Assembly: GCA_945889495.1 (NCBI GenBank)
Contig: CAMDBU010000033.1
Span: forward strand, 1-42,045
DNA: 42,045 nucleotides
Direction: 5' to 3'
From: Syntrophobacter sp. SbD2
GTDB lineage: Bacteria > Desulfobacterota > Binatia > UBA9968
This document shows, in pieces, positions 1-42,045 of this stretch. Numbering within the stretch: position 1 is the first letter of the stretch; every line of letters begins with the position of its first letter. Both the position numbers and the translations under genes were made by a program. Below the pieces are notes generated by a model, which did no database searches, was not told where the DNA came from, and worked only from the letters and a program-made list of their open reading frames with translations.

Positions 1-24
1 CGTCCAGAAGTTGACGCAACGCGT

Positions 25-399
25 GTGGGGATTCGCAATAACTCCAAAACTTTGCCGTTCGCACATGAAAACACGAAACCCGCGTGTTGCGCTCAAAAAT
101 TAGCAGGCCGGGTTCTAAAAAAACGGGGTTTTCTGTCAGGCACTAGCTATGCGGTCACGTTCGCGCGTTCGGCTCGCCGGGAGCTTGAGGCGCTCGACGG
201 GGCTATCTTGCCGCGAGTGATTTCGCGAATCGAACTTCTTGCCCAAGAGCCAAGGCCTTCTGGATCACGCAAACTGCAAGGCGAACAGAATCTGTGGCGG
301 ATTCGGATTGGCGACTATCGGGTTGTCTATAGCGTCGATGATCGGCAACGGATTGTCGACATAGTCAGAATCCGCCATCGGCGCGATGTCTATCGCTAA
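25..399 (+). CDS. RelE/ParE-family toxin, start uncertain
   Basis: Residues from about 41 to the C-terminus look like a RelE/ParE-type mRNA interferase or gyrase toxin: an opening beta strand (SYAVTFARSARREL), a helical middle, then the characteristic G-x-x-x-L-x-G and 'WRIRIGDYRVVYSVDD' core (close to the family pattern R-x-G-x-Y-R-x-x-Y) and a C-terminal R-H-R-x-x-x-Y. Family members are usually 85-95 residues, so the 40 residues before the domain are unexpected. The frame is open to the window edge; GTG at 25, TTG at 52 and CTG at 133 are the possible starts and none has a good ribosome site. The partner antitoxin is not visible and would lie left of the window or be lost. The family call is firm, the start is not. 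Confidence 0.72.
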   Translation: MGIRNNSKTLPFAHENTKPACCAQKLAGRVLKKRGFLSGTSYAVTFARSARRELEALDGAILPRVISRIELLAQEPRPSGSRKLQGEQNLWRIRIGDYRVVYSVDDRQRIVDIVRIRHRRDVYR

Positions 400-507
400 A
401 GTAACAGTCGCCCATGAGCGTAAATTTGAAGCCGTAGCCAGACCATCGTTGAACGCACATACCGTTCGCATTACTCGTGCGAGCTTTAGCATTCAGTAAC
501 TATCACT

Positions 508-1491
508 ATGTTGATGCAAACTATTAAAATATCCTTACTGCTCGTTGTGCTGTCCCCACAGCTTGTCCTGGCCGCCGACAAACTGCGCCTCGGCTACTCC
601 GGCCTCAGTCCGGCCACAGCGATGCTGTGGGTGACCCAGGAGGGCAAGCTGTTCGACAAAAACAATATCAACGCCGACGTGCTGTTCCTGCGCAACAATC
701 TCGGCCAGTCGGCGATGATCGCCGGCGAGATCGATATGGGCAGCTACTCGGCGAGCCTGATGGCGCCGGCGCGGGTGCAGGGAGCGGACTTAGTCATGAT
801 CGTCAGCTTCCAGCAGAAGCTCAACTACCGCTTGGTTGTTCGACCGGAGATTCGCACGCTGGCGGAGCTGCGCGGCAAGGTGCTCGGCGTGACGCGCTAC
901 GGCACGGTGAACGACGCGACCATGCGATTGCTGATGAGCAAGCTCGGTCTCGATCCCGATCGCGATGTCAGGTTGATTCAGGTCGGCGACTCGGCGCCGG
1001 TGGTGGCGACTTCCTTGATCGCGGGCAAGACTTTCGACGGCGCGCTGTTGCAGCCACCCTATTACAACAAGGCGGTGGAGAACGGCTTTCGCGTGTTCGC
1101 CAACATGGAGGAGATGGACATCCCATTTCAACAAGTTGGGCTCAACACGACCCAGCGTCTGATCGTGAAATCTCCGGACGTGGTGCGCCGGGTGGTCAAA
1201 TCGATCCTCGAAGGCGTCCATCTCATTCGCACCAATCCCGCCGTCGCCAAGCGCGCCATCGCGCGCTACATGCAGATCAAGGACGAGAAAGTGCTGGAGG
1301 ATTCCTACCAGCAGTTGAAAGGGACCTCCGAGATCAAACCCTATCCTTCGCCGGAAGGCTTCAAGACGATCCTGGACGAGCTCGGTAAAAAGCTGCCAGG
1401 TGCGCGGACGGCCAACCCGCGCGAGTTTATCGACGCGCGCTTCATTCAGGAGTTCGATAAGTCGGGCTATATCGACGGGCTGTATAAATAG
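508..1491 (+). CDS. NMT1/TauA-like ABC transporter substrate-binding protein (orphan)
   Basis: A 327-residue periplasmic binding protein of the NMT1/THI5/TauA type. It opens with a signal peptide (hydrophobic stretch at residues 6-20, likely cleavage after VLAA). The family features follow: an early 'LRLGYSGLSPATAMLWVTQEGKLFDKN' region in which the small molecule would be gripped, 'LRGKVLGVTRYGTVND' at the domain cross-over, and a C-terminal helical lobe. Known members bind sulfonates, nitrate or pyrimidine precursors; the ligand here cannot be read from sequence. No permease or ATPase lies beside it, so it is an orphan binding protein. ATG at 508 and at 514 are both possible starts. Confidence 0.85.
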   Translation: MLMQTIKISLLLVVLSPQLVLAADKLRLGYSGLSPATAMLWVTQEGKLFDKNNINADVLFLRNNLGQSAMIAGEIDMGSYSASLMAPARVQGADLVMIVSFQQKLNYRLVVRPEIRTLAELRGKVLGVTRYGTVNDATMRLLMSKLGLDPDRDVRLIQVGDSAPVVATSLIAGKTFDGALLQPPYYNKAVENGFRVFANMEEMDIPFQQVGLNTTQRLIVKSPDVVRRVVKSILEGVHLIRTNPAVAKRAIARYMQIKDEKVLEDSYQQLKGTSEIKPYPSPEGFKTILDELGKKLPGARTANPREFIDARFIQEFDKSGYIDGLYK

Positions 1492-1517
1492 TTTGCAGCC
1501 AGGATTCGGAGTATCTC

Positions 1518-1533
1518 CCGCAAAGGCGCAAAG
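1518..1533. repeat. Possible remnant of a short interspersed intergenic repeat
   Basis: In the spacer between the first binding protein and the cytochrome gene is the short internally repeated string CCGCAAAGGCGCAAAG, a GCAAAG unit twice in 16 bases. Similar GCAAAG-rich short repeats are scattered between genes in some environmental genomes, from memory. A G8 run (1547-1554) and a GC-rich inverted repeat (1562-1568 with 1588-1594) lie just after it. No coding signal is convincing in 1492-1683. Confidence 0.25.
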
Positions 1534-1683
1534 TTCGGACTTTTTAGGGGGGGGTAAACCCGCCCGCCGGTTGCGCTGGTTCGATTTGGCGGGCAGGATC
1601 ATGAACATCGACAGTGAGGCGGGAAAGATGTTAAGTTTTTTGCGCAAACCGAGAAATCCCCTGAACCAGGTAGGAGCAAGACC

Positions 1684-2934
1684 ATGAATAAATTCTTTCC
1701 AACCATCGTAGCGGCGCTTTGTTTGGTAGCCCCCACGGCTTACGGCGCCCAGGCGCCGGTGCAGTTGCCGGACGGCGAGGGCAAAGTGCTGGTTCAGGGC
1801 ACCTGCACCGTCTGCCATGATCTCACTCAGCTTACCCGCAGTTCCGGCTACACGCGTGAGGAGTGGAAGGAGTTGATCGGCACGATGATCAACTTGTCGG
1901 GGACGCCGCAACTCGACAGCATCACAAAATATCTTGAAACCCATTTCCCGCCCAGCGCCAAGTTCGCGCCGACGCTGGTCTCCGGGCCGGCGTCGATAAC
2001 TTTTCGCGAATGGAAGGTGGAGCAATTGGGCCAGCGCACACGCGATCCAGTGGAGGCGCCGGATGGCTCTATCTGGTACGGTGGACAATACGGCAATCTG
2101 GTCGGCCGGCTCGATCGCAAGACCGGTGAGATCGTCGAATACACCCTGCCGGACAAGGCCTTGCCGCACACCGTGACGCCCGATCGCGACGGCAATATTT
2201 GGTACACCGGCAATGGCAACGGCACCATGGGCATGCTCAATCCGAAAACCGGCATGATCACCGAATACAAGATGCCCGACCCCAATGCCAAGGATCCGCA
2301 TACCGCGGAATTCGACTCGAAAGGAAACCTCTGGTTCAGCTTGCAAGTGGCGAACATGATCGGCCGCTTGGTGCCGTCGACCGGGGAGATCAAGCTCGTC
2401 ACCGTGGCGCGGAAAAACGCTCGCCCCTACGGCGTCAAGATCGCGGCTGACGGATCCATATGGGTTTCCTGTAACGGTAGTAATTGCCTGCTCAAAGTCG
2501 ATCCCGAAACCATGGCGGTGCGTGAGTACAATTTGCCGGAAAAGAGCACGGTGCGCCGGCTCGATATCGCCGCCGATGGCATGATCTGGTACGTCAACTC
2601 GAGCCTCGGCCGTCTCGGCCGGTTGGATCCAAAAAATGGCCAGTACAAAGAGTGGGATTCGCCGAGCGGCCCGAGCTCCCATCCCTATGCCATCGCCGTC
2701 GTCGACGGTATCGTCTGGTACAACGAATCGGCTCGCCGTCCAGACGCGCTGGTGCGCTTCGATCCGGCCACGGAAAAATTCCAAAGCTGGCCGATCCCGT
2801 CCGGTAACATTTATGCCGGGATGCTTCGCCATATGCGGCCGACCCGCGATGGCAATCTGTTGATCCACCAGACCAGCACCAATCGGATATACGAGGTGAA
2901 CTTGAAGCCTGGAGCGAAGCGGGTGGCGAACTAA
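1684..2934 (+). CDS. Secreted cytochrome c fused to a Vgb/streptogramin-lyase-like beta-propeller
   Basis: A 416-residue protein with a signal peptide (residues 1-22), a small c-type heme domain with a CTVCH site (C41, C44, H45), then about 300 residues of repeated propeller blades with 'DG.IWY...GRLD..TGEI.EY' repeats, as in virginiamycin B lyase and related SMP-30-like proteins. The heme site predicts export and covalent heme attachment in the periplasm. The propeller repeat is clear, but lyase activity on a streptogramin is not implied; such propellers are often redox or sugar-acid related. A ribosome site (AGGAG) stands about 8 bases before the ATG. It is followed by an intrinsic terminator, so it ends its transcription unit. 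Confidence 0.85.
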   Translation: MNKFFPTIVAALCLVAPTAYGAQAPVQLPDGEGKVLVQGTCTVCHDLTQLTRSSGYTREEWKELIGTMINLSGTPQLDSITKYLETHFPPSAKFAPTLVSGPASITFREWKVEQLGQRTRDPVEAPDGSIWYGGQYGNLVGRLDRKTGEIVEYTLPDKALPHTVTPDRDGNIWYTGNGNGTMGMLNPKTGMITEYKMPDPNAKDPHTAEFDSKGNLWFSLQVANMIGRLVPSTGEIKLVTVARKNARPYGVKIAADGSIWVSCNGSNCLLKVDPETMAVREYNLPEKSTVRRLDIAADGMIWYVNSSLGRLGRLDPKNGQYKEWDSPSGPSSHPYAIAVVDGIVWYNESARRPDALVRFDPATEKFQSWPIPSGNIYAGMLRHMRPTRDGNLLIHQTSTNRIYEVNLKPGAKRVAN

Positions 2935-2977
2935 GCGGCCGCCGCGCCGGCTTCGCGCAGCGATCTAGTTTCCATGA

Positions 2978-3020
2978 GGGCTCCCCGCCAGTTAATTGGC
3001 GCGGGAGCCCTTGTTGTTTT
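2978..3020 (+). terminator. Rho-independent terminator
   Basis: The arms GGGCTCCC (2978-2985) and GGGAGCCC (3003-3010) pair perfectly and are extended inward by CGCC with GGCG, with one unpaired C, around an AT-rich loop. A T-rich stretch (TTGTTGTTTT) follows at once. It sits 43 bases after the cytochrome-propeller gene and points in the same direction. Confidence 0.85.
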
Positions 3021-3126
3021 GCCGGGAAAAAACTCCCCTCCCAACTCTTGTCACCAAGCGCGCCAGTCTAGTATGTAGCGTACATCTCGATGTTTCGATT
3101 TCTTGTGAACAAAGCGTGGAACTCTT

Positions 3127-4809
3127 ATGGCAGATAGGCCAGTAACCACCGAAGAAGGCGCCGCGGTCGCGAAAATCCCCATCGGTATCGTCAACGAGTG
3201 CGATGCGGACGTTGAGATTTTCCGACGCGATCCCGAGGATTTCACCGATGAATTGAAGGCCAAGCTCGCGCCTGGGCAGCGGCGCCAGATGACGGTCGGC
3301 CTTGACGACTGCTTGATCGCCAAGGTCGACGATCAGTTAGTGGGGGAGTATGGCGTTTGCGCCGAGCTGGGCTTGTGGCGCGTGCGCGCGGGCGACGCCC
3401 AGCGTGGGCTGCACTGTCAGATCATCGTCGCCAACCAGCGCCGCCAAGCGGTGCGCTTGGTTTGTACGGAAGGGGACGGCGGCGCGACCAAGTCCCACGA
3501 GGAAGTCCAGACGGGGGAAAGACGGGTTGTCGACTCCATGACGGGCGACTACTGGGAAGCGACGATTGGCGCGCGCATCGTGTCGGCCTATCAGCCGAGC
3601 TGGCGCTTGCCGGTCTGGAATATCATCGAAGTCGACAGCGAATTCGTGCCGGAACTGCCGGTCTTCGATTACACGGATCTGAACGATACCGAAGAACCGC
3701 GACCAATCGACTTGCCCGCCGTCGGCGAAGTCAAAGCGGTCATGGTGTTCGTCGACTTCGAGGACTTCCAAGTACCCGATAGCCCGCAGGAGGCCAGAGA
3801 CGCGATCGTCGGCCAGGCCGCGGAGTGGTTTCGTGTGGAATCCTACGGCAGGTTGCAGTTCTCGGTCGACACTCCCGTGCTCGCCTGGCGGCGCATGCCG
3901 AAGCCGGCCAGCGAATACAAATCGATCGGCGGCAGCGCCGAGGAGCATAAGTCGTATATTGCGACGGCGCTGACGCAGTTCCGCGCGGATGAGATCGATT
4001 TTTCAAACTACCAAATCGTTTACATCGTTGCCGCGAAAACGCCGGAGGAGCCGAAGTATGACGGCGTCTTGGCGAACTCGCCGACGCTCAGCAACGGCCA
4101 GAATATCCAAACCAACAACGGCGTGGTCAAGCATGTGGTGACCTTTGGCCATGATGCTTATTGGCGCAGCTTCCGTGTACTGGTGCATGAGACCGGTCAT
4201 CTGTTCGGCTTACCTGATCTGTATCTATTTCATCCGACGGACGAGAAGCCCCATCTCGGTCCCGCGGGGGTCTGGGATATCATGTGCGACCTTGACGGCG
4301 GTCGTCACTTTCTCGGCTGGCATAGGTACAAACTTGGCTGGCTTGACGAGTCGCAGTTGGTTTACTTCCGGTCCGGCGAGTTGGTACTCACCCTGACTAC
4401 GATGGAATCCGCTCAAGGGATCAAAATGATCGTTCTGCCGAGCGAGTACTCGTCACAGCTCTATATTGTCGAGGTTGCCCAGGAGCTGGGAGAGGACGGA
4501 GCCTTTCGTGACAAGGGGATAGTGCTTTACGCCGTGGACGGGGCGGTGGGCACCGGGCATAAACCGCTGGAAATCGTTCACTGCGGCGCCGCCGTGGATG
4601 ATACGAACATCGGTCTGCGCTGCGGCGACTATCTGGCGCCTAGCGAAAAGCACGAGGTCGCATTAGCCAACGGTAACCGGGTGGAAATTTCTAACAACCG
4701 GAAGGTCGAGGATGGTTTCGAGGTCACGGTTCGAGTAACCGGTGCACAGCCGGGTGCTTCGGTTAAACCGGCGAGCTGTAGCCATTGCGGCCGGCCGGTG
4801 CGCGGATAA
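3127..4809 (+). CDS. M6-type (immune inhibitor A-like) metalloprotease domain protein
   Basis: A 560-residue protein whose central domain carries a zinc-protease active site H354-E-x-x-H358-x-x-G-x-x-D364, followed by 'GVWDIMC' and 'LGWHRYKLGWL', the typical M6/InhA layout of a Met-containing turn and an aromatic block. Unlike secreted M6 enzymes it has no signal peptide; it begins with a charged soluble stretch. Residues about 18-75 and 97-150 look like two related beta-sandwich modules with a 'VN....v.lf..D.....L.PG' pattern, reminiscent of pVHL-beta domains (inference). The C-terminus ends in a C551-x-x-C554 half zinc-knuckle. It stands alone after a terminator, so it has its own promoter; a poor TTGTCA...TAGTAT candidate is at 3048-3074. 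Confidence 0.8.
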   Translation: MADRPVTTEEGAAVAKIPIGIVNECDADVEIFRRDPEDFTDELKAKLAPGQRRQMTVGLDDCLIAKVDDQLVGEYGVCAELGLWRVRAGDAQRGLHCQIIVANQRRQAVRLVCTEGDGGATKSHEEVQTGERRVVDSMTGDYWEATIGARIVSAYQPSWRLPVWNIIEVDSEFVPELPVFDYTDLNDTEEPRPIDLPAVGEVKAVMVFVDFEDFQVPDSPQEARDAIVGQAAEWFRVESYGRLQFSVDTPVLAWRRMPKPASEYKSIGGSAEEHKSYIATALTQFRADEIDFSNYQIVYIVAAKTPEEPKYDGVLANSPTLSNGQNIQTNNGVVKHVVTFGHDAYWRSFRVLVHETGHLFGLPDLYLFHPTDEKPHLGPAGVWDIMCDLDGGRHFLGWHRYKLGWLDESQLVYFRSGELVLTLTTMESAQGIKMIVLPSEYSSQLYIVEVAQELGEDGAFRDKGIVLYAVDGAVGTGHKPLEIVHCGAAVDDTNIGLRCGDYLAPSEKHEVALANGNRVEISNNRKVEDGFEVTVRVTGAQPGASVKPASCSHCGRPVRG

Positions 4810-4908
4810 ATTCGATTGCGCTGGCGGATTTCAAACTCGCTGGACGCTACTGTTTGAGAAGCCAGGTGTCTCGTCAAGTCTAAATCACCAGTCGGAGAGA
4901 TATAATTT

Positions 4909-5985
4909 ATGATCATCGATGCAGATGCCCATATCGAAGAGTCCGAGGCGATGTTCGAGCGCTTGGACAAGGAGTTTCGGCCGCGCCGACCGTTGCCGGT
5001 CAAATTGGACCGCGACACCGCCTATGGCCGCTATAATGCCGTCTGGCTCATCGACGGCGAGACTTATCCCAAACTCATCGGCAAGGGTGGGACGATTTTT
5101 CGCACGCCGACGCTGATGGAAGCGGCGACCCAGAAGCGCGAGTCCATCGGCGCCCAGGAGATCACCGATGTGGCGGCGCGGCTGCGCGACATGGACAAGG
5201 TCAAGATCGATGTTCAGGTGGTGTTTCCGAGTTTGTTCCTAACTCATTCCGCTGAAGACGTGAAATTGGAAGCGGCGCTGCTCCGCGCTTACAATACGTT
5301 TCTCGGCGAATGCGCGGCGGAGTCCAAGGGTCGGATTCGCTTCGCCGCGCTGGTGCCGATCCGCGATGTCGAGGAGTCGATCAAGGAGATCAAGCGCTGC
5401 GCCAACATCGGCGCGGCGGCGGTGATGTTGCACGGCATGGCGTGGGAGAAGCTCCTCGGCGATGACAGCTTGTTGCCGTTTTACCAAGCGGCGGCGGATT
5501 TGAATCTGCCGATCTGCGTTCATCTGGGCTGGGGCTGTCCGGCGCTGACGCGCATCTTCGACGCCTCGACTAACTTTTACAGCGCGATCCTGCCGGTGGT
5601 GATGGGTTTCAATAGCATCATGAGCTCGGCGGCCTTCGAGAAAATTCCCAATCTGCGCTTCGGTTTTCTCGAAGCCGGCGCGGCCTGGATACCATTCCTA
5701 CTCAAGCAGGTGCGGCGCGACAACCTGCGCCGCAAGCTGGCCAAAGATCCGGTGGAATATTTCCAAAGCGGCAAAGTCTTCGTCAGCGCCGAGCCGGACG
5801 AAGATCTGACCGGCATCGCGGCGCTAATCGGCGACGATTCCTTTGTGCTCGGTTCTGACTATCCGCACGGCGATCCGTCACGCCAGGAAGATATGGTCGC
5901 CGAGTTTCGCGAGCGCAAAGATCTGTCGCAGACCATGGTCGAGAAGATGTTGTCCGACAATCCCAAGCGGCTGTACGGGTTTTAG
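4909..5985 (+). CDS. Amidohydrolase family protein (Amidohydrolase_2/ACMSD-like TIM barrel)
   Basis: 358 residues starting MIIDADAHIEE, the first metal-ligand motif of Amidohydrolase_2 proteins; here it is D-x-D-x-H (D4, D6, H8) rather than the usual H-x-H. Later strands carry 'ICVHLGWG', 'LRFGFLEAGAAWIP' and 'LGSDYPHGDP', which supply the barrel histidine, glutamate and final aspartate. Known relatives are decarboxylases or hydrolases of aromatic and related acids (ACMSD, 6-methylsalicylate decarboxylase); the substrate here is unknown. A GGAG ribosome site lies about 11 bases upstream. The gene ends 5 bases before a binding-protein gene, so the two are probably co-transcribed. Confidence 0.85.
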   Translation: MIIDADAHIEESEAMFERLDKEFRPRRPLPVKLDRDTAYGRYNAVWLIDGETYPKLIGKGGTIFRTPTLMEAATQKRESIGAQEITDVAARLRDMDKVKIDVQVVFPSLFLTHSAEDVKLEAALLRAYNTFLGECAAESKGRIRFAALVPIRDVEESIKEIKRCANIGAAAVMLHGMAWEKLLGDDSLLPFYQAAADLNLPICVHLGWGCPALTRIFDASTNFYSAILPVVMGFNSIMSSAAFEKIPNLRFGFLEAGAAWIPFLLKQVRRDNLRRKLAKDPVEYFQSGKVFVSAEPDEDLTGIAALIGDDSFVLGSDYPHGDPSRQEDMVAEFRERKDLSQTMVEKMLSDNPKRLYGF

Positions 5986-5990
5986 ATAAG

Positions 5991-6953
5991 ATGAGACGGA
6001 TCGGACTGATCTTCTTCATCTGCGCATGGGGCGCCGCAGCGCCCGCGCCTGCGGCGCAGACCTTCGACAAGATCAAACTCGTCATTCCGGCCAAGTCCAT
6101 GGGCTACTTGCCGATGTACGTAGCGATCCATCGCGGTTTTTTTCGTGACGAGGGGCTGGAGTTGGAGATTCCCAACCTGCGGCCCAACATCGCCCACTCG
6201 GCGCTGCTCGGCGGCGACATCGAATACCACGGCTTGGCGGAATCGGCATTGCGGCTGGCGGCCAAGGGTTCGCCAATGAAGAGTCTGTTCTTTTCCTTGC
6301 GCAGTCCGTTGTATTTTTTGATGGCCAAGCCGCAGCTGAAGTCGGTTCAAGATCTCAAGGGAAAAATCATCGGCATCAGCTCCTTTGGCGGCGCCACCGA
6401 AGTGTCGACGCGCATCGGCTTGCGCCATTACGGACTCGATCCCGAGCGCGACGTGACGATGATCTTGATCGGCACCGAGAATGTGCGCGTCGCCGCGCTG
6501 ACTTCCGGCGCCATCGACGCCACGGTTGCCGTGCCGCCGTCCCATCTGTTGCTCAAGCAAAAAGGTTTCAACTTGCTCCTGTCGCTGGCCGATGTCGGCG
6601 AGCTGCCAGCCAACGGTTTTACTACTACTGATAAAACTTTGCGCGAGAAACGCGATCAAGTGAAGCGCTTGCTACGCGCGTTAGCGCGCGGTCTAGCATT
6701 CGCCAAAGAGCGGCAAAAAGAGACCGTCGAGATCATGGCGCGGGAGTGGCAGATCGATGCGGTGGTGGCCGAAGAGGTCTACGGCCCGGTGTCCCGGGCG
6801 CTCAGCAAAGACGGTCTCGCCAGTGAAGCGGGGCTGAAAGAACACTTCCAAATTATTCAGAAACTCGACAAGGGCATCGGTGAAATCGCGATATCGAAGG
6901 TCGTCGATTTTCAGCCGCTCATCGAAGTGCGGCGCGAGTTGGGGCTGCGCTGA
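5991..6953 (+). CDS. NMT1/TauA-like ABC transporter substrate-binding protein (orphan, paired with amidohydrolase)
   Basis: 320 residues with a signal peptide ending near APAAQ (residue 21), then 'IKLVIPAKSMGYLPMYVAIHRGFFRDEGLELE', the N-terminal lobe signature of NMT1/TauA-like binding proteins, and 'VQDLKGKIIGISSFGG' at the hinge. It is distinctly different from the binding protein at 508-1491, so this is not a recent duplication. Its ATG is 5 bases past the amidohydrolase stop, suggesting that uptake or sensing of a ligand is linked to that enzyme. No permease or ATPase is in the window. Its TGA stop abuts the stop codon of the convergent deformylase gene with no spacer at all, so no terminator fits between them. 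Confidence 0.85.
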   Translation: MRRIGLIFFICAWGAAAPAPAAQTFDKIKLVIPAKSMGYLPMYVAIHRGFFRDEGLELEIPNLRPNIAHSALLGGDIEYHGLAESALRLAAKGSPMKSLFFSLRSPLYFLMAKPQLKSVQDLKGKIIGISSFGGATEVSTRIGLRHYGLDPERDVTMILIGTENVRVAALTSGAIDATVAVPPSHLLLKQKGFNLLLSLADVGELPANGFTTTDKTLREKRDQVKRLLRALARGLAFAKERQKETVEIMAREWQIDAVVAEEVYGPVSRALSKDGLASEAGLKEHFQIIQKLDKGIGEIAISKVVDFQPLIEVRRELGLR

Positions 6954-7487
6954 TTACTTGTTCAACCAATAGCGGCCGAATTCCTGGAGAAACGTCAGCG
7001 TGGAAAAATCGCCCATGCGGTCAAGATAGACTTTGCCGTTCAAGTGATCGTACTCATGCTGGATCACCCGGGCGTGGAAATCCTTGGCGATAAAGTCGAG
7101 TTTGTTGCCGTCGCGGTCGAGCGCGCTGACGTGAATCCGTTTGTAGCGCGGCACACTGCCGCGCAGGTCGGGGATACTCAAACAACCTTCCCAATCTTCT
7201 TCCATGTCGTCGGATAGCGGCTCGATTTTCGGATTGACCAGCACGGTTAGCGGGACCTTGCCCTTGTTGGGATAGCGCGGATTGTCGGCGACTTCGAGCA
7301 CGGCGATTTGCTTGGAGGTGAACACCTGATCCGCCGCCAAGCCGACGCCGTCGTATTCTTTCATGGTCTCGACCATGTCGTCGATGAAGCGCTGCATGGA
7401 CGCGGTTTTTAGTTCCTTGACGGAAATCGTTTCGGTGACTTTGCGTAGTACCGGATGTCCCAAACGGGTGACTTTAAGAATGGCCAT
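6954..7487 (-). CDS. def: Peptide deformylase
   Basis: Removes the N-formyl group from new proteins. All three family motifs are present: GVGLAADQ (residues 47-54), EGCLS (100-104, with metal ligand C102) and QHEYDHLNG (metal ligands H144 and H148, catalytic E145). The frame is open for 32 more codons upstream, but the family's N-terminus MAILKVTRLGHPVLR starts at the ATG complementary to 7485-7487, giving a normal 177-residue protein. It has a tail of about 10 residues after the motif-3 helix, as in type I enzymes. It is transcribed alone, divergent from the Rrf2/suf operon, and ends flush against the stop of the upstream binding-protein gene. Confidence 0.95.
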   Translation of the reverse strand: MAILKVTRLGHPVLRKVTETISVKELKTASMQRFIDDMVETMKEYDGVGLAADQVFTSKQIAVLEVADNPRYPNKGKVPLTVLVNPKIEPLSDDMEEDWEGCLSIPDLRGSVPRYKRIHVSALDRDGNKLDFIAKDFHARVIQHEYDHLNGKVYLDRMGDFSTLTFLQEFGRYWLNK

Positions 7488-7602
7488 GGGCAGATTTTTA
7501 GCATAGCCGTTCAGCGGTAAAAAGAGCGGCGAGTTTGGCGCCGATTCTGGGCTTAGCTGGCGCGCGAAAGGTGTCGGTGCCAAGCGGTTTCCGGCGGTTA
7601 TC

Positions 7603-7632
7603 TTGACATAGTAGACCTAACGAGTCTATATT
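7603..7632 (+). promoter_or_regulatory. Strong sigma70-like promoter for the Rrf2/suf operon
   Basis: A perfect TTGACA -35 hexamer (7603-7608) and TATATT -10 hexamer (7627-7632) are separated by 18 bases. It is the best promoter I can see in the window and points at the Rrf2 gene. Transcription would start near 7639, which makes the GTG at 7639 a poor start codon and favours the ATG at 7678. Confidence 0.75.
7608..7632 (+). promoter_or_regulatory. IscR-type operator inside the suf promoter
   Basis: Between and overlapping the -35 and -10 boxes lies ATAGTAGAC, seven bases, then GTCTATATT. The inner inverted repeat TAGAC/GTCTA is perfect, and the GAC-N7-GTC spacing and left ATA-flank match the architecture of E. 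coli IscR type 1 sites; the right flank matches less well. A protein bound here would block RNA polymerase, so the first gene (Rrf2) probably represses its own operon according to Fe-S status. Confidence 0.6.
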
Positions 7633-7677
7633 CAAATTGTGAAACCCAGTAAGAGCAAAAGCGAGCGCAGTTCGTTG

Positions 7678-8130
7678 ATGAACGTCGGCCGGCGGGTCGA
7701 TTACGCGGTGCGCGCGCTGTCGTTTCTCGCCGGACAGCCGAGCGGCGCGGTGGTCAGCCGGGCCGATATTGAGAAGAGCCAGGACGTACCGTCTTTTTAC
7801 CTATCCAAGATTATGAAGGATCTGGTGGCCGGCGGCTTGGTCCAGTCGCATATCGGTTCCAAGGGCGGCTTTACCTTGGCCAAGAGCGCCGGCGCGATTT
7901 CGATTAAAGATATTTACGAGACCGTGGAGCGGCCGTTGGTGTTGATGGAGTGTCTCGACCAGGGTTCGAACTATTGTTCCTACTGCGCGGTGTGCACTCA
8001 GAAGTCGGTCTGGGAGGAGGCGCAGACCGTGCTCGCCAACTTCTTGGCCGGCGTCACCATCGCCGATATCGCCGACCGCCAGGGCATGAAAGGGCGCATG
8101 GCCAAGCCGGCCATCCAACGAGCCGGATAA
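7678..8130 (+). CDS. Rrf2-family Fe-S-sensing transcription regulator (IscR/SufR-like)
   Basis: The N-terminal winged helix reads 'RVDYAVRALSFLA...VPSFYLSKIMKDLVAGGLVQSHIGSKGGFTLAK', which is typical Rrf2. Counting from ATG 7678, a cysteine cluster C92, C100, C103, C106 follows, in the position of the IscR cluster ligands (92, 98, 104) but with one extra Cys and different spacing. It probably carries a Fe-S cluster and controls the suf genes next to it. A longer reading from GTG 7639 adds 13 charged residues, but that codon lies at the predicted transcription start. NsrR-like nitric oxide sensing is an alternative, given the trHb at the end of the operon. 150 residues. Confidence 0.88.
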   Translation: MNVGRRVDYAVRALSFLAGQPSGAVVSRADIEKSQDVPSFYLSKIMKDLVAGGLVQSHIGSKGGFTLAKSAGAISIKDIYETVERPLVLMECLDQGSNYCSYCAVCTQKSVWEEAQTVLANFLAGVTIADIADRQGMKGRMAKPAIQRAG

Positions 8131-8149
8131 AATTTATTAAGGACAGCGA

Positions 8150-8908
8150 ATGTTAGAGATCAAAAATCTCCGCGCCAAAGTCGGCGACAAAGAAATCCTG
8201 CGCGGCATCGATCTGTATATCGGCGCCGGTGAAGTGCACGCGATCATGGGCCCCAACGGTTCGGGCAAGAGCACTTTAGCCCATGTGTTGTCGGGGCGGG
8301 AAAACTACCAAGTCACCGGCGGCTCGGTGACCTATCAAGGCAAAGATTTGTTGGCCATGGCGCCGGAGATCCGTGCCCGCGAAGGGATCTTTCTCGCGTT
8401 TCAATACCCCATCGAAATCCCCGGCGTGTCGACGACTTATTTTCTCAAAGCCGCGCTCAACGCGGTGCGCAAGCATCGCGGTTTGGACGAACTCGACGCC
8501 ATGGAATTTCTCACTTTGATCAAGGATAAGATGAGCTTGGTGGAAATGAGCCAGGCGCTGCTCAACCGGCCGCTCAACGAAGGCTTTTCCGGCGGCGAGA
8601 AGAAGCGCAACGAAATTTTGCAGATGGCGGTGCTCGATCCGACCCTGGCGCTGCTCGATGAGACCGATTCCGGTTTGGATATCGATGCCCTGCGGGTGAT
8701 CGCCGGCGGCGTCAACGCGCTGCGCAGTCCGAGCCGGGCGATGATCGTGATCACCCACTACCAGCGGTTGCTCGATTATATCGTGCCGGACTTCATTCAC
8801 GTGCTCTACAACGGCCGCATCGTCAAGTCAGGTACCAAAGAGTTGGCCCTGGAGCTCGAAAGCAAGGGCTATGACTGGATCAAGGGCGAAGGCGCGGCGT
8901 TGCAATAA
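8150..8908 (+). CDS. sufC: Fe-S cluster assembly ATPase SufC
   Basis: 252-residue ABC-type ATPase. Walker A is GPNGSGKST, the signature is FSGGEKKRNEI, and Walker B runs into LALLDETDSGLD, a version specific to SufC. 'FLAFQYPIEIPGVS' in the Q-loop region is also characteristic. SufC powers conformational change of the SufB-SufC-SufD scaffold in the cytoplasm. It begins 19 bases after the regulator with a AAGGA ribosome site. In most Suf operons sufB stands between the regulator and sufC; here there is no room for it. Confidence 0.96.
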   Translation: MLEIKNLRAKVGDKEILRGIDLYIGAGEVHAIMGPNGSGKSTLAHVLSGRENYQVTGGSVTYQGKDLLAMAPEIRAREGIFLAFQYPIEIPGVSTTYFLKAALNAVRKHRGLDELDAMEFLTLIKDKMSLVEMSQALLNRPLNEGFSGGEKKRNEILQMAVLDPTLALLDETDSGLDIDALRVIAGGVNALRSPSRAMIVITHYQRLLDYIVPDFIHVLYNGRIVKSGTKELALELESKGYDWIKGEGAALQ

Positions 8909-8932
8909 TTCGTTTCAACGATTCTGAAAAAA

Positions 8933-10252
8933 ATGCTCACCAGTGCAAGTAAAGAACCTTATCTAGCCGCGTTCAAAGGACTGCGCGCTAGCAGCCTGCC
9001 GGCCGGGCCGGCGTGGTTGGAACAGTTGCGCCAGGCCGGCATCGCTAGCTTCGATGCCTTGGGGTTTCCCACGCTCAAGCATGAGGATTGGAAATACACC
9101 AACGTCGAGCCCATCGCGGCGCAGTCGTTTGCTCAGGCTAATGGCGAGGCGAAGTCGATTGTCGGCGCCGAGGTGTTTTCACGCGGGATGATCGAAACCG
9201 ATGCGCCGCGGCTGACCTTCGTCAACGGGGTCTTCAATGCGGCGCTGTCAAATATAGCGAATTTACCGCAAGGGTTGCGGTTGGGCCCTCTGGCGGAATT
9301 CATCAGCCATGAGGATGCCGCGGTGGTCGACCATTTGGGCCGACTGGCGAGCGCCGAGCAGCAGCATTTCGTCGCGCTCAACACCGCTTTTCTCGGCGAC
9401 GGCGCGGTGGTTGATCTGGCGCCGGGCGCCCGGCTAAACCGGCCGATCTATTTGTTGTTCGTTTCGACCTCGACGGCGCAGCCGGTGATTTCGCAGCCGC
9501 GCATTTTGCTTTTGCTTGGCGCCGGCAGTGAGGCGAAGATCGTCGAGAGCTATTTGGGCGTCGGTGACAAAGCTTATTTCTGCAACGCTGTGACAGAACT
9601 GGTCGGTGGCGCAGATTCGATTATCGAGCATTACCGTTTGCAGCAGGACAGCGACGCCGGTTTTCATGTCGGCACCGTCGAAGCGAGCTTGGCGCGCGGC
9701 TGTCATTTAACTTCGCACGCCGTGACCTTGAGCGGCGCTCTAGTGCGCAATAACCTGCGCGTGCTGCTCAACGGCGCCGGCGCCGAATGCGTGCTCAACG
9801 GGCTTTATCTCGCCGACGGCAAGCAGCATGTCGATAACTACACGCTCATTGAGCATGTCAGCCCGCGAGCGTCGAGTTTGGAATTATATAAGGGTCTCCT
9901 CGGCGGCTCGGCTCACGGCGTGTTTAATGGCAAGATCATCGTCCACCCAGACGCGCAGAAGTCCGACGCGCGCCAGACCAACAAGAATTTATTACTCTCC
10001 GACAGCGCGGTGATCGATACCAAGCCGCAGTTGGAAATTCATGCCGACGACGTCAAGTGCAGCCATGGCTCGACCATCGGCCAGTTGGACGACGATGCGA
10101 TTTTTTATCTGCGCTCGCGCGGCCTGGATGTGGCGGCGGCGCGCAGTTTGTTGAGCTTCGCCTTTGCCAGCGACGTGGTTCAGCGGATTAGTATCGAAAC
10201 CCTGCGCCAACGCTTGGACGACTATCTGGTCGGCAGATTCGGGGCTTGGTGA
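8933..10252 (+). CDS. sufD: Fe-S cluster assembly scaffold protein SufD
   Basis: 439 residues of right-handed beta-helix type. The N-terminal '[14 protein letters not shown]' and the C-terminal '[32 protein letters not shown]' are hallmark SufD motifs; the CSH pair matches the Cys and His (C358, H360 in E. coli SufD) near the proposed cluster-forming site. Length fits SufD and I find no SufB-type signature, so it is not a mislabelled SufB. It partners with SufC in the same operon, starting 24 bases after it. Confidence 0.95.
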
Positions 10253-10259
10253 TTTGCCC

Positions 10260-11522
10260 ATGAACGCGGTGCCGCAAAATAATCCGGGAACTCTGGCGTC
10301 TGGGCAGTTCGACGTGGCGCGGGTGCGCGAAGACTTTCCGATTCTTTCTGCCAAAGTTCATGGCAAGCCGCTGGTCTACTTCGACAACGGTGCCACCAGC
10401 CAAAAGCCCCAATGCGTCATTGACGCCATCGATCATTACTATCGCGCCGAAAATTCCAACATCCACCGCGGTGTGCATCACTTGAGCGAGCAGGCGACGG
10501 CGGCCTACGAAGCGGCGCGCGGCAAGCTGCGCGGCTTTATCAACGCGCGCTCGGATAAAGAGATTATATTCGTCCGCGGCACCACCGAAGCGATCAATCT
10601 GGTGGCGCAGAGCTACGGCCGGGCGTTCTTAAAGGCTGGCGATGAAATCGTCGTCTCGGCCATGGAGCATCACTCCAACATCGTGCCCTGGCAGATGCTC
10701 TGTGAGCAGGTCGGCGCCAAGCTCAGGGTGATTCCGATCAACCATGACGGCGAGATCGTCATGGAGGAATTTGAGCGGCTCCTCACCGATAAGACTAAAT
10801 TCGTGTCGGTTACCCATGTTTCAAATGCGCTGGGCACCGTGGTGCCGGTGAAAGAGATCATCGCGCTCGCCCATGGGCGCGGTGTGCCGGTGTTGCTCGA
10901 CGGCGCCCAGGCGGTGCCGCATTTGCAGATCGACGTGCAGGATCTCGACTGCGACTTCTATGCTTTTTCCGGCCACAAAATGTTTGGCCCCACCGGCGTC
11001 GGCGTGCTCTACGGCCGCGCCGAGCTGTTGGAAAAAATGCCGCCCTACCAGGGCGGCGGCGACATGATCAGCCTGGTGACCTTCGAGAAGACTCACTACA
11101 ACGTTCTCCCTTATAAATTCGAAGCGGGGACGCCGAACATCGCCGATGGCATCGCCTTGGGCGTAGCGGTGGACTATTTGCGTGGCCTCGATTGGGCGGC
11201 GGTGACGGCGCACGAAGATGGGTTGCTGCGCTACGCCACCGAGGCGTTGGGACAAATTGCCGCGCTGCGGATCATCGGCACGGCCAAGGAAAAGGCCGGC
11301 GTGCTGTCGTTTGTCTTCGATCATGTGCATGCCCATGATGTCGGCACGATCCTCGATCAGGAAGGTGTGGCGGTGCGCGCCGGCCATCACTGCGCCATGC
11401 CGGTGATGCAGCGCTTCGGCGTGCCGGCGACGGCGCGGGCGTCCTTCGCGTTTTATAATACTATCGAAGAAATCGACGTGCTGGTGCGCGCCATTGGGCG
11501 CGTCTTGAAGGTGTTTGGCTAA
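10260..11522 (+). CDS. sufS: Group II cysteine desulfurase SufS
   Basis: PLP enzyme that takes sulfur from cysteine for Fe-S assembly. The PLP lysine is in [10 protein letters not shown] (K240), and the persulfide cysteine is in RAGHHCAMP (C378). '[12 protein letters not shown]' and 'NSNIHRGVH' at the N-terminus and '[11 protein letters not shown]' in the middle are standard SufS/CsdA. The frame extends 32 codons upstream into sufD, but ATG 10260, eight bases after the sufD stop, gives the family's normal 420 residues. Its stop overlaps the start of sufU by one base, so translation is coupled. Confidence 0.96.
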
Positions 11523-11974
11523 TGTCAGAACTCGACGATCTCTATCAAGAAGTCATCCTCGACCACAATAAGAGCCCGCGTAACTTTCGCGTCATCGGCG
11601 GCGCCAACCGGCGCGCCGAAGGTTACAATCCCTTGTGCGGCGACGAGGTGACGGTGTTTCTGCAAGTCGAAGACGGCGTCATCAAGGACATCAGTTTTCA
11701 GGGTTCGGGTTGCGCGATCTCCAAAGCGTCGGCGTCGATGATGACCACTGAGCTCAAGGGCAAGCCCGAGAGCGCGGCCCATGAACTGTTTGAAAACGTC
11801 CATAACATGCTCACCGGCGAGCCCGGCAGTGAGGGCGGCGGCGCGCGGGTCGGCAAGTTGGCGATCCTTTCTGGGGTCTGCAAATTTCCCGCGAGAGTGA
11901 AATGCGCCAGTCTCGCTTGGCACACCATGGAATCGGCGCTCAAGGGCGAGCCGCAGCCGGCCAAGACCGAATGA
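11522..11974 (+). CDS. sufU: SufU zinc-dependent sulfur transferase/scaffold
   Basis: 150-residue IscU-fold protein with the three ligand cysteines C39 (NPLCGDE), C64 (GSGCAIS) and C128 (RVKCASLAW), plus D41. The linker of about 20 residues before the last Cys (containing GEPGSEGGGARVG) distinguishes SufU from IscU. In known systems SufU binds zinc and receives sulfur from SufS, replacing SufE. Start ATG shares a base with the sufS stop (TAATG), which agrees with a SufS-SufU pair made in fixed ratio. An additional Cys (C120) is present. Confidence 0.94.
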   Translation: MSELDDLYQEVILDHNKSPRNFRVIGGANRRAEGYNPLCGDEVTVFLQVEDGVIKDISFQGSGCAISKASASMMTTELKGKPESAAHELFENVHNMLTGEPGSEGGGARVGKLAILSGVCKFPARVKCASLAWHTMESALKGEPQPAKTE

Positions 11975-12008
11975 ATTTGCCACCGCGAAATTCAATGAGG
12001 CGTAGTCT

Positions 12009-12557
12009 ATGACCACTGAACAACCGATCATTCTGACGCGCGATTGTCCGGCAGTGATGGTGCCGAGCGGCGAACCCTTCTCTCTACAAGCCGGCGGCAA
12101 AGTTTGGCTTACCCAGGCGCTCGGCGGCGGCTACACGGTGATGACCGACCATGGTTTCACCGTGCGCATTGAAGGCCGGGATGGCGACGCGTTGGGATTT
12201 TCGGAAGGACAATCGCCGCTTGCTCAGAAAGCCACGACTAGCGGTTCGGTGGAGGAGCGGGTGTGGCAGCAATTACGCTCCTGTTTCGATCCGGAGATTC
12301 CCGTGAACATCGTCGACTTGGGATTGATCTACGATTGCCAAGTCGACGCACTGCCCAGCGGCGGCCACAAGGCGACGGTTCATTTTACGCTCACCGCTCA
12401 GGGCTGCGGCATGGGCGAGTTTTTGAAAGCCGATATCAAGCGCAAGCTGCTCGAAGTAAAAGAGCTACGCGAGGCGGTGGTCGAACTGGTCTGGGAGCCG
12501 CAGTGGAACCAGAGCCGCATGTCGGTGGCGGCCAAACATCAACTCGGGATCGAGTAA
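12009..12557 (+). CDS. sufT: Fe-S assembly protein SufT (MIP18/DUF59 domain, long form)
   Basis: 182 residues: an N-terminal domain of about 75 residues typical of the long SufT family, then a MIP18/DUF59 domain with 'CFDPEIPVNIVDLGLIYDC' and 'TLTAQGCGMGEFLKADI', ending in 'VELVWEPQWNQSRMS'. SufT helps mature Fe-S proteins, in some organisms under high demand. A Cys stands right before the DPE motif and another in QGCGMG; the latter aligns with the conserved functional cysteine of the fold. It follows sufU by 34 bases in the same operon. Confidence 0.93.
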   Translation: MTTEQPIILTRDCPAVMVPSGEPFSLQAGGKVWLTQALGGGYTVMTDHGFTVRIEGRDGDALGFSEGQSPLAQKATTSGSVEERVWQQLRSCFDPEIPVNIVDLGLIYDCQVDALPSGGHKATVHFTLTAQGCGMGEFLKADIKRKLLEVKELREAVVELVWEPQWNQSRMSVAAKHQLGIE

Positions 12558-12567
12558 CCGTGAAATA

Positions 12568-12888
12568 ATGGAAAGCATCAATCAAACGATCATCGAAGCC
12601 GAAGTCATCGAAGCTCTGCGCACCATCTTCGATCCGGAGATTCCGGTTAACGTCTACGAGTTAGGTTTAATCTACGTCGTCGAGGTGAGCCCCGAGGGGG
12701 CGGTGATGATCCGCATGACCTTGACCTCACCCCATTGCCCAGCGGTGCAGTCGATGCCGGCGGAGATCGAAGGCAAGGTGCGAACCATCACCGGGGTTAC
12801 CGACGTGTCCATCGATCTGGTCTGGGACCCGCCTTGGGATCAATCGAAGATGTCGGAGGCGGCGCGCTTGCAGTTGGGCATGATGTAG
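12568..12888 (+). CDS. Short MIP18/DUF59-family Fe-S assembly protein
   Basis: 106 residues consisting of a single MIP18 domain. 'IFDPEIPVNVYELGLIYVVEV', 'TLTSPHCPAVQSMPAEIEGKV' and 'IDLVWDPPWDQSKMSEAARLQLGM' line up closely with the C-terminal half of the preceding SufT, so the two are relatives and may have arisen by duplication. The SPHCP cysteine is the expected functional residue of this family (SUF-associated or PaaD-like proteins). It starts 10 bases after sufT and is the last plain suf gene. Confidence 0.92.
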   Translation: MESINQTIIEAEVIEALRTIFDPEIPVNVYELGLIYVVEVSPEGAVMIRMTLTSPHCPAVQSMPAEIEGKVRTITGVTDVSIDLVWDPPWDQSKMSEAARLQLGMM

Positions 12889-12939
12889 GAACGTTTCACT
12901 TTTGCAGCGGTTCCGCGAAAACTCCATTGGCGATTTCCC

Positions 12940-13344
12940 ATGACTCCATTTGACCAGCTAGGCGGCGAATTGAAGCTGCGCACGATTATCGACCAGTTCG
13001 TCGATCAGGTTTTCGCCGACCGCATGATTGGTTTCTTCTTTCGCAACGCCGATAGAGCTCGGATCAAGGAAATGGAATATCAGCTGGCGGCGAGTTTCCT
13101 CGGCGCCCAGGTCGAATATAGCGGCCGGCCGTTAGACCAGGTACATGGCAAGTTCCCGATCATGGGCGGCCACTTCGCCAGACGAAGGCAGATCCTAAAA
13201 GAAACCATCGAGGCCCATGGGGTCGCCAAAGAGATCGAACAGCTCTGGCTCGACCACACCGAAGCGCTGCGCCCGCTGATCACGCCGGAAGGCGACGCCG
13301 GTTGCGATCCGATCGCCGCCCGCGAGCGCGCCAAGAGCGCCTAA
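12940..13344 (+). CDS. Truncated (2/2) hemoglobin
   Basis: 134 residues with the trHb pattern: 'FDQLGGELKLRTIIDQFVDQVFADRMIGFFF' for the A/B/C helices and a 'DQVHGKFPIMGGHFARRRQIL' block, where H69 is the likely proximal heme ligand and H78 belongs to the following helix. Such proteins bind O2 or NO. It starts 51 bases past the last MIP18-domain gene in the same direction with no terminator visible, so it may be in the suf operon, where it could shield cluster assembly from NO or O2. That role is inference. The C-terminus carries a 15-residue polar tail. Confidence 0.85.
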   Translation: MTPFDQLGGELKLRTIIDQFVDQVFADRMIGFFFRNADRARIKEMEYQLAASFLGAQVEYSGRPLDQVHGKFPIMGGHFARRRQILKETIEAHGVAKEIEQLWLDHTEALRPLITPEGDAGCDPIAARERAKSA

Positions 13345-13380
13345 CTCCAGAAATTTTTTGGATTTTCCGTTAACGAACAT

Positions 13381-13410
13381 TTGTCGACGCTAGAACCTTG
13401 TGCTACTAAT
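13381..13410 (+). promoter_or_regulatory. Candidate promoter for metF
   Basis: TTGTCG (13381-13386) and TACTAA (13404-13409) are 17 bases apart in the short spacer before metF, downstream of an AT-rich patch. Both boxes deviate from consensus, so this is only a plausible start for the next unit. Confidence 0.3.
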
Positions 13411-13444
13411 TGTAGCGGGCGTCAGGCAGTCATCTAGGACTTGT

Positions 13445-14308
13445 GTGAGACTAGCACAGCTTTACAACCAACCTAGGTTGACCCTATCGGTTGAGTTCTT
13501 TCCTCCAAAGACAGAAAAGGGCGAGGAAAACCTCTTTAGCGAGATCGAGCTGCTTAAGAGGATAAACCCCGCCTTCTGTTCTGTTACGTACGGGGCGGGC
13601 GGAAGCACGCGCGAAAAAACCGTCGATCTGGTGGACACGATTCATTCCGCTTGCGGTCTCGAAGTAATGTGCCACTTGACGGTGGTTGGCCAGTCCAAGG
13701 ACGAGGCCCGCACGGTGCTGAAAAAGCTCAAGGAATTCGGCATCGAAAATGTCTTAGCCCTGGGCGGCGATCCGCCCCAAGGCATGGCCGACTGGCAACC
13801 CCATCCCGACGGCTTTCATCACGCCATCGAGCTGGTGCGCGAAGCGGTGGCGATGGGATCGTTTTCGGTGGCGGTGGCGGGTTTTCCGGAAACCCATCCG
13901 AGGGCGATTAGCCGCGACGCTGACTTGCGCTTTCTCAAGGAAAAAGTTGACGCCGGCGCCGATGCGATTATCACTCAACTGTTTTTCGACAACCAAGATT
14001 TCTTTCGTTTCAGCGACGATCTGCGCAAACTGGGCGTGAAAGTGCCGATCATCCCGGGCATCTTGCCGTTGCAAACGGCGTCCCAGGTGCGCCGCTTTAC
14101 CTCGCTCTGTGGATCAAAGATCCCGGCGAACCTGGAAGATCAATTGGCTAAAGTCGAAAGCGATGACGATGCGGCGATTGAGTTGGGCATCGAGTACGCT
14201 ACCAAGCAATGCCAAGAGTTGATCAAGTTCGGCGTCGCCGGGGTGCATTTTTACACGCTCAATAAGTCCTATTCGGTCTTGGCGATTCACCAGAATCTCG
14301 CACTGTAA
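13445..14308 (+). CDS. metF: Methylenetetrahydrofolate reductase
   Basis: Reduces 5,10-methylene-THF to 5-methyl-THF with FAD. The start of the protein, 'RLAQLYNQPRLTLSVEFFPPKTEKGEENL', contains the family's EFFPPKT box; 'VTYGAGGST', 'ALGGDPP' and 'TQLFFDN' follow in order. The frame opens at GTG 13400, but GTG 13445 has an AGGA site 5 bases upstream and gives the usual short N-terminus and 287 residues. It lacks the long C-terminal extension seen in eukaryotic enzymes. It stands between the suf/trHb unit and lysS with no obvious functional tie to either. Confidence 0.93.
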   Translation: MRLAQLYNQPRLTLSVEFFPPKTEKGEENLFSEIELLKRINPAFCSVTYGAGGSTREKTVDLVDTIHSACGLEVMCHLTVVGQSKDEARTVLKKLKEFGIENVLALGGDPPQGMADWQPHPDGFHHAIELVREAVAMGSFSVAVAGFPETHPRAISRDADLRFLKEKVDAGADAIITQLFFDNQDFFRFSDDLRKLGVKVPIIPGILPLQTASQVRRFTSLCGSKIPANLEDQLAKVESDDDAAIELGIEYATKQCQELIKFGVAGVHFYTLNKSYSVLAIHQNLAL

Positions 14309-14373
14309 TTTTTCCTGTTTCAGCTAAATTTTAGTTACTGATCGACCAGCGTCTGCTGGTTAACGAAAGCGTC

Positions 14374-15879
14374 ATGGCGGATAACGAAACCCCTATCGTC
14401 GAAGAAGATAACGAACAGGTCGAAGTGCGCAAGCACAAGCTCGCCAAGCTGCGCGACGGCGGCCAGAATGTTTACCCCAACGATTTCAAACCGACCCACT
14501 CGGTGACCCAGGCGGTGGCCGCGGCGGAGGGGGCGAGTGACGATGAATTGCATGCCAATCATCGCGAGGTCGCGGTTGCCGGCCGGATCATGGCGATCCG
14601 GCGCATGGGCAAGGCGTCGTTCTTTCAGATTCAAGACCGGCGCGGCCGGCTGCAAGTTTACGCCCGCAAGGACCGCATCGGCGACGACGCCTACGGCTTG
14701 TTCCAGAGCTTCGATATCGGCGATCTGGTCGGCGTCACCGGCCATCTGTTTCGCACCAAGACCAAGGAGCTCACCGTCGAAGCCGCCGGCTTGCGCTTAC
14801 TGACCAAATGTCTGCGCCCGTTGCCGGAGAAGTGGCATGGTCTGGCCGATGTCGAAGCGCGCTATCGCCAACGTTATGTCGATTTGATGGTCAATCCGGA
14901 AGTGCGCGATGTGTTCGAGAAGCGTTCGCGCATCGTGCGCTTGCTGCGGCGCTTTTTCGAGGATCGCGACTTTCTCGAAGTCGAGACGCCGATGATGCAG
15001 TCGATCCCCGGCGGCGCGGCGGCCAAGCCGTTCATCACCCATCACAACGCCCTCGATTTGGAATTGCACTTGCGGGTCGCGCCGGAGTTGTTTCTCAAGC
15101 GGCTGCTGGTGGGCGGCTTCGAGCGGGTCTTCGAGCTCAACCGGAATTTCCGCAATGAAGGCATTTCGGTGCGGCACAATCCGGAATTTACCATGGTCGA
15201 GTTCTACCAGGCCTATGCGACCTTCGAGGATCTTATCCAATTGACCGAAGAGTTATTCGTTGCCATCGCCAATGACGTCGCCGGCGGTCTGCAACTGCCT
15301 TACAACGGCGCGACCATCGATTTGACCCGGCCCTGGCAGCGCTTGACGATTCGCGACGCGATTCTCGTCCATGGCGGCGCCGAAGAAAAAGACGTCGCCA
15401 ACCTGGAAAGTCTGCAAGCCTTCGCCAAGCAGCGCGGCTTGAAGATCGATCTCGATGTGCCCTATGGCAAGCTATTGGTGGCGGTGTTCGAAGAAGTCGC
15501 CGAAGCGAAATTGATCCAGCCGACTTTCTTGACTGGCTTTCCCATCGAAGTCTCGCCATTGGCGCGTAAGAACGACCAAGACCCGGCGATGGTCGACCGC
15601 TTCGAGCTTTACATCGGCGGCCGGGAGCTGGCCAACGCGTTCTCCGAACTAAACGACCCGGCCGATCAGCGGCAACGCTTTCTCGAACAGATGCAGGCGC
15701 GCGCCGCCGGCGACGAGGAAGCCAATCCGATCGACGACGATTACGTTCGCGCTCTTGAGTACGGCATGCCGCCGGCCGCCGGCGAAGGCATCGGCATCGA
15801 CCGCTTGGTGATGTTTTTCACTGACTCGGCGTCGATCCGAGATGTTATTCTTTTTCCGCTACTGCGCCCGCACCGTTAA
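14374..15879 (+). CDS. lysS: Class II lysyl-tRNA synthetase
   Basis: 501 residues: an N-terminal OB-fold anticodon-binding domain ('VAVAGRIMAIRRMGKASFFQIQDRRGRLQVY') and the class II catalytic core with motif 2 'FRNEGISVRHNPEFTMVEFYQAY' and motif 3 'GEGIGIDRLVM'. Length and order are normal. A small stem (ACCAGC/GCTGGT, 14345-14360) lies just upstream in the leader without a T tract. Neighbouring lysS with lolC/E and lolD downstream is a common arrangement in several proteobacterial groups, so the call is doubly supported. Confidence 0.97.
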   Translation: MADNETPIVEEDNEQVEVRKHKLAKLRDGGQNVYPNDFKPTHSVTQAVAAAEGASDDELHANHREVAVAGRIMAIRRMGKASFFQIQDRRGRLQVYARKDRIGDDAYGLFQSFDIGDLVGVTGHLFRTKTKELTVEAAGLRLLTKCLRPLPEKWHGLADVEARYRQRYVDLMVNPEVRDVFEKRSRIVRLLRRFFEDRDFLEVETPMMQSIPGGAAAKPFITHHNALDLELHLRVAPELFLKRLLVGGFERVFELNRNFRNEGISVRHNPEFTMVEFYQAYATFEDLIQLTEELFVAIANDVAGGLQLPYNGATIDLTRPWQRLTIRDAILVHGGAEEKDVANLESLQAFAKQRGLKIDLDVPYGKLLVAVFEEVAEAKLIQPTFLTGFPIEVSPLARKNDQDPAMVDRFELYIGGRELANAFSELNDPADQRQRFLEQMQARAAGDEEANPIDDDYVRALEYGMPPAAGEGIGIDRLVMFFTDSASIRDVILFPLLRPHR

Positions 15880-15899
15880 GCTTCACGCCAATCCACCCG

Positions 15900-17147
15900 A
15901 TGCGCTACGAACTATTCATCGGCCTGCGCTACTTGCAGGCACGCCGGCGCGAGACTTTCATCTCGCTGATCACGCTGATCTCGATTGTCGGCGTGATGAT
16001 CGGCGTGATGACTTTGAACGCGGTGATGTCGGTGATGACCGGCTTCGAAGAGACTTTGCGCGATCGCTTGCTCGGTATCAACGCTCATATCGCGCTCGTG
16101 CGTTCCGGCGAACCGATGCGGGATTATGACAAACTGGTTGAGCAGATGAGCAAACAGCCGGGCGTGGTGGCGGCATCGCCGACGATTTATGGCCAGGTGA
16201 TGCTCACCGCCGGGCCGCGGGTCACCGGGGTGGTGGTGCGTGGCGTCGATCCGGATCGGGTCAATGGCGTGGTCAACATTCAAAGCTTCATGCGCGAGGG
16301 TAATCTTGCAGATCTCAAGAGCCAGCATCCGATCCAGGTCGATGATCGCACGGTCAATCTGCCGGGGGTGATTCTCGGTGAGCGGCTAGCCAATCAGCTC
16401 GGGGTGTTTCGCGGCAACGCGGTACAAGTGGTGTCGCCCCTGGGCAGCCCCACCGCCATCGGCGTGATCCCCAAAGTGCGCCGTTTCGTTGTCAGCGGCA
16501 TTCTCAGAAGCGGCATGAGCGAGATCGATTCGACCTTGATCTTCATGAGCCTCAGCGATGCTCAGAAGTTTTTTGAACTGGGCGACGGTGTGACCAATAT
16601 TGAAATGCGCGTAAAGGACGTCAATCGCTCGCGCGAGATCGCCGACCGGATTCAAAAGCAACTGGGGTTTCCCTATTTCGCCGAGGACTGGACCCGCCTC
16701 TGGCCCAATCTGTTTTCCGCTTTGAAACTGGAAAAGACCGTTTACTTTCTCGTCCTGATGCTGATGGTGCTGATCGGCGCCTTCAATATTGTCTCAACTT
16801 TGGTCATGGTGGTGATGGAGAAGCGCAAGGACATCGCGATCCTGCGCTCCATGGGGGCGACCCAGAAAAGCATCCGGCGGATTTTTTTACTCAAGGGCTG
16901 CTTGATCGGCGTGGTCGGAACGATTCTCGGCACTGTCCTTGGCTTGCTGGTTTGTCTGCTGATATCTAAATATGAGTTTCACTTGCCCGACGGCGTCTTT
17001 CTGATTCAAACGGTGCCGGTAAAAATTTACTGGAGCAATTTCGTCCTGGTCGCGTTCTCGTCGTTTGCCGTCTGCTTGTTGGCGAGCCTCTATCCGGCGC
17101 GCCAAGCGGCTAAATTAGATCCGGTGGAAATCATCCGCTATGAGTGA
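15900..17147 (+). CDS. lolC: Lipoprotein-releasing ABC transporter permease LolC/LolE
   Basis: 415 residues of the FtsX/MacB fold: one membrane helix near residues 20-45, a large periplasmic domain, then three C-terminal helices at about 275-300, 320-350 and 370-395. 'FIGLRYLQARRRETFISLITLISIVGVMIGV' and 'VVMEKRKDIAILRSMGATQKSI' are Lol hallmarks. It pulls lipoproteins out of the inner membrane for LolA. Only one permease gene is present, so the transporter may be a homodimer (LolF-like arrangement) or the partner is elsewhere. It overlaps lolD by 8 bases. Confidence 0.93.
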   Translation: MRYELFIGLRYLQARRRETFISLITLISIVGVMIGVMTLNAVMSVMTGFEETLRDRLLGINAHIALVRSGEPMRDYDKLVEQMSKQPGVVAASPTIYGQVMLTAGPRVTGVVVRGVDPDRVNGVVNIQSFMREGNLADLKSQHPIQVDDRTVNLPGVILGERLANQLGVFRGNAVQVVSPLGSPTAIGVIPKVRRFVVSGILRSGMSEIDSTLIFMSLSDAQKFFELGDGVTNIEMRVKDVNRSREIADRIQKQLGFPYFAEDWTRLWPNLFSALKLEKTVYFLVLMLMVLIGAFNIVSTLVMVVMEKRKDIAILRSMGATQKSIRRIFLLKGCLIGVVGTILGTVLGLLVCLLISKYEFHLPDGVFLIQTVPVKIYWSNFVLVAFSSFAVCLLASLYPARQAAKLDPVEIIRYE

Positions 17148-17817
17148 GTTGCTCGCCGTCCGCGACCTGTGCAAGTCGTTCACCGAAGGCGCCACCGACA
17201 TTCATGTCCTGCGCGGCGCCAATTTCTCATTGGCCGAGGGTGAACGGGTCGCGGTGGTCGGCCAGTCGGGAGTGGGGAAGAGCACGCTCTTGCATATTCT
17301 CGGCACCCTTGACCGGCCCACTTCAGGGGAGATTCTGTTTCGTGGCAAAGCACTGCCGATGGACGACGAGGCCGCGCTTTGCGAGTTTCGCAACCGGCAG
17401 ATCGGCTTTGTCTTTCAATTTCATTATTTGTTGCCGGATTTCTCGGCCATCGAGAACGTCATGTTTCCGGCATTGATCCAGGGCATGGACGCCGAGCGGG
17501 CGCGCAGCGAAGGGGAGCGCTTGCTCGAAAGCGTCGGTTTGAAAGACCGCATGAGCCATCGTCCCGGCAAGCTTTCCGGCGGCGAACAGCAGCGGGTTGC
17601 GGTGGCCCGGGCGGTGATTCTCCAACCCAGTCTCGTGCTGGCCGACGAACCGACCGGCTCGCTAGATTTACGCATCGGCGAAGAGGTTCAAGAACTGTTG
17701 TTTCAGCTCAATCAGGAAAAAAAAATCGCTCTGATCGTCGCCACCCACAATCGCGAGTTCGCGGATAAGATTGGCCGCCGGGTCGAGCTCCGCGATGGCC
17801 TGCTGATGGCCAGCTGA
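17140..17817 (+). CDS. lolD: Lipoprotein-releasing ABC transporter ATPase LolD
   Basis: 225 residues with Walker [10 protein letters not shown], signature [14 protein letters not shown], and Walker [13 protein letters not shown]. '[21 protein letters not shown]' is the LolD-type Q-loop neighbourhood. It overlaps the permease gene by 8 bases in a coupled pair and is followed by bamA 48 bases later, placing lipoprotein export directly ahead of outer-membrane protein assembly. Confidence 0.95.
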
Positions 17818-17865
17818 GCGGCGCCTCGAAGCTTTACAATATTGGTGCATTTTGTTAATTAAATA

Positions 17866-20304
17866 ATGTCTTTGGTAACTTTGGATGGAATTCCGAAGCC
17901 CTCCATGAAACCACAAAAAACTTTCGCCTTGGTTGTGTTCCTGCTCACCGTCTTCGTGGCGTTGTTCAGCAGTCGCTCTAGTTTTGCCCAAGAGGGCGCT
18001 AGACTGAAAGACGTGCGTATTGGCGGCAACGTGCGGGTCGAAGAGGATGGCATCCGCTTGCATGTGAAGAGCCGGCCGGGGGATCCGTTCAACGCGGCGC
18101 TCATCGAGCAAGATGTCAAAGCGATTTTTCGCATGGGCTTTTTTGACGATGTCCACGCCGAACTATCGCCGGACAATATTCTAACGTACGCCGTCAAAGA
18201 AAAGCCCTATATCCGTGAAGTTCGCGTGCAGGGTAACACCCAGGTGGGGCGCGACAAGATCGATACCGCGTTGGGTGTGGCGCCGCGAACGATTCTCGAC
18301 CGCAGCAAAGTTTCCGAGGGTGTGGAAAAGGTCCGTAAACTCTATACCGAACAGGGCTATCTCAACGCCTCAGTGGATTTCGCCGTGGCCACCGAGGCCA
18401 ACAACCAGGTCTCGGTGGTGCTCGACATCGCCGAAGGCACCCGTTTGCTGATCAAGCGAATTTCTTTCGAAGGCAATAAGGCTTTCTCGGAGGCCGAGCT
18501 CAAGGACTTATTGGGTACGAAGGAAGAGTGGATTTTTTCCTTCTTTACCAACCGCGGCGTGTTGGATCGCGATATGCTCACCAACGACGTGGCGATCCTG
18601 ACCAACCATTTCAACGACAATGGTTATGTCGAAAACAAAATCGACGAGCCGGTGATCATTCGCGCCCGCGACAGACTCGAAGTGGTCTTCCGGGTAAACG
18701 AGGGAGCCCAGTACCGGGTCGGTAAAGTCGAGATTGGTGGCGACTTGATCGAAGACGGTAAAAAAATGCTCCAGGGAGTCAAGTTGACCACAGGGCAGAT
18801 ATTTCGTGGCAGCCGCCTACGCGACGATGTCACCTCAATCGGGGATTCCTACGCCAATAAGGGATTCGCCTTTGCGCAGGTCGATCCGGTGACCCAGGTT
18901 GACGTGACGAAAAAGGTGGTCGATATAGCCTTGGTTATCACCAAGGGACCGCCGGTCTATTTCAACCGGGTGTCGGTGACTGGCAATAGCAAGACACGCG
19001 ACAAAGTCGTGCGCCGGGAATTGTTGGTCAACGAACAGGAACTCTACTCTGGGCTCAAAGTCACCCAAAGCCGCAATGCTTTACAGCGCACTGGCTATTT
19101 CGAGGATGTCCAACTCAACACCAAAAAGACCGATCAGCCGGATACCTTGGATCTAGTCGTCGATGTCAAAGAGGGGTCCACCGGGACGTTCCAGGTGGGC
19201 GCCGGTTATAGTAGCGGCGATGGCTTCTTATTCAATGCCAATGTCTCGGAAAAAAACTTCATGGGGCGTGGTCAGGGGATGAGCGGTAATTTCAGTCTCG
19301 GTTCGCGTCGCCAGGACTATGTCGTCAGTGTCAACGATCCCTATTTTCTCGACTCGAAAGTCGGCGTCGGTTTGGATGCCTTCAACAACACGCGTAAGTA
19401 CACCGATTTCGATGAGAAAAAATTAGGCTTCGGGGTCAATTCCAGTTATCCGCTCAAAGACTTTTCTTGGCCATTTTTCGCGGGCGGCAAAACCGACGCG
19501 GATTTGACCGCCAAGGATAAAGCTAGCGATAAGTTGACCCTATGGGACTTTTCGCGCGCGAATTTGTCCTATGACTTTACCCGGGAAAATATCAAGAATG
19601 TTTCAGCCACGGCGGCGCAATCGATTCAGGATGAGAAGGGACTGTCTCTGACCAGCAGCATCACGCCCGGGTTGTCCTATGATAGCCGGGATCATTTTTT
19701 CAATCCTACCGAAGGCACGAAGTTGGCGCTGTCCTCGAAACTGGCCGGCTTGGGCGGCGATAGCCGATTTATCAAAAACGACCTGAGCGCGCGCTGGCAC
19801 TATCCACTACTGAAAGACCCCAACTGGGGCGGTTCCTACGTGTTGGCGCTGGGTGGCTCGTTCGGTTATGGGGTGGGATTCGCTGACCGCAAAGGTCAGA
19901 ATGACTTGCCGCTATTCGAGCGCTATTTCGGTGGCGGTATCAATTCGGTGCGCGGCTTTACCGAACGAAGCCTCGGGCCGCGGGCGCCCTCGGGATGTAC
20001 AGTCACGAACGGAGTGACCACATGCACCGGCACGGACGTTGTCGGTGGCGACAAATCGGCGGTGCTCAACACCGAGATATTGTTCCCGGTCATGGAGCAA
20101 TATGGATTGCGTGGCGTTGCCTTTTTCGATCTCGGTAACTCGTTCAATTCCTTCGACTTTGGCGATCTGCGCCGTTCGGTGGGTATCGGCGGGCGTTGGA
20201 TGTCGCCGTTTGGGCCATTGCGCGTCGAACTCGGCTTTCCTCTGGCTAAGAAGCCGAACGACGATACCTCAGTGCTCGGTTTTTCCATTGGCAGTCAGCC
20301 TTAA
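17866..20304 (+). CDS. bamA: Outer membrane protein assembly factor BamA
   Basis: 812 residues: signal peptide (hydrophobic core about residues 19-36, cleavage after SFAQ), five POTRA domains to about residue 425, then a 16-strand barrel. Barrel loop L6 carries the VRGF motif (GGGINSVRGFTERSLGP), followed by a Cys pair (GCTVTNGVTTCTG) similar to the disulfide in E. coli BamA. It folds and inserts beta-barrel proteins, including the LPS transporter LptD. ATG 17905 gives a more normal signal peptide than ATG 17866; an AT-rich TTTACA...TAATTA element just before 17866 could be a promoter. skp follows directly. Confidence 0.96.
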   Translation: MSLVTLDGIPKPSMKPQKTFALVVFLLTVFVALFSSRSSFAQEGARLKDVRIGGNVRVEEDGIRLHVKSRPGDPFNAALIEQDVKAIFRMGFFDDVHAELSPDNILTYAVKEKPYIREVRVQGNTQVGRDKIDTALGVAPRTILDRSKVSEGVEKVRKLYTEQGYLNASVDFAVATEANNQVSVVLDIAEGTRLLIKRISFEGNKAFSEAELKDLLGTKEEWIFSFFTNRGVLDRDMLTNDVAILTNHFNDNGYVENKIDEPVIIRARDRLEVVFRVNEGAQYRVGKVEIGGDLIEDGKKMLQGVKLTTGQIFRGSRLRDDVTSIGDSYANKGFAFAQVDPVTQVDVTKKVVDIALVITKGPPVYFNRVSVTGNSKTRDKVVRRELLVNEQELYSGLKVTQSRNALQRTGYFEDVQLNTKKTDQPDTLDLVVDVKEGSTGTFQVGAGYSSGDGFLFNANVSEKNFMGRGQGMSGNFSLGSRRQDYVVSVNDPYFLDSKVGVGLDAFNNTRKYTDFDEKKLGFGVNSSYPLKDFSWPFFAGGKTDADLTAKDKASDKLTLWDFSRANLSYDFTRENIKNVSATAAQSIQDEKGLSLTSSITPGLSYDSRDHFFNPTEGTKLALSSKLAGLGGDSRFIKNDLSARWHYPLLKDPNWGGSYVLALGGSFGYGVGFADRKGQNDLPLFERYFGGGINSVRGFTERSLGPRAPSGCTVTNGVTTCTGTDVVGGDKSAVLNTEILFPVMEQYGLRGVAFFDLGNSFNSFDFGDLRRSVGIGGRWMSPFGPLRVELGFPLAKKPNDDTSVLGFSIGSQP

Positions 20305-20348
20305 CCATCGATTTTTCCTTTAAGGTAGAGTTTAACTGGAGGTTGGGA

Positions 20349-20858
20349 GTGAAATATTGGCTCGCGTTGTTGCTGTTGGGTTTTTCCTGGACGCCTGGAC
20401 TGGCCCAGGATCGGATTAAAATCGGCTATCTCGACGTGCAGCGAGCAGTCGCCGAGTCGGCCGCCGGCAAACGCGCCGGCGATCGTTTCCAAGCGCAGGT
20501 GAAAAAGGCCGAGGCCGACACGCTCAAGGAGCGCCAGGATATTGAACGACTGCGCAGCGATATCGAAAAGAAAGGGCCGCTGCTCAAGGAAGAAGAGCGG
20601 CGTAATCTCGAGGCCGACTTTCAAAAGCGTTCGGTCACTTTGCAGCGCACCATGGGCGACTTGCAACAGGACCTCGAAGCCAAACGGCGCGACATGATGC
20701 AGGATATTCTCAAGGAGCTCGAGGGCGTGGTGAACGATGTCGGCAAAGCCGAAAAGTTCACCTTGATCCTCGATCGTTCCCAGGTGCTGTTCGCCGATCA
20801 GGGCATCGATGTCACCAATAAAGTGATCGAGACTTACAATAGCCGGGCGAAAAAGTAG
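20349..20858 (+). CDS. skp: Periplasmic OmpH/Skp-family chaperone
   Basis: 169 residues with a signal peptide ending at GLAQ, then '[26 protein letters not shown]' and a long charged coiled-coil (about residues 45-125) that forms the tentacles of the Skp trimer, closing with a short beta strand. Skp holds unfolded outer-membrane proteins for BamA. TTG 20343 is also in frame, but GTG 20349 has a GGAGG site 6 bases upstream and is preferred. It lies 44 bases after bamA and just before lpxD, a classic order. Confidence 0.92.
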
Positions 20859-20863
20859 CGCCG

Positions 20864-21904
20864 TTGGAGCAATCCTTAGCAGCTTTGGCCGGTTTGGTCG
20901 CGGGTCGGGTGGTCGGTGACGGTTCGGTGGTCATTCGCCGGGTGGCGCCGATCGACGAAGCTGTGGCCGGCGAGATTACTTTTCTCACCAACCCGCGCTA
21001 CGCCAAGCATTTGGAGCACTGCCAAGCGAGCGCGGTGATCGTCGCCATGGGCGGCGCCGCGGACTATGCCGGGAAGTCGCCGATTGCTTTTCTCGAAGTC
21101 GGAGATCCCTATATCGCCTTCGCGAAAATTCTCCAGCTGTTTGCCGCGCCGCAGCAATTTAGCCGAACCTGTAGTGCGCAAGCGAGCGTCGACGGTTCGG
21201 CGTCGCTGGCTGACGGCGTTACGGTTTTTCCCCACGTCTATATCGGCGCGGGCGCCCGTATCGGCCGCAACGCTGTGCTTTATCCAGGTGTCTTTATTGG
21301 CGACGATGTCCAAGTCGGCGCCGATTGCACGCTTCATCCCAACGTCACCGTGCGCCAGGGCTGTCGGTTGGGCGACCGGGTGATCCTCCACGCCGGGGTG
21401 GTGATTGGCAGCGACGGCTTCGGCTATGCCGGCCGTGGCGAGGGGCGGGTCAAGATTCCTCAAGTCGGTATTGTCGTGGTCGAGGACGATGTCGAGATCG
21501 GCGCCAATACCACCGTCGACCGGGCAACTCTTGGGCGCACCGTGATCGGCCGTGGCGCCAAGATCGATAATCTGGTGCAGATCGCTCACAACGTAAACAT
21601 CGGCGAACATTCCGTCGTGGCGGCCCAGGCCGGCATCGCTGGCAGCACCAAGGTTGGCAAGCATGTCACCATCGCCGGCCAGGTGGGTATCGTCAATCAT
21701 CTTGAGATTGGCGACGGCGCGATGATCGGACCCCAGTCGGGGATTCCTAAGTCGGTGCCGCCGGGCGCGATACTTTCCGGTGGCATCGCCGCGGCGCCCC
21801 ATCATGAGTGGCTTAAAGTCATGACGCTGTTGCCGCAACTGCCCAAGCTCTGGAACTCGGTCCGCGCGCTGGAGCGGCAAATGGCCGGGTTGCTCAAAAA
21901 GTAA
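20864..21904 (+). CDS. lpxD: UDP-3-O-acylglucosamine N-acyltransferase LpxD
   Basis: 346 residues. An N-terminal uridine-binding domain ('[23 protein letters not shown]') precedes a left-handed beta-helix of hexapeptide repeats. The catalytic His is in '[26 protein letters not shown]' near residue 245. It adds the second acyl chain to the glucosamine of lipid A precursors. The start is TTG, only 5 bases after skp, with a weak ribosome site, so translation probably depends on skp. fabZ follows 7 bases later. Confidence 0.96.
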
Positions 21905-21911
21905 AAGGCCT

Positions 21912-22355
21912 ATGCCCATGTTGGAAGCCAAGGATATTCTCAACTATCTGCCGCACCGCTACCCATTTTTATTGGTCGACCGGATCCTCGAAATTCACGG
22001 CGAGGAAAAAATCGTCGGCATCAAAAACGTCTCGTTTAACGAACCGTTTTTTCAGGGCCACTTCCCGGATCATCCGGTGATGCCCGGAGTGTTGATCTGC
22101 GAAGCGATGGCCCAGGTGGGGGCGATCTTCGCCCATAGCAGCCGAGCCGGCATGGACGATAAGCGGATCTTCATGCTCACCGGACTCGATCAGGTGAAAT
22201 TCAAGCGGCCAGTGGTGCCAGGGGATCAGCTGCGCATTGAACTGACCTGTCAAAAGCGGCGCGGCGCCTATTGGAAAATGCTCGGTGTCGCGTCCGTTGA
22301 CGGGAAGGTGGTTGCTCAGGCGCTGATCTCGGCGATGGAAGTTGAAAAAGCCTAG
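21912..22355 (+). CDS. fabZ: 3-hydroxyacyl-ACP dehydratase FabZ
   Basis: 147 residues with the hot-dog active site 'FFQGHFPDHPVMPGVLICEAMAQVG' (His near residue 49, Glu near residue 63) and the N-terminal 'ILNYLPHRYPFLLVDRI'. It dehydrates 3-hydroxyacyl-ACP, the same pool that LpxA and LpxD draw on, hence its stable place between them. ATG 21912 sits close to an AAGG site; ATG 21918 is an alternative. The end runs into the lpxA leader. Confidence 0.97.
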   Translation: MPMLEAKDILNYLPHRYPFLLVDRILEIHGEEKIVGIKNVSFNEPFFQGHFPDHPVMPGVLICEAMAQVGAIFAHSSRAGMDDKRIFMLTGLDQVKFKRPVVPGDQLRIELTCQKRRGAYWKMLGVASVDGKVVAQALISAMEVEKA

Positions 22356-22368
22356 GAGCGACGGTTCA

Positions 22369-23145
22369 TTGGCGAAAATACATCCCACCGCCGTCATCGA
22401 TCCACGCGCCGAACTCGCCAGCGATGTCGAAATCGGCCCCTATGTGGTGATCGGCGCCCAGGTGAAAATCGCCGAGGGCACCAAGGTGCAATCCCATGCG
22501 GTGATCGATGGCTTGACCGCCATCGGCCGCGCCAACCTGATTTTTCCCTTCGCCACGGTCGGCACCATGCCGCAGGATTTGAAATATAAGGGCGAGCCCA
22601 GCGAGTTGATCATCGGTGATCATAATACGATTCGCGAGTTCGCCTCGCTCAATCCCGGCACCGTCGGCGGCGGCATGATCACCCGGGTAGGCAGCCATAA
22701 TTTGTTGATGATGTATTGCCACATCGCCCACGACTGCATCGTCGGCAATCGCAACGTGATCGCCAACGGCGCCACTCTCGGCGGCCATGTGGTGATCGAA
22801 GATGGCGTCATCGTCGGCGGCCTGGTGGGCATTCATCAATTTGTCCGGATTGGCACCGGCGCGATCCTCGGCGCCGGTTCGATGGTCTCCAAGGATGTGC
22901 CGCCGTTTTGCAACGCCACCGGCGACCGCGCCAAGTTGCATGGTCTCAATGTCGAGGGCATGAAGCGGCGCGGTTTCGATAAAACCAAGATCGATACGAT
23001 TCACAAAGCCTACCGCATCATGTTTCGTTCCAAGCTGAAAATTAACCAGGCGCTGGAAAAAATTCGCGGCGAGCTGCCGCCACTGCCTGAGCTCGAACAG
23101 TTCACCTCCTTCATCGCCGCCTCCGAGCGCGGCGTGTGCCGTTAG
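22369..23145 (+). CDS. lpxA: UDP-N-acetylglucosamine acyltransferase LpxA
   Basis: 258 residues from a TTG with an AGGAG site 10 bases upstream; the frame is open to TTG 22342, overlapping fabZ, but the family begins 'AKIHPTAVIDPRAEL'. Hexapeptide repeats are followed by the C-terminal helices 'GLNVEGMKRRGFDK'. The catalytic His is in 'CHIAHDCIVGNRN'. At the acyl-chain ruler position (E. coli G173) the sequence LGAGSMVS carries Ala, so chain length may differ from E. coli's C14. It performs the first step of lipid A synthesis. Confidence 0.95.
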   Translation: MAKIHPTAVIDPRAELASDVEIGPYVVIGAQVKIAEGTKVQSHAVIDGLTAIGRANLIFPFATVGTMPQDLKYKGEPSELIIGDHNTIREFASLNPGTVGGGMITRVGSHNLLMMYCHIAHDCIVGNRNVIANGATLGGHVVIEDGVIVGGLVGIHQFVRIGTGAILGAGSMVSKDVPPFCNATGDRAKLHGLNVEGMKRRGFDKTKIDTIHKAYRIMFRSKLKINQALEKIRGELPPLPELEQFTSFIAASERGVCR

Positions 23146-23171
23146 CGGTTAATTCCTTCCAATCATTGACG

Positions 23172-23978
23172 ATGGCTAAAATCGGCCTGATTGCCGGCAA
23201 CGGCAAATTTCCGCTGATCTTTGCCGAGGAAGCTAAGCGCCAGGGTTATTCAGTGGTCGCCGTGGCGCACCGCGAGGAGACCGACGCGGCGCTGGAAACT
23301 CAGGTCGACGAGTTCAATTGGATCTATGTCGGCCAGCTGGGCAAAATCATCCGTACCTTTCACAAGGCCGGGGTGACCGAAGCGGTGATGGCTGGCGGCA
23401 TTCGTAAGGTTCGGCTGCTCGGCAATTTCCGTCCCGATCTGCGCGGCGCGCGCTTTCTCGCCAAGCTGAAAAAACGCGACGACGACGCGCTGCTCCGCGG
23501 CATCGCCGATGAGCTCGCCAGCGACGGCATCAAAATCATCGACTCGACCTTTTGCTTGGCTAACATCATCCCCCAGGAAGGTGTCTTGACGCGCCGCCAG
23601 CCCAACGCCGCCCAATGGGAGGACATTGCCTTGGGTATTCGCGTGGCCAAGGAGATCGGCCGTTTGGGCATCGGCCAGACCGTGGTGGTGAAAAATCAAG
23701 TGGTGCTGGCGGTGGAAGCGGTGGAGGGCACCGATGCGGCGATCGAACGGGGCGGCCGGCTGGCCAAGTCCGGTTGCGTGGTGGTCAAGGTCAGTAAGCC
23801 GGAGCAAGACTTACGCTTCGATGTTCCAGCCGTCGGCGTCGAAACGATCAAGGCGCTGCGCGCGGTCGACGGCGCCGTGTTGGCGATCGAAGCCGGCAAA
23901 GCGATATTGATCGAAAAGGATGAATTGTTACGCCAGGCGGATAGCTACGGTATCGCCGTGGTCGCGGTGGCGGTTTAA
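23172..23978 (+). CDS. lpxI: UDP-2,3-diacylglucosamine pyrophosphatase LpxI
   Basis: 268 residues starting 'MAKIGLIAGNGKFPLIFAEEAKRQG', followed by 'VYVGQLGKI'-like and 'AVMAGGIRKVRL' segments, 'DDALLRGIADELASDG' and the C-terminal 'DLRFDVPAVGVETI'. These are specific to LpxI, the enzyme that replaces LpxH in alphaproteobacteria and several other groups. It makes lipid X. The frame opens at 23136 inside lpxA, but ATG 23172 matches the family start. Confidence 0.94.
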   Translation: MAKIGLIAGNGKFPLIFAEEAKRQGYSVVAVAHREETDAALETQVDEFNWIYVGQLGKIIRTFHKAGVTEAVMAGGIRKVRLLGNFRPDLRGARFLAKLKKRDDDALLRGIADELASDGIKIIDSTFCLANIIPQEGVLTRRQPNAAQWEDIALGIRVAKEIGRLGIGQTVVVKNQVVLAVEAVEGTDAAIERGGRLAKSGCVVVKVSKPEQDLRFDVPAVGVETIKALRAVDGAVLAIEAGKAILIEKDELLRQADSYGIAVVAVAV

Positions 23979-23984
23979 TTTTTT

Positions 23985-24944
23985 ATGTCTACTGAAGCTT
24001 TACCTGTTGCGGTGGTCGGCGTCGGCTATCTCGGCAAGTTTCACGCCGAGAAATACGCTGCGTCGGAAAAAGCTAACTTGGTCGGCGTCGTCGATGTCGA
24101 TGGCGCGCGCGCCCGCGAGATCGGCCAGGCGGTGGGCGCGCCGGCGTTTACCGATTACCATGAGCTGTTTGGCCGCATTCGCTGCGCCAGCATCGCCGTG
24201 CCGACCCGCTATCATCACCAGGTGGCGCGCGATTTTCTTGAGGCCGGCATCGATGTGCTGGTGGAAAAACCATTGACCGCGGATTTGGCCCAGGCCAAGG
24301 AGCTGGTCGCCCTGGCGGCGGCCAAGGGCGCGCTCTTGCAAGTCGGTCATCTCGAGCGATTCAATCCGGCGATCCGCCGCCTCGAAGGAATTATCAAGGA
24401 TCCCAAATTCGTCGAGTGCCACCGTTTGGCGCCGTTCATCGAGCGCGGCACCGATGTCGATGTGGTACTGGACTTGATGATCCACGACATCGACGTCATT
24501 ACCAGCTTGGTGCGCTCGCCGATCCTGCGCGTCGAGTCGGTGGGCGTGCCGGTGTTGACCGAGATGCCGGACATCGCCAACGCGCGCATCACTTTCGAGA
24601 ACGGCTGTATCGCCAACGTCACCGCCAGCCGGGTATCGATCAAGCGCGAGCGCAAGGTGCGCTTTTTTCAGCCCGACGCCTATATTTCGATCGACTACGA
24701 TCAGCGGCGGGCGCAGATTTATTACAAACCCAAACCGGGCGCCGGCTGGCTCGATATCCGCGCCGAGAATATCGAAATCAAAGACGGCGACGCCCTGGCC
24801 GACGAGATCGATTCGTTTCTCGATTGCGTGCGCAGCCGCAATGCGCCGCTGGTCGGCGGCACCGAAGGTTTGCGCGCCCTGGAGATCGCCACCATGATCA
24901 GCGCCCAGCTGGCCAATCTGTCCCCCGAACCGGCGCGTGGCTGA
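23985..24944 (+). CDS. Gfo/Idh/MocA-family oxidoreductase in the lpx operon (GnnA-like by context)
   Basis: 319 residues with an N-terminal Rossmann fold (VVGVGYLGKFHAEKY), 'LVEKPL' at the active-site lysine, and a C-terminal alpha/beta domain. Its position inside the lpx operon between lpxI and lpxB matters: in Acidithiobacillus ferrooxidans a relative, GnnA, oxidises the 3-position of UDP-GlcNAc so that GnnB can aminate it, giving lipid A with amide-linked chains. No GnnB aminotransferase is in this window. It is therefore GnnA-like by family and location, with function unproven. Its stop overlaps the lpxB start by 8 bases. Confidence 0.85.
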   Translation: MSTEALPVAVVGVGYLGKFHAEKYAASEKANLVGVVDVDGARAREIGQAVGAPAFTDYHELFGRIRCASIAVPTRYHHQVARDFLEAGIDVLVEKPLTADLAQAKELVALAAAKGALLQVGHLERFNPAIRRLEGIIKDPKFVECHRLAPFIERGTDVDVVLDLMIHDIDVITSLVRSPILRVESVGVPVLTEMPDIANARITFENGCIANVTASRVSIKRERKVRFFQPDAYISIDYDQRRAQIYYKPKPGAGWLDIRAENIEIKDGDALADEIDSFLDCVRSRNAPLVGGTEGLRALEIATMISAQLANLSPEPARG

Positions 24945-26073
24945 AAAAATCAAGCAGATCATGTTGGTGGTGGGCGAAGCGTCGGGCGATGTCCATGGCG
25001 CCCATTTGGTAACTGCCCTGCACCGCCAGCACCCGCGGTTAAAAATCTTCGGCGTCGCCGGCGAGCAGCTCCAACAAACCGCATTCGAAGCGCTATTCAA
25101 TGTTTCCCAACTGACCGGCATGGGGCTGGTGGAACTCGCCGGCAACGTGAAAAATATTTGGCGCGCCTACACGCTTTTGCGCGATGCGCTCAAACAACGC
25201 CGACCCGATTTACTCATTCTCATCGACTTTCCCGATTTCAATTTGCGCCTGGCGCGGGTCGCCAAGTCCTTGGCCATTCCGGTGCTTTATTACATTAGCC
25301 CACAGATTTGGGCCTGGCGGCGCGGCCGGGTGCGCCAGATCGCCAAGTCGGTGGACCGGATGGCGGTGGTGTTTCCCTTCGAAGTCGAGTTTTACCAGCG
25401 CCATGGCGTCAACGTGACCTTCGTCGGTCATCCGTTGTTGGAGAGCGTCACCGCCAGCCAGAGCCGGGAAGCGGTGCTGGCGCGTTACGGCCTCGACCCG
25501 GCGAAAAAAACCATCGCGCTGTTGCCCGGCAGCCGCCATGGCGAGGTCAGCCGGCTACTGCCGCCGATGCTTGCGGCCGCGGCGCAAATGCACGCCAGCG
25601 ACAACGTCCAGTTTTTTTGTCTGCGCGCCAGCACCATCGACGCCGCCGATTTGCAGCGCCTGATCGGTGGCGCCAAGATTCCGCTGGTCGATCGCGATCG
25701 CTACGACGCGGTGCGCGCCGCGGATCTGGTCTGGACCGCGTCGGGGACGGCGACCTTGGAGACTGCGCTCTTGGCCCGACCCATGGTGATCGTCTACCGC
25801 ATGTCCTGGCTAACTTATCTGATCGCTCGGCTGCTCGTGCGGGTCGAGCATATCGGCATGGTCAATTTGATCGCCGGTAAACGCTTGGTGCCGGAGCTGA
25901 TTCAAAGCGATGTCAATCCAACCAAACTGATCGGTGAAAGCCGGCGCCTGTTGAACGATGCCAAGGCCCACGCCGCTCTGGTCGACGAACTCAACCAGCT
26001 GCGCCAACGCTTGGGCTCACCCGGCGCCGCCGACCGGGTGGCGGCGATGGCGCTCGGCATGATTGGAGTTTGA
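24937..26073 (+). CDS. lpxB: Lipid A disaccharide synthase LpxB
   Basis: 378 residues of the GT19 fold: 'MLVVGEASGDVHGAHLV' at the N-terminus, 'YYISPQIWAWRRGRVRQIAKSVDRMAVVFPFE', 'FVGHPLLE', 'LLPGSRHGEVSRLLPPML' and 'ASGTATLETALLARPMVIVYR'. It joins lipid X to UDP-diacylglucosamine at the inner membrane. The start is GTG overlapping the oxidoreductase stop by 8 bases. waaA follows after 6 bases, with no msbA between. Confidence 0.96.
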   Translation: MAEKIKQIMLVVGEASGDVHGAHLVTALHRQHPRLKIFGVAGEQLQQTAFEALFNVSQLTGMGLVELAGNVKNIWRAYTLLRDALKQRRPDLLILIDFPDFNLRLARVAKSLAIPVLYYISPQIWAWRRGRVRQIAKSVDRMAVVFPFEVEFYQRHGVNVTFVGHPLLESVTASQSREAVLARYGLDPAKKTIALLPGSRHGEVSRLLPPMLAAAAQMHASDNVQFFCLRASTIDAADLQRLIGGAKIPLVDRDRYDAVRAADLVWTASGTATLETALLARPMVIVYRMSWLTYLIARLLVRVEHIGMVNLIAGKRLVPELIQSDVNPTKLIGESRRLLNDAKAHAALVDELNQLRQRLGSPGAADRVAAMALGMIGV

Positions 26074-26079
26074 CCATCG

Positions 26080-27408
26080 ATGTGGTTCGTCGGTTACAAC
26101 TTTTTGCTCTCGCTGCTTTTTCTCCTGGCCCTGCCGTTGCTGCCGTTATTGCCGTTATTGGGCAAACGTTTCAGCGCCGGGTTGGGCCAGCGCCTGGGCT
26201 ATTATCCACCGGCATTGACGCGCACGTCGGCCGGCGCGCAGCCGGTATGGATTCACGCCTCGTCGGTGGGCGAGGTGCGCTCGATTGAAACTTTGGTTCG
26301 CGAGTTAAAAAACCGCCAGCCGCGCCGGCGCATTCTATTGTCGACCTTTACCAGCAGCGGCCAGGCAATTGCCGAAAAAATCACCGGCGTCGATGCGGCG
26401 ATTTATTTGCCGCTGGATTTTTTGTGGACCGTGCGGCGCGCCCTGCGGCAGTGGAATCCGACGCTCTTGTTGATTGCCGAAACCGAGATCTGGCCCAATT
26501 TATTGAGCGAATGTTTTCGCCGCGGCATTCCCGCGGTAATGGTGAGCGGCCGCTTGTCGCCGCGCTCCTTGCCGCGCTATCAGAGATTCGGCGGTTTTTT
26601 TCGCCAGGTGCTCGGCCGCTTCGCCGCCATCGGCGCGCAGAGCGCCGAGGATGCCGCGCGCATGGTCAAGCTCGGCGCCGATCCGAGCCGGGTCACCGTG
26701 GTCGGCAGTCTCAAGTCGGCCGGCGCGCCGGCGCCAGCCTCGCGACTGGCCAGCGTGGCGCGGCACGGCAAAAAACTTTTGATCGCCGGCAGCACCCATG
26801 GCGGCGAGGAAGAAATCCTGCTGGCCAGTTTCGCGGCGCTCCGGCCCAAATTCCCCGAGCTGTCGATGGTTTTGGCGCCGCGCCATCCGCAACGCTTCGA
26901 TGAAGTCGAAGCGCTGGTGCGCCGCAGCGGTTTCAGCTTTCAGCGGCGCAGCCGCAGCGCCGACGGCGATCTTTTCGCCCGCGACATTTTACTTTTGGAT
27001 ACCTTGGGCGAGCTCGGTGAGTTCTTCGCCTGCGGCGATATCGCCTTTGTCGGCGGCAGTCTGGTGGATATCGGCGGTCACAATATTCTCGAGCCGGCGC
27101 GCGCCGGTAAAGCGATTCTGTTCGGCTCTTACATGAGTAATTTGCCCGCCCTGGCCGGTGAATTCAAATCCGCGGGCGCGGCCATGGAAGTCGCCGATGG
27201 CCCGGCCTTGACGGCGGCCTTGGCGCAGTTGTTGGCCGACGACGCCCAGCGCTTGGCCATGGGTCGGCGTGCCCTGACGGCGTCGGCTCAGGATGACGGC
27301 GCGATGCAACGTAACTACAATTTGGCGGCGCGTTATCTGACGGATGCGCCGGTACCGCTGGGGGCGGTTCCGTCCTATGGCGAAGGTGATTTAACCATCC
27401 ATGTCTGA
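26080..27408 (+). CDS. waaA: 3-deoxy-D-manno-octulosonic acid (Kdo) transferase
   Basis: 442 residues of GT30 type. A membrane anchor lies at residues 5-28 and the catalytic Glu in 'HASSVGEVRSIETL'. 'AETEIWPNLL', 'AGSTHGGEEEILL' and 'VGGSLVDIGGHNILEPARAGKAILFG' complete the family pattern. It adds Kdo to lipid IV-A and may transfer one or more residues; the number cannot be told from sequence. It overlaps lpxK by 8 bases. Confidence 0.95.
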   Translation: MWFVGYNFLLSLLFLLALPLLPLLPLLGKRFSAGLGQRLGYYPPALTRTSAGAQPVWIHASSVGEVRSIETLVRELKNRQPRRRILLSTFTSSGQAIAEKITGVDAAIYLPLDFLWTVRRALRQWNPTLLLIAETEIWPNLLSECFRRGIPAVMVSGRLSPRSLPRYQRFGGFFRQVLGRFAAIGAQSAEDAARMVKLGADPSRVTVVGSLKSAGAPAPASRLASVARHGKKLLIAGSTHGGEEEILLASFAALRPKFPELSMVLAPRHPQRFDEVEALVRRSGFSFQRRSRSADGDLFARDILLLDTLGELGEFFACGDIAFVGGSLVDIGGHNILEPARAGKAILFGSYMSNLPALAGEFKSAGAAMEVADGPALTAALAQLLADDAQRLAMGRRALTASAQDDGAMQRNYNLAARYLTDAPVPLGAVPSYGEGDLTIHV

Positions 27409-28495
27409 TTCAGCGGTGCGGCGGGTGTGGGAGCGGCGCGACGTCGGTGGCAAGCTTTTAGGATGGCTTCTCTGGCCGGCGTCCTTGGCTTATGCAGCCG
27501 CGGTTCAACTGCGCAATATTTTTTTCTCCCGCGGCTGGATCAAGTCGGTGCGCTTGCCCAGGCCAGTGATCAGCGTCGGTAACCTGACCGTCGGCGGCAC
27601 CGGCAAAACGCCCACTTGTCTATGGCTCGCCGGCGAGTTGCGCCGCCAAGGGTTGAAGGTGGCGATTTTGAGCCGCGGTTACCGGCGCAAGGCGACCGAG
27701 CCGGCGATTTTGCAACCGAGCCAACTGAACGTTGACATTGCGCAAAATGACCATGAACTCGCCCAAGGCGGCGACGAACCCTTGATGATGGCGCGGCTCT
27801 ACGACCAGACCGTCGGTGTCGGCGCCGACCGGGCGCAAGCGGCCCAAGCGCTGTTGCGCCAGAATGGCGCCATCGACGCATTCATACTCGACGACGGCTT
27901 TCAGCATCGTTACGTCAAACGGGATATCGACCTGCTACTCCTTGGCGAAGACAGTTCAGGCCGGGTGCTGCCAGCCGGGCCGTTTCGCGAGCCCCGGCGC
28001 AACTTGAAGCGCGGCGATTATTGGTTGGTCACCGGCGCCGAGACCGAGTGGCGTCGCCAGCTGCCCGAGGCACGTTCGAAGGCGGCGTTTAGCGGCGTCT
28101 TGGAGCCCTTGGACTTGATCACCTACGATGACCATCGTTGGAAGCGCTATCCGCTGAGCGTTTTGCACCATAGCAAGATTCTGACGGTCACCGGTATCGC
28201 CAACCCACAAAAATTTTATGAAGCGATCCATGAGTGGGAAGGACAAATCGTTCACACCTTGGAGTATCCCGATCACCATGCTTACAGCCCGAAGGACTGG
28301 CAGGAGATCAGCCGGATGGCGCGCTTGATCGATCTGATCGTCACCACCGAGAAAGACATTCTCAAGCTGATTCGCTACCCCTTCGCGCGCGATAAACTCT
28401 TGGCCCTGCGGGTCGGCATGACCGTGACCGGCGGCGAGCAATTGATCGCCGATATCGTCACGAAGATTCGCGCCGCCGATGGCGGCGAACCATGA
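27401..28495 (+). CDS. lpxK: Tetraacyldisaccharide 4'-kinase LpxK
   Basis: 364 residues with a membrane-associated N-terminus, the P-loop 'SVGNLTVGGTGKTP', 'LSRGYRRK', 'GDEPLMMAR', 'VGADRAQAA' and 'DAFILDDGFQHRYVKRDIDLLLL'. It phosphorylates the 4' position to make lipid IV-A. It overlaps waaA at its start and the GmhB gene at its end (4 bases), so the block is translationally coupled. Confidence 0.96.
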   Translation: MSDSAVRRVWERRDVGGKLLGWLLWPASLAYAAAVQLRNIFFSRGWIKSVRLPRPVISVGNLTVGGTGKTPTCLWLAGELRRQGLKVAILSRGYRRKATEPAILQPSQLNVDIAQNDHELAQGGDEPLMMARLYDQTVGVGADRAQAAQALLRQNGAIDAFILDDGFQHRYVKRDIDLLLLGEDSSGRVLPAGPFREPRRNLKRGDYWLVTGAETEWRRQLPEARSKAAFSGVLEPLDLITYDDHRWKRYPLSVLHHSKILTVTGIANPQKFYEAIHEWEGQIVHTLEYPDHHAYSPKDWQEISRMARLIDLIVTTEKDILKLIRYPFARDKLLALRVGMTVTGGEQLIADIVTKIRAADGGEP

Positions 28496-29085
28496 GCACG
28501 GCGGCGCTTTGGCCAGCGGTGTTCCTCGACCGCGACGGCACCTTGATTCGCGAAGTCGGCTATCTGTGCCGCCCCGAGCAGATTGAACTACTCGATGGCG
28601 CGGCGGCGGCGCTGCGGGCTTTGCGCGCGGCCGGTTTCAAGACCGTGGTGGTAACCAATCAATCGGCGGTGGCGCGCGGCTGGTTGAGCGAAGCGGGGCT
28701 GAATGAGATTCACCAGGTGATGCGCGAGCGCTTAGCCGAGCATGGGGCGATACTGGACGCCATTTACTACTGCCCGCATCATCCGAGCGAAGGCATCGAC
28801 GGTTATCGCATCGCCTGCGATTGCCGTAAGCCCAATCCCGGCATGATTCAGCGCGCCGCCCAGGAGCTTGGCCTGGAGCCGAAAATTTCCTATGTGGTGG
28901 GCGATCAGAATGTCGACCGTGAGCTCGCCTTGCGGGTCGGCGCGATTCCGGTGCTGGTACGCAGCAACGGCGAACAGACCCTAGTCGAAGAGCTTGCCAA
29001 CCCGGCGCTATTCGATAACATAAAAATGGCCGCAGAATGGATTCTGGCACAAAGCCGGAATCTGATTGAGGGGGCGGAGCAATGA
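28492..29085 (+). CDS. gmhB: D-glycero-D-manno-heptose 1,7-bisphosphate 7-phosphatase
   Basis: 197-residue HAD phosphatase with 'VFLDRDGTLIREVGYL' (motif I), 'VVTNQS' (motif II), a zinc-binding Cys/His loop 'YYCPHHPSEG...ACDCRKPNPGM', and 'VVGDQNVDRELA' (motif IV). The zinc loop is typical of GmhB rather than histidinol phosphatase. It supplies a step of ADP-heptose synthesis used by WaaF downstream; GmhA, HldE and HldD are not in this window. Overlaps lpxK and the next gene by 4 bases each. Confidence 0.93.
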   Translation: MSTAALWPAVFLDRDGTLIREVGYLCRPEQIELLDGAAAALRALRAAGFKTVVVTNQSAVARGWLSEAGLNEIHQVMRERLAEHGAILDAIYYCPHHPSEGIDGYRIACDCRKPNPGMIQRAAQELGLEPKISYVVGDQNVDRELALRVGAIPVLVRSNGEQTLVEELANPALFDNIKMAAEWILAQSRNLIEGAEQ

Positions 29086-30020
29086 AATCTCTGGTCACCG
29101 GTGCCGCCGGATTTATCGGTTCGCACTTGGTTGAAAAGCTGCTCGGTGCCGGCCATGACGTGGTCGGCATCGACTGTTTTCTCGATAACTATCCGCGCCA
29201 TTTCAAAGAGCATAATCTGGCCAACTTTGAGCGCCACCCGAAGTTTCGCTTCGTCAATGAAGACTTGACCAAGACCGATCTCAAAGCGCTTCTTCTAGAT
29301 GTCGGTTATGTGTTTCATTTGGCAGGCCAGCCCGGCGTGCGCTCGAGCTGGGGTAGCGAGTTTTCCCGCTACACGGAAAATAACTTGAGCGCCACCCAGC
29401 TGCTGTTGGAAGCGGCCAAGGATCTCAAGCTGGAAAAATTCGTCTACGCGTCGACTTCGTCGGTGTACGGCGACACCGCCGACCTGCCCATGCGCGAGGA
29501 TGGACTCACCCGGCCGGTGTCGCCCTATGGCGCCACTAAGCTCGCCGCCGAGCATCTCTGCCATCTCTACAGCCAAGCCTATGGCGTACCGACGGTGGCG
29601 CTGCGGTTTTTTACCGTCTACGGCCCGCGCCAGCGGCCCGACATGTTTTTTCACATCTTCATGCGCGCGCTGCTCGCCGGCGCCGCCGTGCCGCTCTACG
29701 ACGATGGCGAGCAAACCCGCGATTTTACTTTTTGCTCGGACATCGTCGACGGGCTTTACAACGCGGCGCACTACCCGCGGCATGGCGAAGTCTTCAATCT
29801 CGGCGGCGGCTCGCAGGTAAGTTTATTGACGGCCATCGCCATGGCGGAGAAAATCGCCGGCGTCAAAGCCAATCTGCAACGCTTCGACCGCCAGCGCGGC
29901 GATGTCCGCCACACCAGCGCGCGCTTGGACTTGGCGCGGGACAAATTGAACTACCATCCGCGGGTCGGCTTGGAAGAAGGGCTCAAACAAGAATGGCAAT
30001 GGCTAAAGTCAATATCGTGA
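29082..30020 (+). CDS. NAD-dependent sugar epimerase (UDP-glucose/UDP-glucuronate 4-epimerase-like)
   Basis: 312-residue extended SDR: TGAAGFIGSHL nucleotide motif, catalytic 'STSSVYGD' serine/threonine and Y-x-x-x-K in 'SPYGATKLAAEH', then 'TVYGPRQRPDMFFHIFMRALLAG' as in UDP-glucuronate and related 4-epimerases. It makes a sugar nucleotide for the LPS core. It is not HldD, whose motifs differ. It ends the lipid A transcription block, followed by three hairpins. Confidence 0.88.
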   Translation: MKSLVTGAAGFIGSHLVEKLLGAGHDVVGIDCFLDNYPRHFKEHNLANFERHPKFRFVNEDLTKTDLKALLLDVGYVFHLAGQPGVRSSWGSEFSRYTENNLSATQLLLEAAKDLKLEKFVYASTSSVYGDTADLPMREDGLTRPVSPYGATKLAAEHLCHLYSQAYGVPTVALRFFTVYGPRQRPDMFFHIFMRALLAGAAVPLYDDGEQTRDFTFCSDIVDGLYNAAHYPRHGEVFNLGGGSQVSLLTAIAMAEKIAGVKANLQRFDRQRGDVRHTSARLDLARDKLNYHPRVGLEEGLKQEWQWLKSIS

Positions 30021-30021
30021 A

Positions 30022-30114
30022 CGGGGTTTGAACCCCGATCACGACCAAAGGGGATGCTCGGCCCCCTTTGGTAACCCCATTTGTCGGTGCCCGCAGCAAG
30101 CTGCGGGGTTTTAT
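30022..30114 (+). repeat. Three consecutive stem-loops
   Basis: Stem 1: CGGGGTT/AACCCCG, 30022-30037, loop 2-4 bases. Stem 2: CCAAAGGGG/CCCCTTTGG, 30045-30071, loop 9. Stem 3: CCCGCAG/CTGCGGG, 30090-30107, loop CAAG. Together they fill the whole gap between the epimerase and the VOC gene except its ribosome site. Confidence 0.7.
30090..30114 (+). terminator. Candidate intrinsic terminator after the epimerase gene
   Basis: CCCGCAG-CAAG-CTGCGGG followed by GTTTTAT. The stem is short (7 bp) and GC-rich and the T run only four long, so termination may be partial, letting some transcription continue into the VOC and core genes. Confidence 0.5.
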
Positions 30115-30135
30115 AAGAATTAAGGGAGGTGAACC

Positions 30136-30996
30136 ATGGGCGACTATAGTGAAGAAGATGTCGGCAACATAATTTCCCTCGAACATGTCAACGTGCAGAT
30201 CCCCGATCAATCGCTGGCGACGTTATTTTACGTCGTCGGCATGGGCTGCACCCGCGATCCCTATTTGAATGTCGGTCTCAACAACATGTGGGCCAACATC
30301 GGCGAGCAGCAGTTCCATTTGCCGACTCGCCCGGCCCAGGTGATCGACGGCTTCATCGGTCTGGTGGTGCCCCATTTGGACGGCTTGGCCAAGCGCTTGG
30401 AAGCGGTGGCCGATGGTCTCAAGGGCACGCAGTTTGGCTTCGAGCAGCAGGGCGATTGCCTGGTCGTCACTTGCCCCTGGGGCAATCGCTACCGCTGTCA
30501 TCCAGGCCAGGAACAGTTCGGCGATATGGCGTCGGGCATGCCCTACGTCGAGTTCAACGTGCCACGCGGCGCCATGGCCGGCATCCTGCGGTTTTATCAA
30601 ACCGCGTTCAGCGCGCCGACCGCGGTGGAGTCGGACTCCGGCGGCGAGTTCGGCCGGGTCAAGATCGGCCGCCACCAGTCGCTGTTGTTCCGCGAGACCG
30701 AACGCGCGCTGCGGCCCTATGACGGCCATCACATCGCCATCTATGTCGCCAATTTTTCCGCGCCCTACGGATATTTGAAACAGCGCGGCGCGATCTCGGA
30801 AGAGGTCCGCAACCATCAGTTTCGTTTCAAGGACATCGTCGATCCGGCCGACGGCAGCGGTAAGTTCTTACTCGAGCATGAAGTGCGCTCGCTGCGCCAT
30901 CCGATGTACAACCGGTTCTTCGTCAATCGCGACGTGAGCCAGAGCCAGCGCAGCTACCGGCGCGGCTGGGATGCCTACACGCCCTATCTGCGCTAG
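30136..30996 (+). CDS. VOC-superfamily (glyoxalase fold) protein, unknown function
   Basis: 286 residues containing two beta-alpha-beta-beta-beta modules of the vicinal-oxygen-chelate type: 'ISLEHVNVQIPDQSLATLFYVVGMGCTRD' starting one, 'MPYVEFNVPRGAMAGILRFYQTAFSAPT' and 'GHHIAIYVANFSAPYGYLKQRG' the other. Metal-ligand His/Glu candidates exist, but the substrate is unknown. It has an unusually strong ribosome site (AAGGGAGGTGA) 7 bases before ATG. It is an unexpected guest between lipid A and core genes; it may just share the spot. Confidence 0.75.
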   Translation: MGDYSEEDVGNIISLEHVNVQIPDQSLATLFYVVGMGCTRDPYLNVGLNNMWANIGEQQFHLPTRPAQVIDGFIGLVVPHLDGLAKRLEAVADGLKGTQFGFEQQGDCLVVTCPWGNRYRCHPGQEQFGDMASGMPYVEFNVPRGAMAGILRFYQTAFSAPTAVESDSGGEFGRVKIGRHQSLLFRETERALRPYDGHHIAIYVANFSAPYGYLKQRGAISEEVRNHQFRFKDIVDPADGSGKFLLEHEVRSLRHPMYNRFFVNRDVSQSQRSYRRGWDAYTPYLR

Positions 30997-31038
30997 GCGG
31001 CGCGGGCAAATTTTTATTCAACCTAGGAGGAAGCGGCC

Positions 31039-31206
31039 ATGGCTATCAGTAAGGAACTTCTCGATATTCTCGCCTGTCCCAAGTGCAAGGGCGACATTCA
31101 TTTGAACGACAAAAAAGATGGACTCGTCTGTGACGCATGCCATCTGCAGTACCGAATTCAGGACGATATCCCGGTGATGTTGATCGACGAGGCGGTGCCG
31201 GTTTAG
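31039..31206 (+). CDS. Trm112/YcaR-family small zinc protein
   Basis: A 55-residue gene. It begins MAISKELLDILACPKCKGDI and has two Cys pairs (C13-P-K-C16 and C31-D-A-C34) as a zinc ribbon, ending 'IPVMLIDEAVPV', the family tail. An AGGAGG site lies 9 bases upstream. YcaR relatives commonly sit beside lpxK in proteobacteria, so finding it here fits the envelope cluster. Molecular role in bacteria is poorly known. waaF starts 4 bases later. Confidence 0.9.
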   Translation: MAISKELLDILACPKCKGDIHLNDKKDGLVCDACHLQYRIQDDIPVMLIDEAVPV

Positions 31207-31210
31207 GGCT

Positions 31211-32302
31211 ATGTTGGTGGCCGATTGGCGCAATGTGCTGGTCTTGCAGACGAGCTTTCTCGGCGATCTGGTATTGACCTTGCCGCTCCTCGCCGAGCTG
31301 CGCCGGCGCTTTCCCATCGGCAAGTTGTCGTTGATGTGCACGCCCTTGGGCAAAGAGCTGTTGCAGGATCATCCGGCCGTTGACGAGCTCATCGTCGACG
31401 ACAAGCGGCGCGAGCATGGCGGCTGGCGCGGTTTGCAAAGCCAAGCGGCGGCATTGCGGCAGAAAAACTTCACCATCGCCTTGACGCCGCATAAGTCGGC
31501 GCGTAGCGCCTATTTGTTGTACCGCGCCGCCATTCCCCAGCGCATCGGCTTTCGCCAGAGCAAGGGTTGGTTTCTATTTCATCAGCGCGCCGAGCGCGAT
31601 CCGGCGCGCCATGATGTCGAGCGCAACTTGTCGGTCTTGGAGCCGCTCGGCGTCAAGGTGCAGGATTGCTTGAAGCGCTTCGATCTCGTGCCGACAAGCG
31701 AAGTGGCAAATCGGGTCGGCGAAAAAATGCGTCAGTTGGGCGTGGTCGACGGCAAGTTAACCATCGGCATCAATCCCGGCTCAGTGTGGCCGACTAAGCG
31801 CTGGTGGAGCGAAGGGTTCGGGCAATTGATCGGTCTCGCCAAGGCAAAATTTGACTGCCAAATTTTGCTCTTCGGTGGCCCCGAGGATCGGCCGGTGGCG
31901 GAGCAGTTGCTCCAGCGCGCCGGCGGCGCGGCGGTCAATCTCGCCGGCGCATTTACTCTCGGCGAGCTGCCGGCCGCCATCGGCCGCTGCCAGGTGTTTG
32001 TCACCAACGACAGCGGCCCCATGCATATCGCGGTGGCGCGCCAGGTGCCGACGGTGGCGATCTTTTGCGCCACCACGCCGGATCTCGGCTTCTATCCCTA
32101 CAGCAGCAACGCCATCGTCATTCAGAAATCGCTTCACTGCCGTCCTTGCACTTCCCATGGCGGGCGGCGCTGTCCGCTGGTCCATGAGCATTGCATCCGG
32201 CAGATCGCGCCGTGGACGGTCTTGGCGGCGGTGGAGAAATTGCTTGCCGGCCAGCCAGGCGCCACTGCGGACCGCTTCCTGCCGGAATTTCTCGCCGCGT
32301 AA
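31211..32302 (+). CDS. waaF: LPS heptosyltransferase II (WaaF-like, GT9)
   Basis: 363 residues. 'VLVLQTSFLGDLVLTLPLLAELRRRFP' is the GT9 N-terminus, 'GINPGSVWPTKRWW' and 'VFVTNDSGPMHIAVA' form the nucleotide-heptose site, and the C-terminal Cys-rich 'CRPCTSHGGRRCP' is typical of heptosyltransferase II. It adds heptose from ADP-heptose to the inner core on the cytoplasmic side. Closely follows the Trm112-type gene. Confidence 0.92.
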   Translation: MLVADWRNVLVLQTSFLGDLVLTLPLLAELRRRFPIGKLSLMCTPLGKELLQDHPAVDELIVDDKRREHGGWRGLQSQAAALRQKNFTIALTPHKSARSAYLLYRAAIPQRIGFRQSKGWFLFHQRAERDPARHDVERNLSVLEPLGVKVQDCLKRFDLVPTSEVANRVGEKMRQLGVVDGKLTIGINPGSVWPTKRWWSEGFGQLIGLAKAKFDCQILLFGGPEDRPVAEQLLQRAGGAAVNLAGAFTLGELPAAIGRCQVFVTNDSGPMHIAVARQVPTVAIFCATTPDLGFYPYSSNAIVIQKSLHCRPCTSHGGRRCPLVHEHCIRQIAPWTVLAAVEKLLAGQPGATADRFLPEFLAA

Positions 32303-32345
32303 AAATCTTTTTATCGCGGAGCGCGCGGATTTCGTCGTCGGCCGT

Positions 32346-33116
32346 ATGTTTTCCGAGAAAATGATCTGGGGCGCGATTCCTGATGGGTTTCAAAAATTGA
32401 CCGACGCACGCGGCAACCGGTTGGCGGTGCGCGGCGACCGCCAACAAGAAATTCAGCTGTCTACCTGCTTAGAGATCGAGAGCCGCGGCGCCGTCGCCGG
32501 CGTCTACGGCCGCGGCGACATGCGCTCGCTGACGCTTAGCGATGGCAGCACCGCGCTGTTTCGCCGCTATCATCATGGCGGGCTGTTGCGTGGGCTCACC
32601 GGCAAGTATTTTTTCTCCTGGCCGCCCCGGCCGTTTCGCGAGTTGACTATCACCGAAGAGTTGCGCCGGCGCGGCTTTCCCACCGTGGAGGTCTACGCCG
32701 CTTGTGTCGAAAAGGTCGCCGGGCCGGTTTATCGCGGCTGCTTGGTGACCCGGCAACTGGAAGGCGCCCATGATCTCTGGGCCGGATTGCAAAACGGTTT
32801 CGCCGAGCGCGTCGGCATGGAAGCGATCTTGAAGGCGGTGGCGGTGGCGGTTCGCCGGATGCATCGCGAGGGGATTTTTCATTACGATCTCAATCTGAAA
32901 AATATCTTGATCCGCGCCGGCGCCGCCGGCGTCGAGAGCCATGTCATCGATTTCGATAAAGCGATTCTAGTTTTGGGCCAACTACCGGCGCCGCTGGCGC
33001 AAAAAAATCTCGCCCGCTTGTTGCGCTCGATCCGCAAACTCGATCCCGAGCGGCGCTATTTCTCCACCGCGTCCTGGGATATTTTTTGGGATTACTATCA
33101 TGGCGCCGCAGCCTAA
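32346..33116 (+). CDS. kdkA: Kdo kinase-like LPS kinase (KdkA type)
   Basis: 256 residues from ATG 32346; homology seems to begin a little earlier, at 'RADFVVGRMF', so an upstream start (for example the TTG near 32246, inside waaF) is possible. 'LTLSDGSTALFRRYHHGGLLRGL', 'HREGIFHYDLNLKNILI' (catalytic H-x-D-x-x-x-x-N) and 'VIDFDKA' (metal-binding D-F-D) match the 3-deoxy-D-manno-octulosonic acid kinase family. It is the first of three kinases in the operon. It overlaps the next gene by 17 bases. Confidence 0.85.
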   Translation: MFSEKMIWGAIPDGFQKLTDARGNRLAVRGDRQQEIQLSTCLEIESRGAVAGVYGRGDMRSLTLSDGSTALFRRYHHGGLLRGLTGKYFFSWPPRPFRELTITEELRRRGFPTVEVYAACVEKVAGPVYRGCLVTRQLEGAHDLWAGLQNGFAERVGMEAILKAVAVAVRRMHREGIFHYDLNLKNILIRAGAAGVESHVIDFDKAILVLGQLPAPLAQKNLARLLRSIRKLDPERRYFSTASWDIFWDYYHGAAA

Positions 33117-34161
33117 GTTCGCCGCTCAGCGCATTCTGATCGTCTTGCACGGCTCCATCGGCGACGTCACCCGGGCGTTGCCGCTATTGGGTTTGCTGCG
33201 CGCCGGTTATCCCAAAGCTTTTATCGCTTGGTCGGTGGAGCCGGCGTCGGCGCCGCTGCTCGAAGGCAATCCACTGCTCGACGAAGTGATCCGCTTCGAG
33301 CGCGGTCAATGGTGGAAGAGCTTCGCTGGCTTTCTCCAGCGCATCCGCCGGGGCAAATTCGATCTGGTGTTGGACTTGCAGCGTCATTTGAAGAGCGGCG
33401 TGATTAGTTGGGCAAGCGGCGCGCCGCGCCGCTTGGGCTTTCACCGCCGCGACGGCAAAGAGGGCAATTGGCTGTTCAACAATTTGACTATCCCACGCTA
33501 TGGCGACGCTATTTCCAAGTTGGAGCATTATCTAAAATTCGCCGAATTTCTCGGCCTGCCGAAGGCGCCGCTGCGCTGGGATTTCTGTTTGACCGACGGC
33601 GAGCAGGCCGCCGTCGATGATCACTTGAGCACGGTTATTCAGCCCTTCGCGGTTTTGTTTCTCGCCACCCGCTGGGAAAGTAAAGACTGGTTCGCCGACC
33701 AGATCGCCGCCTGCGCCGACATGGTGCGGCGTGAACATGGGCTTGGCGTGGTGCTGCTCGGCGGCGCCAGCGAGCGCGCGCTGGCCGGGCGAGTGTTGGC
33801 CTTGGCTCAACCGGGCGTGGTCAGCTTGGCTGGAGCCACTTCGTTACGCGAGGCGATCGGCATTATCGCTAAAGCCAAGTTGGCGGTGGGACCGGATACC
33901 GGTTTGATGCATATCGCGGCGGCGCTCAAAGTGCCGGTAATATCTTTATGGGGCGCCACCGATCCGGCGCGCACCGGGCCCCATGGCTTCGCCGAGCTGG
34001 CGATCAAGGGACAAGCGCCTTGCAGCCCATGCTACCGCAAGCATTGCACCATCGGCCGGCAATGTATGCGCTCGATCACCACGGCGGCCATCGCCGCGAA
34101 GATCGATAGGATTTACCAACCCGGCGCGTCGGAACCGGTTCGCCATGCCGAGTGTGGCTGA
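33100..34161 (+). CDS. GT9 heptosyltransferase (WaaC-like)
   Basis: 353 residues: 'ILIVLHGSIGDVTRALPLLGLLRAGYP' and 'VGPDTGLMHIAAALKVPVISLWGATDPARTGPHG' are GT9 motifs; the Cys-rich 'CSPCYRKHCTIGRQC' near the C-terminus is shared with heptosyltransferases. Together with WaaF it suggests a two-heptose inner core. It could be WaaC (heptose I) or a third heptosyltransferase (WaaQ). Overlaps both neighbouring kinase genes by 17 bases. Confidence 0.88.
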   Translation: MAPQPKFAAQRILIVLHGSIGDVTRALPLLGLLRAGYPKAFIAWSVEPASAPLLEGNPLLDEVIRFERGQWWKSFAGFLQRIRRGKFDLVLDLQRHLKSGVISWASGAPRRLGFHRRDGKEGNWLFNNLTIPRYGDAISKLEHYLKFAEFLGLPKAPLRWDFCLTDGEQAAVDDHLSTVIQPFAVLFLATRWESKDWFADQIAACADMVRREHGLGVVLLGGASERALAGRVLALAQPGVVSLAGATSLREAIGIIAKAKLAVGPDTGLMHIAAALKVPVISLWGATDPARTGPHGFAELAIKGQAPCSPCYRKHCTIGRQCMRSITTAAIAAKIDRIYQPGASEPVRHAECG

Positions 34162-34987
34162 CTACCAGCGGGTGCGAATCGGCGCCTGGACCTTTTGCTG
34201 CCGCGCCGAGGCGGCGGACCGTGAAATGTTAAAACTTCTCGCCGACAGCGCCGACCGCGAACCGGTGGTGAAACATCCGCGCACTTTACCGTTTGTCTGG
34301 CCAGCCCACGGGCGGGAATATTTCTTGAAAGTGTTTCATCGCCGCGCCGGGGCCGGGCAGATGAAAGACCTGCTGCGCCAGACCAAGGCGCGCCGTTTTT
34401 GGCGCCAGGGTTTGGCTCTCGCCGCGGCTGGTTTCAACGTGCCGGTGACTGCGGTTATGGGCGAGAAACGGGGTTGGGTCGGCGAAGAGCGGTCATTGGT
34501 TTTAACCGAAAAGATCGCCGGCCAGCCTTTGCCGCAATATTTGTCGGCATTGAACTATACCGATGACCGGCGCCTCGTGAAATCGAAACGAAGCGCTTTG
34601 GCGCGGCTTGGCCAATTGCTGCGCCGCTTCCACGATCTCGGTTTTGTCCATGGCGATCTGGTCGCGAGCAATATTTTTATCGTCGCCGGCAATGACCAAC
34701 CGGTGGAGTTCTATTTGATGGATAACGACCGCACCCAGCGCTATCCGGCCTGGCTCACCGGTCATTTGCGCAAGCGCAATTTGGTACAGCTCAATCGCTT
34801 GCCGCTGGCCCATATCACCTTGCAGGACCGCATGCGGTTTTTGCGCGGTTATTTTCAGGTCAGCGAGTTCGGGCCGGCACATAAAGATTTCGCCGTCTGG
34901 CTCGAGCGGCGCACACGGCGGCGCCGTCAGCAAGTGGATGGCGCCGATGTCAGCGTCAACTTTCGCCGGCTGATGGCCGGGCAATAA
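34145..34987 (+). CDS. LPS core kinase 2 (WaaP/InaA-like)
   Basis: 280 residues from ATG 34145; the frame is open back to 33983, but that part lies inside the GT9 gene. 'EYFLKVFHRR' supplies the ATP lysine, 'FHDLGFVHGDLVASNIFI' the catalytic loop (H-x-D-x-x-x-x-N) and 'FYLMDNDRTQRYP' the D-N-D metal site. 'HLRKRNLVQLNRL' is shared with WaaP-type heptose kinases. It is clearly different from the KdkA-like gene upstream. Substrate (heptose I or II) unknown. Confidence 0.82.
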   Translation: MPSVADYQRVRIGAWTFCCRAEAADREMLKLLADSADREPVVKHPRTLPFVWPAHGREYFLKVFHRRAGAGQMKDLLRQTKARRFWRQGLALAAAGFNVPVTAVMGEKRGWVGEERSLVLTEKIAGQPLPQYLSALNYTDDRRLVKSKRSALARLGQLLRRFHDLGFVHGDLVASNIFIVAGNDQPVEFYLMDNDRTQRYPAWLTGHLRKRNLVQLNRLPLAHITLQDRMRFLRGYFQVSEFGPAHKDFAVWLERRTRRRRQQVDGADVSVNFRRLMAGQ

Positions 34988-35001
34988 AGAATTATACGAT
35001 C

Positions 35002-35751
35002 ATGATGAAGACTCCGATTCTCGATGCGGTGATCGCCACCTGGTCCAAGGAACCCAGCGCCGGCCGGACACTGCTAGATCTCAGTTCCGGTAGCGGCCTC
35101 AGCTCCGAGAGATTGGCCGCCCTCGGTTTTTACGTGGTGGCCACCGAGTACGGCTTGCCGGTGGCGATGAGCGCCGGTATCTTGCGGGTCGGCGGCGTCG
35201 ACTTGAATTGCCCCTTGCCGTTTCGCGCCGGCAGCTTTGACGCGGTGGATGTAGTCGAGGTGATCGAGCATATCGAAAACCAGCCGCAGCTGATTCGCGA
35301 GATCGCCCGGGTGCTCAAGCCGGATGGTGCGGTCGTGATCAGCACGCCCAATGTGCTCAATCTGATGTCGCGGGTGCGCTTTCTCTTCACCGGATTTTTG
35401 CGCGGCCGGGTGCGGCCGGCCCATTACACCAGCAAACCGGGCCAGGCGCCGAATATTTATTTACTGCATTGGTACGAGCTTTATTATTTGTTGTTTCACT
35501 ACGGTTTCGAAGTCACCGGGCTGGCCAAGACCCGGGTCAAGTTCGCGGCGCGCTTTTTCACCTTGGTATTTTGGCCATTCATGTGGCTCTTCAGCTTGAT
35601 CACGGTGATTCACGCCGAGAAGGACCCGGTGCAGCGGCGCTACAACTGGCAGATTCTTTCCTTCCTGTTCGATCCGGCGTTGCTCTTGTCCGACAATATC
35701 GTGGTGCAGGCCAGGAAAGTTCCGCGCGGTGAAAATCGCCCTGGTTCATAA
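35002..35751 (+). CDS. Class I SAM-dependent methyltransferase, membrane-associated
   Basis: 249 residues. 'LLDLSSGSGLSSERLAALGFYVVATE' is motif I; 'FDAVDVVEVIEHIENQPQLIREIARVLKPDGAVVISTPN' are motifs II and III in Methyltransf_11 style. A hydrophobic stretch at about residues 182-202 (FFTLVFWPFMWLFSLITVI) may touch the membrane. It probably methylates a core or lipid-linked sugar. It overlaps the following glycosyltransferase by 23 bases. Confidence 0.85.
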   Translation: MMKTPILDAVIATWSKEPSAGRTLLDLSSGSGLSSERLAALGFYVVATEYGLPVAMSAGILRVGGVDLNCPLPFRAGSFDAVDVVEVIEHIENQPQLIREIARVLKPDGAVVISTPNVLNLMSRVRFLFTGFLRGRVRPAHYTSKPGQAPNIYLLHWYELYYLLFHYGFEVTGLAKTRVKFAARFFTLVFWPFMWLFSLITVIHAEKDPVQRRYNWQILSFLFDPALLLSDNIVVQARKVPRGENRPGS

Positions 35752-36883
35752 GCGCCTCGATCTCAACGGCGGCACCGAACGGGATTTCTACCAGACCGCC
35801 GAGGGGCTGCGCGATTTGGGCCACGAAGTTCATTTGTTCTGCAGCGAATTTGGCGTCGCACCGCCGCCGGGCACCCATAGCCATCGGGTGCCGGTGCTGC
35901 CGTTGGGGCGCACCGCGCGGCTGGTGAGTTTTGCCGCCTGGGCGCCGCGCCAAGTGCAACGAGCCGGCTGCGATGTGGTGATGAGTTTCGGCCGGCTCGT
36001 CGAGCAGGATATTCTGCGCAGCGGCGGTGGCACCCATCGCGGTTTTCTCCAACGCTTGGGTGAAAACGGCACGCTGCGCCGCCGTCTTTGGCAAAAAATC
36101 AGTTTGTACCACCGCAGCCTGTTAGCGTTGGAAAGCCGGCAGTTCGCAGCCGGCCGGTTAAAAAGAATCATCGCCGTGTCCGACGAAGTGAAACGAGACA
36201 TCCTCTCCCATTACGCTGTGACACCAGAGCGTATCTCGGTTCTTTACAATGGCGTCGATGTGCAACGCTTCAATCCGGCCAATCGTGGCGAACACGGCCG
36301 CGGCGTGCGGACACAGTGGAACATTCCCGCCGATGCCAAGGTGGTGCTGTTTGTCGGCAGCGGGTTTCAGCGCAAGGGGTTGGATCGGCTCATCGAGCTT
36401 TGGCGCGATCGCCGGTTGGCGGAAATGTATTTGCTGGTGGTCGGCCATGATGCGCGCTTGGCGCGCTACCAGGCGGTCGCCCAGGCGGCGGCGCCGGGGC
36501 GGATTATTTTCACCGGGCGCCAGGATGGCATCGAACGCTATTACGGCGCTGCCGATATCGTCGCGCTGCCGGCGCTTCAGGAAGCCTTCGGCAACGTCGT
36601 CCTAGAAGCGTTGGCATCCGGCGTACCGGTGCTGGTCAGCGCGCAGGTCGGCGCGGCGGCGTTGCTCACCGGCGCTCTCGCGGCGGGTATCGTTGAGCGC
36701 GCCGACGATCCGGCGGCTTTGGCCCAAGGCTTGTTGGCGCTGCTAGAAAAATCCTCAGAGCCAAAGTTGCGCCAGGAGGCGCGGGCGATCGGCGCGGCGC
36801 ACTCGTGGACAGAACATTTTCGCCAACTGGAAAGACTGTTGTACGACGCCCGCCGGACGCCAGCCATGCCCCGTGTTAGCTGA
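35729..36883 (+). CDS. GT4 glycosyltransferase, WaaG-like
   Basis: 384 residues from GTG. 'HKRLDLNGGTERDFYQTAEGLRDLGHEVHLF' and 'VMSFGRLVEQDILRSGGGTHRGFL' resemble WaaG, the core glucosyltransferase I; 'VLFVGSGFQRKGLDRLI' and 'QEAFGNVVLEALASGVPVLVS' (E-x7-E) are the GT4 nucleotide-sugar site. It most likely adds the first outer-core hexose onto heptose. Overlaps kinase 3 by 11 bases. Confidence 0.85.
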   Translation: MKIALVHKRLDLNGGTERDFYQTAEGLRDLGHEVHLFCSEFGVAPPPGTHSHRVPVLPLGRTARLVSFAAWAPRQVQRAGCDVVMSFGRLVEQDILRSGGGTHRGFLQRLGENGTLRRRLWQKISLYHRSLLALESRQFAAGRLKRIIAVSDEVKRDILSHYAVTPERISVLYNGVDVQRFNPANRGEHGRGVRTQWNIPADAKVVLFVGSGFQRKGLDRLIELWRDRRLAEMYLLVVGHDARLARYQAVAQAAAPGRIIFTGRQDGIERYYGAADIVALPALQEAFGNVVLEALASGVPVLVSAQVGAAALLTGALAAGIVERADDPAALAQGLLALLEKSSEPKLRQEARAIGAAHSWTEHFRQLERLLYDARRTPAMPRVS

Positions 36884-37721
36884 TTTCGTTTTGCACCGGC
36901 GCGGCGGCGCGGTGATTTGGCTGGCGCGCAAATACGCCGAGCAAGGCTTTCTCGACCGTTTGATTGACGCCGATATATTGTTCGCCGATCCAAGCTGCCA
37001 GCTGATCAAAGACCAACGAAAAATCAAAGTCGGCCGGGTGGTAGTCGAAGTCGACGGCAAACCCCAGGGCATCTTCATCAAACGCTACAACATGTTTTCC
37101 TGGCGCCACCGGTTGGTCTCGGTGGCCTCGCAATCCGGCGCCTTTCGCGCCCTGCGCGGCGCCAAGATGTTGAGCGACGCGGCCATCGACACGGCGCGAC
37201 CGGTGGCGGCCATCGCCCATCGCCGCGGCGGATTTCTGACAAAAAGTTTTTACCTCACCGAGGAACTGACTGGAGGTCGAACCGTCGATGCCTATTGGCG
37301 CGAATTCCTGCGCCCCCTAACGGGACGCGAAGGGCAAGCGCGCCGGCGCGAGTTCTTGCTTCGGTTGGGACAGCTTTTCCACCAACTCCATGAACGCGGC
37401 GTGTACCATAACGATCTCAAGGACGCGAATATTTTAGCGCTGCGGGATACGGCGGACGGAGGGTTGCGCTTATATCTCCTCGACCTGGAAGGGGTGCGCC
37501 ATTATTCCCGGCTCAGCGCCAATCGCAAATTGAAAAACCTCGTGCAGATCAACCGCACATTGGGAAAATTGCTCAATCGATGCGAGCATCTGATATTTCT
37601 CAAAGCCTACCTGGACCGGTCGTTTCGCGACCGCACCTTGCGTCGTCGCGTGTTTGACACCGTTGAACGGCGCTCCCGCCGGCTCGACCGGACCAAGGGG
37701 CTGACGACGATGAACTCGTAA
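36873..37721 (+). CDS. LPS core kinase 3 (WaaP/InaA-like)
   Basis: 282 residues from GTG. 'GIFIKRYNMFSWRHRL' has the ATP lysine, 'LHERGVYHNDLKDANIL' the catalytic loop, and 'LYLLDLEGVRHYSRLSANRKLKNLVQINR' the metal-binding D and a WaaP-like C-terminus. It is more like heptose kinases than like the KdkA-type gene upstream. It overlaps the WaaG-like gene before it, so glycosylation and phosphorylation enzymes are made together. Confidence 0.84.
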   Translation: MLADFVLHRRGGAVIWLARKYAEQGFLDRLIDADILFADPSCQLIKDQRKIKVGRVVVEVDGKPQGIFIKRYNMFSWRHRLVSVASQSGAFRALRGAKMLSDAAIDTARPVAAIAHRRGGFLTKSFYLTEELTGGRTVDAYWREFLRPLTGREGQARRREFLLRLGQLFHQLHERGVYHNDLKDANILALRDTADGGLRLYLLDLEGVRHYSRLSANRKLKNLVQINRTLGKLLNRCEHLIFLKAYLDRSFRDRTLRRRVFDTVERRSRRLDRTKGLTTMNS

Positions 37722-37770
37722 CCATGTCGAACTCCGTTGCATTATTGTCTGTCTAAGTTGGCCAATTCCG

Positions 37771-38523
37771 ATGTCGACGCCAATTGAAGCGCCAGGAGGA
37801 GTCGGCAGTCTCGCCGACCTGCGCAAGTTATCAGATCAGATCGACGGATTTCTCGGCCGTCGTGAAGGTGTGTATTTGTTCAAGCTGGCAAAACTGGGTG
37901 CCAATCGGGGCGTGGTGGTGGAGATCGGCAGTTGGAAAGGTAAGTCGACGGTTTGGCTCGCCAAGGGCTCTGAGGCGGTCAACGGCCAAGTCATTTTCGC
38001 CATTGACCCGCATATTGGCAGCCCCGAGCACCAACAGCAGAGTCCGGGAAAGGTGAACACCGAACAGGAGTTTCGCGCCAACATGGCGCGCGCTGGAGTC
38101 GCAAACAGAGTGACTCCTTTGCTCATGACGTCACTGGCGGCGCTGGCCGGATGGACCAAGCCCATTGGGTTTTTGTGGATCGACGGTGACCATAGTTACG
38201 AAGCGGTTTCGCAAGACTATTATGGCTGGCTGCCGCATGTGGTTGACGGCGGGATCATCGCCTTTCATGACACTTATTATTGGGAAGGGGTTCGCCGCTT
38301 GGTGGACGAAGAAGTTTTGCAATCGCAGGGAATGCGGGTGCTGGGTCAATTGGACGGTATCCTGGCGATTCAAAAGAGCCCGGCGACTTCCTTGACCGAT
38401 CAGTTCAATCTTTTTCTCGTTCGGCGCCTACGGAGAGTCTTCAATCGCGCCCGCAGCCAAAGAAAGCCCTGGCGCGCTTTGCCGCGCAAGCTTCTCCGCG
38501 CCCTTGCCTGGCCGCGGCACTAG
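37771..38523 (+). CDS. Class I SAM-dependent methyltransferase (Methyltransf_24/CmcI-like)
   Basis: 250 residues. 'GVVVEIGSWKGKSTVWLAKG' binds SAM, and 'FLWIDGDHSYEAVSQDYYGWLPHVVDGGIIAFHDTYYW' is the IDGDH block of CmcI-like methyltransferases often found in O-antigen and core clusters. The basic C-terminal tail (RRLRRVFNRARSQRKPWRALPRK) may bind membrane or nucleic acid. A relative, lacking its N-terminus, lies on the opposite strand at 41225-41917. Confidence 0.87.
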   Translation: MSTPIEAPGGVGSLADLRKLSDQIDGFLGRREGVYLFKLAKLGANRGVVVEIGSWKGKSTVWLAKGSEAVNGQVIFAIDPHIGSPEHQQQSPGKVNTEQEFRANMARAGVANRVTPLLMTSLAALAGWTKPIGFLWIDGDHSYEAVSQDYYGWLPHVVDGGIIAFHDTYYWEGVRRLVDEEVLQSQGMRVLGQLDGILAIQKSPATSLTDQFNLFLVRRLRRVFNRARSQRKPWRALPRKLLRALAWPRH

Positions 38524-38537
38524 AGTCAATCATCATC

Positions 38538-39461
38538 ATGGCGGGTGTCATCGTCTTTAGCGTGATCGTGCCGACGTTTAATCGCGCCGCGAGTCTCCAG
38601 CGGTTATTGGAAAGCTTGGCGCAGAGCCGCGGTGTGGACGAAATCTCGACCGAAGTGATTGTCGTCAACAATGGCTCGACCGATCGTACTGCCGAGGTTT
38701 GCGCGACGATGGTCCAGTGGCGGGGTGCGATCGAATTCCGCGCGGTCGAAGAGCGGATAAAAGGCAAATCATCGGCGCTAAATTGCGGCTTGGCCATGGC
38801 CCGGGGGAGCTACCTCATGGTCCTCGATGACGACGTCATCGTTGACGCCGAGTTGATCCGACGCCATTTCGAGTGTTTCCAGTCCAGCGATTTCGCCGCG
38901 GTCCAGGGGCGGATATTGCCGGGAGTCGATCCGGCGGGACAACCGGCCGATCCCAGCCGACTGCGCGAATACAATATCCCAATGATCGACTATGGCGATC
39001 GAGTGCGCGCGATTCGCGGCCTGACCGGAACCAATATGTCGTTCAAACGCGAGGTCTTCGAGACAGTGGGCGGATTCGATCCCCGTCTCGGTCCGGGTGC
39101 ATCGGGGTTTAGTGAAGATACCGAATTCTCCCGCCGTGTGCGCGATGCCGGATTCAAGATCGGCTATACGCCGCACGCCGCGGTATATCATGAACTAGAC
39201 CCAGCCCGTTACGGCAGTGTCTACAACCGGATGGTCGAATATCGAAAAGGGCGAAGCCGGAGCATCTATCGCCAGGATTCGTTGGTCTTGAAGGTACTGC
39301 CCAATTTGATCGCCAACTGTTTGCGCTGGGCGATTTACAAGACTTTCGGGCGGCGCCAGAAAGCCTACAAGACTGAGGGGCGGATCATGAAGTGCTGCGG
39401 GCAATTGGTCGGTAGTTTCAAATTGCGCTGTACAGGCAAGCTCGCCAGTCGAGCTGGTTAA
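38538..39461 (+). CDS. GT2 glycosyltransferase 1
   Basis: 307 residues from ATG 38538; the frame is open upstream inside the methyltransferase gene. GT-A fold: 'FSVIVPTFNRAASLQRLLESL', 'VIVVNNGSTDRT', the D-x-D 'VLDDDVIV', and 'GFSEDTEFSRRVRDAG' with the catalytic E-D. Closely related to the third GT2 gene. Substrate unknown. Confidence 0.88.
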   Translation: MAGVIVFSVIVPTFNRAASLQRLLESLAQSRGVDEISTEVIVVNNGSTDRTAEVCATMVQWRGAIEFRAVEERIKGKSSALNCGLAMARGSYLMVLDDDVIVDAELIRRHFECFQSSDFAAVQGRILPGVDPAGQPADPSRLREYNIPMIDYGDRVRAIRGLTGTNMSFKREVFETVGGFDPRLGPGASGFSEDTEFSRRVRDAGFKIGYTPHAAVYHELDPARYGSVYNRMVEYRKGRSRSIYRQDSLVLKVLPNLIANCLRWAIYKTFGRRQKAYKTEGRIMKCCGQLVGSFKLRCTGKLASRAG

Positions 39462-39464
39462 AAC

Positions 39465-40364
39465 ATGGCTCCCAGCGTATCGATCGTCATCGCAACCTAC
39501 AATCGTGCTAACTATTTAGGCGCGACCCTGGACAGCGTTCTCGGCCAACGATTTCAGGACCGTGAGGTTATCGTCGTCGACGATGGCTCCACCGATGAGA
39601 CCCGCAGTGTGGTTGAGCGCTACGGCGCGCGGGTTAGATATTACTATCAGTCCAACCGCGGCCCGTCGGCGGCGCGCAATCTCGGTGTGCAGCATGCGCT
39701 GGGTGCGTGGATCGCGATTCAAGACTCGGACGATTTGTCGCTGCCCAACCATTTGGCGGCGTTGTATGGCTACGCGTCAGCGCATCCCGATTGCGCCATG
39801 GTGTTCGCCAACGGTGCCTACTTGGGCGGTCCCGAGCATCGGCGCGACACGATCATTCCGGCCGAAAAGTCCCAGCGCTTGGCTCGGCAGGGCGCGAGCT
39901 TGGAAGATATATTCGAAAAAAGCATCGTCCGGCTGCAGGCCGCGGTGATCTCCAAAGCCGCCTATGGGGCGGTGGGCGGCCATGACGAATCGCTGCGCAT
40001 CTGCATGGATCTCGAGCTTTCCTTTCGCCTGTTTATGAACTATCCGGTGAAGTATTTAGACCAGGTGGTGTTTCACTACCGCAAGCATGACGGCAACATT
40101 GGCCGCAACGAGGAGTTGCGGCTGACCGAAAACATCCGAGTTATCGAAAAACTCATGCGTGACTATCCGGCCGCCCGCGACCAGCTTGGGCGCCATCGGG
40201 TCAATCGTAGATTGGCTTATCGTTACTATCGTCTGGCCAAAGGGCGGCGGCGGAGAAAGCAGTTTGACCTGGCCTGGCAGGCCTTGCGCCAGGCGATTCA
40301 ACTACGGCCGGGTTCGCTGAAATATCGGATCTATCAACTGCAATGGGGTTGGCTCGGAAGGTGA
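39465..40364 (+). CDS. GT2 glycosyltransferase 2
   Basis: 299 residues: 'SIVIATYNRANYLGATLDSVLGQRFQDREVIVVDDGSTDET', the D-x-D-like 'QDSDDLSLP', and 'CMDLELSFRL' at the base position. The C-terminal 60 residues are rich in Arg and resemble a single TPR unit (FDLAWQALRQAIQLRPG). It differs from the other two GT2 proteins. Begins 3 bases after the previous gene. Confidence 0.87.
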   Translation: MAPSVSIVIATYNRANYLGATLDSVLGQRFQDREVIVVDDGSTDETRSVVERYGARVRYYYQSNRGPSAARNLGVQHALGAWIAIQDSDDLSLPNHLAALYGYASAHPDCAMVFANGAYLGGPEHRRDTIIPAEKSQRLARQGASLEDIFEKSIVRLQAAVISKAAYGAVGGHDESLRICMDLELSFRLFMNYPVKYLDQVVFHYRKHDGNIGRNEELRLTENIRVIEKLMRDYPAARDQLGRHRVNRRLAYRYYRLAKGRRRRKQFDLAWQALRQAIQLRPGSLKYRIYQLQWGWLGR

Positions 40365-41279
40365 GTGTCTGAGATGGAGTTCAGTATCATTATCGCAACC
40401 TACAAGCGCTGCGATTCGCTAAATCGCCTGCTCGATGGGATCGCTCGCCAATTCGCGACTTGCGGTATTAGCCACGAAGTCATCGTCGCCAACAACGCGC
40501 GCCAGCCCGCCACGGTGCAAGAAATCGATCGAATCGTCGGCGTCTACCAAAGCGTTGACCGGGAACGGTTCCGTTTGGTTCATGAGCCGGAAGCGGGCAA
40601 GTGCCGGGCGCAAAATCGCGCCATCGCCCAAGCGCGCGGCAAGATCATCGCGTTCTTCGACGACGACGTGGAGGTCGCGCCGGACTGGTTGCCGATCGCC
40701 GCGGAATTTTTTCGCAGGACTAGCTTCGATGTCATGCAAGGTCCGATCTTGATGCCGCCGGCGATGCGAGAGGATCAAGCGTTCTTGCGCGCCCATCAGC
40801 GCTATCGAACCATCAACTTCGTTCAGTACCCACCGACCATGAGTGAGATTACCACGCTCACCGGGGCCAATATGGCGATGCGGCGGGAAGTTTTCGACCG
40901 GGTCGGGCTTTTCAATGAAAAGCTCGGGCCGGGGCGCTCGGGCATCTCCGAGGATGTCGAGTTCGCCCGTCGGATTATCGCCAATGGCGGCAAGATCGGT
41001 TACGAACACCGCGCCGGAGTCTTTCACGAGGTCGATTGGAGCCGGTTAACCGAAGAGTTTTTTCGCCAACGCCACGAGCAGCAGGGGCGCAGTCGGCTGA
41101 TCTTCAAGCGTCAGTCGACCGCTTCGATCATCGCCAACCTGGCGCGATCGAGCTTCACCTTCGCTTGGTATTCGCTCGCTGGCACCGAAAGGAAAAAGTA
41201 TCGCGCCAAAGGGCGCTATTTTCACTATCGCGCGATGCTGGCCGAGAAAATGGCAAGCAACAAAATCAGCCAGGGCTGA
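40365..41279 (+). CDS. GT2 glycosyltransferase 3
   Basis: 304 residues from GTG 40365, or 301 from ATG 40374; spacing to the GGAAGG site allows either. 'FSIIIATYKRCDSLNRLLDGIA', the D-x-D 'FFDDDVEVAPDWL', 'LTGANMAMRREVF', and 'GISEDVEFARRIIANGGKIGYEHRAGVFHEVDWS' match GT2 protein 1 segment by segment, so the two are paralogues. Its 3' end overlaps the convergent methyltransferase gene by 55 bases. Confidence 0.88.
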   Translation: MSEMEFSIIIATYKRCDSLNRLLDGIARQFATCGISHEVIVANNARQPATVQEIDRIVGVYQSVDRERFRLVHEPEAGKCRAQNRAIAQARGKIIAFFDDDVEVAPDWLPIAAEFFRRTSFDVMQGPILMPPAMREDQAFLRAHQRYRTINFVQYPPTMSEITTLTGANMAMRREVFDRVGLFNEKLGPGRSGISEDVEFARRIIANGGKIGYEHRAGVFHEVDWSRLTEEFFRQRHEQQGRSRLIFKRQSTASIIANLARSSFTFAWYSLAGTERKKYRAKGRYFHYRAMLAEKMASNKISQG

Positions 41280-41917
41280 CGAGTGAGCTTTTCCAATAGC
41301 CGGCGGCCGGTTTGCTTGGCGTTGGGAACCCGGCTTTTGCGCGCGGCGATATAGAGAGCCCGCGCCGCCAGTGAAAAATTCTTGCGTAGTTTGGCGCCGG
41401 TACTGGCGTGGGACACTTTGCGCATGGCCGTGATGTTGTCGACAATGGCGATTTCTTGGAAACGATCGGAGCGAAAGACCTGCTCCCACAGCACTCGCTT
41501 GGGACCGTTCTTTCGTATGGTGTCATGCATAGCGAGGATCCCGCCTTCGACCCGATGCGGTTCCCAGAGGGAAAAATCTAGTTTGGTCGGTTCGTAGCGG
41601 TGGTCGCCATCGATCCAAAGCAAGCGAATCGGTTGGTGCCAATTCTGCGCGGCGGCGGCCGAAGTCATCACCATCGGGACCACTTGAGCGCTGACGCCGG
41701 CTTGTTGGATGTTGTCGAGAAACTCCTTTTCGGTATCCTCCCAATAACCATCTTCCGGCATGATGCGGTGGGGATCGATGGCGTAGATTTTCTCCGAATG
41801 GATTTGCGCCGCGCCGAGCGCCAGGGCGACGGTGGATTTGCCTTTCCAACTGCCGATCTCGACAATGACGCCTTGGCGATCGTTAAATTGGCCGAGCTTG
41901 TAGCAACTGTCTTGCAA
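41225..41917 (-). CDS. CmcI-like methyltransferase, probably 5'-truncated by an IS element
   Basis: 230 residues from a TTG. 'GVIVEIGSWKGKSTVALALG', 'LLWIDGDHRYEPTKLDFSLWEPHRVEGGILAMHDTI' match the methyltransferase at 37771-38523, but that protein has about 35 more residues in front. Here the frame runs into a stop only 24 codons upstream of the TTG, through sequence that also encodes the tail of an IS110 transposase in another frame. The N-terminal helix is therefore missing or replaced, and activity is doubtful. It overlaps the convergent GT2 gene by 55 bases at its 3' end. Confidence 0.75.
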   Translation of the reverse strand: MQDSCYKLGQFNDRQGVIVEIGSWKGKSTVALALGAAQIHSEKIYAIDPHRIMPEDGYWEDTEKEFLDNIQQAGVSAQVVPMVMTSAAAAQNWHQPIRLLWIDGDHRYEPTKLDFSLWEPHRVEGGILAMHDTIRKNGPKRVLWEQVFRSDRFQEIAIVDNITAMRKVSHASTGAKLRKNFSLAARALYIAARKSRVPNAKQTGRRLLEKLTRQPWLILLLAIFSASIAR

Positions 41918-41918
41918 G

Positions 41919-42045
41919 TCAAGCTTTCTGAAGAAAAGTATCAGACCAACAAGTTTTATGTTTGATCATAGAATTGAGAATCGTGAGCAGCTTGCGCATG
42001 CAAGCGATGAGAGCGACTTTGAACAGTTTACCCTTCGCTTTCAGC
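41919..42045 (-). mobile_element. IS110-family transposase, C-terminal end (partial, runs off the window)
   Basis: Reading the minus strand from 42044 gives an open frame of about 41 codons ending in TGA at 41921-41919: it starts LKAKGKLFKVALIACMRKLL and goes on TILNSMIKHKTCWSD. This is the characteristic C-terminus of IS110/IS1111-type transposases, whose usual pattern is '..K.ALtAcMRKLL.iLNaMl....pW'. The last residues after the W look unlike the family and may already be target DNA. Most of the element lies right of the window. Confidence 0.8.

Follow-up and report, generated by a model that had tools for sequence, protein, structure and literature searches.

Organization of the suf operon

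The window analysed here is a 42,045-nt stretch of Syntrophobacter sp. SbD2 (contig CAMDBU010000033.1), and its plus strand carries genes in the order Rrf2-sufC-sufD-sufS-sufU-sufT-MIP18, with no sufB, as the initial annotation had it. Protein identities were assigned with NCBIfam models, each with its own cut-off. Promoter-like TTGACA and TATATT elements were read from the sequence at 7603–7608 and 7627–7632 (7603–7632 overall), and a candidate Rrf2-type dyad of the pattern AGAC-N7-GTCT, AGACCTAACGAGTCT, overlaps them at 7613–7627; the coordinates of all these elements are hand-counted. The Rrf2-family regulator gene extends over 7639–8130, starting with GTG at 7639 or ATG at 7678 (TIGR00738 rrf2_super, 106.4 bits, cut-off 73.3, for 7681–8130). 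The previously described gap of 19 nt (8131–8149) separates it from sufC, and comparison with relatives identifies this gap as the position held by sufB in sister family f3.

The SUF ATPase gene sufC follows at 8150–8908 (TIGR01978, 357.4 bits, cut-off 212.8), and sufD at 8933–10252. The 439-aa product of the latter had been called SufD and not SufB, and the scores agree: 262.3 bits with the SufD model TIGR01981 (cut-off 222), as against 92.7 bits with the SufB model TIGR01980, below its cut-off of 346.4. In the alignment it retains C358 and H360 of E. coli SufD. Next come sufS, a cysteine desulfurase gene with a provisional start codon (10263–11522; TIGR01979, 612.2 bits, cut-off 475.1), and sufU (11522–11974; TIGR01994, 150.9 bits, cut-off 92.5), so that a desulfurase and its sulfur acceptor both score above cut-off. 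The operon ends with a long SufT gene (12009–12557), which at 196.6 bits falls slightly below the TIGR03406 cut-off of 202.6, and a short MIP18/SUF_assoc gene (12568–12888; TIGR02945, 145.6 bits, cut-off 143.4). An Rfam search of L005:8400-12500 at gathering score returned no family.

An intact sufB in a second iron-sulfur operon

In 73 of 80 named loci sufB adjoins sufC, the usual arrangement. Two readings of its absence here had been offered, that sufB moved elsewhere or that the lineage uses a SufC-SufD complex without SufB, together with a search for a homologue in the genome and its relatives. That search located an intact sufB in the same genome on another contig (C21), which bears out the first reading, rules out loss of the gene and is one of the outcomes that the initial annotation had named as a refutation. 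Its product scores about 642.6 bits with TIGR01980 (cut-off 346.4) and also passes a second SufB model, PRK11814 (917.9, cut-off 717); on the SmsB model it reaches 168.7, far under the cut-off of 650. The gene lies in the order uvrA-iscS-iscA-[sufB]-nifS-Rrf2-lpxL, 8 nt past iscA. Aligned with E. coli SufB over 16–487, the protein retains C254, C405 and E432/H433/E434. SufB, SufC and SufD are thus all encoded in this genome, and SufB C254 and C405 and SufD H360, which PMC5571166, as excerpted, reports to be essential in E. coli, are present in the proteins; C405 and H360 conservation was tallied computationally, and C254 was read by eye in the alignment.

The second reading, a scaffold built from only SufC and SufD, draws on the absence of sufB from the window operon and on nothing else. 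It is refuted by the sufB on C21, by the SufD rather than SufB character of the window protein, and by the presence of sufB in this second operon in 22 of the family's 25 genomes, and we give it next to no chance.

Gene placement in the family and its sisters

We compared the window's family (f1) with two sister families, f2, represented by one genome only, and f3. The second location, iscA-sufB-nifS2, was found in those 22 f1 genomes, whole in 20 and clipped by contig ends in 2, and in 12 of 13 f1 genera; in the thirteenth the contig stops inside the locus. The three genomes without it (G012, G022, G023) have contigs that end before or inside the locus. G010 and G024 initially gave no full sufB match but carry fragments of the gene where it is expected, at the ends of contigs, and in G015 the sufB of the second locus is split over two frames. 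Rrf2 stands immediately 5′ of sufC, with no sufB between, in 22 of 25 f1 genomes (the window's own and 21 others, including G022 on follow-up). Where this junction was not seen, contigs stop inside the suf operon (G005, G017) or, in the 78% complete G021, neither sufD nor sufU was found. Among the 19 f1 genomes that show both places, the window's own included, none has sufB next to sufC.

Operon order differs in the sister families, a comparison the initial annotation had proposed. All 10 f2 and f3 genomes keep sufB directly 5′ of sufC, with Rrf2 before sufB in 7; in the others (G025, G026, G031) the contig ends within sufB. The f3 block reads Rrf2-sufB-sufC-sufD-sufS-sufU-MIP18-lysS-lolC-lolD-bamA, mostly with Def in front, and the window block is this block minus sufB. 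The iscS1-iscA-nifS2 locus lacks sufB in all 6 f2/f3 genomes examined. The f2 genome has the second operon including its Rrf2 gene, yet sufB still adjoins sufC.

These comparisons also bear on whether sufB was deleted from 8131–8149 by assembly collapse or misassembly, or whether C21 is a contaminant. The genome is a draft of 239 contigs, a point in favour of such errors. Collapse nevertheless appears very unlikely because 21 other f1 genomes show Rrf2-sufC with no sufB between, in contigs of 131–228 kb in G002, G007 and G019. Moreover, sufB and sufD lie inside separate contigs in G002 (249 and 228 kb) and in G019 (246 and 186 kb). Against contamination, the C21 SufB clusters with those of the same-genus genomes G001 and G003 (100/95), and its flanking genes match theirs. 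An artefact of either kind is therefore extremely improbable.

A probable relocation of sufB

In the SufB tree, f1+f2+f3 form one clade (97/89), within which f1+f2 (97/83) and f1 (74/93) are recovered. Horizontal replacement of sufB was considered and is not supported, given this single clade. A joined SufC/D/S/U tree groups 15 of 16 f1 rows with f2 (100/99) and places f3 apart with weak support; f1 is not one clade in this tree because G019 sits in an unresolved fork. The likeliest history is a single relocation of sufB on the f1 stem.

An AU test on the SufB data did not reject f2+f3 as a single clade (p 0.356), and an older duplication with differential loss must therefore be weighed: the ancestor of the three families would have had two sufB copies, one per operon, and the copy in the suf operon would have been lost in f1, the other one in f2 and f3. 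Extra sufB copies do exist at further places within f1 (G004:C421, G014:C45, G015:C6). However, two of the three fall inside f1 in the tree and not as an old paralogue, the G004 copy being outside the tree sample; no genome showing both places (19 in f1, 6 in f2/f3) has sufB in both; the best trees, of SufB and of the other suf genes, pair f2 with f1; and a duplication followed by two or three losses is needed where one move suffices. We regard the two-copy ancestor as unlikely.

Rrf2-type dyads

Rrf2-type dyads precede both the suf operon and iscS1-iscA-sufB-nifS2. Before the suf operon, the AGAC-N7-GTCT dyad matches at least 7 of 8 positions in 19/19 f1 regions with data and all 8 in 17; 7/8 is reached in 7.8% of dinucleotide shuffles, and the pattern was picked post hoc from the same regions on which it was scored. 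Before iscS1 the match falls below 7/8 in 4 of 18 f1 genomes. In the majority of checked genomes each operon has an Rrf2 gene of its own; both Rrf2 proteins, at 68.7 and 79.3, fall short of the IscR cut-off of 207.55. Since such dyads stand before both operons, their sequences suggest parallel regulation by Rrf2-type control, and the two operons may be co-regulated.

G019 lacks a close relative of the Rrf2 gene that belongs to the second operon, and its dyad before iscS1 has AGACCT/AGGTCT arms resembling the suf dyad. In G018 that Rrf2 gene is present and the dyad is likewise of the C/G type. Because second-operon dyads vary this widely, a clean regulator swap in G019 was rejected and is kept as a remark.

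Discussion

It appears, with a probability of about 0.88, that this lineage builds an ordinary SufBC2D scaffold from genes split over two operons, sufB having most likely been relocated once on the f1 stem. In this model sufC, sufD, sufS, sufU, sufT and MIP18 would have remained in the ancestral suf operon, and sufB would have entered the iscA/nifS2 gap of the second iron-sulfur operon to give uvrA-iscS1-iscA-sufB-nifS2-Rrf2. Neighbouring genes are presumably co-transcribed. SufB, SufC and SufD are predicted to form one complex, which SufC would power and SufD would complete. SufB would probably receive sulfur from SufS and SufU, possibly assisted by the IscS/NifS desulfurases encoded beside it, and clusters would be handed on by the A-type carrier and the SufT/MIP18 proteins.

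A different arrangement, in which IscS/NifS, IscA and SufB form a separate, partly independent machine without SufCD, would fit the position of sufB between iscA and nifS2. SufU is the sole U-type scaffold found: the NifU_N (PF01592) search of the window's genome matched SufU only and no IscU, and across the order 33 of 35 genomes have one match each and none has two. That can be set in favour of a separate machine, but SufB function requires SufC, and sufCD are also present in all 19 f1 genomes showing both places. We consider such a machine highly improbable; the ordinary SufBC2D scaffold is the best supported reading because no U-type protein besides SufU was found.

The move could itself be functional. 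SufB in f1 would then be made with IscS/NifS and an A-type carrier under its own Rrf2, with its dosage set apart from that of SufCD, and the cell might shift between SufBC-like and SufBC2D forms or feed SufB from IscS/NifS and not from SufS-SufU. We hold this to be rather doubtful. The machinery looks ordinary because sufB sits in the other iron-sulfur operon, as in nearly all checked f1 genomes. When a draft genome seems to be "missing sufB", the cause can thus be a real lineage-wide rearrangement, with neither gene loss nor a new scaffold involved. The shift of a core-complex subunit gene to another operon is also a small natural experiment on the role of operon unity and similar operators for a multi-subunit complex, since 12 of 13 f1 genera show the moved sufB while f2 has the second operon and its Rrf2 with sufB beside sufC.

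A literature search of titles and abstract openings, with many journals outside its coverage, returned no account of a sufB that has left sufCD for an isc-type operon, which is no proof that none has been reported. In the Rhodobacter isc-suf operon, as far as PMC6956336 describes it, sufB shares an operon with an IscR gene and iscS, as here, but sufC and sufD belong to that same operon, whereas here they lie elsewhere. The account of Myxococcus xanthus RisR in PMC9973013 gives a GAC-N7-GTC dyad at isc-type and suf promoters along with Rrf2-family regulators, features matched here by the candidate dyads and the Rrf2 genes; there, one regulator serves both operons and ISC machinery is present, while here the checked genomes mostly carry one Rrf2 gene for each of the two operons, and IscU was not found. 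The minimal SufBC system SMS, as outlined in PMC12442378 and PMC12584684, also uses SufB and SufC relatives as scaffold parts, but is described as lacking SufD, which is kept here. With SufBC2D of E. coli (5awf/5awg) the lineage shares SufB, SufC and SufD and the key residues checked; it differs in having sufB outside the sufC/sufD operon and in carrying SufU/SufT/MIP18 genes in the window operon instead of the SufE/SufA genes of the E. coli operon. The arrangement is a modest departure from a known system: the suf operon is split, and the scaffold is not a new one.

sufB is encoded outside the suf operon

The gene order Rrf2-sufC-sufD-sufS-sufU-sufT-MIP18 that the initial annotation had given for 7678-12888 was borne out, on the + strand of the window, as was the 19-nt gap between the Rrf2 gene and sufC (8131-8149). 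SufC, SufD, SufS, SufU and SUF_assoc exceed their NCBIfam cut-offs, and the long SufT falls slightly under its own (196.6 vs 202.6). This operon indeed lacks sufB: NCBIfam identifies its scaffold-type protein as SufD (262.3 bits, cut-off 222) rather than SufB (92.7, cut-off 346.4), and alignment shows that E. coli SufD residues C358 and H360 are kept.

Searching the whole genome with PF01458 (SufB/SufD core) returned two matches, the window sufD and a gene on contig C21. The latter is SufB by both TIGR01980 (642.6 bits, cut-off 346.4) and PRK11814 (917.9, cut-off 717); its alignment with E. coli SufB spans residue 16 to the end, with C254, C405 and E432-H433-E434 kept. In E. coli, SufB C254, SufB C405 and SufD H360 are reported to be essential (PMC5571166). 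The initial annotation had proposed searching the rest of the genome, with either a displaced sufB or a SufC-SufD scaffold without SufB in mind; the former proved right, and the latter is ruled out by the sufB gene on C21.

Genes on C21, several of them named by reading translations, run surA-pdxA-phosphomannomutase-uvrA-iscS1-iscA-sufB-nifS2-Rrf2-orf-lpxL-..-eno-nth. At this locus (L005), iscA (8701-9033) scores 119.6 with TIGR00049, a general model for A-type proteins (cut-off 58.8), and sufB starts 8 nt downstream of its end. The flanking genes are assigned by PRK14012 (iscS1; 613.4, cut-off 548) and TIGR03402 (nifS2; 566.9, cut-off 530.75). Since SufU is the sole NifU_N protein of the genome, the NifU_N search found no IscU/NifU scaffold. 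The conserved ORF between the Rrf2 gene and lpxL (L005:12123-12767) has no NCBIfam match; it is present in loci of the window's family (f1) and in sister family f2, and absent from the five loci read in sister family f3.

Position of sufB in relatives

We compared gene arrangement in the operons, as had been suggested, in 35 genomes of the order (f1, n = 25 from 13 genera; f2, n = 1; f3, n = 9). In 22/25 f1 genomes sufB occupies the position between iscA and nifS2; 20 of these loci are whole (G000-G009, G011, G013-G021), with sufB split over two frames in G015, and sufB is truncated at contig ends in G010 and G024. Contigs of G012, G022 and G023 stop inside this block. Rrf2 is followed by sufC, with no sufB between, in 22/25 f1 genomes, including the window's and G022; contigs of G005 and G017 stop inside the suf operon, and no sufD was found in G021. 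Both sites are visible in 19 f1 genomes. In f2 and f3, sufB is immediately 5′ of sufC in 10/10 genomes, preceded by a visible Rrf2 gene in seven, all f3; in the other three (G025 of f2; G026 and G031) the contig stops within sufB. Where the contig extends far enough, lysS-lolC(-lolD-bamA) follows the suf genes, the same block as in the window. In 6/6 f2/f3 genomes examined, iscS1-iscA-nifS2 occurs without an intervening sufB. Outgroups G036 and G040 likewise have Rrf2-sufB-sufC-sufD-sufS-sufU. A contig of G016 (f1) is identical, in reverse complement, to one of 'Deltaproteobacteria bacterium RIFCSPLOWO2_02_56_12', and a contig of G030 (f3) has a 399-base probe in common with one of 'Candidatus Binatia bacterium jk18x7bins.45'; the window is therefore probably from Binatota.

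We also considered the best 80 of 585 named SufB loci, a sample that is not random because it comprises the most similar. In 73 of them sufC is no more than 1.5 kb from sufB, on the same strand; 3 have sufB at a contig end, and in 4 (f1 member L096, L119, L130 and L142) the two genes are apart. A detached sufB is therefore unusual, yet not unique. In L119 (Acidobacteria) sufC is 4.8 kb downstream of sufB; L130 (Patescibacteria) has iscA-sufB away from sufC; and L142 (Methylococcaceae) has Rrf2-sufB with no sufC within 2.5 kb.

In three f1 genomes, extra sufB copies lie outside both operons, at L075:3362-4819 (G014:C45), L067:1302-2876 (G015:C6) and, in two frames, L191:1581-2982 (G004:C421). 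The G014 copy stands between an Hsp20-like gene, on its upstream side, and a downstream SufT gene, and the G014 and G015 copies pair together beside G013 within the f1 SufB tree. Adjoining weak SufC-like and SufB-like matches at L076 (G012:C28) and L077 (G012:C393), with identities of 35 and 32% for SufC and 22 and 30% for SufB, are possibly minimal SufBC-type systems. One f3 genome carries, beside its usual cluster, a second, divergent sufC-sufB-sufD-sufS cluster (L095, G032:C134), whose SufB has a very long branch.

The SufB tree (54 rows) recovers f1+f2+f3 as one clade (97/89), f1+f2 (97/83) and f1 (74/93); with one extra long-branch row, f1 receives 98/94 and f1+f2 98/77. A joined SufC/D/S/U tree groups f2 with 15/16 f1 rows (100/99), G019 and f3 being poorly placed. 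A single relocation of sufB on the f1 stem is the simplest account. Duplication of sufB followed by differential loss is a live alternative, given that constraining f2+f3 together in the SufB tree is not rejected (AU p 0.356).

Putative operators of the two operons

In the window, an AGAC-N7-GTCT dyad precedes the suf Rrf2 gene and overlaps a promoter-like TTGACA/TATATT. At this position the dyad scores at least 7/8 in 19/19 f1 regions with data (G004 and G024 were dropped for insufficient sequence) and in 5/6 of f3, against about 8% of shuffles. Before iscS1 it attains at least 7/8 in 14/18 f1 genomes (shuffles 4.8%), the single f2 genome (shuffles 7%) and 0/5 of f3; because the pattern was chosen after viewing the same regions, the shuffles exaggerate dyad strength. 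A close relative (at least 60% identical) of the second-operon Rrf2 is present in 6/8 f1 genomes searched and in f2; no such relative was found in G019 or three f3 genomes, nor in G012, where the second-operon locus is unassembled. In G019, then without a close relative of that regulator, an 8/8 dyad before iscS1 (L041, G019:C27) has arms like the suf-type dyad; perhaps the suf regulator took over the second operon there.

The best-supported reading is an ordinary SufBC2D scaffold, encoded in two operons and fed by SufS-SufU. These operons would have to be co-expressed, and a common putative operator type would help account for tolerance of the sufB move. PMC9973013 gives GAC-N7-GTC for Myxococcus xanthus RisR, a repressor of both isc and suf; the dyad core found here agrees with that motif.
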